Source of the DNA: Acidobacteriota bacterium
Lineage (GTDB): Bacteria; Acidobacteriota; Vicinamibacteria; Vicinamibacterales; 2-12-FULL-66-21
NCBI GenBank assembly: GCA_003222675.1
Contig: QHWT01000100.1
Coordinates: 3,034-59,446 of the forward strand
DNA: 56,413 nt
Reading direction: 5' to 3'
This document shows positions 1 through 56,413 of the stretch, piece by piece. How positions within the stretch are numbered: the stretch's first letter is position 1; every line of letters begins with the position of its first letter. The notes beneath the pieces are model-generated. The model saw only the letters and a list, made by a program, of their open reading frames with translations. It ran no database searches and was not told the origin of the DNA. Both the position numbers and the translations under genes were made by a program.

Positions 1-300
1 CTGCCTGACGCGCCGACTGACGACATGACGATCAGTCCCGATCCGATAGCGGCGCTCGCGCGCGAGCGGCAGATCGCGGCCTTGCGACAGGCGCTTCGCG
101 CGCTGCCGGTCGCGTACCGGGAGGCAGTCGTACTGTGCGATCTGCAGGAGCTGACGTACGCGGATGCGGCCGCCGCGTTGGGATGTGCGCTTGGAACCGT
201 GCGGTCGCGGCTGCATCGCGGCCGTGCGATGCTCGGATCGCGGCTGCGAGGCGAGCAGCGATCGTTCGCGCGATGGCCCGCGTGTGATTGGATCTTATGA
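1..300 (+). CDS. ECF-type RNA polymerase sigma factor, C-terminal part
   Basis: The frame is open from the first base, so the N-terminus lies outside the window. The visible 99 residues contain sigma region 4: an LP-V-REAVVL-like helix, then the helix-turn-helix TYADAAAALGCALGTVRSRL followed by HRGRAML, the standard ECF -35-recognition motif. Regions 2 and 3 are not visible. Its TGA overlaps the ATG of the next gene (ATGA), implying translational coupling with a membrane partner, the usual sigma/anti-sigma layout. The ECF subgroup cannot be assigned from this fragment. Confidence 0.88.
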   Translation: MPDAPTDDMTISPDPIAALARERQIAALRQALRALPVAYREAVVLCDLQELTYADAAAALGCALGTVRSRLHRGRAMLGSRLRGEQRSFARWPACDWIL

Positions 301-773
301 CGTACCGCCACCAGGAACCGATCGATCACGATCTCCTCGTTGCGCTGCATCGGCTTGCGCACGAGACCGTCGTGCCGCCGCCGGACCCCTCGAGGGAAGC
401 CGCGCTGCTGGCGGCATTCGATGCGGCGCGATCGCAATGTCGCCACTCGTGGGCCGGCTACTGGTGGATGGCGGCGCTCACAACTGCCGCCGCGCTGCTC
501 ATCGCGGTCGTTATCGGCCCGGGCACGGAGCAACCCGGGAACGCAGGGCTCCTGGCGTCGCATCCCGTTACCGTCAGCGAGTTCGTGCCGTGGCCCGGCG
601 CGCACGAACTGCCGCCGCTCGAGAGCGGAGAACTATTGCGGGTCGATCTGCCGGTGTCGATGCTGCCGGCGCTCGGCATGATGCCTCCCGCAATACACGG
701 CACATCGGTGAAGGCCGATCTGATCGTCGGCCAGGACGGCCTCACGCGGGCCGTCCGCCTGGTGAGCGATTAA
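297..773 (+). CDS. Single-pass membrane protein, probable anti-sigma-like partner
   Basis: 158 residues. ATG 297 overlaps the sigma-factor stop and is preferred over a TTG three codons upstream. There is a roughly 55-residue cytoplasmic N-terminus, one hydrophobic segment (WWMAALTTAAALLIAVVIG, about residues 56-74), and a periplasmic domain with a beta-like C-terminus ending in DGLTRAVRLVSD. No H-x3-C-x2-C zinc anti-sigma motif is seen, so the anti-sigma role is inferred from position, ATGA coupling and topology. It may act with the secreted protein at 886-1776 as an envelope-sensing unit. Confidence 0.6.
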   Translation: MTYRHQEPIDHDLLVALHRLAHETVVPPPDPSREAALLAAFDAARSQCRHSWAGYWWMAALTTAAALLIAVVIGPGTEQPGNAGLLASHPVTVSEFVPWPGAHELPPLESGELLRVDLPVSMLPALGMMPPAIHGTSVKADLIVGQDGLTRAVRLVSD

Positions 774-808
774 TCGTCCCGTGGCTGTCCGCAATCAATT
801 GGCCCGAC

Positions 809-863
809 CTTCCGCTTTCGCGCGACGCGCTTCGGCGTGACGCGCCGGACGGAGGCGGTCGAG
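809..863 (+). repeat. Inverted GC-rich intergenic repeat, 'CTTCCGC-TTCG-GGCGGAGG' type
   Basis: The spacer contains CTTCCGCTTTCGCG, then ACGCGCTTCGGCGTGACGCG and CGGAGGCGGTC. The same order of blocks recurs at 47987-48090 (CTTCCGCCTTCGCG, GACGCGCTTCGGCG, GGCGGAGGCGGTC). It can fold into a GC-rich hairpin with the two ends paired. No protein is encoded here. Confidence 0.55.
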
Positions 864-885
864 TTGAGCGCGCTAGGAGTTGAAT

Positions 886-1776
886 ATGCGTAAGTTGATG
901 TTGATAGGCATCGGGATTCTTTCCGCAACGGCCGCGCACGCGCAGAACCCCGACGAGCTCGCGCAGCATCAGACGGCGGAACGCAAGGCCATGGCCGGGC
1001 GGCAGGCCGCAATCGAATTCAAGGTGGCGATGACCGAGCGCGTGCCGCTCGAGAAAAGCGTCAAGGGCGTCCCGTATTCAGCCGAGATCGTCACCGAGAT
1101 GAATCAGACCCTCGCCGACGGGAACCGCATTTCTCGGCGCACGACCGGCCGCGTGTATCGCGACGGCGAGGGACGGATCCGTCGCGAGGAAGATCGCCAG
1201 AACGGGACCGTCGCGATTTCCATCGTCGACGGCGTCGCCGGCGCCTCGTATCGTCTGGAGCCGGAGACCCGCATCGCGTGGAAGACCAGCTCCGAGGCGA
1301 CCACTGCAATCATGAAGGAGGTTGAAGCGAAGCGCCGCGACGAACAGCACAGGATGGAGGCTGAACGCGCCGCGGAGCGCTCAGCGCCGGCCGGCGGAGA
1401 GGTTCATGCGCGGACCGCGGCGCCGCCATTACCGCCGCCGCCTCCGCCTCCGGGCGAGGCGGATATCCGCAATGCGGGCGTGCTCGAGCGCAAGACAATG
1501 GAAGGGATCGTCGTCGAAGGCCGGAAGAACACGAGTACGATTCCAGCGGGGCAGATCGGCAACGAGCAGCCGATCACGATCACGTCAGAAGAATGGCGTT
1601 CACCCGATCTCAACGTTCTGGTGATGACGCATCATACGGATCCGCGCATGGGCGAATCGAGCTACCGACTCACGAACATCGTCCGTGGTGAACCCGATCC
1701 GTCACTGTTTCAGGTGCCGGCCGGCTACACGATCAAAGAGACCGGCATCCGGCGCGAGTTCCAGAAGGAACAGTGA
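886..1776 (+). CDS. Secreted proline-rich protein of unknown function
   Basis: About 296 residues from ATG 886, which has AGGAG at 875-879; an in-frame TTG at 880 sits too close to that site. The N-terminus MRKLMLIGIGILSATAAHAQ is a classical signal peptide with an AHAQ-type cleavage site. Mature sequence: a beta-like domain (about 25-140), a charged helical stretch (KEVEAKRRDEQHRMEAERAAE), a proline run (PPLPPPPPPPG) and a second domain ending in a PDPSLFQVPAGYTIKE motif. Such tails are common in secreted proteins beside ECF sigma factors in Acidobacteriota (recollection, not searched). Function unknown; possibly the output or sensor of the upstream pair. Confidence 0.75.
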   Translation: MRKLMLIGIGILSATAAHAQNPDELAQHQTAERKAMAGRQAAIEFKVAMTERVPLEKSVKGVPYSAEIVTEMNQTLADGNRISRRTTGRVYRDGEGRIRREEDRQNGTVAISIVDGVAGASYRLEPETRIAWKTSSEATTAIMKEVEAKRRDEQHRMEAERAAERSAPAGGEVHARTAAPPLPPPPPPPGEADIRNAGVLERKTMEGIVVEGRKNTSTIPAGQIGNEQPITITSEEWRSPDLNVLVMTHHTDPRMGESSYRLTNIVRGEPDPSLFQVPAGYTIKETGIRREFQKEQ

Positions 1777-1784
1777 TCCCGGAC

Positions 1785-1804
1785 CTTCCGCCTGAAGGCG
1801 GAAG
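1785..1804 (+). repeat. Short hairpin CTTCCGCCT/AGGCGGAAG
   Basis: A 9-bp perfect inverted repeat (1785-1793 with 1796-1804) just after the stop of the secreted protein. It uses the CTTCCGCC word seen again near 45510-45620 and 47987-48090, so it belongs to the window-wide repeat vocabulary. It sits immediately before a stronger hairpin at 1821-1853. Confidence 0.6.
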
Positions 1805-1820
1805 CCGCATGATGAAGTGA

Positions 1821-1853
1821 ACGGAAAACGGCCCGAATGGGGCCGTTTTCCGT
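1821..1853 (+). terminator. Strong intrinsic terminator-like hairpin
   Basis: A perfect 14-bp stem (1821-1834 with 1840-1853, ACGGAAAACGGCCC arm) with a 5-nt loop. The A-rich and T-rich outer stem makes it suitable in both directions. It closes the sigma-factor cluster and precedes mgtE. Confidence 0.8.
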
Positions 1854-1894
1854 TTCATGCGGCCATGCGCTCCGTGTTAAATTGAGCGGATCTC

Positions 1895-3265
1895 ATGGCC
1901 CAGCGCAAGATTGACGTCGTCCTTGATTCCGTCAGGCGCCTGATTCGACTCGGCGCGACGGCGAATCTCGTCAATCTGCTCCAGAAACAGCATCCCGCCG
2001 ACCTTGCGCAGGTTTTTTCCGAGCTCAATGAGAAGGAGCGCGCGACCTCCTTCTCCCTGCTCGTCGAGCGCAACAGCAAGCTCGCGATGGAGGCGCTCTC
2101 CGAGCTCGGGCCCGAGGCAGGCGCCGCGCTGCTCCGGGATCGATCCGCTGAGGAGATCGCGCGCCTCCTCCACGAACTGCCCTCGGACGATGCCGCCGCG
2201 ATTGTCGATTACCTGCCGCAAGAACTGCGCGCATCGGTCCTCGAGCTGATCGAGAAGCGCCCGGGCGACGAAGTCGGCGAGCTCCTCGAGTACGAAGAGC
2301 AGACGGCCGGCCGCATCATGAACCCGAAAGTCTTCGCGCTTTCGGAAGACATGACGGTCGGCGAGTCGATTACGGCGCTCCAGGGATCACGCGACGTCGA
2401 GATGGTGTTCTACCTCTACGTCGTTGACGCCCGCCGTCATCTCGTGGGCGTCGCCTCCCTGCGGCGCTTGCTTCTCGTGCCGCCGTCGACGCCGCTGAAG
2501 CGGATCATGACGACGGATCTGATCAGCGTCCGCGCGGATACAGACCAGGAAGAAGTTGCGCGCCAGGTCGCGTCGTACAACCTCCTCGCGATTCCCGTCG
2601 TCGACGAAGAGAACAAGCTCGTTGGCGTGATCACGGTTGACGACGTGATCGATGTCATCAAGGACGAAGCGACCGAGGACGTCTATCGTCTCGCAGGTGT
2701 CGCGGGTGACGACCGTGTGTTCTCCACCGCCAGCGAGTCGCTGCGCAAGCGCGTGCCGTGGCTCGAGGTCAACCTCGTGACGGCATTCATCGCGGCGTCG
2801 GTCGTCGCGCTGTTCGAGCGACGCATCCAGCAGGCGCCGGCGCTCGCGGTGTTCATGCCCGTCGTTGCGGGCATGGGGGGAAACGCCGCCACGCAGACGC
2901 TGACGGTCATCGTGCGCGGTATCGCGCTGGGCGAGCTGACGTGGGCGAACACCCGAAAGGCGCTGTTCAAGGAAGCCGTGGTCGGTCTCGGCAACGGGAT
3001 CGCCTGCGGAATCATCGGTGCGCTCGTCGTATGGGCATGGAAGGGGAACCTGTGGCTGGGCCTCATTCTCGGCGCGGCGATGATCATCAACATGTTCGTG
3101 GCCGCGACGGCGGGCACCCTGATCCCGCTCTCGCTCCGGGCGTTGAAGATCGATCCGGCGCTCGCCTCGTCGGTTTTCATCACGACGCTCACCGACGTGT
3201 TCGGGTTCGCGTCGTTCCTCGGGCTCGGCACGTTGTTCCTGAGGCTCCTGCAGGGGACAGGGTAG
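1895..3265 (+). CDS. mgtE: Magnesium transporter MgtE
   Basis: 456 residues, normal for MgtE. An N-terminal superhelical MgtE_N domain (about 10-130; ADLAQVFSELNEKER, EEIARLLHELPSDDAA) is followed by two CBS modules (about 140-255; YEEQTAGRIMNPKVFALSED, LVGVITVDDVIDVI) and a five-helix pore region (about 285-455; VFMPVVAGMGGNAATQTLTV is the conserved pore-lining segment). This is a Mg2+-gated inner-membrane channel in which the CBS/N domains sense cytosolic Mg2+. ATG 1895 follows the terminator. No M-box riboswitch is visible in the short leader. A second Mg2+/Co2+ channel, corA, lies at 10290. Confidence 0.95.
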   Translation: MAQRKIDVVLDSVRRLIRLGATANLVNLLQKQHPADLAQVFSELNEKERATSFSLLVERNSKLAMEALSELGPEAGAALLRDRSAEEIARLLHELPSDDAAAIVDYLPQELRASVLELIEKRPGDEVGELLEYEEQTAGRIMNPKVFALSEDMTVGESITALQGSRDVEMVFYLYVVDARRHLVGVASLRRLLLVPPSTPLKRIMTTDLISVRADTDQEEVARQVASYNLLAIPVVDEENKLVGVITVDDVIDVIKDEATEDVYRLAGVAGDDRVFSTASESLRKRVPWLEVNLVTAFIAASVVALFERRIQQAPALAVFMPVVAGMGGNAATQTLTVIVRGIALGELTWANTRKALFKEAVVGLGNGIACGIIGALVVWAWKGNLWLGLILGAAMIINMFVAATAGTLIPLSLRALKIDPALASSVFITTLTDVFGFASFLGLGTLFLRLLQGTG

Positions 3266-3281
3266 AATAAATGGTCATCCC

Positions 3282-4076
3282 ATGCCGGTTTACACCTCCG
3301 ATGCGTTGATCCTGCGCACGTACAAGCTCGGTGAGGCGGACCGGATCGTCGTGTTCCTCACGAGGGACCGCGGCAAGAAGCGAGGGGTGGCGAAGGGAGC
3401 GCGGCGCGCGCGTTCGAGATTCATCGGAACGCTCGAGCCGTTGACGCGCGCCGGCGTCGCGTATTACGAACGCGAGTTGCGCGACCTCGTGCGGATCAAT
3501 TACGTGGAACCACAGAGCAGCCCGCTCGCGGCAATTGGACGCGTCCACTCGGACGCAGCTGCTCTGGGACACTCGGCGTACTTCGCCGAACTGATCGACG
3601 AGTGGGCTCCGGAAGCCCATGCGGACGAGCGACTCTATCGCCTTGGCGCCTCGGTGATTGATGCGCTGGCGGGAGGCGCACCGGTGCCGCGTCTTGCGCG
3701 GTATTTCGAGTTCTGGCTGCTGCGGCTGCAGGGTGTGTATCCCCAGTTGTCGAGCTGTCCCGGCTGTGGTGGCGCGTTCGATGGCGGCGCCGTCATGCCA
3801 CCGAGAGATTCGCACTACCTTTGCCGCCGCTGTGTGCCGGCCGGCGGAGGCACGACGTTGTCGATCGATGCGTTGAGGTTCTTGCGGAGCGCGGCAGCAT
3901 CGGCGCCTGAGGCGCTCGAGAGCGTGTCGCTCGACGCGGCGGCCGGGCGCGAACTGGAAACCGCGCACCGGCGCCTGATCCAGGTGCACCTCGAAAAGGA
4001 ACTCAAATCCGCACGCGTCCTCCGCGAAATCAACCACGGATTACACGGATCATACGGATCACACGGATCGGCATGA
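3282..4076 (+). CDS. recO: DNA repair protein RecO
   Basis: 264 residues. An N-terminal OB-fold (VYTSDALILRTYKLGEADRI, GTLEPLTRAGVAYYERE) is followed by a helical domain and a four-cysteine zinc site (C159, C162, C181, C184). RecO binds SSB-coated DNA and loads RecA with RecR at gaps. The last dozen residues (HGLHGSYGSHGSA) are not RecO-like: they are translated from the start of an intergenic CACGGAT repeat array (4034-4152), so the repeat has supplied the C-terminal tail and stop codon. Only 16 bp separates it from mgtE. Confidence 0.93.
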   Translation: MPVYTSDALILRTYKLGEADRIVVFLTRDRGKKRGVAKGARRARSRFIGTLEPLTRAGVAYYERELRDLVRINYVEPQSSPLAAIGRVHSDAAALGHSAYFAELIDEWAPEAHADERLYRLGASVIDALAGGAPVPRLARYFEFWLLRLQGVYPQLSSCPGCGGAFDGGAVMPPRDSHYLCRRCVPAGGGTTLSIDALRFLRSAAASAPEALESVSLDAAAGRELETAHRRLIQVHLEKELKSARVLREINHGLHGSYGSHGSA

Positions 4077-4152
4077 GCCACGGATCACACGGATCACACG
4101 GATCACACGGATCGGCATGAGCCACGGATCACACGGATCACACGGATCGCGA
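4034..4152 (+). repeat. Tandem CACGGAT(CA) word array
   Basis: About ten imperfect copies of ACGGATCAC with interruptions, including a larger duplicated block CGGCATGAGCCACGGATC. It begins inside the recO reading frame and runs into the spacer before glyQ. The word reappears near the kynurenine-pathway gene (CACGAATCACACGGATCC about 48884-48899). Confidence 0.9.
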
Positions 4153-4178
4153 TCCGCGCGCGATTCGCACAGTCGGAG

Positions 4179-4242
4179 CTCCGGACCTCGCACCTCGGAC
4201 CTCGGACCTCGCGACCCCGCTCGGACCTCGGACCTCGGGCGT
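4179..4242 (+). repeat. Tandem GGACCTC(G) word array
   Basis: Seven or eight copies of GGACCTCG or GCACCTCG with one GCGACCCCGCTC interruption, directly before the glyQ start. The same GGACCTCG word dominates the spacer before deoC (45497-45671). No Shine-Dalgarno sequence remains between the repeat and the glyQ ATG. Confidence 0.85.
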
Positions 4243-4259
4243 GTCGACGTCATCGCTTA

Positions 4260-5156
4260 ATGGTCACGCTGCAGCAACTGATTTTCAAACTGTCGGAGTT
4301 CTGGGCCTCGCGAGGCTGCCTCCTCCAGCAGCCTCTCGACATCGAGATGGGCGCGGGGACGATGCATCCCGAGACCTTCCTGCGCGTGCTGGGACCCGAC
4401 CCGTGGAGCGTCGCCTACGTTCAGCCGTCGCGGCGGCCCGCCGACGGGCGTTTCGGCGAGAACCCCAATCGTCTTTTCAAGCACCAGCAGTTCCAAGTCA
4501 TCCTCAAGCCGGCGCCGGACGAAGTGCAGCAGTTGTATCTCCAGAGCCTCGAGGCCTGCGGGATCGATCTCCGCGCGCACGACGTGCGGTTCGAAGAAGA
4601 CAATTGGGAGTCGCCCACGCTGGGTGCATGGGGGATCGGCTGGCAGGTCCTGTTCGATGGGCAGGAAATCACGCAGTTCACCTACTTCCAACAGGCCGGC
4701 GGGATCGACCTCTCCCCGATCTCCGTGGAACTGACCTACGGCCTCGAGCGCTTTGCGATGGCGCTGCAGGATGTCGACAATGTATTCGATCTCGAATGGA
4801 CGGCAGGGGTGAAGTACCGCGACGTGCGACACCGCGATGAGGTGGAGCAGTCGAAATACGCGTTCGGCCAGATCGACATGCCTGCGGCGGAGCTGCATCG
4901 CATCCATCGTGAATTGTTCGAGCAGTACTACCTGCTCTCGCAGACGCTTCTTCGATCCGATCTCGCGCTGCCGGCGCTCGATTACTGCTTGAAGTGCTCG
5001 CACATGTTCAATCTGCTCGATGCGAGCGGCGGCATCGGCGTGACCGAGCGCACCGCGTACATCCTGCGGGTGCGGCAGCTGGCGGTGGCAATCGCGAAGA
5101 AATGGGCGGGCGTGGAGGACACCGAGAAGAAGGAGAAGGCGGAGCAGACGAAGTGA
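4260..5156 (+). CDS. glyQ: Glycyl-tRNA synthetase alpha subunit
   Basis: 298 residues, the standard alpha-subunit length. It opens with [20 protein letters not shown] and contains the class II motifs of the alpha subunit ([78 protein letters not shown]). It forms an alpha2beta2 enzyme with GlyS, encoded next, to charge tRNA-Gly. The start codon abuts a GGACCTC repeat and has no clear ribosome-binding site. The C-terminus is a charged tail ([14 protein letters not shown]). Confidence 0.97.
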
Positions 5157-5160
5157 TCTA

Positions 5161-5276
5161 CTCAGAGGGCACGGAGGCCACCGAGCAACAAAACTAAAAC
5201 GCTAATCAAGTTCAAAATTATTGTTCTCCGTGCCCTCTGTGGCCTCTGAGTGAAGATAACCGTGCCCTCTGGCTGA
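5161..5276 (+). repeat. Inverted CAGAGGGCACGGAG / CTCCGTGCCCTCTG word repeat
   Basis: The glyQ-glyS spacer holds a 14-bp perfect inverted repeat (5163-5176 with 5226-5239), with flanking half-matches GGCCACCGAG and GTGGCCTCTGAG, and a third partial copy CGTGCCCTCTGG at 5261-5272. The loop is unusually AT-rich for this genome. It lies inside a two-gene unit, so full termination here would separate two subunits of one enzyme. Confidence 0.85.
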
Positions 5277-5279
5277 AAC

Positions 5280-7475
5280 ATGGACCGTGAGCTCCTGATA
5301 GAAATCGGCGTCGAAGAGCTTCCCGCCGCGTGGCTGCCTGGCTTGACCAAACAGCTGGCGGAAAAGCTCGAGGCACGCCTGCGCGAGCTGCGTATGGTGC
5401 CCGACGTGCCGGTCGAGAGTTACAGCACGCCGCGTCGTCTGACAGGCGTCGTCGGCCGCATGCCGGAGCGACAGGAAGATCTCGACGAGGCGATCACCGG
5501 ACCGCCCGTGTCTGCTGCGTTCAATGCAGCGGGGGAGCCGACACCCGCCGCGCTCGGCTTCGCGAAAAAACAGGGAGTGGCGTTCGACGCGTTGGAGCGG
5601 ATCGAGACGCCAAAAGGCACGTATCTCGTTGCGCGCCGGCGCCAGCGGGGGAAGAGCGCGGTCGACGCATTGCCAGACCTTCTGACCGGCCTGCTGCGCG
5701 ACATGGCATTTCCAAAGCAGATGCACTGGGACGCGATGCTCGAAGATGGGCGAGGCGAGCTCGTCTTCGGCCGGCCCATCCGGTGGCTGTTGTTCTTGTA
5801 CGGCGGCCGCGTGGTGCCGTATACGATCGGGCGGATGTCGAACGCGGCCGGCCCGCTGGTGCAGGAAGTCACGACCGGCGCGTTCACGTATGGTCATCGC
5901 TTCCTCGCGACGAGCGGTCGCGCAGGACGATCGATCAAGGTCCGGACGTTCGACGACTACCGGGCGCGCCTGGGCGAGCACTTCGTGATCCTCGAACACT
6001 CCGAGCGGCGCGATCGGATCGCGCGCGAGCTCGAGCTGAAGGCGCGCAAGCTCGGGGGCCGCGTGGCGCTCCGCGAGCATGCCGGGCTCGTGGACGAAGT
6101 TGCCGATCTCGTGGAATACCCCGGCGTCGTCGCAGGCTTCTTCGAGCGTTCCTTCCTCGAGCTGCCGCATGAAGTGCTGACGACCACGCTCGTGCATCAT
6201 CAGCACTATTTCCCCGTCCTCGCGGAGCATGGCGAGCTGAAAGAAGCCTTTCTCGCCGTCGTCAATACCTCTCCGGCCGAGGAGCGGCCTATCGCGAAGA
6301 ACGCCGAACGCGTCGTCACGGCGCGGCTGCGCGATGCGCGGTTTTTCTGGGAAGCGGATCGCCGCACGAAGCTGGAGTCTCGCCTCGATCGGCTGCACAC
6401 GATCGTCTTTCACAAGAAGCTTGGCAGCTACCGCGACAAAGCGGAGCGGATCGAGAAGCTCGCACGCTGGATCACGGAACAGGCGTTCGGGAACCCGGCC
6501 GAAGCGGATAACGCCGCGAAAGCCGCGCGGCTCGCGAAGGCGGATCTCACCACGGACATGGTGTTCGAGTTCACCGAGCTGCAGGGAACGATGGGCGGTA
6601 TTTACGCGCGCGAAGAGGGGCTGCCCGAGCAGGTGTGGAAGGCGATCTACTACCAGTACTTGCCTATCGGCGTGGAAGCCGATGCGCCGCCGACGAAGGC
6701 GCAGCTCGGCCCCGCCGCGGTGACGTGGGCGGCAGTGTCGCTCGCGGACAAGCTGGATAGCGTGACGTCGTTGATGAAGGCCGGCGAGCGGGCCACAGGA
6801 TCGCGCGATCCATTTGGCCTCCGACGACAAATGCAGGGCATCGTGAAGACGCTCATGGATCTGCCGGAGCTCACCGGCGTTGATCATGAAATCGCGCTCA
6901 CAGCGCTCGTCGATCGCGCCGATCCGAAGATGGTCGGCGCGCCTGACGGCTGGGATTCCGCTGCCGTGGTTGCCTTTGGCCACGATCGCATCCGATACGC
7001 GCTGGAGCAGCGCGGATTTCCGCTCGGCGTGATCCGCAGCGCCGTCTCGGGTCACAGCGCCGACAATCCATTGCGCGCGCGTCGGATCGCTGAAGCCCTC
7101 AAGGCGCTCGAGGGCTCGGAAGATCTTCGCGCGCTCGCGGTGTTGTTCAAGCGCGTGAAGAACATTGCCCGCGAACTCAAGGGAGACGCGACGCTCGATC
7201 GCGCGGCGCTGGCCGAGCCGGCGGAACGGGCGTTGTTGGACGAGCTCGACGCGCGACGGCCGCGCGTGACCGCGGCCGCGGGTGCCTCGGATTATCGACG
7301 CGCCTTTGCCGAGATTGCAGGGTTGCGAGCGGCGATCGATCGTTTCTTCACGGAGGTGTTCGTGATGGCGGAGGACGCGCGCCTCAGGACCGCGCGTCTC
7401 GCGCTCATGGCCGACCTCCGCGATCTGGTTCTGAATCTGGCAGATATTTCGGAAATCGTTCCGCAAACGGAGTAA
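5280..7475 (+). CDS. glyS: Glycyl-tRNA synthetase beta subunit
   Basis: 731 residues. It starts RELLIEIGVEELPAAWL, the hallmark N-terminus of GlyS. Core beta-subunit motifs follow (PKQMHWD, FGRPIRWLLFLYGG, GHRFLA, FLELPHEVLTTTLVHHQHYF, KSGERATGSRDPFGLRRQ-like segment) and a C-terminal anticodon-binding (DALR-like) helical domain ending in RDLVLNLADISEIVPQ. It pairs with GlyQ. ATG 5280 directly follows the CTCTGGCTGA repeat remnant. Confidence 0.97.
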   Translation: MDRELLIEIGVEELPAAWLPGLTKQLAEKLEARLRELRMVPDVPVESYSTPRRLTGVVGRMPERQEDLDEAITGPPVSAAFNAAGEPTPAALGFAKKQGVAFDALERIETPKGTYLVARRRQRGKSAVDALPDLLTGLLRDMAFPKQMHWDAMLEDGRGELVFGRPIRWLLFLYGGRVVPYTIGRMSNAAGPLVQEVTTGAFTYGHRFLATSGRAGRSIKVRTFDDYRARLGEHFVILEHSERRDRIARELELKARKLGGRVALREHAGLVDEVADLVEYPGVVAGFFERSFLELPHEVLTTTLVHHQHYFPVLAEHGELKEAFLAVVNTSPAEERPIAKNAERVVTARLRDARFFWEADRRTKLESRLDRLHTIVFHKKLGSYRDKAERIEKLARWITEQAFGNPAEADNAAKAARLAKADLTTDMVFEFTELQGTMGGIYAREEGLPEQVWKAIYYQYLPIGVEADAPPTKAQLGPAAVTWAAVSLADKLDSVTSLMKAGERATGSRDPFGLRRQMQGIVKTLMDLPELTGVDHEIALTALVDRADPKMVGAPDGWDSAAVVAFGHDRIRYALEQRGFPLGVIRSAVSGHSADNPLRARRIAEALKALEGSEDLRALAVLFKRVKNIARELKGDATLDRAALAEPAERALLDELDARRPRVTAAAGASDYRRAFAEIAGLRAAIDRFFTEVFVMAEDARLRTARLALMADLRDLVLNLADISEIVPQTE

Positions 7476-7485
7476 ACGACAAGCA

Positions 7486-10293
7486 ATGGCGAAGAAATTT
7501 GCGCGCAAGACGAGCACGGCCACCCGCAAGACAGCCGCAAAGAAGCCCGCAGCCCGGAACTCGAACCTGGGACCGCGGGCCTCGAAGGGGAAATACGTCT
7601 ATTTCTTCGGCAACGGCAAGGCGGAGGGCGATCGGACGATGAAGGATCTGCTCGGTGGTAAAGGATCCGGCCTTGCCGAGATGACCAATGCCGGCCTGCC
7701 GGTTCCTCCCGGGATGACGATCTCGACCGAGGCGTGCACGCTCTACTACAAGGAAGGCCGTAAGACGCCGGCGGCGGTCGACAAGCAGATGCTCGATGGT
7801 TTGAAGAAGCTCGAAGCGGCGGCGGGCGCCAGGCTCGGCGACGTGAAGAACCCGCTGCTCGTGTCGGTCCGCTCGGGCGCGAAGTTCTCGATGCCCGGCA
7901 TGATGGACACGATCCTCAATCTCGGCCTGAACGACGAGACCGTCGAAGGCCTGAAGAAGCGCACGCACAACGGCCGCTTCGCCTACGACAGCTATCGACG
8001 CTTCATCCAGATGTTCGGCAACGTGGTCCTCGAGATTCCGAAGGAAGCCTTCGAACACAAGTTCGAAGAGGTGAAGAAGGCGCGCGGCGCGAAGGTGGAC
8101 ACGGATCTCGACGAACAGGCGCTTCGCGAGGTTGTCGACAGATACAAGGAAGTCGTCAGGCAGAAGGCCGGCAAGAGCTTCCCGCAGGATCCGCTCGAGC
8201 AGCTGCGCGGCGCGCGCGACGCCGTGTTCCGCTCCTGGAACAACGCGCGCGCGATCGAGTACCGCCGCATCTACGAGATTCCCGACTCGATCGGGACCGC
8301 CGTCAACGTGCAGATGATGGTGTTCGGCAACTCGGGCGATCGCTCCGCCACCGGCGTCGGCTTCACGCGCAACCCGGCGACGGGCGCGAAGGAGTTCTAC
8401 GGCGAGTTCCTCGTGAACGCGCAGGGTGAAGACGTCGTGTCGGGCGTCCGCACGCCGCAGCCGATCGCGGAGCTCGAGAAGGTGATGCCGAAGGCCTACA
8501 AGGAGCTGCGCTCGATCACGTCGCGCCTCGAAAAGCATTACCGCGACGTCCAGGACTTCGAGTTCACGATCGAGGACGAGCGGCTGTTCATGCTCCAGAC
8601 GCGCAACGGCAAGCGCACCGGTTACGCCGCGGTGTTCATTGCGACCGATCTGGTCAAAGAGAAGCTGATCACCCCGAAGGAAGCGGTCCTCCAGGTCGAC
8701 CCCGAGTCGGTGTCGCAGCTGCTCGCGCCGGTGTTCGAGCCGAAGGCGTGGAAGGCGCTGCCGGTCGCGACGAAGGGGCTGCCTGCGTCGCCGGGCGCCG
8801 CTTCGGGCCAGGCGGTGTTCACCGCGCACGCGGCCGTCGAATGGACGCGCCAGGGAAAGAGCGTCATTCTCGTCCGCAAGGAAACCGTGCCAGACGACAT
8901 TCATGGCATGTTCGTCGCGCAAGGGATTCTCACGGCCACGGGCGGCATGACGTCGCATGCGGCGGTCGTCGGCCGCCAGATGGGGAAGCCCTCGATTGTC
9001 GGCGCAGGGGCGCTGCACATCAGCGAAGCGGGCAAGCAGTTCGAGGTGAATGGCAAGACGATCAAGGAAGGCGAGTGGGTCTCGTTCGACGGGCTCACGG
9101 GGGAAGTCAAGATCGGGCAGGTCGCAACCAAGCCGAGCGAAATCCTGCAGGTGATCGCCGGAGAGATGAAGCCGGAGGCGTCCGACATCTACCAGCGGTT
9201 CAACAACCTGCTGACGTGGGCAGACAGGTTCCGCCGCCTTGGCATCCGCGCGAACGCCGATCAACCGGACCAGGCGGAGACTGCATATGCGTTTGGCGCG
9301 CGCGGCATCGGTCTCTGCCGCACCGAGCACATGTTCTTCGGCGAAGGGCGGATCCCGCACGTGCAGCAGATGATCCTGGCCGACAACGAGGCCGATCGGC
9401 GGAAGGCGCTCGCGAAACTGCTCCCGATGCAGCGCGCCGACTTCTACGGCGTGTTCAAGGCGATGCACGGCCAGCCGGTGACCATTCGGACGATCGATCC
9501 ACCGCTGCACGAGTTTCTTCCCAAGCGCGAAGATCTGATGGTCGAGATCGCGCGGCTCGAGGCAACAAACGGCGATAAACACCAGCTGGAGACGACGCGC
9601 ACGCTGCTGCGCCGCGTCGAACAGCTCCACGAGTTCAACCCGATGCTGGGCCATCGCGGCGTGCGGCTGGGGATCACCTATCCTGAGATCACCGAGATGC
9701 AGACACGCGCGATCATGGAAGCGGCCTGCCAGTTGAACAAAGAGGGGCTGAAAGTCGTTCCCGAAATCATGATCCCGCTCGTCGGCGCGGTGAAGGAGCT
9801 GCGCGATCAGAAGACCGTCGTCGATCGCGTGGCCAACGACGTGATGAAGGAGAATGGGATCAAGATCAAATACTTGGTCGGCACGATGATCGAAGTGCCG
9901 CGCGGTGCGGTGACCGCCGACGAGATCGCCTCAGAGGCGGAATTTTTCTCGTTCGGCACCAACGACCTCACCCAGCTGACTTACGGGTTCTCGCGCGACG
10001 ACATCGGCAAGTTCCTGGGCGCGTATCAGGACAAGAAGATCCTGGACAAGGATCCGTTCGCGACGATCGACACGGTGGGGGTCGGGCAGCTCGTGGAGAC
10101 CGGCGTACGCAAGGGACGCGCGACGCGCCCCGACCTGAAGGTCGGAATCTGCGGCGAGCACGGCGGCGACCCCTCGTCGGTGCATTTCTTCGAGCGCGCC
10201 GGCCTGGATTATGTCAGCGCATCGCCGTACCGCATCCCCGTCGCGCGCCTGGCCGCGGCGCAAGCGGCGCTGCAGGTGAAGGTCGGCGATTGA
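7486..10293 (+). CDS. ppdK: Pyruvate, phosphate dikinase
   Basis: 935 residues. PPDK interconverts pyruvate + ATP + Pi and PEP + AMP + PPi. An N-terminal ATP-grasp domain (KGSGLAEMTNAGLPVPPG, NPLLVSVRSGAKFSMPGMMD) is followed by the swivelling phosphohistidine domain (ATGGMTSHAAVVGR; His about residue 491) and a TIM-barrel PEP/pyruvate domain (GIGLCRTEHMFF, PEIMIPLVG, SFGTNDLTQLTYGFSRDD, CGEHGGDPSSVHF with Cys about residue 889). A Lys/Ala-rich extension of about 35 residues precedes the conserved start. The gap to glyS is only 10 bp; the 3' end overlaps corA. Confidence 0.97.
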   Translation: MAKKFARKTSTATRKTAAKKPAARNSNLGPRASKGKYVYFFGNGKAEGDRTMKDLLGGKGSGLAEMTNAGLPVPPGMTISTEACTLYYKEGRKTPAAVDKQMLDGLKKLEAAAGARLGDVKNPLLVSVRSGAKFSMPGMMDTILNLGLNDETVEGLKKRTHNGRFAYDSYRRFIQMFGNVVLEIPKEAFEHKFEEVKKARGAKVDTDLDEQALREVVDRYKEVVRQKAGKSFPQDPLEQLRGARDAVFRSWNNARAIEYRRIYEIPDSIGTAVNVQMMVFGNSGDRSATGVGFTRNPATGAKEFYGEFLVNAQGEDVVSGVRTPQPIAELEKVMPKAYKELRSITSRLEKHYRDVQDFEFTIEDERLFMLQTRNGKRTGYAAVFIATDLVKEKLITPKEAVLQVDPESVSQLLAPVFEPKAWKALPVATKGLPASPGAASGQAVFTAHAAVEWTRQGKSVILVRKETVPDDIHGMFVAQGILTATGGMTSHAAVVGRQMGKPSIVGAGALHISEAGKQFEVNGKTIKEGEWVSFDGLTGEVKIGQVATKPSEILQVIAGEMKPEASDIYQRFNNLLTWADRFRRLGIRANADQPDQAETAYAFGARGIGLCRTEHMFFGEGRIPHVQQMILADNEADRRKALAKLLPMQRADFYGVFKAMHGQPVTIRTIDPPLHEFLPKREDLMVEIARLEATNGDKHQLETTRTLLRRVEQLHEFNPMLGHRGVRLGITYPEITEMQTRAIMEAACQLNKEGLKVVPEIMIPLVGAVKELRDQKTVVDRVANDVMKENGIKIKYLVGTMIEVPRGAVTADEIASEAEFFSFGTNDLTQLTYGFSRDDIGKFLGAYQDKKILDKDPFATIDTVGVGQLVETGVRKGRATRPDLKVGICGEHGGDPSSVHFFERAGLDYVSASPYRIPVARLAAAQAALQVKVGD

Positions 10294-11261
10294 TCCGGGT
10301 TTACGTGCACACGCACGCGCTCGGCACGACGAAGCCGGCGGATCACGTCGATCCCGCCTGGCTTGGTCCCGACAGCGGCGTTGTGGTGTGGGCGGACTTG
10401 ATGAACCCGTCGCCGGACGAGGGGCGGATCCTGTCGGAGGTGTTCCACTTCCACGAGCTGGCGGTGGAAGACGCGCTCGGCACGACGCACTTTCCAAAGG
10501 TCGAGTCGTACAACGACTACCTCTATTTGATCCTGCACCGGATCGACTTCAAGGCGCCCGAACACTGCTTCCGCACGTACGATGTCGATTTCTTTCTCGG
10601 CCCGAACTACCTCGTCACGATTCACAGCGGCGACTCGCGCTCGATCGAGCAGATTTCGGCGATCTGCGCCCGCAACTCGCTTGCGCTCGGGGAAGGGCCG
10701 GCGGCGCTGCTGCACCGGATCATCGACGCCATGGTCGACAACTATCGCCCGGAAATCGAGGAGCTCGGCGAACGGCTCGACGAGCTCGAGCAGGAGGTCT
10801 TCGCGCACAGCACACCCGCGCTCGCGAAGAAGATCCTCGATTTCAAGGCCGACGTCTCGTCGCTTCGCCGCGTCGTCCAGCCGCAGCGGGATGTCGTCGG
10901 ACGGCTCGCGCGCCGCGAGTTCCCGTTCATCGACGAGCAGATCTCGTATCGTTTTCGCGACGTGCACGATCACCTGGTGCGGCTCGCCGACGAGTCGATG
11001 TTCTTCCAGGATCGCATCACGAGCCTGCTCGACGCGCATTTGACGACGGTGTCGAACCAGTTGAACACCGTGATGAAGGTCTTGACCGTCATCGCCACGG
11101 TCTTCATGCCTTTGACGTTTATCACCGGGCTTTACGGCATGAACGTCGATCTTCCGCACTTCGGGCTCGGTGGCGAGCGGATGTTCTGGGTGCTGATGGT
11201 GCTGATGATGACCGTCACAGGCGGCATGCTGGTGTACTTCCACAAGAGAGGGTGGATTTAG
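10290..11261 (+). CDS. corA: CorA-family Mg2+/Co2+ channel
   Basis: 323 residues. It carries a large cytosolic alpha/beta domain, a long stalk helix (about 130-250) and two C-terminal transmembrane helices separated by the signature YGMN (FITGLYGMNVDLPHFG). The likely start is TTG 10290, which overlaps the ppdK stop as TTGA; no in-frame ATG precedes the conserved N-terminus. It is the second Mg2+ transport gene within 10 kb, and the two belong to unrelated families. Confidence 0.93.
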   Translation: MIRVYVHTHALGTTKPADHVDPAWLGPDSGVVVWADLMNPSPDEGRILSEVFHFHELAVEDALGTTHFPKVESYNDYLYLILHRIDFKAPEHCFRTYDVDFFLGPNYLVTIHSGDSRSIEQISAICARNSLALGEGPAALLHRIIDAMVDNYRPEIEELGERLDELEQEVFAHSTPALAKKILDFKADVSSLRRVVQPQRDVVGRLARREFPFIDEQISYRFRDVHDHLVRLADESMFFQDRITSLLDAHLTTVSNQLNTVMKVLTVIATVFMPLTFITGLYGMNVDLPHFGLGGERMFWVLMVLMMTVTGGMLVYFHKRGWI

Positions 11262-11388
11262 CGGATTTGGTGATTTAGTAATTTGTGATTTGGTGAATTA
11301 GCATTCTTGAAGCACGCGCGGTAGCGCGTGCGAAGTCAAATCACCAAATCACCAGATCACCAAATCGTCAAATCACCAGATCATCGAC
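11262..11388 (+). repeat. Inverted GATTTGGTGATTT / AAATCACCAAATC word repeat with central palindrome
   Basis: The left arm has repeated GATTTGGT and GATTTAGT words (11264-11300). The centre is a perfect hairpin GCACGCGC/GCGCGTGC (11312-11319 with 11324-11331). The right arm is the reverse complement word array (AAATCACC, CCAGATCACC; 11336-11386). It fills the corA-mutL spacer up to the mutL ATG. It is very AT-rich against the genome background. The same word occurs at 19986-20022. Confidence 0.9.
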
Positions 11389-13191
11389 ATGGCTCGCATT
11401 CACACCTTACCTCCCGACCTCGCCAACCAGATTGCCGCGGGCGAAGTCGTCGAGCGGCCCGCCTCGGTCGTGAAGGAGCTCGTCGAGAACGCGCTCGATG
11501 CGGGGGCGCGCCGGATCACCATCGCGGTGGAGCTCGGCGGCAAGAGATTGATCCGTATTGAGGACGATGCGGAAGGGATGGACGCCGACGATGCGAGACT
11601 CGCGATCGAGCGGCATGCGACGAGCAAAATCGCACGGGCGGACGATCTCGGCGCGATCCGGACGCTCGGGTTCCGCGGCGAGGCGCTGCCGAGCATCGCG
11701 TCTGTCTCGCACTTCACGCTGCGCACGCGTGCGCGCGGCGCGCAGAGCGGCACCGAGATCAAGGTCAACGCCGGCGCGGTTGCGTCCGTGCGCGAAGTGG
11801 GCGCGCCTGAAGGCACGTGCGTCGAGGTTGCGGACCTGTTCTACAACCTCCCGGCACGGCGCAAGTTCCTGAAGTCCGATACCGCGGAGGCGACGCAGGT
11901 CTCGCGCCTCGGCACGCAACTGGCGCTCGGCTATCCCGAAGTGGGCTTCACGGTGACCAGTGGCGGTCGGACGTTGCTCCAGTGTCCGCCGGCGCCGAAC
12001 CTGCGCGAGCGGTTCTTCCAGCTGTTCGGCGATCGCCCCGACCTGGTCGATGTGAAAAAGGAAGCCGGCGGCCTCGCGATCGAAGGCTTCGTGGCGGCGC
12101 TCGGCGATCAAGGTCCCGTGCGCGGCGCGCAGAACGTCTTCGTCAATCGGCGGATCGTGAAGGACCGCACGATTGCGCACGCGATCTCCGAAGCCTATAA
12201 CGTCGCGACGATCAAGGAACGGAGCCCGGAGGTCCACCTGTTCCTGCGCATCGCACCGGACCGTGTGGACGTCAACGTGCACCCGACGAAAGCGGAGGTC
12301 CGGTTCCTCGAGCAATCGCTCGTGCACGAGGTGCTGCGTCGTGCGCTCGGCGAGGCGCTCGGCCAGGGCCGAGCGCCCGAGTTCCAGTTCGCGCCCGTGC
12401 AGTCGTTCGCTCCCGAGCCGCGGCCGATGGGGATCCCCGGCGTGCTCGCGGGAGCTGCGGTCGGGAATCGGTGGAGTGGAGAAAGCGGGCTCCAGGCTCC
12501 AGGTTCCGGGCTGCAGAACGCGGGATTCGCAACTGAGCACCCGGGACTGCCGAATCCGGACGCGCGACTCGCGACCGAGAACTCGGGACTCGCGACTCAG
12601 GACCCGGGCCTCGTTCGTCCCATGATTCCTTTGGGCCAATTTCGCGACACCTTCATTATCGCGATCGACGACGAGGGTGTCGCGATCGTCGACCAGCACG
12701 TCGCGCACGAGCGGGTGCTGTTCGAGCAGGTCATGGAGCGGCTGACGACCGGGCGCCTCGAGAGTCAGCGGCTGCTGACGCCCATCGTGCTCGAGCTGTC
12801 GCCCGGCCAGCGCGACGCGCTGGCGCAGCACGCGGCCACGCTCGAGCGCTTCGGGATCGACATCGAGCACTTCGGCGGCGCGAGCCTCCGGGTGTCAGCG
12901 GTCCCGGCCGTGCTCGAGCCCCGCGACTGCGAAGTTGCTGTCCGCGCCCTCGCGGAAGACCTCGAAGGGCTCGACCGGGGGTCCCGAGTCGAGGACGCTC
13001 TTCGGCGGATCGCCGCCACAATGGCCTGTCACGCGGCTGTTAAGGCAAACTATCCGCTGACAGTGGAAAAGATGCGCTACATCCTGGAAGAGCTGAGGCG
13101 CACGGCATATTCGAGCGTCTGCCCGCACGGCCGACCTGTCGTCCTGCGGCTGACACGGCGGGAAATTGAGAAAAACTTCCAAAGGATATAG
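11389..13191 (+). CDS. mutL: DNA mismatch repair protein MutL, nuclease type
   Basis: 600 residues. The N-terminal GHKL ATPase has KELVENALDAGA, GFRGEALPSIASV and the transducer motif NVHPTKAEVRF. The C-terminal dimerisation domain has DQHVAHERVLFE (D435; the DQHAx2Ex4E endonuclease signature with A to V) and CPHGRP (C578), so it should be the nicking MutL of species lacking MutH. The linker (about residues 365-406) is built from repeat words (SGLQAPGSGLQ, GLATQDPGL). No RBS is visible upstream, where a word repeat abuts the ATG. Confidence 0.96.
   Translation: MARIHTLPPDLANQIAAGEVVERPASVVKELVENALDAGARRITIAVELGGKRLIRIEDDAEGMDADDARLAIERHATSKIARADDLGAIRTLGFRGEALPSIASVSHFTLRTRARGAQSGTEIKVNAGAVASVREVGAPEGTCVEVADLFYNLPARRKFLKSDTAEATQVSRLGTQLALGYPEVGFTVTSGGRTLLQCPPAPNLRERFFQLFGDRPDLVDVKKEAGGLAIEGFVAALGDQGPVRGAQNVFVNRRIVKDRTIAHAISEAYNVATIKERSPEVHLFLRIAPDRVDVNVHPTKAEVRFLEQSLVHEVLRRALGEALGQGRAPEFQFAPVQSFAPEPRPMGIPGVLAGAAVGNRWSGESGLQAPGSGLQNAGFATEHPGLPNPDARLATENSGLATQDPGLVRPMIPLGQFRDTFIIAIDDEGVAIVDQHVAHERVLFEQVMERLTTGRLESQRLLTPIVLELSPGQRDALAQHAATLERFGIDIEHFGGASLRVSAVPAVLEPRDCEVAVRALAEDLEGLDRGSRVEDALRRIAATMACHAAVKANYPLTVEKMRYILEELRRTAYSSVCPHGRPVVLRLTRREIEKNFQRI
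12484..12612 (+). repeat. Word-repeat array in frame inside the mutL linker
   Basis: Short words related to intergenic arrays (GGGCTCCAGGCTCCAGG, then CGGGACTC and CGCGACTC units) occupy the region between the ATPase and C-terminal domains of mutL. They stay in frame with no stop. This looks like an intergenic-type array that expanded inside coding DNA, tolerated because the linker is disordered. Confidence 0.8.
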
Positions 13192-13209
13192 GAAATCGCC
13201 AAATCCCTC

Positions 13210-13238
13210 TTGACTGTTGGGTCGGAGGCGTTTACTCT
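13210..13238 (+). promoter_or_regulatory. Sigma-70-type promoter upstream of the protease gene
   Basis: TTGACT (13210-13215) and TACTCT (13233-13238) are separated by exactly 17 bp. It lies just after the mutL stop and would give a leader of about 115 nt carrying the structured RNA at 13268-13342. Found by eye only. Confidence 0.5.
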
Positions 13239-13267
13239 GCAGTCATCCCAGCAAGTTTGTCCAAGCG

Positions 13268-13342
13268 ATAAAGGCGCTTCCGGAGGACCGGGCGCGCAAA
13301 GCTGTAAGCTCCACACGGGTGTGCGGAGTGGTTTAGCTGCCG
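13268..13342 (+). ncRNA. Structured 5' leader, possible divergent c-di-GMP-I (GEMM)-like riboswitch
   Basis: The leader has GATAAAGGC, a GC-rich arm, the block CGCAAAGC (13295-13302) that is a hallmark of c-di-GMP-I riboswitches, a hairpin CTCCACAC/GTGTGCGGAG (13309-13328), and TTTAGCTGCC closing back on AAAGGC. Several conserved GEMM positions differ (no GGCAAACC; the A before CGCAAAGC is G), so the assignment is tentative. It sits between a promoter and a secreted/anchored protease start, a sensible place for a cis-regulator. Confidence 0.35.
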
Positions 13343-13358
13343 AACTTGGAGTCTTTTC

Positions 13359-14249
13359 ATGACCCGCGGCTTTCTACCGACCCTGCTCTTCGCACTGTCA
13401 GCCGTTATGTTCTTCGGCCTCGGCAGCTTCCTGGCGGCACGCCAGGCGGCTGAAAACGAGAACGAGCAGATCGCGGCGCTCCGCGCGGAAGTCGGCGTGC
13501 TCAAGCGCCAGCACACGGATGGAGCCTCGGGGACCACTGGGAAGGCAACCGACGCGCATACGGCGACGCCGCCCATCGACGATCACAGCCGCGCGGCTCT
13601 CGTCGCGGACATCAAACGACAACTCAAGACTGAGATGGGGCTGTTGCCCGTCAGCCTCCTGCGCGAGCGCCGCGCGAGCTTCGTCGAGATGTATTCGTAC
13701 GACAGCACCGGCGCGAGCAACTACGGGACGGCCGGTTACCTTGGAAACGGCTACTTCATCACCGTCAAGCACGGTGTGATCGCCCTCGGCGACGGCGCTG
13801 CGAGCCGCCGCATCACTTCGATCAAGGTGATGTACGACGGACGCGCCCTTCCCGCGAAAGTTGTCGACACCGGCGACGCGACCGTCGAAGTCGATCCGGG
13901 AGACTGGGCAATCCTGAAGGTGAAGGATCCGGTGGAGCTACCGGCGCTCGATGTCGACCTCGCGTACGCCTTTGATTTCGCGGATCCGATTTTCCGTCTG
14001 GGCAACGATTATTCGAAGGGCATCATCCTGTCGACGGGTTATGTCGGGCAGCGCACGTCGAATAACCTCGTGACGTGCCTGACCGACGGACATCCGGGCG
14101 TGTCCGGCGGCGGTGTGTTGAACGGCGACGGTCATCTCGTAGGGATTCCAATCGGGCGGATGCAGGGCGACTATCGCTTCTCGTTCATCCTGCCGCTGCG
14201 CGAGGAGATGTTCCGGAAAATCCCGCAGGCGATCCAACTCGCTGAGTAG
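13359..14249 (+). CDS. Membrane-anchored trypsin-like serine protease
   Basis: 296 residues. A signal anchor (about 5-27) is followed by a short coiled coil (NENEQIAALRAEVGVLKRQ), a Thr/Ala-rich linker and a chymotrypsin-fold domain. A candidate triad is visible: H138 (GNGYFITVKHGV), D182 (DPGDWAILKV) and S249 (GHPGVSGGGVL), matching the GxSGG nucleophile motif. No PDZ domain follows, so it is not a full HtrA/DegP. It probably acts in the periplasm. GGAG (13348-13351) is a good ribosome-binding site for ATG 13359. The leader may be riboregulated. Confidence 0.8.
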   Translation: MTRGFLPTLLFALSAVMFFGLGSFLAARQAAENENEQIAALRAEVGVLKRQHTDGASGTTGKATDAHTATPPIDDHSRAALVADIKRQLKTEMGLLPVSLLRERRASFVEMYSYDSTGASNYGTAGYLGNGYFITVKHGVIALGDGAASRRITSIKVMYDGRALPAKVVDTGDATVEVDPGDWAILKVKDPVELPALDVDLAYAFDFADPIFRLGNDYSKGIILSTGYVGQRTSNNLVTCLTDGHPGVSGGGVLNGDGHLVGIPIGRMQGDYRFSFILPLREEMFRKIPQAIQLAE

Positions 14250-14277
14250 CTGGAAACGTATCGGCCTTACAATAATT

Positions 14278-14303
14278 GCCCGTGACCTTCTCGCGTCACG
14301 GGC
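14278..14303 (+). terminator. Hairpin after the protease gene
   Basis: GCCCGTGAC (14278-14286) pairs perfectly with GTCACGGGC (14295-14303) around an 8-nt loop. There is no T tract, so it may stabilise the 3' end of the mRNA or act with Rho rather than as a classical terminator. Confidence 0.45.
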
Positions 14304-14362
14304 ATAACTTTGTACGGCGGTCCCGCCTCGCAGGCACGCCTATAGCTGCCCGCCTTACGTCC

Positions 14363-15622
14363 ATGCGCCTCAGTAGACGACTCGCATCCGCAGTTCTGGC
14401 GGCGGCGCTTCTCTGGCGCGCTGATCCAAGCGCGACCGTTCCGCCCCAGATCCTGCGGCTTGTCGCCTATGCGTCAGGATTTACGCAACCCGTCGGCATC
14501 GTGCAGGATCCGACAGACTCCAGCGTGCAGTTCGTAATCGAGCAGGGCGGACGCATCCGCACTGTCGTGGACGGCGTGGTTCAAGCGACAGACTTCCTCA
14601 CTCTCAGTAGCTCCATCGTCAGCGGCGGGGAGCAGGGTCTTCTGGGCCTCGCATTTCCGCCGGACGCTGCCACGAGCCGCCGGTTTTATGTGAACTTCAC
14701 GACGAACGGGCCGAGCGGTGCCACGGTGATCGCGCGATTCAGGCGATCGGCGAACCCGCGCATTGCGGACGCCGCGTCGCGCTTCGATCTGCAGTGGTCT
14801 ACGGATCCGCAGTTTGGAGACCTGAGATACATTCCGCAGCCGTTTGCGAACCATAACGGAGGTTGCCTGCAATTTGGTCCGGACCGTGACCTGTATATCG
14901 GCATGGGCGATGGCGGGAGCGGCAACGATCCCGACAACAACGCGCAGAAAGCGTCGAGCCTGCTGGGCAAGATGTTGCGCATCGATGTCTCCGGCAACGA
15001 TCCAAAGGGATTCATCGTCCCGCCAGACAATCCTTTCAAAAACACCGCGGGCTTCCGTCCAGAGATCTGGGACGTCGGCGTGCGCAATCCCTGGCGATTC
15101 AGCTTCGACGACGACGCACTCGGGGGAAGCGGCGCGCTCATCATCGGCGATGTCGGCCAGAATCGGTTTGAGGAGATCGATTACGAGCCCAGGAATCGTG
15201 GCGGCCGGAATTACGGGTGGCGGATCAAGGAGGGCGTGCACGACAACATAGCCGGGGCGGCGCTCTTCACGCCGTTATTGAATCCGATTCACGAATACGA
15301 TCATTCGACGGGGCAATCGATCACCGGCGGCTACATGTATCGCGGTTCGCTGATCCCGGAAATGCGAGGACGCTACGTGTTCGCCGACTTCTCGACGGGA
15401 CGCATCTGGTCGTTTGCGGTCGCCACGAACGCCGCTGGCGAGGGCAGCACCGTCGATCTCGTGGAACACACAGGTACACTGCAGGTTCCCAGGTTCAATA
15501 TCAGCTCGTTTGGCGTCGATTCCGCCGGCGAATTGTTCGTCGTCAGCTACAGCGGCGGCGTTGTCTACAGATTGGTGCGCGGTGCGCCGCGGCCTCCCAC
15601 GAGCCTGCGGATCATCCGCTAG
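14363..15622 (+). CDS. Secreted PQQ-type glucose/sorbosone dehydrogenase-like protein
   Basis: 419 residues from ATG 14363, which gives a clean signal peptide ([19 protein letters not shown]); an in-frame TTG at 14276 would add 29 unlikely residues. The mature protein is a six-bladed beta-propeller of the GSDH family: [96 protein letters not shown]. Members oxidise sugars in the periplasm with bound PQQ. Activity and substrate here are unproven. Its 3' end overlaps the convergent rarA by 11 bp. Confidence 0.87.
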
Positions 15623-16943
15623 GCTTGCGCCGTTTGCGCAGCTCCTGCAGGCGTTTTCCGATTTCAATCTCGAGCCCGCGATTGACGGGCTCGTAGAACC
15701 GGCGACTACGGTGGGCGGGTGGCAGACACTCCATGTCGGCCGCAACCCCCTCCGCCTCGTCGTGCGCGTACCGATAGTCCTTGCCGTAGTCCAGCGACTT
15801 CATCAACTTCGTCGGCGCGTTACGGAGGTGCAGCGGCACCGGCTCGGCGACTTCGTTTCGAGCAGCGTCGGCGGCAGCGCCGTACGCGCGATACACGGCG
15901 TTGCTCTTCGGCGCCGTGGCCATGTAGATCGCCGCCTGCGCGAGCGCCGTGTTTCCTTCGGGCATGCCGATGAAATGCAGTGCGTCCTTCGCGGCGACCG
16001 CAACGGTGAGCGCGCGCGGATCCGCATTGCCGATGTCTTCGGACGCGAACCGCACAAGCCGCCGGGCCACGTACATCGGGTCTTCGCCTGCTTCGAGCAT
16101 GCGCGCGAGCCAGTAGACGGACGCGTCGGGGTCGCTGTTGCGCATCGACTTGTGCAAGGCGGAGATCAGGTTGTAGTGCTCTTCGCCCGACTTGTCGTAC
16201 AGCAGGGCGCGGTTCTGTGCGAGGTCGGCGATGAGCGCGGCATCGAGAGGACGCCCGTTCGCGGCGCCGGCCGCCATTTCGATCATGTTGAGCGCGACGC
16301 GCGCGTCGCCGTTCGCATATCGCGCGATGCCGTTCAGTCCTTCATCCGTCGCCGTCACATGCAGCTCCCCGAGACCTCGGTCGGAATCCTCGAGCGCGCG
16401 GCGCAGGATCGCGACGATCGCGTCCGGCCCGAGCGGCTGCAGCACGTACACCTTCGATCGCGAGAGCAGCGCGGAGTTCACCTCGAACGACGGGTTCTCG
16501 GTCGTTGCGCCGATCAAGACGATGTCGCCGGATTCGACGCGGGGGAGGAACGCGTCCTGCTGCGCCCGGTTGAAGCGATGGATCTCGTCGATGAACAGGA
16601 TCGTGCGGCGTCCGGATCGTCGTCGCGCCTGCTCGGCGTCCGCCATCACCTCGCGGATCTCTTTGATCCCCGACAGTACGGCGCTGAACATGACGAAGTG
16701 CGCGCGCGTCACGGTCGCAATCACGCGCGCCAGCGTCGTCTTCCCGGTGCCCGGCGGGCCCCAGAGAATGATGGAGCGCAGGCGATCGTGCTCGATTGCT
16801 TCGCGCAGCGGCCGGCCCGGCGCGATGAGCGCCTCCTGTCCGACGAACTCGTCGAGCGTGCGTGGCCGCATTCGTTCGGCGAGCGGCGCCGACCGGTCCA
16901 CGCGCGGGAGGGGCGGGGGTTCCTCGTCCGGGAAGAGATCCAT
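15612..16943 (-). CDS. rarA: Replication-associated recombination protein RarA/MgsA
   Basis: 443 residues. After a proline-rich N-terminus come [20 protein letters not shown], Walker [10 protein letters not shown], Walker [11 protein letters not shown], sensor 1 [19 protein letters not shown], and the C-terminal tetramerisation domain ([36 protein letters not shown]). It is a clamp-loader-like AAA+ ATPase acting at stalled forks. The start overlaps the stop of the upstream methyltransferase gene, so the two form an operon. The 3' end overlaps the gene on the other strand. Confidence 0.95.
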
Positions 16944-17755
16944 CAGTCGGCCTCCTCGCGCTGCCGCGACGCCTCGTAGAGGATGAGCGCCGCCGCAATG
17001 GCGACGTTCAGCGATTCAACCGGCGGACGCATCGGGATTGTCACCGTCTCACTGGCGGCGGCGAGGGCGTCTCCCGAGATGCCCGCGCCTTCGCCGCCGA
17101 GAACGATCGCCGTCGGTCCACGCAGATCGACGCGAGGAAGCGGCGCGCCGCCGCGAGGCACGGCGGCGATCAGGCGGACTCGCGCGTCCCGCGCGGCAGC
17201 GATCACATCGTGCAGCGTGCCACGCGCGGCGACCGGCACGCGGAAGGTGCCGCCCATCGCTCCGCGCAGCGCCTTCCATCCGAAGGGATTGGCTGATCCC
17301 TCGATCGTCACGATGCCGCTCGCGCCGCAGGCGGCGGCTGTTCGAACGATCGCACCGACGTTGCCGGGGTCCTGGAGACCGGCAAGGACGAGCACGAGCT
17401 GTCGAGCGCCGGCGAAGGCGGCGCGCAGATCGGGTGGCTGCGTATGCGCGATGGCGACAACCCCGGACGGGTGCTGAACCGGACTCATCGCCGCGAGCAC
17501 GTGATCGCTGACCGTGAGCACGCGGCCGCCGTGCTTTTTCACCTCCCTGGCAATGCGCGCGAGCGGCGAGAGCGCAGTGCCGACCTCGCGATCGGAAAAT
17601 GCGGCGACCTCCACCGGCACGCCGCACGCGAGCGCTTCTTCGACCAGATGTGCGCCGTCGAGCAGCAGCTCGCCCGGCTTCGCGGCGCCCGAGGCGCGCG
17701 CGAGCTCGCGAAATCGCTTGACGATCGCGTTCTGGCGACTCGTGATCCGCTCCAT
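16943..17755 (-). CDS. TrmH/SpoU-family 2'-O-ribose RNA methyltransferase
   Basis: 270 residues from ATG 17755 ([19 protein letters not shown]), the conserved start. The longer open frame upstream only translates a 106-bp tandem repeat. A SpoU substrate-binding N-domain is followed by the trefoil-knot SPOUT domain: [19 protein letters not shown] (motif 1), [11 protein letters not shown] (motif 2) and [20 protein letters not shown] (motif 3). It methylates rRNA or tRNA with SAM; 23S rRNA (RlmB/TsnR-like) is most likely but the site cannot be read from sequence. Stop and rarA start overlap. Confidence 0.9.
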
Positions 17756-17984
17756 CTCTTGGCGCTCGGGGCCGCCGCTGCGCGGCGGTTCCCTCCGGCC
17801 CCTCGCTACGCTCGCTTCATTGCGCGGCCGCTTCGCCGGCCGCTCCATTCCGCTCGCGGAGCTCTTGGCGCTCGGGGCCGCCGCTGCGCGGCGGTTCCCT
17901 CCGGCCCCTCGCTACGCTCGCTTCATTGCGCGGCCGCTTCGCCGGCCGCTCCATTCCGCTCGCGGAGCTCTTGGCGCTCGGGCC
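17756..17984 (+). repeat. 106-bp perfect tandem duplication plus partial third copy
   Basis: A unit beginning CTCTTGGCGCTCGGGGCC is repeated with a 106-bp shift (starts 17756, 17862, 17968), the third copy stopping after about 17 bp. Inside each unit are GC-rich palindromes (GCCGCTGCGCGGCGG, GCGGCCGCTTCGCCGGCCGC). It lies between the divergent methyltransferase and greA, covering the promoter region of both. Confidence 0.92.
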
Positions 17985-18085
17985 GCAGGCGTCCGCAATC
18001 TATTATTTCGCAAAGGTGTAGATCGCAAGTAGCAACGCGTCTCCTGCCTTCCGCCTACTGCCTCCTGCCTCCTGAATCTGCTACC

Positions 18086-18562
18086 ATGACCGGCGTGAAG
18101 GCGAAGATCTTGAAGAAGTTCGAAGACGAGATCCAGCAGCTCGACCGCGAGTTGAAGACCGAGCTCCCGAAGGAGATCAAGCGCGCGCGCGAGCTCGGCG
18201 ATCTGCGAGAGAATGCCGAATACCAGGCGGCGAAAGAGCGCCAGCGGCTCGTCGAATCGCGCATCAGCCTGCTGCACAAACGCGTCAGCGAGATCTCGCT
18301 GATGAACCTCGATCGTCTTCCGAAGGACAAGGTGGGATTTGGATCGACGGTGACGCTGCGCGACGAGGCAGGGCAGACCGTGATCTATCAGCTCGTCATG
18401 CCGGAAGACGCCAATGTCGAGGACGGATTGATTTCCACCGCATCGCCGATCGGACGTGCGCTATTGAACAAGGAAGAAGGCGACGAGGTCGTGGTCAAGG
18501 CGCCCAACGGCACCGTCCGGCACTTCGAGATCACTAAGCTTCTTACCATCCATAACGAATGA
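18086..18562 (+). CDS. greA: Transcript cleavage factor GreA
   Basis: 158 residues from ATG 18086; the longer open frame upstream is a product of the 106-bp repeat. An N-terminal coiled coil (about 5-75) carries the acidic tip ELGDLRENAEYQAAKERQ, then a C-terminal FKBP-like domain (GSTVTLRDEAGQTVIYQLVM, ISTASPIGRALLNKEEGDEV). It inserts into the RNA polymerase secondary channel to rescue backtracked complexes. A short palindrome AGGCCGC/GCGGCCT (18562-18577) follows the stop. Confidence 0.95.
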   Translation: MTGVKAKILKKFEDEIQQLDRELKTELPKEIKRARELGDLRENAEYQAAKERQRLVESRISLLHKRVSEISLMNLDRLPKDKVGFGSTVTLRDEAGQTVIYQLVMPEDANVEDGLISTASPIGRALLNKEEGDEVVVKAPNGTVRHFEITKLLTIHNE

Positions 18563-18581
18563 GGCCGCTCGCGGCCTGCCC

Positions 18582-19985
18582 GTGATCACACCCGACCGAC
18601 CGGATCGCCAATACTCGACGCGGCTCCGCACTGCCCTCGTGCTCACCGGCACCGGCACGGCCGGCGCGTACCACGCAGGCGTGCTGCGCGCGCTGCACGA
18701 AGCGGGCGTGCGCATCGATCTCGTTGCCGGGCGCGGCATCGGCGCACTTGGCGCCATATTCGCCGCGGTCGATGGCGGCCAGCGGTTGTGGAGCAGCGAA
18801 GGCCTGTGGAAGCACGAGTCCGTGCGCGGCGCTTACGGGTGGCGGACACCGCTTCGCGTGGCGGGGTGGGCGCTCGTCGCCGCGTGTGCGCTGTTGGCGA
18901 TCCCCGTCGCGCTGCTCGCGATCGGCGTGCTCGTGGCTGCCGTCGGCGCGCTGCTATGGCTTTTGAGCCTGACGGGCGTATCGACGGCATTCACCTCCGC
19001 GTACGCGCGCTCGATCGATGCGTTGTTCGCGCCGACATCGCTCCCGACGATTCTCCCGCGTCTCGTGGTGTTCTGCCTGCTCGTGGCAATTGGCGCGCTC
19101 GCGGTCTCGCTCGGGGTCGCCGTGTTTCGCGCACCGCTGCGGCGGCGCGTGCGGCCCGGAGGGATCTGGCGGCTCGTGGGCGCGCCGCTCTCAGCCAATG
19201 CCGTACTCGACCAAACATCCATCGAGCTGTGGAACCTGATTCGAGGCGCCGCGCCGATTGCCGCGCCGCCCCGGGCGGAGCTCGGACGCAAGTACGTCGA
19301 TCTCCAGGGATTTCGCGAGCTGATGCTGCTCGCACACGACATGGACGCGCGGCGCGACATGGTGTTCGCGCTGCTCGGCGACAGCCAGCGTGCGCGTTTC
19401 TTTACACGTCCGGTCCTCGACGGCAGCCGCCAGGCCGAGGCGTTCGATCTCGCGGGCGTTGGTCGTGAGCACTTGTTCGATGCGCTGGCCGCGTCGCTCA
19501 CAATTCCGGTCGCCACGGATCCGCACCTCATCCGATTTCCCGCGGAGGGGCCGTGGCGGGGTGAGACCCATCGTCTCTGCGATCGTCCCGGCTCGCTCGA
19601 GCGGCTGCTCGAGGAGGTGTCGGTCGCCGGGGCCGAACAAGTGATCGTTTTGTCGGCGGCGCCTCCTCCCGCGCGTCCGCACGAGCTCAGTTCCGGCCGC
19701 GCGGATCTCCGCGGCCGCGCGGGCGAGCAGCTAGGCGCGTTCGAAGCGGCGGCGCTTCGCGACGCGATGGAGCGCGCTGCCGGACGGTTCGCGGGGCTTT
19801 TCCTGATCCGCCCCGCGCACAATCCGCTCGGGCCGCTCGATTTCGGGGGCGTGTACGACGAGCGCTCCGATCGTCCGTACTTCCTTGCGGAACTCGTCGA
19901 TCGGGGCTACGAAGACGCCTACCGCCAGTTCATCGATCCGGTCATCGCTGCGAGTGGTGACCGCATCGAACGGGTCCAATCGTAA
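18582..19985 (+). CDS. Patatin-like membrane protein lacking the nucleophile serine
   Basis: 467 residues, GTG start 20 bp after greA. The oxyanion-loop motif of patatins is visible (LVLTGTGTAGAYHAGVLRAL), but the expected GxSxG elbow reads G50-R-G52-I-G54, so the serine is glycine. No DGG/DGA aspartate motif is seen; the corresponding region reads LCDRPGS. Two or three hydrophobic segments lie between (about 85-130 and 160-190). Known family role: phospholipid acyl hydrolysis. Here a non-catalytic lipid-binding or scaffold role is inferred. The C-terminus (GVYDERSDRPYFLAELVDRGYEDAYRQF) is well formed, so this is not simply a decaying gene. Confidence 0.72.
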   Translation: MITPDRPDRQYSTRLRTALVLTGTGTAGAYHAGVLRALHEAGVRIDLVAGRGIGALGAIFAAVDGGQRLWSSEGLWKHESVRGAYGWRTPLRVAGWALVAACALLAIPVALLAIGVLVAAVGALLWLLSLTGVSTAFTSAYARSIDALFAPTSLPTILPRLVVFCLLVAIGALAVSLGVAVFRAPLRRRVRPGGIWRLVGAPLSANAVLDQTSIELWNLIRGAAPIAAPPRAELGRKYVDLQGFRELMLLAHDMDARRDMVFALLGDSQRARFFTRPVLDGSRQAEAFDLAGVGREHLFDALAASLTIPVATDPHLIRFPAEGPWRGETHRLCDRPGSLERLLEEVSVAGAEQVIVLSAAPPPARPHELSSGRADLRGRAGEQLGAFEAAALRDAMERAAGRFAGLFLIRPAHNPLGPLDFGGVYDERSDRPYFLAELVDRGYEDAYRQFIDPVIAASGDRIERVQS

Positions 19986-20022
19986 TTGGTGATTTGGTGA
20001 TTTGTGATTTGGTGATGTGCTG
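19986..20022 (+). repeat. GATTTGGTGATTTGTGATTT word array
   Basis: Three or four copies of the TTTGGTGA word fill the spacer before the PLP-enzyme gene. It is the same word as in the corA-mutL spacer (11262-11300), here as one arm only, without an inverted partner. Confidence 0.8.
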
Positions 20023-20026
20023 AGCT

Positions 20027-21193
20027 ATGCGCGCCGCGACCGAGATGATTCACCGGGCGGAGGGGGCCAATCCCGACGCCGATCCGTTGACGCTGCCTAT
20101 CTACGAGACGACAACCTTCGTCTTCGAGAATGCGGAGCAGGTGAAAGCCTACAATGAGGGAAGATCGCAGCGGTTCCTGTATTCGCGCTACAGCAATCCC
20201 ACGATCGTTGCGGTGGAGCAGACGATCGCCGGGCTCGAGCGCGCAGAGTCCGCGATGCTGCTGTCGAGCGGGATGGCCGCCACCGCCACGGCGCTGCTTG
20301 CCCTGCTGAAATCCGGTGACGAGGTGATCTGCAGCTCCGCGATCTACGGTGGCACGCTCCACCTGCTCGCCGACCTGTTCCCGCACTACGGGATCAAGAC
20401 GCGGTTCGCGTCGCTCGACGAACTGGCAGCGCCGGCGTCGCTCATCACACCGTCGACGCGTGTGCTCTGGTTCGAATCGCCAATCAATCCGACGCTGCGC
20501 TGCGTGGACGTGGCGGCAATCGCCGCGGCGTGCCGCGCGCGCGAGATCATCTCCATCATCGACAACACGTTCGCGAGCCCCGTCAACCAGCAGCCGATCG
20601 GGTTGGGCGTCGATGTCGTCATGCACAGCGTTACCAAGTACCTCAACGGGCACAGCGACGTGACCGCCGGCGCGCTCGCCGGACCGCGGACTCTGATTCA
20701 GCAGATCGACAAGACCCGTAAGATGCTCGGCACCGTGATCGATCCACAGGCGGCCTACGCGATCGGCCGCGGTGTCAAGACGCTCGCCGTCCGCATGGAG
20801 CGTCACAACAGCAACGGCCTCGCGATCGCGCGCTGGCTGGAGCGCGATTCACGCGTGACGAAGGTGTACTACCCGGGGCTGGAATCGCATCCCGACCACG
20901 CGCTCGCCGCGCGCCAGATGCGCGGGTTCGGCGGCATGGTGTGCGTGGATCTCGGTGGCGGCCAGGAGCGAGCCGAGCGCTTTTTCGATCGCCTCAAGGT
21001 CTTCAAGCGCGCCGCAAGCCTTGGCGGAGTGGAAAGCCTCTGCAGCCTCCCAGTGCTGACCTCGCAGCTGGGGCACACCGACGCGCAACTCGCCGAAGCC
21101 GGCGTCGCGCGCAGCATGGCACGCCTCTCGGTCGGTCTCGAAGATGCCGAGGACTTGATCGAGGACCTCGACCAAGCGCTCGGCAATCGCTAA
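20027..21193 (+). CDS. Cys/Met-metabolism PLP enzyme (cystathionine gamma-synthase / methionine gamma-lyase family)
   Basis: 388 residues, full length. Diagnostic segments: LPIYETTTFVFENAEQV, YSRYSNPTIVAVEQTIAGLE, SSGMAATATALLALLKSGDE, YGGTLHL, WFESPINPTLRCVD, IIDNTFASP, and the PLP lysine in HSVTKYLNGHSD. The C-terminal S-L-G-G-V-E-S-L motif is present. It catalyses gamma- (or beta-) elimination/replacement on homoserine esters, cystathionine or methionine; which one cannot be told by eye. The 3' end runs into a 39-bp hairpin. Confidence 0.92.
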   Translation: MRAATEMIHRAEGANPDADPLTLPIYETTTFVFENAEQVKAYNEGRSQRFLYSRYSNPTIVAVEQTIAGLERAESAMLLSSGMAATATALLALLKSGDEVICSSAIYGGTLHLLADLFPHYGIKTRFASLDELAAPASLITPSTRVLWFESPINPTLRCVDVAAIAAACRAREIISIIDNTFASPVNQQPIGLGVDVVMHSVTKYLNGHSDVTAGALAGPRTLIQQIDKTRKMLGTVIDPQAAYAIGRGVKTLAVRMERHNSNGLAIARWLERDSRVTKVYYPGLESHPDHALAARQMRGFGGMVCVDLGGGQERAERFFDRLKVFKRAASLGGVESLCSLPVLTSQLGHTDAQLAEAGVARSMARLSVGLEDAEDLIEDLDQALGNR

Positions 21194-21318
21194 TCCCTGA
21201 TCCCTGATCCGGGATCCCTCATCCTCGATCCGGTATCACTAATCCCTGATCCGCGGCACGATTCGCGATCGAGATTCGCGATCGAGGATGAGGGATCCCG
21301 GATCAGGGATCAGGGATT
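21192..21318 (+). terminator. Perfect 39-bp inverted repeat between convergent genes
   Basis: Positions 21192-21230 are the exact reverse complement of 21280-21318, with a 49-nt loop that itself contains CGATTCGCGATCGAGATTCG. Each arm is built of repeated words (CCCTGAT, GGGATCC). The left arm begins inside the stop codon of the PLP enzyme and the right arm ends 14 bp from the stop of the DHH gene, so it can serve both convergent transcripts. Confidence 0.92.
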
Positions 21319-21331
21319 GACGATCGACACC

Positions 21332-22759
21332 CTACCGCGCGGCGGTCAGCTTCTTCTCGGTCGCAGGTTCGTGCAGGAACTGCGCGGCCATCTCGGCGAG
21401 CTTCGCCGCCACCGCTTCTCCCTCGAGATTCCCGTACTTCGCGCGGAAGCGATCGATCGGCACCACCGCCTTCGCCATCGCGCGGTGTCCCCCCGCGGAG
21501 CCGAGTTCGGCGAACCAGCGCTTGACGAATTCCCCCGCATTGCGCGAGTAACCCAAATTGCGCACGCTGACGATCAGCATCTGCCCGACAATCCCTGAGA
21601 CGATCGTCCACTTGACGTCTTCGAGCTGCAGGAAGAAATCCGCGGTGTAGGGGATGAAGTCCTCGCGCGGCGCTTCGCCGATGAACGCCGTGAAGATCTG
21701 CTCGCGCAGCGTGCCGCTGCGGCTCGCCCGCGTGACGTATTCCAGACGCTCGAGCGTGATTTCCGCCCCTTCCATCTTCCGGATCAAGGCTGCATCTGCG
21801 AGCGGATAGAGGAACGTGAACGCTTCGAGGTCGACGCGGTTCGTGTGGCGCGCGAAGAACAGCGTGTCCGACTTGATGGCGTAGAGCATCGCCGTCGCCG
21901 TGCGTTCCGAGATGTTCACGTCGACGGCGCGCAGATGCTCGGTCAGGATCGTCGACGTGGAGCCGTATTCGGCGCGGATGTCCTTGAACACCGTGCTGTA
22001 GCCCGGCTGCTCCGGATGATGATCGATCACGAGATCGGCGCGGTCGAGCAGGCCGCCGAAGTAATGCGGCTGCACATCGACGGTGGCGATGCGATCAAAT
22101 CCCGCGAACGACGCTGGCGTAATCTGCTCGACCTGGATGTCGAGCATGTTCGCCATCCGCAGGTTCTCCGGCCGGGTCACGCCTTGCATCGCGCCGATGA
22201 TTGCCGTGGTCTTCGTCCGCCGCAGCAGGTTGCGCAGGGCGAGGCCGCTGGCCAGCGCATCCGGGTCCGGGTCGTTGTGGAGGAGAATGAGCACTCGGTC
22301 CGCGTCGGCGAAGTACCGCTGGTACTGCTGCACGCGCGCGCGCGTCATCGACCGGCTCAGTTCGGTTACAAGCGTCGGCCTGACGAGCTCCGCGAGATCG
22401 AAGTGCGTGACCTCGGCCGCGTCCGGCTTCAGGCCATCGCCTTTGCCGTTGGCGTGACGCTTGCCGGTGTGCAGCACGTAGATGAGGGTGCCGCCGGCGT
22501 CGCGCACGGCATCGAGGATCTTCTTGACGCTGCGACGGCCGGTGTCCTCGACGATGAAACAGGTGTTCGGTGAGACGTCTTCTTTCAGGTAGGTATCGAC
22601 TCGTCTCGGATCTGCAGCGAAGACCTCGACCCCCGCGTCGTGGAGGCGCCGCGCGAGCGGCTTGCTCTCCACCAGGAATTCCACCTCGAAGCTCGGGAGC
22701 AGTACCTCGTCGAGCGCTCGAATGACCAGCTCATCCTGACAGATGGCCAGAACGCGCAC
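21332..22759 (-). CDS. DHH-family phosphoesterase with N-terminal nucleotide-binding-like domain
   Basis: 475 residues. The N-terminal 125 residues form a Rossmann-like module (MRVLAICQDELVIRALDEVL). The DHH domain follows: HNDPDPDALASG (H161, D163, D165, D167; Mn2+ ligands), IDHHP, and the C-terminal DHHA1 motif GSAGGHRAMA. This matches NrnA/RecJ-like phosphoesterases that degrade nano-RNAs, pAp or cyclic dinucleotides. The N-domain arrangement resembles TrkA_N-DHH proteins. The true substrate is unknown. It is divergent from the outer-membrane gene that follows. Confidence 0.88.
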   Translation of the reverse strand: MRVLAICQDELVIRALDEVLLPSFEVEFLVESKPLARRLHDAGVEVFAADPRRVDTYLKEDVSPNTCFIVEDTGRRSVKKILDAVRDAGGTLIYVLHTGKRHANGKGDGLKPDAAEVTHFDLAELVRPTLVTELSRSMTRARVQQYQRYFADADRVLILLHNDPDPDALASGLALRNLLRRTKTTAIIGAMQGVTRPENLRMANMLDIQVEQITPASFAGFDRIATVDVQPHYFGGLLDRADLVIDHHPEQPGYSTVFKDIRAEYGSTSTILTEHLRAVDVNISERTATAMLYAIKSDTLFFARHTNRVDLEAFTFLYPLADAALIRKMEGAEITLERLEYVTRASRSGTLREQIFTAFIGEAPREDFIPYTADFFLQLEDVKWTIVSGIVGQMLIVSVRNLGYSRNAGEFVKRWFAELGSAGGHRAMAKAVVPIDRFRAKYGNLEGEAVAAKLAEMAAQFLHEPATEKKLTAAR

Positions 22760-22838
22760 GTCAGTTCCTGTATCCGCTGGTCACGAAAGCACCGCGTCTG
22801 CGGAGCGTAGCCATGCCAAACGTTCATTATACGCCGGG

Positions 22839-25535
22839 TTGAGGTGGTCGCTTCTTGCCGGACCGGTGCTGATGCCGGCCTGGTCGGGGGCCCAAATCCC
22901 CTCGACGCCCCCGTGTGCGCAATGTGTCCGGATCAGTGTATCGGCTGCCGAGGCACTGTCTTTACCGCGACACCTGGACGGCCTTGGCATCATGCTCCGG
23001 GTGAGCGCCGGGGCAGCTCAGGCCGACTGGGAGTCCGCGCTGCGCGATCTCCGCGCGCGGGGCGCAGCCGTCAACGTGCAGATTGTCGGCGTTCCGGACC
23101 CGCCCGATCCGCTGCTTCGTCTCGACATGCGGCAGTTCACGTTTGACGTGCGCGACGAAGCGAATACCCGAGGCGCTGCGGAGATTGACGACCTCCTGTT
23201 TCGGTTGAAGCGCGCGGTCGCGGTTGTCGCGGGCGGTCAGCCACCGCCCGCCGTTGAGATCGTGACCCCTCCGGCGCTAGCGAATGCTCTTCAATCGTTG
23301 AGAGACATCGGCTTTGGCATTGGCATTCGTGCGATGGAGAGCACGCCGACGGCTCACGGTCTCCCGGACCTGCTCTTCGGTCCCCCGGACGGCTTCTGGC
23401 GGCTTCCTGCGGACCCGCTCGTTGCGAATCAGCTGGTCTCGGATCTTCTTCGCGTGTTGCCGTGGCTGCCGGCTCAGATGCTTCCGCGCGGGACGATGGC
23501 CTGCGGCAACATCACGGTTCCCCTGTACGCGGATCTTGCGGCGATGAAGGTCGTGGGGGTCAGCGAGAAGTGCCCGGCAGGCGCAGCGGTGACGCCCGCC
23601 GTTTCGGGCGCGACGGTTGAACGCCTCGATGTGGCCGGCGTGTCGTTGTTCCGCATGACCAGCCCACCTCACGAAACGCTGATCGAAAGTGTTGGTGTCA
23701 CCGCACCCGCCAAGTTGACGGCGGAAGAGATCGTCGGTCGGCATCAGGCACAGGCGGCGAAGCAGGCAACGCAGATCTCGACGCTGATCTCGACGGGCTC
23801 GCTGACGCTCACGTTCGAGGCGCCGGGATTCGTCGCGCCGCTGACGATCACGTCGCGGACGACGATTTTCACCGGCGACGGGCGGACGGATCTGCAGCAG
23901 CAGGGCATCCGCGTGAATGGCGTCGCGTTCACGGCGAACGGCGGCGTGCCGCGCCTGCCGATCATCGAGCCGGAGCGCGCCGCGGCGCCGCCGCTCGCGA
24001 TTACGCTGAACGATCTGTATCGCTACCGCCTGGACGGGCGGGACACGATCGTTGGACACGCGTGCTACGTCATCCGGTTCACGCCGCGCGATCGCAGGGC
24101 CTCCTTGTACGAAGGACGCGCGTGGATCGCGGTGGATTCGTTCGCGATGGTCCGCGTATCCGCGGTGCAGACGGGGCTCCGCGGCCCGATCACCGCGTCG
24201 GAGCAGACCGACGAGTTCCGCGACAACGGCCAGGGGATGTGGCTCCTCGCGCGATCGGATGTCAGGCAGACCTACGAAGGGGCAGGCGTCCGCACGCCGA
24301 TTCACCGGCTGATGATCCTCGAACATCACGACGTCAATTCCCCGGAGTTCCAAGCGCGTCGCGCCGTCGCGTATGCGTCGAAGGATGTCATGCTCCGCGA
24401 CACGGCGGAAGGCTTTCGATATCTCACGATGAAGGCCGGAAGCCAGAAGCCTGAAGCCGGAAGCCGGAAGCCCGAGGCCGGAAGTCCGAAACCCGAATCC
24501 GGAATCCCGACGTCCGATGCGAGCCGCGTAGTCGCTGGTCGTGCCGATCGCGTCCGCACGCTCGCGTTCGGCGTGATCGTCGATCCCAACATCTCGCAGC
24601 CGCTGCCGTTTGCGGGCGTGAGCTATGTCGATTTCAACCTGTTCGGCACCGGCACGCAGTTCAACGGCTTCTTTGGCGGCGCGTTCGGGCAGCTCGCGTT
24701 CTCGGCGCCATCGCTCGCGGGATCACGCTGGCAGCTCGCCGGACGCGCGTTTGGCATTGCGACTGCCTACAACGATCGCGCGTTCGAGCAGGGCAGAGAA
24801 CAATACGCGCAGGATATCCGACAGCGCCCCGCCCAGGCGTCGGTGTGGGCCTTGCGCCCGCTCTCGTCACGGCTGACGCTGCGACTCGGTTACGACTGGG
24901 ACTACACCAAGTTCAGCCGCGGCGATGTCACTGACGCGTTGTTCGTCGTTCCCGCCAACCAGGTGGTGCACGGTGCGCGTGTGGGACTCGATCTGCAGCA
25001 CGCGGGATGGCAGATGTCGATGTGGTGGAATCCGGCCCGACGGGCCGGATGGAGATCCTGGGGGTATGACGCAGCCGATGCCGACGTGCACAAGGATTTC
25101 CAGCGGTACGGTCTCAGTGCCCTGCGCTCGGTCGCCCTCAGCCCGCGACTCGTGACGCGCATCGAGGCAGCATGGATGGCGGGGCACGATCTCGATCGGT
25201 TCAGCAGGTACGCATTCGGCACGTTCGACAATCGTCTGCATGGTTACCCTTCAGCACTGGTTCGCTACGATCGGGGCGGGGTGCTGCGTACGACGGCTGC
25301 GTGGTCTGTTGCAAAGGCGATACGCCTCGACGGATTCGCCGATACCGCCCAGGTGCATGATCCCGGCTTCGGCACTCGCGCGCGGAATTTCACGGGATTC
25401 GGCGCGGCCGTGGAGGCGCCCGCCCCCTTCGGCACGCTTCTCGCTGTCGAGTGGGGATTCGGCGTGCAGGGCATCGATGCCGACGGACGGCGGGGCACGC
25501 ACGTCCTGCGAATCAGCGGCTACAAGGTCTTTTGA
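22839..25535 (+). CDS. Large outer-membrane beta-barrel protein with LolA-like periplasmic domain
   Basis: About 898 residues. The start is uncertain: TTG 22839 gives a signal peptide (RWSLLAGPVLMPAWSGAQ), whereas the first ATG at 22743 would overlap the divergent DHH gene. N-terminal region of unknown fold (to about 280); a middle beta-rich part resembling outer-membrane lipoprotein-sorting/LolA-like domains (about 320-530); a repeat-encoded linker (SQKPEAGSRKPEAGS); then a C-terminal barrel with alternating strands (FAGVSYVDFNLFGTGTQFNG) ending ISGYKVF with terminal Phe, as expected for BAM insertion. Exact family and cargo unknown. Confidence 0.68.
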   Translation: MRWSLLAGPVLMPAWSGAQIPSTPPCAQCVRISVSAAEALSLPRHLDGLGIMLRVSAGAAQADWESALRDLRARGAAVNVQIVGVPDPPDPLLRLDMRQFTFDVRDEANTRGAAEIDDLLFRLKRAVAVVAGGQPPPAVEIVTPPALANALQSLRDIGFGIGIRAMESTPTAHGLPDLLFGPPDGFWRLPADPLVANQLVSDLLRVLPWLPAQMLPRGTMACGNITVPLYADLAAMKVVGVSEKCPAGAAVTPAVSGATVERLDVAGVSLFRMTSPPHETLIESVGVTAPAKLTAEEIVGRHQAQAAKQATQISTLISTGSLTLTFEAPGFVAPLTITSRTTIFTGDGRTDLQQQGIRVNGVAFTANGGVPRLPIIEPERAAAPPLAITLNDLYRYRLDGRDTIVGHACYVIRFTPRDRRASLYEGRAWIAVDSFAMVRVSAVQTGLRGPITASEQTDEFRDNGQGMWLLARSDVRQTYEGAGVRTPIHRLMILEHHDVNSPEFQARRAVAYASKDVMLRDTAEGFRYLTMKAGSQKPEAGSRKPEAGSPKPESGIPTSDASRVVAGRADRVRTLAFGVIVDPNISQPLPFAGVSYVDFNLFGTGTQFNGFFGGAFGQLAFSAPSLAGSRWQLAGRAFGIATAYNDRAFEQGREQYAQDIRQRPAQASVWALRPLSSRLTLRLGYDWDYTKFSRGDVTDALFVVPANQVVHGARVGLDLQHAGWQMSMWWNPARRAGWRSWGYDAADADVHKDFQRYGLSALRSVALSPRLVTRIEAAWMAGHDLDRFSRYAFGTFDNRLHGYPSALVRYDRGGVLRTTAAWSVAKAIRLDGFADTAQVHDPGFGTRARNFTGFGAAVEAPAPFGTLLAVEWGFGVQGIDADGRRGTHVLRISGYKVF
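24436..24515 (+). repeat. GGAAGCC(A/T)GAAGCC word array in frame inside the outer-membrane gene
   Basis: About nine GGAAGCCNGAAGCC or GGAAGTCCGAAACCC words encode KPEAGS-type repeats between the periplasmic and barrel regions. The word matches the GAAGCCTGAAGCC array in the spacer at 51870-51912. In frame, no stops. Confidence 0.85.
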
Positions 25536-25561
25536 GAGGAGTAGAATGACCGGACGGTGAC

Positions 25562-25650
25562 GGTCGTCAATGCTCGATGTTCAATGCTGAATGTCCAAAG
25601 ATGAATTTCTTTGAGCATTGAGCATTTGATGATTGATCATTGGACATTGT
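25562..25650 (+). repeat. Inverted TCAATGCT / AGCATTGA word repeat
   Basis: The left arm has GTCAATGCTCGATGTTCAATG and CTGAATGTCC words; the right arm has TTGAGCATTGAGCATTTG and TCATTGGACAT. The two arms can pair imperfectly. Related AATGCT words occur at 44122-44240 and 50298-50378. AT-rich against the background. Confidence 0.85.
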
Positions 25651-25665
25651 CCCCCGGAGGTCCCC

Positions 25666-26610
25666 GTGGTGCGCGTTGCCCTGACCGCCTGCCTTGTGTT
25701 CGCCGCAACGCTCGCTGTTTCCGCGCAGCAGACCTTTCGCGCGGCCGTCGATCTCGTGCACTTCGACGTCACAGTCGTTGACAAGCACGGCCAACCCGTC
25801 GTCGGTCTAAAGCCGGAAGATTTCGAGATCATGGAGAACGGCAAGAAGCAGGCGCTGCAGTTCTTCACCGCGGGAGACATCGATGGCCCGTCCACCACCG
25901 GAGACGGGGATCTCGCCCGAGACGCGTCGCCGATGCATCTTGGCCTGCTGCTCGACACCAGCGGCAGCATGGCGGACGATCTCAAGGACGCGCGCGCAGC
26001 CGCCGTGAAGTTCGTGAATGCGATGGACCACGCGTCCGATTTCACCCTCGTCGACTTCGACACGGAAGTTCGCGTGGCCCGGTTCAGTCCGACGGACTAC
26101 CCGCGTCTCGTGGAACGGATTCGCATGCGTCAGGCCGACGGCTGGACGGCCCTGTACGATGCGCTCGGCGTGTATCTGAACGGTGCGCAGGGGCAGGAAG
26201 GCCGCAAAGTCCTGGTGCTCTACACCGACGGCGGCGACACGCGCAGCTCGCTCACCTTCGCCGACGCGCTCGATCTCTTGAAGGCCTCCGATGTTACCGT
26301 GTACGCGATCGGCTATCTCGAGCACCAGTCGAGCAGCGGCCGATTCCAGCAGCGCGCCGAGCTCGAACGCTTCGCGTCGCTGACCGGCGGGCAGGCGTAC
26401 TTTCCGATGGGCCCGAAGGATCTCGACGGCGTCTTCGAGAAGATCCAGAAGGAGATCGGCGCCCGTTATTCACTTGGGTACATATCGAGCGACGCGCGCA
26501 CCGACGGCGGCTGGCGTGGCGTGGAGATCAAGCTGCTGCGCCACGACCTCAAAGGCATCCGTCTCCGGACGCGGTCTGGCTATTACGCTCCCTACAAGCA
26601 GGCGCGCTAA
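25666..26610 (+). CDS. Secreted VWFA-domain protein of the acidobacterial type
   Basis: 314 residues from GTG 25666 (or GTG 25669), with GGAGG at 25656-25660; the ATG at 25633 lies in a repeat arm. The signal peptide is VRVALTACLVFAATLAVSAQ. A short beta domain (VHFDVTVVDKHGQPVVGLKPEDFEIMENGKKQ) precedes the VWA fold with MIDAS motif DTSGSM (D97), DGWTALYDA and YTDGGDTRSS. The layout and the DxxGxPVxGLxxxDF segment are those of the 'VWFA-related acidobacterial domain' family, a strong taxonomic marker. Function in the family is unknown; metal-dependent ligand binding in the periplasm is likely. Confidence 0.88.
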   Translation: MVRVALTACLVFAATLAVSAQQTFRAAVDLVHFDVTVVDKHGQPVVGLKPEDFEIMENGKKQALQFFTAGDIDGPSTTGDGDLARDASPMHLGLLLDTSGSMADDLKDARAAAVKFVNAMDHASDFTLVDFDTEVRVARFSPTDYPRLVERIRMRQADGWTALYDALGVYLNGAQGQEGRKVLVLYTDGGDTRSSLTFADALDLLKASDVTVYAIGYLEHQSSSGRFQQRAELERFASLTGGQAYFPMGPKDLDGVFEKIQKEIGARYSLGYISSDARTDGGWRGVEIKLLRHDLKGIRLRTRSGYYAPYKQAR

Positions 26611-26700
26611 CGCCGGGTGTCAAGACCCGGCCTACGTGAGAGACCCCGAGCCCTGTCAGCTAGGCCGGTCTCTCTAGACCCGGCAACACCCGTAGCGCTC
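26611..26700 (+). repeat. Inverted GGGTGTCAAGACCCGGCC / GGCCGG..GACCCGGCAACACCC repeat
   Basis: The spacer before uvrB can fold into one long imperfect hairpin: GGGTGT pairs with ACACCC, and CCGGCCTACGTGAGAGACC with GGCCGGTCTCTCTAGACCCGG. The loop is about 17 nt. It is probably terminator-like for the VWA gene. Confidence 0.75.
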
Positions 26701-26764
26701 TTCCACCTGTGGTACGATCACGGGTTGATGTCGGACGCGTCCGCCCACTCCCTCTAGCTTCCAC

Positions 26765-28780
<2,016 letters not shown>

Positions 28781-28782
28781 AC

Positions 28783-29556
28783 GTGAAGCCGAAGCTGATC
28801 GAATGGATCAAGGCGGCACTGCTCGAAGTGCAGGAATACGTGCACATGATCGGGCAGTTCGGCCGCGCGATCGTCAGCCGGCCCCTGTATCCGCGCGACA
28901 TCGTCGAGCAGTTCGAAGCGGTCGGTATCGGGTCGCTCACGGTCGTGCTGCTGACGGGTATGTTCACCGGCATGGTGCTGGCGCTGAACTCCGGGTTCAC
29001 GCTCGATCAGTTCGGGGCGCGGTCGATGATCGGGCGCCTCGTCAGCGCGTCGATGGTGCGCGAGCTCGGTCCCGTGCTGACGGGACTGATGGTCGCGGGT
29101 CGCGTCGGATCCGGAATCGCGGCGGAGCTCGGCTCGATGATGGTCACCGACCAGATCGCCGCGCTGCGCGCGCTCGGGACCGATCCCATTCGCAAACTCG
29201 TCGTACCGCGCATCCTGGCGGGCCTGCTGATGGTGCCGCTGTTGACGGTGCTGTCGGGCGGCATCGGCATGGTGGGCGGCTGGATCGTCACCGTCCTGCA
29301 GTTCCACGTCGCCGGCTCGGTGTATTGGAACAGCGTCGTCGCAGGTCTCTACATGCAGGACGTCTGGATGGGGCTCATCAAGCCATTCTTCCTGGGCTTC
29401 ACGATCGTGAGCATCGGCTGCCATGTCGGCCTGCGCACGCGCGGCGGCACGCAGGGCGTCGGGCGCTCGACGACGAATGCGGTCGTGGCGAGCTCGGTAG
29501 CCGTCATCGCCGTGGATTTTCTCGTCACCAAGCTCCTCATCGTTCTCATCTATTGA
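28783..29556 (+). CDS. mlaE: MlaE-family ABC transporter permease (lipid transport)
   Basis: 257 residues, GTG start 2 bp after uvrB. An amphipathic N-terminal helix is followed by five or six transmembrane segments, with family motifs GIGSLTVVLLTGMFTGMVLA, VRELGPVLTGLMVAGRVGSG, AELGSMMVTDQIDAL-like and the C-terminal GVGRSTTNAVVASSVAVIAVDF. It forms the inner-membrane core of an MCE (Mla) phospholipid transporter with MlaF and MlaD, encoded next. Its TGA overlaps the mlaF ATG (TGATG). Confidence 0.94.
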   Translation: MKPKLIEWIKAALLEVQEYVHMIGQFGRAIVSRPLYPRDIVEQFEAVGIGSLTVVLLTGMFTGMVLALNSGFTLDQFGARSMIGRLVSASMVRELGPVLTGLMVAGRVGSGIAAELGSMMVTDQIAALRALGTDPIRKLVVPRILAGLLMVPLLTVLSGGIGMVGGWIVTVLQFHVAGSVYWNSVVAGLYMQDVWMGLIKPFFLGFTIVSIGCHVGLRTRGGTQGVGRSTTNAVVASSVAVIAVDFLVTKLLIVLIY

Positions 29557-30410
29557 TGGCTACCCGTCGCGCCTCGAGACCCGAACTGCTGGACGAAGCG
29601 CTCGCGCATGGCGGGCCTATCGTTGTCTTCGACCAGGTCAACCTCTCGTTCGATGAGAAGGCCATCCTAAGCGATGTGAGCTTCACGCTGCAGACGGGGC
29701 ACACGAAAATCTTCCTGGGCGCGAGCGGCGCCGGCAAATCGACGATTCTCCGGCTGATCCTGGGGCTGCTGAAGCCCGACTCCGGCGTGATCTTCGTCAA
29801 CGGCGAGCGCGTCGACAACATGACGGAAGAGCGATTGATGGGAGTCCGCGCCGATCTCGGCATGGTGTTCCAGGAGGGAGCACTGTTCGATTCGCTCAGC
29901 GTGCGCGAGAACGTCGGCTACAAGCTCTTCGAAGAGCTGCATTGGCCGCTCGACAAGGCCAACACGCGGGTCGCGGAGGTGCTCGGCTTCATCGGCCTCG
30001 GAGAGTTCATCGACCGGATGCCGTCGGAGTTGTCCGGCGGCCAGCGACGCCGCGTGGCGATCGCGCGCGCCATGGCCGCGAAGCCGCGCATCCTTTTGTA
30101 CGACGAGCCCACGACCGGTCTCGATCCGATTACGTCGATTACAGTCGACGAGGAAATCATCAAGCTGCGGGATCTCGAGAACGTCAGCTCGGTGCTCGTG
30201 ACACATCAGTTGCGCGACGCGTTCTATGTCGCCGAGCACACGGCAATCCGTCATGGACAGAACCTGGCGTTCCAGAAGGCGAAGGAACACAAGGCGTCCG
30301 AGGCGGAGTTCATCATGCTGAAAGAGGGACGGATCGCGTTCGAAGGCAACGCGCAGGAACTCCGCGCGATCGCGGAAGCCGACCCCTATATCGAAGCGTT
30401 TCTTTCGTAA
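29556..30410 (+). CDS. mlaF: MlaF-family ABC transporter ATP-binding protein
   Basis: 284 residues from ATG 29556 (coupled to mlaE); a longer open frame upstream is only mlaE read out of frame. Walker A GASGAGKST, Q-loop MVFQEGALFDSLSVREN, signature LSGGQRRRVAIARAMA, Walker B ILLYDEPTTGLDP, H-loop LVTHQL. The C-terminal extension (about 225-284; LKEGRIAFEGNAQEL) is typical of MlaF. It energises retrograde or anterograde phospholipid traffic between membranes. Confidence 0.95.
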   Translation: MATRRASRPELLDEALAHGGPIVVFDQVNLSFDEKAILSDVSFTLQTGHTKIFLGASGAGKSTILRLILGLLKPDSGVIFVNGERVDNMTEERLMGVRADLGMVFQEGALFDSLSVRENVGYKLFEELHWPLDKANTRVAEVLGFIGLGEFIDRMPSELSGGQRRRVAIARAMAAKPRILLYDEPTTGLDPITSITVDEEIIKLRDLENVSSVLVTHQLRDAFYVAEHTAIRHGQNLAFQKAKEHKASEAEFIMLKEGRIAFEGNAQELRAIAEADPYIEAFLS

Positions 30411-30545
30411 GACAGCTGTCAGCTTCCAGCTTCCAGCTTCCAGCTTCCAGCTGGCAGAGAGATAGCAGCTGATAGCTGAAGGCTGATGCTGGTAGTTGGT
30501 GGCTGGGGCTGGTGGCTGGGGCTGGTGGCTGGTAACTGAGGTTAT
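30411..30545 (+). repeat. AGCTTCCAGCTTCCAGC and GGCTGGTGGCTGG word arrays
   Basis: After mlaF come four CAGCTTC copies, then CAGCTGGCAG, ATAGCAGCTGATAGC, and a right half of GGTGGCTGGGGCTGGTGGC words. The two halves are partly complementary (AGCTTCCAGC against GCTGG-rich words), as in other spacers of this window. It separates mlaF from mlaD inside one transporter operon. Confidence 0.88.
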
Positions 30546-31586
30546 ATGCCGAGAACGCGTTCGCTTGCCTGGTCGGAACTCAAGATTGGACTTTTGGCCG
30601 TCATGGCGATCTTCCTGGCCGCGACGCTGATCATTGCGGTGGGAGGCCAGAGCGGGTTTGCGTGGCAACGCTACGAGCTCAAGACGAAGTTCGACAACGT
30701 GCAGGGACTGAAGAGCGGCGCGATCGTGCGAGTCGCCGGCGTCGAGGTGGGCAAGGTGACCGAAGTCGAGTTCTCGGGCGCCGCCGTGCAGGTGACGCTT
30801 TCGGTGAAGGACGACATGCAGCAACGCATCACGTCCGAGTCGCGCGCGTCGATCGGATCGCTCAGCCTGCTCGGAGAGCCGGTCATCGACATCTCACCGG
30901 CTGCGACCGGCACGCCGTTGAAGGATGGCGACTTCATTCCTTCGGGCAAGGGCGCGGCGGCCATCACAGACGTCGCCGCGAGCGCGAGCGCCGGCCTCGA
31001 TCAGGCGACCGGTCTGCTGAGGGACATTCGAGCGGGCAAGGGCACCGTTGGCAAGCTGTTCACTGATGAACAGCTGTATCGCGACGTCAACAGCTTCGTG
31101 GATTCAGCGCAGGTCGTCGCCGGGTATCTGTCCAAGGGCCAGGGGACAATCGGCATGCTGGTGAGAGATCCCGCGGCCTATCGTCAGCTCAATGCCGCGC
31201 TCACGAACCTCCAGGACATGACGCAGCGGATCAACGCGGGAGAGGGAAGCATCGGGCAGCTCCTGAAAGACGACAAGCTGGCCAGGTCCTTGAGCTCGGC
31301 GAGCGGCAATCTCGATCAGATTTCGTCGCGCCTGAATCGGGGCGAGGGAACCGCCGGCAGGCTGCTGACCGACAAGGAGCTGTACGACCGCTTCAACAGC
31401 CTGGCGAACCGCATCGACCAGCTCACGGCGAACTTGAACCAGGGGCAGGGGACGGCCGGTCAACTGCTGCGCGACAGGCAGTTGTATGACAATATGAATG
31501 CCGCCGCGAGCGAGTTGCGCGGGCTCGTCTCCGACATCCGGAAAGATCCGAAGAAATACCTCAACGTGCGAGTGAGCATTTTCTGA
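30546..31586 (+). CDS. mlaD: MlaD-like MCE-domain protein with five 34-residue repeats
   Basis: 346 residues. An N-terminal TM anchor (about 14-33) and one MCE domain (about 42-135; FDNVQGLKSGAIVRVAGVEVGKV, ASIGSLSLLGEPVIDI) are followed by a helical C-terminal region. That region has five copies of GxG[TS]xGxLxxDxxxY at residues 164, 198, 232, 266 and 300, exactly 34 residues apart. MCE proteins form hexameric rings or tubes that pass lipids across the periplasm; the regular repeats would suit a stacked helical tube. Substrate inferred as phospholipid from the operon. Confidence 0.93.
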   Translation: MPRTRSLAWSELKIGLLAVMAIFLAATLIIAVGGQSGFAWQRYELKTKFDNVQGLKSGAIVRVAGVEVGKVTEVEFSGAAVQVTLSVKDDMQQRITSESRASIGSLSLLGEPVIDISPAATGTPLKDGDFIPSGKGAAAITDVAASASAGLDQATGLLRDIRAGKGTVGKLFTDEQLYRDVNSFVDSAQVVAGYLSKGQGTIGMLVRDPAAYRQLNAALTNLQDMTQRINAGEGSIGQLLKDDKLARSLSSASGNLDQISSRLNRGEGTAGRLLTDKELYDRFNSLANRIDQLTANLNQGQGTAGQLLRDRQLYDNMNAAASELRGLVSDIRKDPKKYLNVRVSIF

Positions 31587-31591
31587 ATAAC

Positions 31592-31705
31592 CTGGGTGCT
31601 CGGGGCAGGTGCTGAGGTGCTTTGATGCACGGTGCATTCAGAGCGCCATCGCCACGAGCATCAACCGGCAGCCAGCACGGAGCACATTGCACCGAGCACC
31701 GACAA
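31592..31705 (+). repeat. GGTGCTC / GAGCACC word repeat
   Basis: The left arm has GGGTGCTCGGGGCAGGTGCTGAGGTGC and GCACGGTGCA; the right arm has CAGCACGGAGCACATTGCACCGAGCACC. Arms pair imperfectly. An AAGGAG ribosome-binding site for the next gene (ATG 31716) lies just past it. Confidence 0.75.
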
Positions 31706-31715
31706 GGAGCAAGTA

Positions 31716-32015
31716 ATGGCACGCGATAATGGTGGAGAGGCGGGAACCGTCATTCTGGCGTTCGTGCTCGGCGCGGTCACCGGCGCGGCGGTGGCATTGT
31801 TGATGGCGCCGGCGACCGGCGAAGAAACGCGTCGGATGCTGGCGGACCGGGCGCGTGAAAGCGCGGACCGGGCGCGCGAGGTCGCGGGCCAGGGACGAGA
31901 GATGTGGAAACGCCAGCGGGAAACGTTTGCGAACGCCGTCGACCGCGGGCGTGAAGCGTACCAGCAGGCGCGCGGCCCACAGGCGCCCGGCGCGCCGTCG
32001 GGGGAGCCCCTGTGA
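31716..32015 (+). CDS. YtxH-domain small membrane protein
   Basis: 99 residues from ATG 31716, preceded by AAGGAG with good spacing. One glycine-rich TM segment (TVILAFVLGAVTGAAVALLMAP) is followed by the YtxH signature PATGEETRRMLADRARES and a highly charged amphipathic helix of AREV/DRAR repeats, then a proline-rich tail. Members are membrane-anchored, often stress-linked; biochemical role unknown. Its stop overlaps the start of the next gene. Confidence 0.82.
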   Translation: MARDNGGEAGTVILAFVLGAVTGAAVALLMAPATGEETRRMLADRARESADRAREVAGQGREMWKRQRETFANAVDRGREAYQQARGPQAPGAPSGEPL

Positions 32016-32437
32016 CGGATTGGAACCCGCTGTTCCTCGGGATTATCGCGGTCGCGACGCTCGTGATGGCGCTGATCCAGATCGGCGCCATCGTGTTCGC
32101 GGCGCGGATTGGCGCCCAGGTGCAGCAGCTCGCGTCCGTGGTGCAGCGGGACATCCAGCCGCTGATCGCGCGCGCAAACGCAATTGCCGAAGAGGCATCG
32201 AAAACCGCATCGATTGCCACGGCGCAGGCGCAGAAGATCGACCGCCTGGTGACGGATTTGACGCGCCGCGTCGACGAGACGTCATTAGTCATCCAGGAAG
32301 CAGTCATCAGGCCGGCCCGGGAGGGGCTCGCCCTCGTGGCGGCGGTGAAGGCAGGCCTGAGCGCACTCCGCAGCTTCCGCGAACTGCGCGGCCGTCCCGG
32401 GAGGGTCGAGGATGAGGATGCGCTGTTTATAGGGTAA
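32012..32437 (+). CDS. DUF948-like membrane-anchored coiled-coil protein
   Basis: 141 residues, GTG 32012 overlapping the ytxH-like stop (GTGA). An N-terminal TM segment (FLGIIAVATLVMALIQIGAIVFAA) is followed by a long heptad-like helix (QVQQLASVVQRDIQPLIARANAIAEEASKT) as in DUF948 proteins, which often pair with YtxH proteins. No enzymatic motif. Probably an envelope-associated structural or stress protein. Confidence 0.72.
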   Translation: MTDWNPLFLGIIAVATLVMALIQIGAIVFAARIGAQVQQLASVVQRDIQPLIARANAIAEEASKTASIATAQAQKIDRLVTDLTRRVDETSLVIQEAVIRPAREGLALVAAVKAGLSALRSFRELRGRPGRVEDEDALFIG

Positions 32438-32488
32438 ACTGCACAGCACATCTACAGGGCCTCGGGCCAAGGCTTCAGGGGAGTCGCC

Positions 32489-33037
32489 ATGGTGAATACC
32501 TGCGTCGCCGCCATTCTCGCTGCCGCCATGTTCGCGGCGCCCTTCGCTTCGCCGCCGGAGGACGCCAGGTCGACGGAACTCGTCAAACAGCTCACGCAGC
32601 TGCTCGATCAGAAAAAGCTCGACAGCCTCGCGACCGGCGACTCCAAGAACCTCGGCACCTACGTCGCCGCACTCTATTTCCCCGGCACGCAGCTGCTCGT
32701 CGTCACCGGCAAGTACGCGGCGCCGCCGCTGCTGAATGAAAAGATTGCCAAGAAGGATTATCGCGACGTCTACATCGACCTGAATTCCGCGTCCGTCGCG
32801 GGCTCGAAGGTGTTCTTCATGGATCTCAACGCGGACGGCCTGGTCGCCAAGCCTGGCGAGAACCTGGGGACCGACAGCATCGAACAGGCCGGGAAGACGA
32901 TCACATTCGACGGCGACTGGAAGAAAGGGAAGATGAGCGAGGCGGAGTACCTCAAGGCCTTTTCCGATGCAGACGCCGCTTACGCGCACGCGCTCGAGCT
33001 GCTGATCGCGCAGTTGAAGACGCTCGGGACCCAGTAG
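32489..33037 (+). CDS. Secreted hypothetical protein
   Basis: 182 residues with a signal peptide (MVNTCVAAILAAAMFAAPFA). The mature part has a short helical N-terminus (STELVKQLTQLLDQKKLDSLAT) and a beta-rich domain (FPGTQLLVVTGKYAAPPLLNEKIAKKDYRDVYIDLN, SKVFFMDLNADGL). I do not recognise a family. Conserved-looking, with a normal composition and its own start after a 50-bp spacer. It is the last host gene before the tRNA-integrated element. Confidence 0.65.
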   Translation: MVNTCVAAILAAAMFAAPFASPPEDARSTELVKQLTQLLDQKKLDSLATGDSKNLGTYVAALYFPGTQLLVVTGKYAAPPLLNEKIAKKDYRDVYIDLNSASVAGSKVFFMDLNADGLVAKPGENLGTDSIEQAGKTITFDGDWKKGKMSEAEYLKAFSDADAAYAHALELLIAQLKTLGTQ

Positions 33038-33145
33038 CGTTGCCGCAGTCCGCGCGAATAGGTTAAACTGATCGTCTCTCCTTCGGATGCACACGACTGC
33101 CGGATCGATCAGGTCCGCGCACTCGGGGTGATCTGTGCAGGAATT

Positions 33146-33220
33146 GGGCGCTTGGCTCAGCGGTAGAGCATCGCCTTCACACGGCGGGGGTCGCTGGTTC
33201 GATTCCAGCAGCGCCCACCA
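33146..33220 (+). tRNA. tRNA-Val(CAC)
   Basis: Cloverleaf: acceptor GGGCGCT with AGCGCCC, D-arm GGCTCAGCGGTAGAGC, anticodon arm TCGCC-TTCACAC-GGCGG with anticodon CAC (33178-33180), variable GGGTC, T-arm CGCTGG-TTCGATT-CCAGCG-like and encoded CCA (33218-33220). Reads GTG codons. It is the attachment site for the element that follows; its 3' half is probably element-derived. Confidence 0.95.
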
Positions 33221-33253
33221 ATTCAAGTGATAGTAAACAACCAGGTTAGATGA

Positions 33254-33280
33254 AACGGCGCCGCGCAAATCGGCGCCGTT
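33254..33280 (+). terminator. Intrinsic terminator-like hairpin after tRNA-Val
   Basis: AACGGCGCCG (33254-33263) pairs perfectly with CGGCGCCGTT (33271-33280), 7-nt loop, followed by CCTGTTT. Likely ends the tRNA transcript. Confidence 0.7.
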
Positions 33281-33292
33281 CCTGTTTGGCGA

Positions 33293-33310
33293 GGGTGCAT
33301 TAGGGGTGCA
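33293..33310 (+). repeat. Element-end direct repeat, left copy
   Basis: GGGTGCATTAGGGGTGCA, itself two GGGTGCA-type half-sites 10 bp apart. An identical copy is at 40760-40777 near the other boundary. Position and structure fit integrase arm-type binding sites or an accessory att sequence. Confidence 0.65.
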
Positions 33311-33472
33311 ACTGCGAATCCGCCGTGGGTCGTCGTAATAGGCTCGCGGGTCGCCAGCGCGAGCTCCAGCGTGGGCCCGTACGCGAGGATCGCGCGCGAG
33401 GGCGCGCGTGAGCTCGAGGAGAGTGCCTCTACGGATTACTATCCGTTAGACGGCGCAGAATCACGATCCCGA

Positions 33473-34117
33473 ATGTTGCGATTCATCGGAGCCTTATGCT
33501 CCGTCCTACTCGTCGCGACGGCCTGCCGTCCCAGCGGTGGCATCGTGGCCACGTACAAATCACCCACGGGCGCGTACACCGTGCAACTGGCGGGGAAGTC
33601 CACCGCCCCAAGAGCCATGTTCGTGGAGCACCTGCTGTACGCGAATGCATTCAAGGGACCCGCTGTCGTCGTGCGCAACTGGGAAGTTCACTTCGCAGAC
33701 ATGCTCGATACCGCGTTTGATGACGAGTACTCCGGTGCAGATTGGCCACAGGCCAACGTCCTGCGCTTTCGAACGTCATCATTCGACCGAGCACTGGCGC
33801 CGGACGTGATCGTGCTGGCGAACCACCGCCGTGACCCGCTCGCCTTCGTCACCGTCAAATCCGCAGATCTCTTCCTAGTCTTCGATCTCGCTGCGGGCAG
33901 TACGATACAACTCCTCGCACCCCCTCAAGCACGACTGACCGATTTGAGTTGGGTCAAGGTGGAGGGACAATGGACAAGTGGCAAGAGACTGCCGGCCACC
34001 GGCGTGAACTTTGTATTGCCTAAGCAACCCGGAGGTCAGTTCAAGTACGTCGCAGATATTTTCGACGAGCGCACGCAGATTCGTGAAGTTCAGCAGGGTG
34101 CCAAGGTCTATCACTGA
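33473..34117 (+). CDS. Putative lipoprotein of unknown function (element cargo)
   Basis: 214 residues from ATG 33473, chosen because it yields a signal peptide with a lipobox-like end (MLRFIGALCSVLLVATAC). The mature domain is beta-rich (YKSPTGAYTVQLAGK, AFVTVKSADLFLVFDLAAG, DLSWVKVEGQW). No family recognised. A GTTAGAC motif (33445-33451) sits 21 bp upstream and an attC-like fold follows the stop, so it may be an integron-type gene cassette. Confidence 0.6.
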   Translation: MLRFIGALCSVLLVATACRPSGGIVATYKSPTGAYTVQLAGKSTAPRAMFVEHLLYANAFKGPAVVVRNWEVHFADMLDTAFDDEYSGADWPQANVLRFRTSSFDRALAPDVIVLANHRRDPLAFVTVKSADLFLVFDLAAGSTIQLLAPPQARLTDLSWVKVEGQWTSGKRLPATGVNFVLPKQPGGQFKYVADIFDERTQIREVQQGAKVYH

Positions 34118-34125
34118 TCCGCCAC

Positions 34126-34199
34126 GTCCTACCGGCACTTGCAGCCGGCGGCGCTCGGCGCGCTCATTAGGAGCCGCGGCTGAAGCGCGCACGTTAGAT
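34126..34199 (+). other. attC-like site between two small ORFs
   Basis: The right core GTTAGAT (34193-34199) fits GTTRRRY. Internally CTTGCAGCCG (34138-34147) pairs with CGGCTGAAG (34177-34185), leaving one unpaired G, as in the L''/L' boxes of integron attC sites. The expected left core is degenerate (GTCCTACC at 34126). Span 74 bp, within the usual attC size range. Needs a covariance-model search. Confidence 0.38.
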
Positions 34200-34207
34200 C
34201 GCAAGCC

Positions 34208-34657
34208 ATGACTGACAAACGCGATCGTGAGAAGCTGGCAGAGGCCCTCCGCCATCTCGCAACCGGACAGATCTCCAATCGTGAATACGAAGACCGAACA
34301 GAAGTCAGGTCATCGGACATCGCCGTGCGCGAAATCTGGCGCGCGGCGTGGGGAATGTATTCGGACGTGCGGACTCACCGACTGACGGGAAAGGATGCCC
34401 TGACAGCGGACACAAAAGAAGCCGTCGCCCGCTGCATTCTGTTCTTGAACTCCGACCTGCCTTGGGAATGGCCGACGCGCTCGTCCACGGAGATGCTCCT
34501 GTTCGCCATAGCGAGCCTCTGCACGCTCGGACTTCTCGCACGTCGCGATGTACGAAGATACCGCGCCGCAGGTGAATTCGCGGTGTGGCCGTTTCTTCGG
34601 CGATCGGACTACGAGGCGGCGTTACGGGCTCCGAGACTGCTGAATCGCGCGGTCTAA
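34208..34657 (+). CDS. Small hypothetical protein, cassette-like
   Basis: 149 residues. The N-terminal helical part (DREKLAEALRHLATGQISNREYEDR) and IWRAAWGMYSDVRTHRL resemble soil hypothetical proteins; then VARCILFLNSDLPWEWP, a hydrophobic segment (MLLFAIASLCTLGLLA) and a basic tail. The ATG lies 8 bp after GTTAGAT and the TAA stop is inside GTCTAAC (34652-34658), exactly how many integron cassettes begin and end. Function unknown. Confidence 0.62.
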   Translation: MTDKRDREKLAEALRHLATGQISNREYEDRTEVRSSDIAVREIWRAAWGMYSDVRTHRLTGKDALTADTKEAVARCILFLNSDLPWEWPTRSSTEMLLFAIASLCTLGLLARRDVRRYRAAGEFAVWPFLRRSDYEAALRAPRLLNRAV

Positions 34658-34814
34658 CAGCGGCGGCAGCCTCCGAGCGACACCGCTGCTGTGCAGACGG
34701 ATTCAGTATGTTGGCCGAGCGAATCATGGGACGAAACGCCGTTGTTCAGCTTCCAGCCGTGTTAAGGAGCAAGGTGACGCATTCGCCTCCGAGTACCGAA
34801 CTGTTGTCTGGCAA

Positions 34815-35273
34815 ATGCGGGAGCTCGACGGCGGACGCGGTGAGTATGAGCTGTGCGTTCCTGGCTCCGACTCCGGCGGCTTTGATGTCGGCGCGGAAAT
34901 CCGCACGTACGGAATCTACCCGTTGCTCGGCGGGTGTCAGCTTGGTTGGAGCTGGGACGTTGTCTCGGATCTCTCGATCGAACAAATCTGCACTCAGTTT
35001 CTGTCGTTGGTCCGCGCAACGCTGTCCGAGGACTGCCGACTACGTCGAACTCTCCTGGCTGGTGAGGTCTACGATTTCGTGATCGAGGCAGCGTCCCCGC
35101 ACGGCTGGCAAATCGTTGACTCGCTTCCGCTGGGACTGATCCGCCGATGGCGATTGCGCAAGCGTCAGTACGCCACTGAACAAATGCTGCAGAATCGACT
35201 CTTGCCGCCAGTCGGTTTCGCCGAGGGGCGCGACACTTGGGACAACTTTGTCTTTCGGCGGCACGTCGGCTAA
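34815..35273 (+). CDS. Small hypothetical protein; start probably further upstream or lost
   Basis: 152 residues from ATG 34815. The same frame stays open and protein-like upstream (DAFASEYRTVVWQMRELDGG) to at least 34700 but has no ATG, GTG or TTG there, so the native start may be lost or altered. It contains GEYELCVPG, GCQLGWSWDVVSDLSIEQIC and a basic C-terminus. No family recognised; its size and character fit immunity-type or cassette proteins. The stop TAA is in GGCTAAC (35268-35274), again attC-left-core-like. Confidence 0.5.
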   Translation: MRELDGGRGEYELCVPGSDSGGFDVGAEIRTYGIYPLLGGCQLGWSWDVVSDLSIEQICTQFLSLVRATLSEDCRLRRTLLAGEVYDFVIEAASPHGWQIVDSLPLGLIRRWRLRKRQYATEQMLQNRLLPPVGFAEGRDTWDNFVFRRHVG

Positions 35274-35322
35274 CAGGCGCTGCGCTCAGGTTCGTCAACG
35301 ACGCGACCTTGTTCGAGGTTCA

Positions 35323-36108
35323 ATGGCCTGTGGCCTCTGCCAACTCGACCGCCCACTCGTAGACAGCCACCTGCTTCCGGCGGCTGCGTACAAGCTCGCT
35401 CGTGAACCTGACCGACAGAATCCCAATCCCATCGTCGTGACGCCCGGCCACGCCGGTTCGAGCTCTCGCCAGATCTCAGACGAATTCCTCTGTCGCGAAT
35501 GTGAAGACCGATTCTCGAAACGCGGCGAGCGGTACGTCCTCGCTCAATGCGCCAGACCGAAGGGCTTCGCACTTCGTGACGTGCTCAAGACGCTGCCGCC
35601 CCTCGTCGAGAATGAACGGTTCAAGGTGTTCGACGTCACGGTCTCAGTGGGAACGCCCGTTGAGGACTACCTGTACTTCGCCGCCAGTGTCTTCTGGCGC
35701 GCGGCCGCTCGCTGTTGGACACTCAACGGCCAAACGATTCAGCGGCTCACGCTGGGTCCGTACGAGGAGCAGTTGAGAAAATATCTCCTCGGTGAACTGC
35801 CGTTCCCCCACGAGGTACGCCTGTTCGTTCACGTCTGGAGCGAGGAGCGCGCCGGCTTCACGAGCATTGTTCCGACCAGCGGCCGCGCGCCGGATGGAAC
35901 TCATCGTCACAAGTTCACCATCCCGGGAATTCTGTTCATCATCCTCGTCGGAAAGACGGTCGCGACAGAGATCGACGCCGGCGCACTGAACAGCAATGCC
36001 GGTAGTTTCATGTGGCTTTGCCCGTGGTCGAAGGACTCCCTGTTCGAGGGCATGGGCGCCCTGGTCATGGACGCACTCCGCGCTCGACGCGGCCGACGAC
36101 AACCCTGA
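35323..36108 (+). CDS. Zinc-ribbon 'SHLLP' protein, HNH-like or effector-like
   Basis: 261 residues from ATG 35323. C3-x2-C6 and C57-x2-C60 (CGLCQ ... LCRECED) form a likely zinc site, with DSHLLPAAAYK between, a motif of a widespread family of HNH-like hypothetical proteins. The HNH catalytic His/Asn cannot be confirmed. The C-terminal 150 residues are alpha/beta with a hydrophobic strand (KFTIPGILFIILVGK). A role as nuclease or defence component is inference only. No attC-like sequence is evident after its stop. Confidence 0.6.
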   Translation: MACGLCQLDRPLVDSHLLPAAAYKLAREPDRQNPNPIVVTPGHAGSSSRQISDEFLCRECEDRFSKRGERYVLAQCARPKGFALRDVLKTLPPLVENERFKVFDVTVSVGTPVEDYLYFAASVFWRAAARCWTLNGQTIQRLTLGPYEEQLRKYLLGELPFPHEVRLFVHVWSEERAGFTSIVPTSGRAPDGTHRHKFTIPGILFIILVGKTVATEIDAGALNSNAGSFMWLCPWSKDSLFEGMGALVMDALRARRGRRQP

Positions 36109-36178
36109 TTCTGCTTCCGCCCGCTCGTTCAATCCGCTCGATCGCCGACGGCTGATTGTCGCCGCGCGGCCGGCCGCG

Positions 36179-36610
36179 TCATGGTTTCTCTCGGTCTATC
36201 TCTCCGTCGTCGCCGTCATCGCTCCCGGCGGGCTCGAGCAACCTCATGCCGAGTACGGCGGCCGTTTCGCGAGCCATCGGCATCCGGTACAGCGGCTCGC
36301 CGTCGGCGCGCACTCGGGCTAGCAGGATCACGTCGTCCCACACGGACACCGAGAACTGATCAAGCGGTACGAGAATCCCGTTGCGGCGCCGCGCTTTCTC
36401 CGGCGGAAGCCTCGACGTGTTCGCGGCCCACTCGCGTAAGCCGGTTGCGACGTCGATCAACCATCGACCGTCGAGCCGTCGAACGCTGGCGTTCAAACGG
36501 CGCGTCTGAATCGCCCGGCTGACCACTTGCCGCGACGCGCCGACGCGCCGTCCGAAGGCGGCAGGCGACTCTGTCGCGGGTTCCGCTCGCTTGTCTCGAT
36601 GCACATGCAC
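36179..36610 (-). CDS. Small HTH-like protein, possible phage packaging or regulator protein
   Basis: 143 residues. The N-terminal segment FGRRVGASRQVVSRAIQTRRL reads as a helix-turn-helix followed by a strand-rich wing (DGRWLIDVATGLREWAANT), an arrangement seen in phage terminase small subunits (Nu1-like). The C-terminal half has VPLDQFSVSVWDDVILLARVRADGEPLYRMPMA and an acidic tail. Opposite strand to its neighbours. Moderate evidence; no partner terminase is present. Confidence 0.45.
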   Translation of the reverse strand: MHVHRDKRAEPATESPAAFGRRVGASRQVVSRAIQTRRLNASVRRLDGRWLIDVATGLREWAANTSRLPPEKARRRNGILVPLDQFSVSVWDDVILLARVRADGEPLYRMPMARETAAVLGMRLLEPAGSDDGDDGEIDREKP

Positions 36611-37824
36611 CTCGGGAGTTTCTCCAGAACTACCGGAGCGGCGCGATTCGTGCGCCCGCCAGCCGCCGCCGGCGAGAAGGACCCAAAGCCCGCCGGCTCA
36701 GTAACTTGCGTGACTCGACCGCTTCGATCGAGCGACGACCATCCGATCGTCGCTCGCGTTCGCGATGCGACGTCGAGCACATCGTCACGCGCGGCGACCG
36801 CCGCCCCACGCGGCCAACGTGAACGCCGAGCGCACGCGATCCTCCGCGTGTTCGGCGGCCGGCGTTCGGTGTCGGCGACGTGCCGAAGATGCATTCGCGC
36901 GCTCGAGTTCTTCGATGGTGCCGCGCGTCGGCGAGCTCGAGCCGGAGCTCGCGGACTGTCGTCGACGTCGGAGCGGACGCACGCGCGGGACGCGCCTCCG
37001 CCTGCCGTCGGGCGAGTGCGTGCTCGAGGTTCGCGATCGTGATCTGCGCGTCGTCGAGCATGGCGTCGAGCGCACGCGAACCTCGAAGAGCGTGCCTCTA
37101 CGGCTCGAGGACGGCGAGAACACCGGCGATCCGGTCGTCGCGCAGGAGCTCGCCCGGCACGAGGACCGCCGCGCGACCCAAGAGGCCGCACGCCGGCGTC
37201 CCTGAATTCACGATTCGGCGGTGTCGCTCGATCGGGGGATCGGCGCGACGCGCGTACCGCGGACAACATGGGGAGTACGGGGCCAGCGTGTCAGCCTGAC
37301 GGTGGCCCCCCTGTCGGCCCCCGCGCTGGCCCCCCTCGCGCTTCGTACTGGACGCAGGATAGGAACGCTCCAACCCGACACAATCGCATGAGCCGCAACG
37401 GTTTCGCACCTGGGGCAGTCGCCGCTCGATGGTCGTCGTTACAGGCACGGCGTACAGCGTCACGGGTAACGTCGGAAGGGGGAGCGACCCCTGAATCCCC
37501 TCGCAGCGCGCCGCGGCCGGGGTCGCTCCCCCTTCCTTCTGCATCCCCGCGACGCGGAGCGCGCGGCATGACGCAGACCGATCAACGAATGCGGCACCGC
37601 ACGGTGTCGAAGGTTGGCTCGTCGTCGAGCCTCGTCAGCGCCATCGACGAGACACGATGCGACGGTGCTCGGCGGCGTCCAGGGTGCCCTCGCTGACGCT
37701 CGGCGGCTGCGCCGCCCTGGACCCCGCCTGCGCGCCGTCGCGTGATGCATTTGTCGATAGCGCCATCCGCGGCACCTGCCAACCCGGCGGCCGACGTTGG
37801 CTCGGTCGACGGATACAATCGGGC
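36611..37824 (+). other. 1.2-kb stretch without a convincing gene, possible decayed coding sequence
   Basis: Several frames are open on both strands because of GC content. The most protein-like piece is on the minus strand, about 37098-36850: AVLVPGELLRDDRIAGVLAV, then an in-frame TAG (about 37098), then LDDAQITIANLEHALARRQA, suggesting a gene interrupted by a stop. Also present: GGCCCCCCTG-like short tandem words (37300-37340), a long hairpin (37475-37536), and GC-rich palindromes near 37670-37735. Nothing firm can be called. Confidence 0.4.
37475..37536 (+). repeat. 18-bp perfect hairpin with GGGGTCGCTCCCCC arm
   Basis: GGAAGGGGGAGCGACCCC (37475-37492) is the exact reverse complement of 37519-37536; loop 26 nt, GC-rich. 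The only strong hairpin of this type inside the element apart from the one after the tRNA. Could be a terminator, or a REP-like unit. Confidence 0.88.
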
Positions 37825-38166
37825 GTGCTCATCCCCAATGCGGATCGGGCGACGATTGAACCGGCGAAGCTGCGGGACTACCTGCTCTCCGCGACACATC
37901 CGATCGGTCGCTTCAAGGCTCGATTCTTCAATGCGCTCGGGTTCGCACCGGATCGTTGGGAGGAACTCGCCCAAGCGCTGCGCCTCCAGCATCTGACCCA
38001 AGACGGCCAGCCGGCGGGTCCAACGGTTCAGGGCCGAAAATTCACGATTCGGGCTATCCTGAATGGGCCGACCGGACGGTCGGCCTCGGTGATAAGCGTC
38101 TGGTTTATCCCGGCTGGCGGCGACGTGCCGCGGTTCGTGACTGCATATCCCGGAGATGGCCTGTGA
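37825..38166 (+). CDS. DUF6883-like protein
   Basis: 113 residues from GTG 37825, the point where protein-like sequence begins (VLIPNADRATIEPAKLRDYLLS); the longer frame upstream is low-quality. The pattern LPNAD..I...KLRDYLL...HP.GR.KA.FF..LGF and the C-terminal SVWFIPAGGDVPRFVTAYP match my recollection of DUF6883. Its TGA overlaps the GTG of the next gene. Family function unknown; the fixed pairing with DUF4926 suggests a two-component module. Confidence 0.7.
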   Translation: MLIPNADRATIEPAKLRDYLLSATHPIGRFKARFFNALGFAPDRWEELAQALRLQHLTQDGQPAGPTVQGRKFTIRAILNGPTGRSASVISVWFIPAGGDVPRFVTAYPGDGL

Positions 38167-38408
38167 CCTTCCACACCCTCGATGTCGTCGTGCTGAACAC
38201 GGACCTTCCGGCTCATGGGCTGAAGCGCGGCGATCTAGGCGCGGTCGTTGATATCTACTCGCCCGATGCCGTGGAGGTGGAATTCGTCACCGCCTCGGGT
38301 CGCACCCAGGCGCTGATCACCCTGCGCCCGAGCGACATCCGGGAAGTCGGCGACGACGACCTGGTGGCCGTGCGTCCCGCGGGTACATCTCCTACTCGCG
38401 ACGCCTGA
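38163..38408 (+). CDS. DUF4926-like small protein
   Basis: 81 residues, GTG 38163 overlapping the upstream stop (GTGA). LDVVVLNTDLPAHGLKRGDLGAVVDIY and EVEFVTASGRTQALITLRPSDIREV are the whole DUF4926 domain: a small SH3-like beta barrel. Together with DUF6883 it forms a coupled pair on a mobile element. Toxin-antitoxin-like behaviour is a guess from size, order and context. Confidence 0.75.
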   Translation: MTFHTLDVVVLNTDLPAHGLKRGDLGAVVDIYSPDAVEVEFVTASGRTQALITLRPSDIREVGDDDLVAVRPAGTSPTRDA

Positions 38409-38645
38409 CACGCATGCAGCCGACGGCGCTCCTTTACAGGCTGTGAGACCAGTTCCCTCAAAGTCGTATCGCGTTTTGCATGCGCGGCTAGCCGGGATCT
38501 CGACGTCCTGGCCGTTTGCGCTTCTCCAGAGGACGTGACGGTGCGGAGCACCCTCGCTGCGTTGCCCTGAGCTGCTGCGGATCAATGACAACGACCGATT
38601 GTTTCATCGCGTTCTCACGTACTTCTTGGACGGAAACCGCGGTGA

Positions 38646-39089
38646 CTATGCGATGAGCCCGTCCGATCCGCTTGCGGAGCAGCGGATGCGACGCCGTGCA
38701 TCCCCCCGACCGTTCGCGCGGAGGCTGAGACCATCCTCAATCCAGACAAACTCGAAGAACACATCCGGTTCATCAACTACAGCTTCATCGAACTCCTACC
38801 AGACGCGAGCGGACAATCCTGGATTGATAAACGAGTCGAAGAACTTCATCCGTACCACAAGGGGCTCAATGATCGACAGATCGTCGCCGAGGTGGAGCAC
38901 GACGGCAACATTTCCGTGTTCGTAACCTTCGACGGAATGCTGAAGAAGGACTTGGCTCCTCACGTCAACATCCGGATCGAAACGCCCGTCGAATGCTGGA
39001 ATGGTTTCAGGATCTCGCCCGGGACGCCACCCCCCTGGGTGCCCGCGCCCCAGCATCCTCTGGCACGCGAGACTTGGTGGCGATGGTAA
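38646..39089 (+). pseudogene. Hypothetical protein fragment without a start codon
   Basis: The frame ending at TAA 39087-39089 is protein-like from about 38720 (AEAETILNPDKLEEHIRFI, SWIDKRVEELHPYHKGLND, VEHDGNISVFVTFDGMLKKD, NIRIETPVECWNGFRI) but has no ATG, GTG or TTG before 38892. Another frame just upstream (38587-38680) also reads as protein (DRLFHRVLTYFLDGNRGDYAM). A frameshift near 38650-38700 joining the two, or a truncated 5' end, would explain this. No family recognised. Confidence 0.45.
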
Positions 39090-39096
39090 GGGCCGG

Positions 39097-39354
39097 TCAG
39101 GGATGCCCTGGATCGTGCGTACGCCCGGATACCTGCGGCACGTGTCTGCTGCCGGCAGCGAACGCGTCCAGGTCGACCGGTAGGTAGCGCACTGCGCGAC
39201 CCAGTCGCAGAAACGCCGGGCCCCGCCCTTGGCGTCTCCAGGCGCGAAGCGTGGCGACCTTCAGGCCCAGTCGGTAGGCCGCATCTGCTTCGGTGATTCC
39301 GCGATTCTCATGGGTGAGGCTCGGGCGAACGCTTGATGTCGGTGGTGACGGCAC
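39097..39354 (-). CDS. Excisionase/AlpA-like HTH DNA-binding protein
   Basis: 85 residues from GTG 39354, preceded by a perfect AGGAGG (39359-39364); an ATG at 39465 would overlap the integrase stop (TAATG) and add 37 low-complexity residues. The HTH_17 domain reads GITEADAAYRLGLKVATLRA then WRRQGRGPAFLRLGRAVRYL, as in excisionases of tyrosine-recombinase elements. It lies downstream of int in the same direction. Likely directs excision or represses int. Confidence 0.75.
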   Translation of the reverse strand: MPSPPTSSVRPSLTHENRGITEADAAYRLGLKVATLRAWRRQGRGPAFLRLGRAVRYLPVDLDAFAAGSRHVPQVSGRTHDPGHP

Positions 39355-39464
39355 GGGACCTCCTGCGACGTTCTGGTGTCTCAGTGCACCGTAGCGCAAG
39401 TCTGGGCCGGTGGTGATGCAGGAGGGCACAGTGTCGGGCACACTGACGTTCTGGGGGCCTGACA

Positions 39465-40681
39465 TTAGGGCGCGACGAGTTTCGCAACTGCGGCGGCCTT
39501 GTGCTCCGGCGCCAAGTGCGCGTAGCGCAGCGTCATCTTGATGTCCGCATGGCCGAGCAACTCGCGGACGGTGTTGAGATCGACACCGGCCATGACTAGC
39601 TTCGATGCAAACGTGTGGCGCAGATCGTGGAAGCGAAAGTTCGCGATGTTCGCCTGCTCACGAACCAGCGGCAGCCACGCAGTCTTGATGTCGACAATGG
39701 GATCGTCGGTGCGGCCGCTGAAGACGAACGTGGAGTCGTCGATCTCCGCGGGGTGCCACGTGCGGAGTACTTCCAGCGCTTCCGCGTTCAGCGGGATGTG
39801 GCGCGTCGTTCCGTTCTTGGCAGTCACGCCACGGACGGTCAGAAACGCCAGATCCATCTGGACGTCGGCCCAGCGCAGCGCGCAGAGCTCGCCGAAGCGC
39901 ATCCCGGTGTCGAGCGACAGAATCACCATCGGTCGCAGGTTGTCGGTGTACTCACCGTACGCGGGCCATTCCTCGTACCCGCGCGCGCGCCGCCAGGCAT
40001 TCGCAGATTCACGATCCTGCCGCCGGAGAAGGTCGCGCGCCTCCAGCGCTTGCCGCAAACGCCTCTCCTCATCGACCGACAGGTACCGGAGCCGCCCGGT
40101 CTTGTCCTCTCGAAGCGCTTTGACCGCTCGTAATGGATGTTGCGCCAGATGACCCCATTCAACGGCGCGACCAAACATCGCGCGCAATGCCGCGAGGTCG
40201 CGATTGATCGTCGAAGTGCTGAGACCGTGTTTGCGCCGCTCGGTCCGCCAGCGCTCCACCTCCCACGCTGACAGAGCGGACAATCGCCAAGGCGCGGTTT
40301 CAGAATCGATTTCAGCCGCGCGACCGTCTCGGGCCCTCGGCGTCGATGGGCGGTGAGCCACGGCGCGTAGATATCCGTGAGGTACTCTTCGACGGTGCGC
40401 TCCTGTTCGCGGCGCTTCAGGACGCGCGGATCACGTCCGCTGGCATATTCGCCGAGGAGAGCTTGCGCGAGGGTTCGCGCGAGCGCCGGCGAGCCGATGA
40501 TCTCGATGCTTCCGAGCGAGTACCAGCGTCCACGCGCCAGAAGAACGCGGTACGAGTGTTTGCCGGTCGGGCGAACCCGAAGGACGAGCCGCGGCTGGTG
40601 CGTATCGTAGATGTCGACAGTCGCGACCGGCGGCTCTTTCGCGAGCTGGCGGAGGAGATCGATTGTCAGGTTCCGTTTCAT
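39465..40681 (-). pseudogene. int: Tyrosine recombinase (integrase), split by a frameshift
   Basis: The N-terminal arm-binding part (from ATG 40681, MKRNLTIDLLRQLAKEPPVA; PRLVLRVRPTGKHSYRVLLA) and half of the core-binding domain are in one frame to about 40281 (LKSILKPRLGD). The rest continues in another frame (LSALSAWEVERWRTERRKHG to the end). Inserting one base near 40280 restores a continuous protein. Catalytic residues are intact in the second part: R in TGMRFGELCALRW, H-x-x-R in HDLRHTFASK, H in LLGHADI, Y in TLRYAHL. It is either a real inactivating deletion or a sequencing error. Confidence 0.85.
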
Positions 40682-40759
40682 CGATGCGACCGTCGGCGTC
40701 GATCGGGCTGAGGATGCGGCCCTTCGCCGCGGCGGCACGCCCCCACGACTCTGATTCGG

Positions 40760-40777
40760 GGGTGCATTAGGGGTGCA
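40760..40777 (+). repeat. Element-end direct repeat, right copy
   Basis: GGGTGCATTAGGGGTGCA, identical to 33293-33310, located between the integrase start and the tRNA remnant. Confidence 0.65.
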
Positions 40778-40905
40778 CGCGGCGTGATCCGGCGCCGGTC
40801 GACATCGATCACGGTAGCATCGAAAATTGTAAAAACGTTAGGAGAATCGCCAAAATCTGCGATGGCAGTGGATCGCGGGCGATGGGTTGCGACCCCCAAA
40901 GCCGG

Positions 40906-40949
40906 TTCACAGGCGGGGGTCAGTGGTTCGAATCCACTAGCGCCCACCA
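40906..40949 (+). other. Displaced tRNA-Val 3' half (att site)
   Basis: TTCACA-GGCGGGGGTC-AGTGGTTCGAATCCACT-AGCGCCCACCA. Compared with the intact tRNA, the outer and variable parts match, while the T-stem differs by paired changes (GCTGG/CCAGC against AGTGG/CCACT) that keep it foldable. There is no D-arm or 5' half. A 7-bp GACCCCC/GGGGGTC inverted repeat (40891-40921) overlaps it. It marks the distal end of the element. Confidence 0.75.
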
Positions 40950-41084
40950 ACCTTCGCTCCATGACAAGCGCGAAGGTTGCCCGTCATAGCGTCGCGAAGC
41001 GACGCGACGGCGGACGTGCTCCGGTCCTTCGGAGCTACGGTGCCAATTCCTTCTGAATTCACTCGGACCGTGATCCGCGGCCTG

Positions 41085-41942
41085 CTACCGCCGCTTGTCC
41101 GGCAATCGTCGCTGGACGGCCCCGTCGTACATGTGATCCTTGGGATCGATCTGCCGCATCGGTTTCTCGCGCTGACGTTCTTCCTGCGCGTGCGCCGTGA
41201 TGCCCGGCACGCGCGAGATGATGAACAACGCGTTGGCGATCTCCTGGGGAATGCCGATGTCGCCGCACAGCGCCGCGATGGCGCCGTCGATGTTGACCGG
41301 CTGCGCGCGGCCAGCGGGGAGTCCGCTCACGACGAGCTCGACCGCCCGAATCATCTGGATGTGTTCCCCTTCGAGCTCGAATTCAAGCGCCATCTGAAAC
41401 AGACGCGCGGCGCGCGGATCGCGTGTGTGGAACCGATGGCCGAAGCCGGGAATCGGTTCACCCGCTTCGTGCAGCTTCTCCACCACGGTCGCGGCGGCTT
41501 CTTTGTACGAGGATCCGCGGCGCACCAGCTCGAGGCCGCGATCGAGAAACTGCATGCAGCTCTCGATGTCGCCGCCGTGGTAACGCCCGAATCCGAGCAC
41601 GCCGGCCGCCACGCACGCGCGGAGCGGCGCCCCGGTCGTCGCGGTGTTGCGCGCGGCGAGCGTCGACGGCGGGGTTGCGCCGTGATCGATGAACGACACG
41701 AGGATGGCTTCCATCACGCTGCCGATCGCCGGCGAGGGCACGTCGCCCATCAGCAGGAGATAGATCGCCTCGCCGAATGTCAGCCGCCCCATGATCTCGT
41801 CTAGCGGATAGCCGCGAACGAGAATCTTGTTCGGCTCGATGCACGTCAGAGATGTCTTCCACCTGTCGTCCGAGACACGCGGGGTGAGCCGCCGTTCCAT
41901 CGGGACTTCCGTCGTTCCGCCGTCCGGTCTGGTTTTTGCCAT
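41085..41942 (-). CDS. Citryl-CoA lyase-like citrate synthase family protein
   Basis: 285 residues, shorter than citrate synthase (about 380-430). KTSLTCIEPNKILVRGYPLDEIMGRLTFGEAIYLLL, SFIDHGATPPSTLAARNTA, GVLGFGRYHGGDIESCM and the catalytic region GEPIPGFGHRFHTRDPRAARL are those of the citryl-CoA lyase/CitE-independent CCL group. Known chemistry: citryl-CoA to acetyl-CoA + oxaloacetate, or use in C-C lyase reactions. Only 9 bp separates it from upp. Substrate unproven. Confidence 0.75.
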   Translation of the reverse strand: MAKTRPDGGTTEVPMERRLTPRVSDDRWKTSLTCIEPNKILVRGYPLDEIMGRLTFGEAIYLLLMGDVPSPAIGSVMEAILVSFIDHGATPPSTLAARNTATTGAPLRACVAAGVLGFGRYHGGDIESCMQFLDRGLELVRRGSSYKEAAATVVEKLHEAGEPIPGFGHRFHTRDPRAARLFQMALEFELEGEHIQMIRAVELVVSGLPAGRAQPVNIDGAIAALCGDIGIPQEIANALFIISRVPGITAHAQEERQREKPMRQIDPKDHMYDGAVQRRLPDKRR

Positions 41943-41951
41943 ACGCAGGCC

Positions 41952-42575
41952 TCAGAAGGTGCCGTACAGCCGATCACCGAAGTCGCCGAGCCCTGGCACG
42001 ATGAACTTGTGCGCGTTCAGCTCCCGATCGATCGCGGGCGTGTAGATGCGCACTTCAGGGTGATGCTGTTCCACGAGCCGGACCCCTTCCGGCGCGGCGA
42101 CGATGCAGATCATGCGGATGTCGTGGGACCCGGCGCGCATCAACAGGTCGAGCGCCGCGACAGCGCTCCCACCGGTGGCCAGCATCGGATCGATCATCAC
42201 CACGACCGAGCGATCGAGCCGCGTCGGCAGCTTCGCGTAGTACTGCGACGCGACGGCAGTGATCTCGTCGCGCTGGAGCCCGATGTGCCCGACACGCGCA
42301 TACGGGATCAACTCGAGCACCGCATCGAGCATTCCAAGCCCTGCACGCAACACCGGCACCACGACCACATCGGTCGAGACCTTGCGTCCGTCCGCCGGGC
42401 CGAGCGGGGTCGTGACGGTGACGGCGGTCGCCGGCAGATCGCGCGTCGCCTCCGCGGCCAGCAGCAGGCTGATGCGCACCGCCATCCGCCTGAATAGTTC
42501 CGGCGGCGTGGCCGCGTCCCGCAGCGTCACGAGCGCATCGTGCACCAGCGGATGCTCGACCAGAAAGACCGACAC
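41952..42575 (-). CDS. upp: Uracil phosphoribosyltransferase
   Basis: 207 residues. It opens VFLVEHPLVHDALVTLRDAAT; the PRPP loop is VVMIDPMLATGGSAVAALDLL; the uracil-binding C-terminus is YTPAIDRELNAHKFIVPGLGDFGDRLYGT. It converts uracil + PRPP to UMP. Likely co-transcribed with the citryl-CoA lyase-like gene. hpt lies nearby on the other strand, giving a small base-salvage neighbourhood. Confidence 0.96.
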   Translation of the reverse strand: MSVFLVEHPLVHDALVTLRDAATPPELFRRMAVRISLLLAAEATRDLPATAVTVTTPLGPADGRKVSTDVVVVPVLRAGLGMLDAVLELIPYARVGHIGLQRDEITAVASQYYAKLPTRLDRSVVVMIDPMLATGGSAVAALDLLMRAGSHDIRMICIVAAPEGVRLVEQHHPEVRIYTPAIDRELNAHKFIVPGLGDFGDRLYGTF

Positions 42576-42655
42576 GCGGCTGACTATATCAGCAGGGTGT
42601 CGATTTTCCGAAGACGGCTCAGCACGAGCGCCGGTATAGAATCACTCCTTTAACG

Positions 42656-44113
42656 ATGACGTCCGCCACAGAAAAACAGGGAACAACACAGGAGGATCTG
42701 TGTTTTTCTGTGTTGGTCTGTGGCGCCTCCCGTCTCCTGCTGTTGTGCGCGTCGGTTGCCGCCCTCGCGGCGGCCGCCGTGCCCGTCCAGGCGCGTCGCG
42801 TATCCCTGCTCATCGCCAATGGCATCGTCGTCACCGAGGACTCGGCGCACCGCGTAATCGATCGCGGGTCGGTCGCAATTGACGGCCGCGACATTGTCGC
42901 GGTAGATCGCGCCGAGGCAATCGCGGCGGCTTACACGTCCGCCCAGACCATCGATGCGAGCGGCTCCGTTGTGATGCCGGGGCTGATCAACACTCACACG
43001 CACGCGCCGATGGTGCTCTTTCGGGGGCTCGCGGACGATCTCGCGCTGATGGACTGGCTGCAGAAGTACATCTTTCCCGCGGAAGCGAAGACCGTATCCC
43101 CGGAATTCGTTCGCGCGGGCACACGCCTGGCCGCGCTCGAGATGATCGAGTCGGGCACGACGACATACGCGGACATGTATTACTTCGAGGAGGAGATCGC
43201 GCGCGTCACGAAGGCCGCCGGTCTCAGGGGCGTGCTCGGCGAGACGATCATCCAGTTCCCCGTCGCGGACGCGAAGACGCCGGCCGAAAGCCTGGCGCGG
43301 ACGGAAAAGTTCGCGGCGGAGTTCGCGCACGACGATCTGATCACGCCCGCTGTAGCGCCGCACGCGATGTATACGCTGGACGAGGCCACGTTGAAAGCAT
43401 GCCGCGCGCTCGCGGATCGGCTGCGGATTCCGGTCATCATTCATCTGGCGGAAACGAAAGACGAAGTCACGACGTCGCGCGAGAAGTACCGGAGCACGCC
43501 GGCCGAGTACCTCGAGTCACTGGGTTTCTGGGGTCCGCGCACGCTCGCGGCGCACGGCGTGCACCTGACCGATGCGGATATCAAGATTCTGGCGCGACAC
43601 GGAGTGGGCGTGTCACACAACCCGGAAAGCAACATGAAGCTCGCGAGCGGCACTGCGCCCCTGCAAGCCATGCGACGCGCGGGGATTCGCGTCGGGCTCG
43701 GCACCGACGGCGCGGCGAGCAACAACGATCTCGACATGTTCGAGGCGATGCGGCAGGCGGCGTTCCTTCACAAGCTCGTCTCCGAAGATCCGCGCGCGAT
43801 GCCTGCGCCACTCGCGATTCAGCTGGCCACCATCGATGGCGCGCGCGCGCTTGGCATGGAGCGCGACATCGGCTCGCTCGAGCCCGGCAAGCGGGCAGAC
43901 GTCATCGTGGTATCGATGGACTCGGCGCGGCAGACGCCGATGTACGATCCGCAGTCGCACCTCGTCTACGTCACGCGCGGCGACGATGTGAAAACGACGA
44001 TCGTAAACGGCAGGGTTCTGATGCGGGACCGCAAAGTGCTGACGCTCGATCGCAACGCGGTCCTCGCGGGGGCGCGCGCCTTCGCGGCGCGCGTACGCGC
44101 GGCAGTGCAATAA
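42656..44113 (+). CDS. Amidohydrolase, MTA/SAH deaminase-like, with signal peptide
   Basis: 485 residues from ATG 42656; GTG 42710 is an alternative start, with AGGAGG at 42690-42695. N-terminal sequence LVCGASRLLLLCASVAALAAAAVPVQA is a signal peptide, odd for this cytosolic family. The TIM-barrel metal site is intact: NTHTHAPM, HLAET and GTDGAASNNDLDMFEAMRQA, with GLADDLALMDWLQKYIFPAE typical of 5'-methylthioadenosine/S-adenosylhomocysteine deaminases. The first codons lie inside a word-repeat hairpin. Substrate is inferred from family. Confidence 0.83.
   Translation: MTSATEKQGTTQEDLCFSVLVCGASRLLLLCASVAALAAAAVPVQARRVSLLIANGIVVTEDSAHRVIDRGSVAIDGRDIVAVDRAEAIAAAYTSAQTIDASGSVVMPGLINTHTHAPMVLFRGLADDLALMDWLQKYIFPAEAKTVSPEFVRAGTRLAALEMIESGTTTYADMYYFEEEIARVTKAAGLRGVLGETIIQFPVADAKTPAESLARTEKFAAEFAHDDLITPAVAPHAMYTLDEATLKACRALADRLRIPVIIHLAETKDEVTTSREKYRSTPAEYLESLGFWGPRTLAAHGVHLTDADIKILARHGVGVSHNPESNMKLASGTAPLQAMRRAGIRVGLGTDGAASNNDLDMFEAMRQAAFLHKLVSEDPRAMPAPLAIQLATIDGARALGMERDIGSLEPGKRADVIVVSMDSARQTPMYDPQSHLVYVTRGDDVKTTIVNGRVLMRDRKVLTLDRNAVLAGARAFAARVRAAVQ
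42667..42712 (+). repeat. CACAGAAAAACA / TGTTTTTCTGTG inverted repeat
   Basis: A 12-bp perfect inverted repeat (42667-42678 with 42701-42712), with further partial words (GTCTGTGGC pairs with GCCACAG). It overlaps the possible start codons of the deaminase gene, so it could influence its translation. Confidence 0.85.
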
Positions 44114-44121
44114 CGTAGATA

Positions 44122-44240
44122 ACGTCAATGCTCAACGCTCAACGCTCAATGCGCGATGCTCAATGCCCAATCGGGACATGGGCCGCGCCTCTTGGTTTCC
44201 GTTTGAACATTCAGCAGTGGACATTCAGCATTGATTGCCA
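44122..44240 (+). repeat. Inverted TCAATGCTCAACGCTCAA / TTCAGCATTGA word repeat
   Basis: The left half has GTCAATGCTCAACGCTCAACG and GATGCTCAATGCCC words. The right half has ATTCAGCAGTGGACATTCAGC and ATTG. Same vocabulary as 25562-25650 and 50298-50378. It fills most of the spacer before hpt. Confidence 0.82.
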
Positions 44241-44268
44241 ATGACTGCGCTCGGCAACGACCAAGCAA

Positions 44269-44796
44269 ATGAACAAGATCCTCATTTCCGAGCAGGAGAT
44301 CCAGGACCGCATCCGGAGTCTGGCTGCCGAGATTGAGCAGGATTACCCGAAGGGGGACGAGATCCACCTCGTCGCCGTCCTGAAAGGCGGGTTCATGTTC
44401 CTCGCCGATCTCGTGCGCGTGATGTCGACCGGTGTCACGATGGACTTCATGGCGCTCTCGAGTTACGGCAAGGGCACGACCTCTTCGGGCCAGGTGAGGG
44501 TGCTCAAGGATCTCGACAGCAGCCTCGAAAACCGTCACGTCATCATCGTCGAGGACATCGTCGATACCGGTCTTACGCTCCACTATCTGCAGGACATCCT
44601 CAGGGCGCGCGCGCCGAAGACCGTGCGCACGGCGTGCCTCCTGAGCAAGCCGTCACGACGCACGGTCGCCGTGCAGGTGGATTACATCGGCTTCACCATC
44701 GACGATCATTTTGTCGTCGGCTACGGCCTTGATTACGCCGAGAAATATCGCAACCTGCCGCACATCGCGATCTTGGAAAATGGTCAGAACCTGTAA
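44269..44796 (+). CDS. hpt: Hypoxanthine phosphoribosyltransferase
   Basis: 175 residues. ILISEQEIQDRIRSLAAEI, VAVLKGGFMFLADLVR, SSYGKGTTSSGQVRVLKDLD, the PRPP motif VIIVEDIVDTGLTLHYL, and the C-terminal purine-contact region VDYIGFTIDDHFVVGYGLDYAEKYRNLP. Salvages hypoxanthine/guanine to IMP/GMP. A short CAACTGGCAACTGGCAATTG word array follows in the spacer before rpiB (about 44824-44850). Confidence 0.96.
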   Translation: MNKILISEQEIQDRIRSLAAEIEQDYPKGDEIHLVAVLKGGFMFLADLVRVMSTGVTMDFMALSSYGKGTTSSGQVRVLKDLDSSLENRHVIIVEDIVDTGLTLHYLQDILRARAPKTVRTACLLSKPSRRTVAVQVDYIGFTIDDHFVVGYGLDYAEKYRNLPHIAILENGQNL

Positions 44797-44854
44797 TCCG
44801 TCGCCGCTAATGATTGGCTGAACAACCGGCAACTGGCAACTGGCAATTGAGCGC

Positions 44855-45496
44855 ATGATCCGCCAATTCGACATCATCACCGAGGCAGACGCGCGGCAGA
44901 TTGAGACAGGCGCGACGGTGGAGCTGGCCGCCGGCGGCCACGTGACGCCGCTTGCGCGCGATACGCTGAACGCTCGCCGGGTTACGGTTGTTCCCGCGGG
45001 ATCCGTGGATCCGGCCATTCCGGCAGACGTCGCGCCACGGGCCGACATTCGCCGAGTGGCCATTGTCAGCGACCACACGGCGATCCCGCTGCGAAAGGCG
45101 ATCGTACGGCACCTGCGCGGCAGGGGCTTCGCCGTTGACGACATGGGTGTCGAATCCAGCACCTCTGTGGATTATCCCGATACTGCTGCCATGGTCGCGA
45201 AAGCCGTGGCGCGCGGCGAAGCGGACGCAGGGATCGCGCTCGACGGCGCCGGCATCGGATCGGCGATCGCCGCAAACAAGGTCCGCGGCGTCCGGGCCGC
45301 GATGTGCCCCGACGAGACGATCGCGCGGTATTCCCGCGAGCACAACGGCGCAAATGTGCTGACGCTCGGCGCGACGCTGCTCGCCGGCCCCGAGGCCGCG
45401 ATCCGGATCGTCGACGTGTGGCTCGGCACGCCGATGAAGGAGCCGCGATATATTCGAAGGCTGCTGAAGATTCGACGACTGGAGGACGCTTTTTAA
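44855..45496 (+). CDS. rpiB: Ribose-5-phosphate isomerase B with N-terminal extension
   Basis: 213 residues; RpiB proper (about 150) starts near residue 66 ([19 protein letters not shown]) with VDYPDTA and [12 protein letters not shown]. The usual catalytic Cys in CGTGIG is Asp here (D130, [15 protein letters not shown]). The N-terminal 65 residues ([35 protein letters not shown]) resemble the GARLTPLAR-type module found on several bacterial-microcompartment enzymes such as EutT. Followed directly by deoC. This pairing is typical of sugar-phosphate microcompartment loci, but no shell gene is in view. Confidence 0.85.
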
Positions 45497-45671
45497 CCCT
45501 CCGACCTCGGACCTTCCGCCTTCGCCGCCAAGCGGCTACGCGGACAAGCGGACCTTCGACCTTCCGCCTTCGCCGCCAAGCGGCTACGGCGGACAAGCGG
45601 ACCTCGGACCTTCCGCCTTCGCCGCCAAGCGGCTACGGCGGACAAGCGGACCTCGGACCTCGGACCTCGAC
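45497..45671 (+). repeat. Triplicate 48-49-bp repeat with GGACCTC words
   Basis: Three copies starting ACCTTCCGCC at 45511, 45559 and 45608, each CTTCCGCCTTCGCCGCC-AAGCGGC-TACGGCGGACAAGCGG. Each can form a CCGCC/GGCGG hairpin. The array ends in GGACCTCGGACCTCG next to the deoC ATG; no RBS is visible. It is the tandem counterpart of the CTTCCGCC repeats at 809-863 and 47987-48090. Confidence 0.93.
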
Positions 45672-46536
<865 letters not shown>

Positions 46537-46559
<23 letters not shown>

Positions 46560-47664
46560 TCGCGACAGTGCGCTGAGGAGACCACATCGCGACGCCACGG
46601 TCCTTCAACGCGCGGACCAGGCGCCACCGGAACTCGCGCCCGACATCCCCCTGCTTCTGCGGCGCGCACTTGATCTTCACCTTCAATCGCATGGCGGTCG
46701 GGTCGAAGCTCTCGATCCCGAGGATTTCGAGCGGACCCAGGATAAAAGGTTTGAAGCGATCGTCCGCCTCCACGCCTGCCGCGACATCGCGCACCAGCGC
46801 CGTCACCGTGTCGACGTCCTCACCGTACGCGATCGGCAGAATCATGACGTAATTACTGAAGTCTCTGCTGCGATTGGCCATTGTGGCGATCGCGCCGTTC
46901 GGCACGACGTGGAGCGCGCCTTCGTCGTCGCGCAGTACGAGCGTGCGCAGGTTGATGGCTTCGACGAGCCCGGCAATGCCGTTCACCGTAGCTGCATCGC
47001 CGACGCGAAGCTGGTCTTCGAGGATCAGGAAGAATCCGCCGATCCAATCGCGGACGAGCGTCTGCGCGCCGAAGCCGAGCGCAACGCCGACGATCCCCGC
47101 GCCCGTCACCGCCGGAGAGATGTCCACGCGGAACTCGCGAAGGATCATCAGGATGGACGTCACCAGGACGAGGATGGTGGTGACGCGGGTGAGGACACCG
47201 CCAAGCGTGCGGGCGCGCTTGGCGCGCTCGAGCGCATCGAGACCAGTGCCGAAGTTGACGTCGTGTTCGAAGCGCTTGATCCCGACGTTCACCGCGTGCG
47301 TGAGCGCGTAGGCGACCGCCGCAATCAGCAGGATGCGCAAGCCGGAGTCGAACGCCCAGGCGCTCAGCGTGCCAAGGTGGACTCCGGCGCGCGGCCGAAG
47401 GCCCACTACTTCGAACGCCGGAAAAATCAGGACGCCGAAGACCAGACAGAACGTTGCGAGCGCGATCAGCCGCAGCGGCGCGCGGACGAGCGGGCTGGAC
47501 GTGGCCACGATATCGCGGAGCATTCCGCGCATGGCGTTCGTGAGAAACACGCGCGCCATGTGCGCGGCGGCCCACGCGATCGCCAGCGTGGGAACCACGG
47601 CCAGCGCGAGCACCTGCCAGTTCACCGGCCCCAGGAAGAGGCGTCGCCACATGGAGGCGAGCAT
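46537..47664 (-). CDS. MscS-family mechanosensitive channel
   Basis: 375 residues. Four hydrophobic segments (about 15-35, 60-85, 100-125, 165-185), then the pore helix and beta domain: [38 protein letters not shown], the G-A-rich TM3 and MscS beta domain, [34 protein letters not shown]-terminal alpha/beta vestibule follows. Opens under osmotic downshift. ATG 47664 or 47652 both possible. Convergent with deoC, overlapping ends. Confidence 0.92.
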
Positions 47665-48148
47665 AACAAATCCGTCAGCGACAGCATCTTGACAGCACGA
47701 CGACGATTGCCGCTTCGACTGCCCTGACAGGCTCGGCCGTCGATGTCGCCAATGATCCCAACAGCTGGGGACAGTTGGTCCGCCACAGCGTCAACGGACG
47801 AAGCTCGACCTACGAAAGGTCCAATCGAGACGGCTCGCAGACCGTGACACACGTCTACTGGACATTGGTGGCGGCGGCGAACTGCCCTGCCTGCGATCAC
47901 CGCTTCGATCGCTGAGGACGGCAATAAGCAGTAAACGGTACGCGGAACGCGGTACGCGCTATTATCCTCCTCTCGTGGTTTCCGCCTTCCGCCTTCGCGC
48001 GTCAGCGCGGCGGACGCGCCGTAGCCTGCGACGCGCTTCGGCGAGAGCGCAATAACTCTTGTAATGCGGGCGGAGGCGGTCAGGCGGAAGTCCTTTGCGT
48101 GGAATCAATCTTCCGGCTAGAGCCGGAAGCCACGAGATGGGTGTGAAG
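47665..48148 (+). other. 484-bp intergenic region, repeats only
   Basis: A plus-strand open stretch (about 47690-47914, ...VYWTLVAAANCPACDHRFDR) reads somewhat protein-like but has no good start. The rest is repeats: ACGCGGAACGCGGTACGCG words (47935-47960), the CTTCCGCCTTCGCG composite (47987-48090; compare 809-863) and a hairpin CTTCCGGC/GCCGGAAG (48110-48130). I see no confident gene. Confidence 0.6.
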
Positions 48149-48868
48149 CTATCGACTCCCGTGCCCGTCCGCGCCGAGCGGCGACTGGCGACTAATCTCG
48201 TCGCGGACGGCCCACAACGCGGGGAAGAACCGAACGTCGATTCGCTTGCCGAGCACTTCCACGGGTGTTCCCTGCGTGCCGATCACGTTGCCGCCGATGA
48301 TCCGTTCCACCACCTTCAGATGATGGAATCGCCACAGGATCGTCCGCTCGTCCCAGGTGAGAAGTTGCTCGGCGAGCTGGTAGAGATCGTCGAGCTCGTA
48401 CCCGCGACGATACACATCCATCAACACGACACTGCGGCGTGCGAGTAGCGCGTCGAATGCCGCACCCGCCAACGGCGATATCTGGTGGACCCGCCTGAAC
48501 CCGGGTGAATCGAACCCGGCCCCGTGGCCAAGCGCCGTACGCACGCGCGCGTAATCGCCCGGCGATATGTGCTCCAGCATGTGAATCTGCGCAATCAGCA
48601 GGTCCATGCAGTCCGTCGCCCGTCGCAGCAGCCGCACGGCGCCGGCCACGGCGTCCGCACTCACGAATGCCGTCGCCTGCTCGAATTCGAGGCAGGCGAG
48701 CTTCAGCCAGAGCTCCGACGACTGGTGGACGGTCTGGAACAGGTGCTCGTCGCGATGGACGACCTCCGCAGGGCTTTTTTGAAGCGCGAGCAGTTCGTCG
48801 GTGCGCAGGTAGCGTTCGTAGTCCGTCGCGGCCGTCCCGGTCAGGATCGGTTTGTTCAAGTCGTCCAT
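48149..48868 (-). CDS. kynA: Tryptophan 2,3-dioxygenase
   Basis: 239 residues, on the short side for TDO (about 280). Family segments: YERYLRTDELLALQKSP, DEHLFQTVHQSSELWLKL, LLIAQIHMLEHISPGDYARVRTALGHGAGFDSPGFRRVH and the heme-binding C-terminal block ERTILWRFHHLKVVERIIGGNVIGTQGT. A heme enzyme opening the indole ring to N-formylkynurenine. Last gene of the minus-strand unit. An ACGGATCAC-type word lies just upstream. No other kynurenine-pathway gene is in the window. Confidence 0.93.
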   Translation of the reverse strand: MDDLNKPILTGTAATDYERYLRTDELLALQKSPAEVVHRDEHLFQTVHQSSELWLKLACLEFEQATAFVSADAVAGAVRLLRRATDCMDLLIAQIHMLEHISPGDYARVRTALGHGAGFDSPGFRRVHQISPLAGAAFDALLARRSVVLMDVYRRGYELDDLYQLAEQLLTWDERTILWRFHHLKVVERIIGGNVIGTQGTPVEVLGKRIDVRFFPALWAVRDEISRQSPLGADGHGSR

Positions 48869-48902
48869 TGAATCGTCAAACCACGAATCACACGGATCCT
48901 TT

Positions 48903-50297
48903 CTAGCCGATAGTGGACAGCTGCGAGCTGAGCGGGGCCGGGATGACCGCGTGCAGCGGCAGCCGCAGGCTCGCGCGGCACCCCGTCCTGTCCTCGCGAT
49001 TCGCGAGGATCAGGCTGCCCCCGTGCGCTTCGGCAATCTGACGGCTCAGCACGAGACCAATGCCCGAGCCTCCGGGTTTCGTCGTGAAGAAGGGCACGAA
49101 CAGATTGCCCGTATTCGAAAGGCCCGGGCCTTCGTCCTCGACCCACAATTCCATCGTGGAGGGGGACGACCCTGGGAGCCGTTGCCACCCGACGCGCACG
49201 CCGCCGCCGGTTTCGCGAACGGCATCAATGGCGTTTCGCACGAGATTGATCAGCAGCTGTTCGAGCTGGTCGGAGTCCCCCTGCACCGTCAGGCGCGGCC
49301 CTCCCGCGATCTGCACGTTGTGCCCCTTCTCGAGCGTCACCACGCGGTCGATGATGGCCGCCACGTCCAGTGCCGCGAGCTTTGGCGGCGGCAGCTTCGC
49401 GAGCCGCGCATAGGCGCTCATAAACCGGCTCAGCGACTCGGAGCGCGAGGCGATGACGCCGAGACCGCGCTGCACGTCTTCGCGCCAATCCGATGGCGGC
49501 GGCTCCCGTTCGACGATCGTCCCGAGGCTCCCCGCAATGGACTTGATCGGCGCGAGCGAGTTGTTCATCTCGTGGCCGATGACCCGAATCAGGCGCTGCC
49601 ACGCCTGCCGCTCTTCTTCGCGCAGCGGCTGGCTCAAGTCCGAGAGCACGAGCAGTTCGTGCGGGCGTCCTCCCTGCCGGAACGAACTGCGTCGAATCTC
49701 CCAGCGTCCGACGCCTCCCGGAAACGCCGTATTGATGACGCGCGGGGCTTCACCCGTGAGGCAATCCTGGAGGCCGATATCTTCCGCGCGACGGCCGAGC
49801 AATCGCTCGGCCGTCTGGCTCAGGAGCCGCGCGCCGGCGCGGTTGACGAACTTGAGCTCCTGGTCATGATCGAACGTGAACACCGCAACCTCGATCTCCG
49901 CCATCACTTTGCGCAGCAGCGTGGTGGCTTCGAGTGCGTCGAGGCGCTGGTGCCGCAGAGTCTCGACCAGCGTGTTCACCTCGATCATCACCTCCCCAAG
50001 CGGGTCGCCGCCGCGCGCGCCGCGCGCGCGGATGGAAAAGTCTCCCTCGCCGAGCGCGGCGAGCAGGTTCGACAGCGTTTGAAGGGGAAGGACGACGCGT
50101 TCGCGCAGCGCGAATGCGAAGCCCAGACAGAACGCGACGATGACGACCGTCAGCGTCCACTGGACCTTGGGGGTGTAATCACCCGTCCAGAGAAAGATGA
50201 GCGAGATGAGCGCGCCGGGCAACGCCGAGGCGAGCGCCATCAGCAGGATGCGGCGGTCGTGGCTTAGCCGAGGCTCCCTGGGTCGGGCTGTCGCCAT
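48903..50297 (-). CDS. Sensor histidine kinase, NtrY-like
   Basis: 464 residues. Two TM segments (about 17-36, 47-64), HAMP-like linker, PAS domain (about 130-225; VAVFTFDHDQELKFVNRAGARLL), HisKA box RVIGHEMNNSLAPIKS (H242), and HATPase with N-box LLINLVRNAIDAV, G1 VEDEGPGLS and G2 GGSGIGLVL. Only a very short periplasmic loop, so sensing is probably cytosolic or in the membrane. Its partner is the sigma-54 regulator upstream in the same unit, which suggests control of the adjacent efflux transporter. Confidence 0.94.
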   Translation of the reverse strand: MATARPREPRLSHDRRILLMALASALPGALISLIFLWTGDYTPKVQWTLTVVIVAFCLGFAFALRERVVLPLQTLSNLLAALGEGDFSIRARGARGGDPLGEVMIEVNTLVETLRHQRLDALEATTLLRKVMAEIEVAVFTFDHDQELKFVNRAGARLLSQTAERLLGRRAEDIGLQDCLTGEAPRVINTAFPGGVGRWEIRRSSFRQGGRPHELLVLSDLSQPLREEERQAWQRLIRVIGHEMNNSLAPIKSIAGSLGTIVEREPPPSDWREDVQRGLGVIASRSESLSRFMSAYARLAKLPPPKLAALDVAAIIDRVVTLEKGHNVQIAGGPRLTVQGDSDQLEQLLINLVRNAIDAVRETGGGVRVGWQRLPGSSPSTMELWVEDEGPGLSNTGNLFVPFFTTKPGGSGIGLVLSRQIAEAHGGSLILANREDRTGCRASLRLPLHAVIPAPLSSQLSTIG

Positions 50298-50378
50298 CGG
50301 TCAATGCTAAATGCTAAATGCTAAATGCCCAAAGAGGCTCGAATACCGGGGCCTTGGGCACTCAGCATCCGGCATTGA
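50298..50378 (+). repeat. AATGCTAAATGCTAAATGC / GCATCCGGCATTGAC word repeat
   Basis: Four CTAAATG words are followed by a spacer and a reverse-complement half (CAGCATCCGGCATTG). A GCC..GGGCCTTGGGC element lies between. It separates the kinase and regulator genes in one transcription unit. Same vocabulary as 25562-25650 and 44122-44240. Confidence 0.85.
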
Positions 50379-51803
50379 CTAGAGGCCGTACCGTTGGAGA
50401 CGTCGATACAACGCCGACCGGCTGAGGCCTAACGCCTTGGCGGCCTGGCTGACGTTGCCGTCGAACCGCGTCATCGCCTTTTTGATCAGGAAGCACTCGA
50501 CATCCTCGAGGCTCATGTCTTCGAGGCGACCGCCGCCTTCCTTGTTGCCGCGGAGGCCGAGATCCGCGGGCTTCACCAGCGGGCCCGGGGCCATCAACAC
50601 CGCGCGTTCGACGGCGTGATCCAGCTCGCGGACGTTGCCGGGCCAGCTGTGTTCGAGCAGCATCTGCATTGCGCCGGTCTCGAAGCCGGTCAGCCGCTTC
50701 CGGTACCGCTGCGCGTGCTGGCGCAGGAAGTGCTGCGCGAGCAGCGGGAGATCTTCACGGCGATCCCTCAGGGAGGGAAGACGGATTTCGATCGTGTTGA
50801 GGCGGAAGAGAAGATCCTGACGGAACTTGCCGCCGGCGACTTCTTCGGTCACGTTTGCGTTCGTTGCCGAGATGATCCGGACGTCAACGCGCCGCGTACG
50901 GGATGACCCGAGACGCTCGAACTCCCCGGTTTCGATCACGCGCAGCAGTTTCGCCTGCTGGCTGAGCGGCACGTTGGCAATCTCGTCGAGAAACAGCGTT
51001 CCCTGGTCCGCGAGCTCGAAGCGTCCGACGCGATCGGCCTTCGCATCCGTGAAGGCGCCGCGCACGTGACCGAACAACTCGCTCTCGAACACGCCTTCCG
51101 AGACGCCGCCGGAATTCACGATGACCATCGGTCGCGAGGCGCGGCTCGACACGGCGTGCAGCGCGCGCGCGATGACCCCTTTGCCCGTGCCGTTTTCGCC
51201 GAGGACGAGCACGTTCGCATCCGACGGACCGACGCGCGAGACGACCTGCAGCACGTTCTGCATCGCGGCGGACTCGGCAATCAGCTTCGGCATGCCCTCG
51301 CCACGGAGCAGCGAGTTCTCGGCCTCGAGCCGTTGTCCCTTGCGCAGCGCCTGGCTCAGTTCGATCTGGGTGCGGATGATGGCGAGCAGCCGCGCGTTGT
51401 CCCAGGGCTTCTGGATGAAATCGCGCGCGCCGCGGCGCATGGCTTCGACTGCGACCTCGACGCTGCCCCACGCCGTCATCACAACGACCGGGAGCGTCGG
51501 ATCGATGCTCTGGATGCGCGACAGCAGGTTCAGCCCTTCTTCACCAGACGTCGTGTCGCGCGCGTAATTGAGATCGATCAACGCGACGTCGAACTCGCGC
51601 GCCTCGATCGCCGCCAGCACGCCGGCCGGAGAAGACGCGGTCTCGAGATGGAACCCTTCGGCTTTCAGCAGCAGGCGGAGCGCTTCGAGCACGTCCGCCT
51701 GATCGTCCGCGATGAGCACCCGCGGGTTCTCGGGACGGTGCGATGGACGTGCGCCTTCCGGAGCGTCGCCGCGCTGATCTTTGAGATGGTCGGTGATGAG
51801 CAT
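50379..51803 (-). CDS. Sigma-54-dependent response regulator, NtrC family
   Basis: 474 residues. Receiver (about 27-145) with phospho-acceptor D77 (DVALIDLNY), AAA+ domain with Walker A GENGTGKG (about 202-209), the sigma-54 contact loop GAFTDA (249-254; a D instead of the common G), Walker B GTLFLDEIANVP, and a C-terminal Fis-type HTH (NVSQAAKALGLSRSALYRRL). Activates sigma-54 promoters when phosphorylated, probably by the kinase downstream. No clear GG-N10-GC -12/-24 promoter was found for the neighbouring genes by eye. Confidence 0.96.
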   Translation of the reverse strand: MLITDHLKDQRGDAPEGARPSHRPENPRVLIADDQADVLEALRLLLKAEGFHLETASSPAGVLAAIEAREFDVALIDLNYARDTTSGEEGLNLLSRIQSIDPTLPVVVMTAWGSVEVAVEAMRRGARDFIQKPWDNARLLAIIRTQIELSQALRKGQRLEAENSLLRGEGMPKLIAESAAMQNVLQVVSRVGPSDANVLVLGENGTGKGVIARALHAVSSRASRPMVIVNSGGVSEGVFESELFGHVRGAFTDAKADRVGRFELADQGTLFLDEIANVPLSQQAKLLRVIETGEFERLGSSRTRRVDVRIISATNANVTEEVAGGKFRQDLLFRLNTIEIRLPSLRDRREDLPLLAQHFLRQHAQRYRKRLTGFETGAMQMLLEHSWPGNVRELDHAVERAVLMAPGPLVKPADLGLRGNKEGGGRLEDMSLEDVECFLIKKAMTRFDGNVSQAAKALGLSRSALYRRLQRYGL

Positions 51804-51805
51804 AG

Positions 51806-51912
51806 TGATCCGGGCTTCCGGCTTCGGGCTCCCGGCTCCGGGCTCGAGAGTAGCGCCTCAGGAATCACCACCTGAAGCCCCCGAAGCCTGAAGCCTGGAG
51901 CCTGAAGCCCTT
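51806..51912 (+). repeat. GGCTTCGGGCTCCCGGCTCC and GAAGCCTGAAGCC word repeat
   Basis: The left half has GGGCTTCCGGCTTCGGGCTC and CCGGCTCCGGGCTC; the right half has CTGAAGCCCCCGAAGCCTG, AAGCCTGGAGCCTGAAGCCC. The arms are largely complementary. The right-arm word matches the in-frame array of the outer-membrane gene (24436-24515). Confidence 0.88.
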
Positions 51913-51914
51913 TG

Positions 51915-54362
51915 TCAGTCTGTTCTCAGCGCGATGAGCGGATCGATTCGTGTAGCGCGGCGCGCGGGAATATAGCTGGCGAGCAGCGCGATCGTGCCGA
52001 GCGCGGCCGACGTCACGATGTACGTCATCGGGTCGTGCGGGTTCACGCCGACGACCAATGCCTTGGCGAACCCAGCCGTCACGTACGCGAGCACGAGGCC
52101 GATGGCAAGGCCGACGCCGACGAGACCGAGCCCGTGGCCCAGCACGAGTCCGAGCACGCTGGAGGGCTGCGCGCCCAGCGCCATGCGCACGCCGATCTCG
52201 CGCGTTCGCTGCGAGACGGAATAGCTCGCGACGCCGTAAAGGCCGATCGATGCGAGGAGCAGCGCCAGCACGCCGAACACCGTCAGCAGGACGACGTTTA
52301 TCTCCTGCGGCTGCAGCGACTGGCTGACCTGTTCTTCGAGCGTACGCACGTTGAACAGCGACAGCGTCGGATCGAGCTGCTGTACTTCGCGCCGAACCGG
52401 CGCCGCGAGCGCCGACGCGTTACCCGCGCCGCGAATGTGCAGGGCCGCTGCCGGCGTATAGTTCTGCGCCAGAGGCTGATAGATGAACGGTTGCGGGTCC
52501 TCGGCGACTCCGTTGTATTTGCTGTCTTTCGCGACGCCGATCACGGTCGTGTAGTCCTGGTCGCCGAAGAACTTGAACCGCTTCCCAAGCGGCTCGTCCT
52601 TCTTCCAGAACTGCTGCGCCATCGTCTGGTTGATCACCACGACTTTCGGCGAGGTCTTGACGTCGCCGCGCGTGAAATCGCGGCCGCGGGTGATCGGAAT
52701 CCCAATCGTCTGGAAGTAGCCGACGCCAACCGTGTTGACCTGGACGAGCACGCGGTCCTTCGTCGTCGTGTCCGCCCCTTCAGGGAAGACACTGCGGAGG
52801 AAGCCGCCGGCGAGCGGCGGATTCTCGGCGATTGCCGCCCCTTTGACGCCGGGCAGCGCAGCCGCGCGCTCGGTGATCTGATCGAAGAACACCTGGCCGC
52901 GCTCCGGCGTGTAGCCCTCGCGTCCAAGATTGAAGTTCATCACCAGCACGCCGTTCGTCTCGAATCCCGGATCGATTTGCTGCGCGTACCGGAGGTCGCG
53001 AAGGAAGAGGCCGGCGGCCACCAGCGCCACGAGCGACGCCGCCACCTGCGCGACGACGAGAATCTGCCGCAGCGCGAAATACGCCATGATGCCGCGGCCG
53101 CCGCCGGCCGACGCTACGAGCTCATTCTTGAGAACCGGGACGACATCCGCCTTCGACGCCTGAATCGCAGGCGCGAGTCCGAAGAGAAGGCCGGTCGCGA
53201 TCGCGAGCACGGCCGTGAACGCGAGCACCCGCGGATCGAGCGACAGTGAATCGTCGATGGGAAAGGGCAGCGGCAGCTTCGCGGCAACGAGCGCGCTGAG
53301 ACACCAGTAGGCGAGGAGCAATCCCGCGCCACCGCCCGCGAGCGACAGCAACACACTTTCGGTCAGGAGCTGGCGGATCAGGCGTGTGCGATTGGCACCG
53401 AGCGCGATCCGGATCGCCACCTCCCGGCGGCGCTTCGACGCGCGCGCGAGCAGCAGGTTGGCAATGTTCGCGCACGCGATCAACAGCACGATCGCCACGA
53501 CGATCATCAGGATCGACGAGAGCGTCACGACCACGTTGGGTCCCTGTCCGTTCGGATTCAGACGCGCGTCGAGCAGCGGCACCGCCGTGGCGCTGCGTCC
53601 CTTGTTGTCCACCGGGAACGCCTGCTCGAGGTTTCCGAACGTCGTGCGGAGATTGGAGCGCGCCTGCTCCGCGGTCACGCCAGGCTTGAGCCGGCCGATG
53701 GCGAACAGGAACAGGCCGCGCCGCGTGTCGTACCAGTCGAACCCTGGCTGGACGACCGGATGCATCGATATGGGCACCCACAACGATGGTCCGCCGCCGA
53801 GGAGCGTGCCCGAGAAATTGCGCGGCGCGATTCCGACCACGGTGAACGGCGTGCGGTTGAGCGTGAGCGTCTTGCCGACAATGTTGGGATCGGAGCCCAG
53901 GCTGCGTTCCCAGAAGCCAGCGCTCACGACGGCGACGGGTGTCGCGGTCTCTTCTTCCTCGGGCAGAAACCCGCGGCCCTGCGCCGGCTGCGTGCCGAGC
54001 AGCGAGAAGTAATTCGCGGTGACGACCTGCACCGGAATCTGCTCGGACTCCTTGCCGGTGCTGTAGTTCACCTGTGCGAAGGTGAACGCGGCCATGCCGC
54101 TGAAGGCCGAATTCTGCGCGCGCAGATCCTTGAAATTGAGATGGGAGACCGGCAGGTTGCCGGGATTGCGCTGATCCGTCGTCGACACGGCCATCAGCGA
54201 AGAAGCATCCGCAACGGGCAGCGGCCGCAGCAGCACGGCATTCACCAGGCTGAAGATCGCCGTATTGGCGCCAATTCCAAGCGCCAGCGACAACACGGCC
54301 ACGATGGTGAAGCCCGGACTCTTGAGGAGCGTACGCGCCCCGTAGCGGATGTCTTGGAACAT
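51915..54362 (-). CDS. MacB/FtsX-type ABC permease, acidobacterial ADOP-like
   Basis: 815 residues. It starts MFQDIRYGARTLLKSPGFT and SLALGIGANTAIFSLVNAVLLRPLP, the signature of the acidobacterial 'duplicated orphan permease' type. One TM near the N-terminus, a MacB periplasmic core domain (about 45-250), an FtsX domain with three TMs (about 275-400), a second periplasmic domain (about 440-670) and a second FtsX domain (about 690-805) ending RRATRIDPLIALRTD. Not orphan here: ATPase and adaptor genes precede it. Likely exports a peptide, lipoprotein or small molecule. Confidence 0.93.
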   Translation of the reverse strand: MFQDIRYGARTLLKSPGFTIVAVLSLALGIGANTAIFSLVNAVLLRPLPVADASSLMAVSTTDQRNPGNLPVSHLNFKDLRAQNSAFSGMAAFTFAQVNYSTGKESEQIPVQVVTANYFSLLGTQPAQGRGFLPEEEETATPVAVVSAGFWERSLGSDPNIVGKTLTLNRTPFTVVGIAPRNFSGTLLGGGPSLWVPISMHPVVQPGFDWYDTRRGLFLFAIGRLKPGVTAEQARSNLRTTFGNLEQAFPVDNKGRSATAVPLLDARLNPNGQGPNVVVTLSSILMIVVAIVLLIACANIANLLLARASKRRREVAIRIALGANRTRLIRQLLTESVLLSLAGGGAGLLLAYWCLSALVAAKLPLPFPIDDSLSLDPRVLAFTAVLAIATGLLFGLAPAIQASKADVVPVLKNELVASAGGGRGIMAYFALRQILVVAQVAASLVALVAAGLFLRDLRYAQQIDPGFETNGVLVMNFNLGREGYTPERGQVFFDQITERAAALPGVKGAAIAENPPLAGGFLRSVFPEGADTTTKDRVLVQVNTVGVGYFQTIGIPITRGRDFTRGDVKTSPKVVVINQTMAQQFWKKDEPLGKRFKFFGDQDYTTVIGVAKDSKYNGVAEDPQPFIYQPLAQNYTPAAALHIRGAGNASALAAPVRREVQQLDPTLSLFNVRTLEEQVSQSLQPQEINVVLLTVFGVLALLLASIGLYGVASYSVSQRTREIGVRMALGAQPSSVLGLVLGHGLGLVGVGLAIGLVLAYVTAGFAKALVVGVNPHDPMTYIVTSAALGTIALLASYIPARRATRIDPLIALRTD

Positions 54363-54380
54363 ATAGCTTCCAGCCTCCAG

Positions 54381-54548
54381 CCACCAGCTCCCAGCAGATA
54401 CCGACCGGTGGCGACGCCTCCGTCAGCTGGTAGCTGACAGCTGGCAGCTCGCGGCTACATATGGCTTCAAGCCACCAGCTCCCAGCAGATGCCGATCGGT
54501 GGCGACGCCTCCGTCAGCTGGTCGCTGATAGCCGGCAGCTGGCGGCTA
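54381..54548 (+). repeat. 77-bp tandem duplication of AGCTGGCAGC/CAGCTCCCAGCAG words
   Basis: 54381-54457 and 54472-54548 are direct copies with about six mismatches, each carrying CCACCAGCTCCCAGCAG, GGTGGCGACGCCTCCGTC and CAGCTGGTAGCTGACAGC. Each copy can fold, with CAGCTCCCAGC opposite GCTGGTAGCTG. It fills the spacer between ATPase and permease genes. Confidence 0.92.
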
Positions 54549-54549
54549 T

Positions 54550-55293
54550 TTAATGCGCGATGTCGAAGCCGCTCTCTTCGAGTTCCTTCTCGGCGCGCTT
54601 GCTGCCGTCCTCTTCGAGCACGCGGCCGTCGAACAGGTGAATCGAGCGGTCCGCATGACGCGCGTAACGCGGATCGTGCGTCACCATGCAGATCGTCGCC
54701 CCCTCGCGGTGGAGTTCGCGGAGCAGCTCCATGACGGCCTCGCCGTTCTTCGAGTCGAGGTTTCCTGTCGGCTCGTCCGCGAGCAGGATCGACGGGGAAC
54801 CCGCGACGGCGCGGGCGACGGCGACGCGCTGCTGCTGACCGCCCGAGAGCTGGCTCGGAAGGTGCTTCGCGCGGTGCGCCATGCCGACCTTCTCGAGGGC
54901 GGCCATCACGCGTTCCTTGCGCTCGGTCGACTTCATCCCGCGGTAGGTGAGCGGCAGTTCGACATTCTCATACACGTTGAGATCGCCAATCAGATTGAAG
55001 CTCTGGAAGATGAAGCCGATCTCGCGGTTGCGCACGCGCGCGCGCTCGGAGAGCGCCAGCGAGGCGACCTCCTTGCCGTTCAGGATGTACCGCCCCTCCG
55101 TCGGCGAGTCGAGCAGCCCGAGAATCGAGAGCAGCGTCGACTTGCCGCAGCCAGACGGGCCGGCGATCGCGATGTACTCGCCGCTCTTGATCTCGAGGTG
55201 GATGCCCGCAAGGGCGTGCGTCTCGACCTCGTCGGTGAAGAAGACTTTCGTGACGCCGTCGAGGTGAATGAGCGGTTGCGCGGACGTGTTCAT
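54550..55293 (-). CDS. MacB/LolD-type ABC transporter ATP-binding protein
   Basis: 247 residues. Walker [11 protein letters not shown]-loop [23 protein letters not shown] (typical of MacB/LolD), signature [15 protein letters not shown], Walker [15 protein letters not shown]-loop MVTHDPRYA. The C-terminal extension is acidic ([15 protein letters not shown]). It should dimerise and power the large permease encoded downstream. Confidence 0.95.
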
Positions 55294-55309
55294 CGTGGCT
55301 CCTCTGAAA

Positions 55310-55381
55310 AAAGCTACCAGCCTTCAGCCCCCAGCCTCCAGCAGCTGCCAGCTGAAAGCTGGCGGCTGGAAGCTGGCAGCT
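55310..55381 (+). repeat. CCAGCCTCCAGCAGCTGCCAGC / GCTGGCGGCTGGAAGCTGGC word repeat
   Basis: The left half (AGCCTTCAGCCCCCAGCCTCC) and right half (AGCTGGCGGCTGGAAGCTGG) are reverse-complement word arrays around CAGCTGCCAGCTG. It separates the adaptor and ATPase genes. Same word as at 30411-30545. Confidence 0.88.
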
Positions 55382-56413
55382 CTATTTCAACTGCACGCGT
55401 TCGAATGAATCGTACTGCGTCATGTCCGACAGAATCACCTGATCGCCGGGCTGCAGCCCTTCGACGACTTCAATCGTGTTGACCGAGGCGCGTCCGAGCT
55501 TCACGTTCGTGCGAATCGCTTCGCCGGTCGGGAGCAGCTTGAAGATGCCGACCGTGCTGTTCTCCTGGCCGAAAGCCGGACGTCCGACGTGGACGATGTT
55601 GATGAGACGTTCGAGCGTGATCGTGCCGTCGACGCTCAAGTCCGGACGTGCGCCGGCGGGCAGCTCGCCATCCATGATCACGTCCACGCCCACCGTTCCG
55701 CCCTGCGACGCCGGGTCCATGCGTGAGACATGTCCCTTGACGATCCCGTTGCGCGTGTCGACCTCGGCGTACTGACCAATGTGAATATCTTTCGTCTGCG
55801 TTTCCGCGATCCGCAGCTCCGCCTTCAGGTTGCTCGGGTTCGCGACGCGCGCGAGGTTGGCGCCCGGGGTCACCTGCTGTCCACGCTCGACCGGCACGAG
55901 CTGCAGGATGCCGGACATGCCCGCCTTCACCTTCAGATCCTCGAGCTGCCGACGGCGGAGGTCCCAGGCGGCCTTGCGCTGGTTCACGTCGGCCTCCTGG
56001 GGCGCCAGCTGCGAGTTGATCCCTTCGCGGGTGATCGTCAGGCGCCTCTCCTCGACGCTCAACCGGTTCTTCAGGTCGTCGGCGAGGCCTCGCTTCTGTT
56101 TCAACTGGAGATCGGAGACGAGACCATCCTTGGCGAGCTGTTCGTTTGCCTCGAGGTCGAGGGCCGCCTGCTTGTACTGCGTTTCGATGTTTGCGGTATT
56201 CGCTTCCTGGCTGAGAAGCGCGCTCTGAAGCTCCGCCTTCTTGTTCGTGAACGCGGCCTGTGCAGACTGGTATCCGAGCTGCGCCTCGCGCACGGCCTGC
56301 TCGAGTTCAGGGTTGCTCAATTCCAGGATCACCGTCTCGGGAGTCACCTGCGCGCCGGGCCGGAGCACGATGCGCTCGACGCGCCCTTGGGTCTGCGCCG
56401 GAATCCAGCGGAT
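55382..56413 (-). CDS. Efflux periplasmic adaptor (MacA/HlyD family), partial
   Basis: The frame is open to the window edge, so the N-terminus (signal or TM) is missing; 343 residues visible. It starts inside the first lipoyl half (WIPAQTQGRVERIVLRPGAQVTPE), then a long helical hairpin (about residues 45-165; EANEQLAKDGLVSDLQLKQ), the second lipoyl half (VKAGMSGILQLVPVERGQQVTPG), a beta-barrel (TQTKDIHIGQYAEVDTRNGIV) and the membrane-proximal domain (VEGLQPGDQVILSDMTQY). First visible gene of the transporter operon. Confidence 0.93.
   Translation of the reverse strand: MRWIPAQTQGRVERIVLRPGAQVTPETVILELSNPELEQAVREAQLGYQSAQAAFTNKKAELQSALLSQEANTANIETQYKQAALDLEANEQLAKDGLVSDLQLKQKRGLADDLKNRLSVEERRLTITREGINSQLAPQEADVNQRKAAWDLRRRQLEDLKVKAGMSGILQLVPVERGQQVTPGANLARVANPSNLKAELRIAETQTKDIHIGQYAEVDTRNGIVKGHVSRMDPASQGGTVGVDVIMDGELPAGARPDLSVDGTITLERLINIVHVGRPAFGQENSTVGIFKLLPTGEAIRTNVKLGRASVNTIEVVEGLQPGDQVILSDMTQYDSFERVQLK

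Follow-up and report, generated by a model that had tools for sequence, protein, structure and literature searches.

The window analysed here, a stretch of 56,413 nucleotides of Acidobacteriota DNA, carries two overlapping genes that likely form a toxin–antitoxin (toxin–immunity) module, consisting of a BECR-fold RNase toxin of the DUF6883 family, probably a tRNase, and an SH3-like antitoxin of the DUF4926 family (Table 1). A toxin–antitoxin function was among the suggestions of the earlier note on this DNA, and it gained support from comparative evidence of several kinds: the predicted fold, the catalytic residues, the fusion of relatives to toxin-delivery proteins, and linkage. The same note had described an overlapping DUF6883–DUF4926-like pair, and Pfam searches bore this out. 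The product of the first gene matched DUF6883 (PF21814) over residues 3-110 (107.4 bits, E 6e-31), and the product of the second matched DUF4926 (PF16277) over residues 6-60 (76.8 bits, E 8.5e-22); both scores exceed the curated cut-offs of 27 and 29.1 bits, respectively. Neither protein had a match in NCBIfam, or in PADLOC at E up to 1. In the open-access literature searched (subscription journals lie outside it), the name DUF6883 was not found, while DUF4926 appeared in one paper and there, in the portions of text available, only in a list of proteins of a viral contig group. Within that literature the pair is new as a named pair, and it is ordinary in kind.

Table 1. Features of the gene pair and of the island that contains it (window positions)
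Feature	Position	Strand	Remarks
DUF6883 gene	37825..38166	+	113 aa, GTG start; predicted BECR-fold RNase toxin
DUF4926 gene	38163..38408	+	81 aa, GTG start; predicted SH3-like antitoxin/immunity protein
GTGA overlap	38163..38166	+	stop codon of the toxin with start codon of the antitoxin; translational coupling possible; from sequence
tRNA-Val(cac), integration target	33146..33220	+	ARAGORN; Rfam RF00005
Left attachment-site copy (tRNA 3' end)	33183..33221	+	39 nt, repeated at 40912-40950 with 87% identity
Right attachment-site copy (probable original tRNA 3' end, displaced)	40912..40950	+	repeat; comparison with relatives' tRNA
Possible integrase arm-type repeat, left	33290..33310	+	95% match to 40757-40777; role inferred
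Possible integrase arm-type repeat, right	40757..40777	+	21-nt repeat inside the border; role inferred
Tyrosine integrase, two frames	39465..40738	-	Arm-DNA-bind_3 (40738-39923) and Phage_integrase core (40361-39465) by Pfam
HTH_17 protein, excisionase-like (role inferred)	39097..39465	-	Pfam HTH_17, 36.4 bits

The closest named relative is Acidobacteria RIFCSPLOWO2_02_FULL_67_21 (locus L109), with amino-acid identities of 76% for DUF6883 and 82% for DUF4926. When 7071 bases of that locus were compared with window positions 33001-41200, DNA similarity was confined to 37802-38377, that is, to the pair alone. The fractions of codons that differ between the two copies at positions 1, 2 and 3 were 0.18, 0.11 and 0.54 for DUF6883 and 0.16, 0.05 and 0.59 for DUF4926, and both genes therefore look maintained as proteins. 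The window DUF6883 protein has a pI of 10.1 and its partner one of about 4.5; the DUF6883 pI was the higher in 66 of 67 pairs compared. A scan for sigma-70 promoters and terminators around the pair found none.

The structure of the first protein was predicted with AF2 from an alignment of 66 sequences. The model (pLDDT 93.8) has three helices followed by four strands (H-H-H-E-E-E-E), and its best VIA-align match in the PDB was 6CP9, the CdiA-CT toxin of Klebsiella pneumoniae 342 (Kp342), with Z 10.9 and rmsd 2.1 over 99 of 113 residues at 20% identity. The next matches were the CdiA-CT toxin of E. coli 3006 (EC3006; 6CP8, Z 7.7), a Salmonella toxin–antitoxin complex (7VD7, 7.3), 6VEK (7.2), BrnT (3U97, 6.8) and RelE (1WMI, 5.9), and below Z 5 further CDI and RelE-type toxins were intermixed with unrelated folds. 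A VIA-align Z under 8 can reflect only a common arrangement, and every match except 6CP9 fell under this value; the weight of the fold match is therefore carried by 6CP9. Foldseek gave 6CP9 chains as the only matches under 0.001 (best E 2.7e-4, probability 1.00). Searches from sequence to solved structures returned no credible relative. The model has the helices followed by a four-stranded antiparallel sheet that mark the BECR fold, together with active-site positions of a characterised member, so that DUF6883 is likely, on this modelling, to be a BECR-fold RNase toxin.

The active sites of the two CDI toxins are given in Table 1 of PMC9086364 as K157, Y160, H170, R252 and T255 for Kp342, and K204, Y208, H256, R260 and T330 for EC3006. 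According to the available text of that paper, both toxins cut uncharged tRNA-Ile(GAU), after C72 and C71, respectively; the text is inconsistent on the cut site, placing it first in the anticodon loop and later after C71 and C72, and we adopted the latter. Residue correspondences were read from the end points of the structural alignments, assuming no gap near the ends, rather than residue by residue. With the 6CP9 alignment running from model residue 9 (= 151) to 110 (= 259), K15 falls on K157, R103 on R252 and T106 on T255; with the 6CP8 alignment running from 6 (= 195) to 111 (= 335), K15 falls on K204, Y19 on Y208 and T106 on T330. Three of five active-site residues are thus placed for each toxin, leaving out Y160 and H170 of Kp342 and H256 and R260 of EC3006; R103 lies off every listed EC3006 residue, and Y19 is one position off Kp342 Y160. 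Among the 66 DUF6883 sequences, K15 was conserved in 66, Y19 in 64, H25 in 65, K31 in 66, W93 in 66, R103 in 61, and T/S106 in 65. Of 11 sequences in which fused forms are frequent, 9 had R103 and 10 had T/S106. The window protein is intact and retains the conserved residues. From fold and residues together, DUF6883 is probably a tRNase. When the 66 proteins were searched against Pfam at E up to 1, CdiA_C_tRNase (PF18664), which we take to be the family of Kp342-type toxins, was absent from the 14 families matched, as was any Ntox family.

A toxin of this fold might instead cut mRNA, on or off the ribosome, in the manner of RelE and BrnT, and the genes would then be an ordinary type II pair. 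BrnT, RelE and 7VD7 do appear among the structural matches, and the window DUF6883 is a free-standing protein of 113 aa, but the CDI tRNase 6CP9 ranks above them, and K15, Y19, R103 and T106 coincide with active-site positions in at least one of the two CDI tRNases. We regard mRNA cleavage as unlikely.

The AF2 model of DUF4926 (pLDDT 88.2) is a five-stranded SH3-like barrel. Its structural matches were a broad SH3/KOW set with Z of 8-10 at best (Hpy99I N-domain 9.8, NusG 9.1), 868 of 999 matched chains having Z of 5 or more, and such matches indicate the fold of DUF4926 and not its function. All of 50 members searched with Pfam matched DUF4926; other families were matched weakly (Fpg-like_C in 22, SH3_13 in 10, others in 1-2 each, among them CarS SH3 in 1). 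Most type II antitoxins carry a DNA-binding domain; none was recognised in DUF4926, either by Pfam on the 50 members or in the SH3-like model. Given its linkage to DUF6883, the opposite charge and the correlated evolutionary distances (below), DUF4926 is predicted to bind and neutralise the toxin.

Among 396 genomes of the phylum, both families were patchy, DUF6883 occurring in 45 and DUF4926 in 51. A same-strand DUF4926 lay downstream at 53 of 58 DUF6883 places, with 19-49 bases between the profile matches at 50 of these 53, and the five unlinked places were incomplete or weak DUF6883 matches. (A few DUF6883 genes were counted as two places, and the 53 linked DUF6883 places correspond to 50 DUF4926 places.) Where loci were found by DUF6883 sequence only, DUF4926 was also adjacent at 69 of 74 in genomes, which represent many phyla, and at 21 of 21 in viruses; several of the viral loci are near-copies, and the 74 genome loci partly overlap the 396-genome set (for example L112 and L118). 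Two of the five genome loci lacking DUF4926 stop at a contig edge. On plasmids, DUF4926 was present at 4 of the 7 loci examined, out of 16 plasmid records matched. No DUF4926 was recognised at L081, L082 and L085. At the last of these, on an Agrobacterium plasmid, the DUF6883 gene (L085:2956-3336) and the end of a gene for a BPTD_3080-family restriction endonuclease overlap, an arrangement in which use of DUF6883 in a defence operon is possible. The 66 other intact pairs included 18 with a 4-base overlap, and gaps ranged up to 31 bases. The pairing, proposed earlier as fixed, is nearly so, and these families, patchy and tightly linked from the DUF6883 side, are not mostly unlinked housekeeping genes. 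With small co-directional linked genes, the GTGA overlap, residence on a tRNA-Val island and patchy occurrence, the pair has the layout of a type II toxin–antitoxin system.

From the DUF4926 side, 50 of 76 places in the 396 genomes were linked and 26 were without DUF6883, so that DUF4926 may serve other toxins, partners or roles. The surroundings of 23 of these 26 places were read, and remnants of DUF6883, judged by eye, precede DUF4926 at L063, L067 and L070. Pfam searches of 10 chosen neighbours at 7 lone-DUF4926 loci matched BrnT, PIN, nucleotidyltransferase, ParE and the PT-TG pre-toxin family at five of them (L035, L036, L056, L068 and L071), and at L037, L039 and L073 neighbours resemble HigBA, Phd and HicAB by eye.

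The mobile-element setting that the earlier note proposed is substantiated by a tyrosine integrase, an HTH_17 protein, a repeat of the tRNA-Val 3' end at both borders and five relatives without the island. The pair lies within an island of 7.7 kb that adjoins the tRNA-Val gene and has the integrase and HTH_17 protein at its right border. The genes flanking the island were searched in 20 genomes, the window's own among them. In 5 of the 19 others (G396, G398, G402, G362 and G399), the two flanking genes were near neighbours on a single contig; a tRNA-Val(cac) occupied the short interval between them, and the island was absent. The tRNA has the same orientation as in the window in G396, which is of the same genus, and in G398, and is reversed in G402, G362 and G399 (loci L185, L186 and L187). 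Window positions 40906-40959 are 96% identical to the tRNA 3' end of G396 over 55 nt, and the right attachment-site copy is 96-98% identical to the relatives' tRNA in 4 of the 5; in G399 the left copy is nearer (98%) than the right (87%). The island therefore probably brought the left copy with it, and the right copy is probably the original one, displaced. The integrase, read in two frames, is either broken here by a frameshift or misread in the assembly, and the island may have lost the ability to mobilise itself. Another cargo gene (35248-36108) encodes a protein of 286 aa with cysteine pairs, for which neither Pfam nor NCBIfam gave a match at E up to 0.1.

Residence on a mobile island, the patchy distribution (45 of 396 genomes) and the overlap with a restriction endonuclease gene at L085 would also suit a module that serves anti-phage defence by abortive infection instead of addiction. 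Against this, the PADLOC searches were negative, no sensor domain was matched with Pfam, and the DUF6883 domain also occurs within phage proteins. We hold an anti-phage module to be improbable as an alternative, and the toxin–antitoxin mechanism would itself leave room for a role in defence.

In relatives, DUF6883 is found as the C-terminal domain of larger proteins. Six Phage_Mu_F proteins end in it; one lies among phage-like genes on an Anoxybacillus plasmid (L081) and five are viral (L104, L107, L191, L193 and L194, the L195 protein being the same as that of L194). In Rhizobium (L082) it is the C-terminal part of a protein with Fil_haemagg_2 repeats. Directly after the MuF fusion, a DUF4926 match was found above the cut-off at L107 and L191 and below it (20-27 bits) at L104, L193 and L194; the 56-aa gene after the L081 fusion and the 106-aa gene after the L082 fusion had no DUF4926 match. 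At L106 and L083, DUF6883 stands behind N-terminal regions without a Pfam match, and DUF4926 is next. Leaders are shared between polymorphic toxin cassettes and the main protein. At L087, the DUF6883 frame of a DUF6883–DUF4926 cassette opens with a leader that is also present in the 789-aa protein encoded upstream, for which Pfam gave no match; by analogy, the locus looks like the exchangeable toxin cassettes described for polymorphic toxins in the available text of PMC3482391. These delivery contexts are the strongest reason for calling DUF6883 a toxin and DUF4926 its antidote. The window toxin and the L107 toxin domain had no match in the phage collection INPHARED, and a viral scan with alignment A2 confirmed nothing.

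Since DUF6883 is a tip domain elsewhere, the window copy could be a stranded polymorphic-toxin tip cassette with its immunity gene, retained for immunity only or decaying. DUF6883 was incomplete or split in 13 of the 74 genome loci, and DUF4926 was complete in all 69 that have it, but this excess of broken toxins is suggestive only, the loci having been picked by DUF6883, one of the 13 (L161) being marginal and many assemblies being drafts. The window toxin itself is a free-standing 113-aa frame without a delivery-protein fusion; it is intact, with conserved residues retained and codon-position constraint, and seemingly free-standing pairs form supported groups in several phyla, all of which makes a stranded tip distinctly unlikely. 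A non-toxic two-protein RNA- or DNA-binding complex, in keeping with the nucleic-acid-handling proteins NusG and RecD2 among the DUF4926 matches, would leave the MuF and haemagglutinin-repeat fusions, the active-site residues and the L087 cassette unexplained, and its probability is very small.

The history of the pair was examined in a tree of 55 concatenated pairs bearing 13 phylum labels, the window being labelled Acidobacteriota. Phyla clustered imperfectly, with 19 label changes against a minimum of 12 and a mean of 37.7 when labels were shuffled. Cyanobacteria formed one group, Pseudomonadota showed at least 3 changes on starred branches, and apparently free-standing pairs were grouped with support within several phyla. 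Such a tree fits vertical descent and transfer alike. DUF6883 and DUF4926 distances were strongly correlated over 67 pairs (r 0.86; maximum 0.13 in 2000 shuffles), a result that shows a travelling unit and not binding, because shared inheritance alone would give the same.

In the toxin–antitoxin reading, DUF6883 probably cleaves tRNA via the conserved Lys15, Tyr19, Arg103 and Thr106, upon which translation would stop. The overlapping gene downstream encodes DUF4926, an acidic SH3-like barrel that probably acts by binding to the toxin and blocking the face that contacts RNA. Standing alone on the tRNA-Val island, the window pair most likely helps the island to persist. The toxin domain forms the delivered tip in phages and in contact-dependent systems, usually with an adjacent DUF4926-like gene. 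A wider proposal, which we put forward tentatively and think more doubtful than not, is that one pair fills three roles, as a module for addiction or defence that stands alone (apparently so in 13 phyla of the sample), as a MuF tip and as a contact-dependent toxin tip, united by an ancient activity of cutting the tRNA acceptor stem and by an SH3/KOW-like antidote that imitates RNA.

The CdiA-CT/CdiI systems of Kp342 and EC3006 are among the nearest known counterparts; their tRNase toxins share with DUF6883 the fold, the placing of Lys and Thr in the active site (both toxins), of Arg (Kp342) and of Tyr (EC3006), and a small adjacent immunity gene. They differ in having no sequence-level match to DUF6883, as the low identity of the structural alignment reflects, and the window DUF6883 is without a delivery domain. 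The immunity proteins also differ, CdiI of Kp342 being a dimeric beta-sandwich and that of EC3006 an alpha-solenoid according to the part of PMC6851490 available, whereas DUF4926 is a predicted SH3-like barrel. BrnT/BrnA and RelE/RelB likewise combine a BECR-fold toxin of about 80-110 aa with an adjacent partner gene, and brnTA has the toxin first, as here. However, the partner here is SH3-like and without a recognised DNA-binding domain, and the closest fold match of DUF6883 is a CDI tRNase and not BrnT. Relatives of the window toxin resemble the MuF polymorphic toxins of temperate phages, as presented in the available part of PMC5576092, in being C-terminal domains of Phage_Mu_F proteins with a small gene after them; the window DUF6883, in contrast, is unfused and outside a phage head operon. 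Zhang et al. 2012 (PMC3482391) likewise predict, in the portions available, the BECR fold for Ntox families, a fold common to polymorphic toxins and toxin–antitoxin systems, and the Ntox41 motif printed there ([RK]H, [KR], [ST]xxP) resembles DUF6883.

Two widespread domains of unknown function thereby gain a concrete proposed joint role with named active-site residues. If the reading is right, bacterial and phage DUF6883–DUF4926 pairs could be annotated as toxin–antitoxin or toxin–immunity genes, and small SH3-like barrels would become antidote candidates in other systems. The pair would also be another link between stand-alone toxin–antitoxin genes and the toxin tips delivered by phages and CDI systems.

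The DNA directly upstream of the toxin gene (37590-37824) forms a long, very stable hairpin (z -4.5, 200 shuffles), which occurs once in the genome. Of 55 loci, only 5, the window included, had an upstream fold with z below -3, so the hairpin is not general among homologous loci. Its identification as an attC-like integron site was rejected by eye, as its GTT and AAC ends are in the wrong orientation, and over 33000-41300 the sole Rfam family matched was tRNA. Farther upstream, 37474-37536 holds an inverted repeat whose 18-bp arms match perfectly and lie 27 bases apart, which was absent from the terminator-scan output. In a betaproteobacterial MAG (L130), an attC-like sequence was recognised by eye in the 160 bases inspected after the DUF4926 stop; judging from this locus, integron cassettes may be a further vehicle for the pair.
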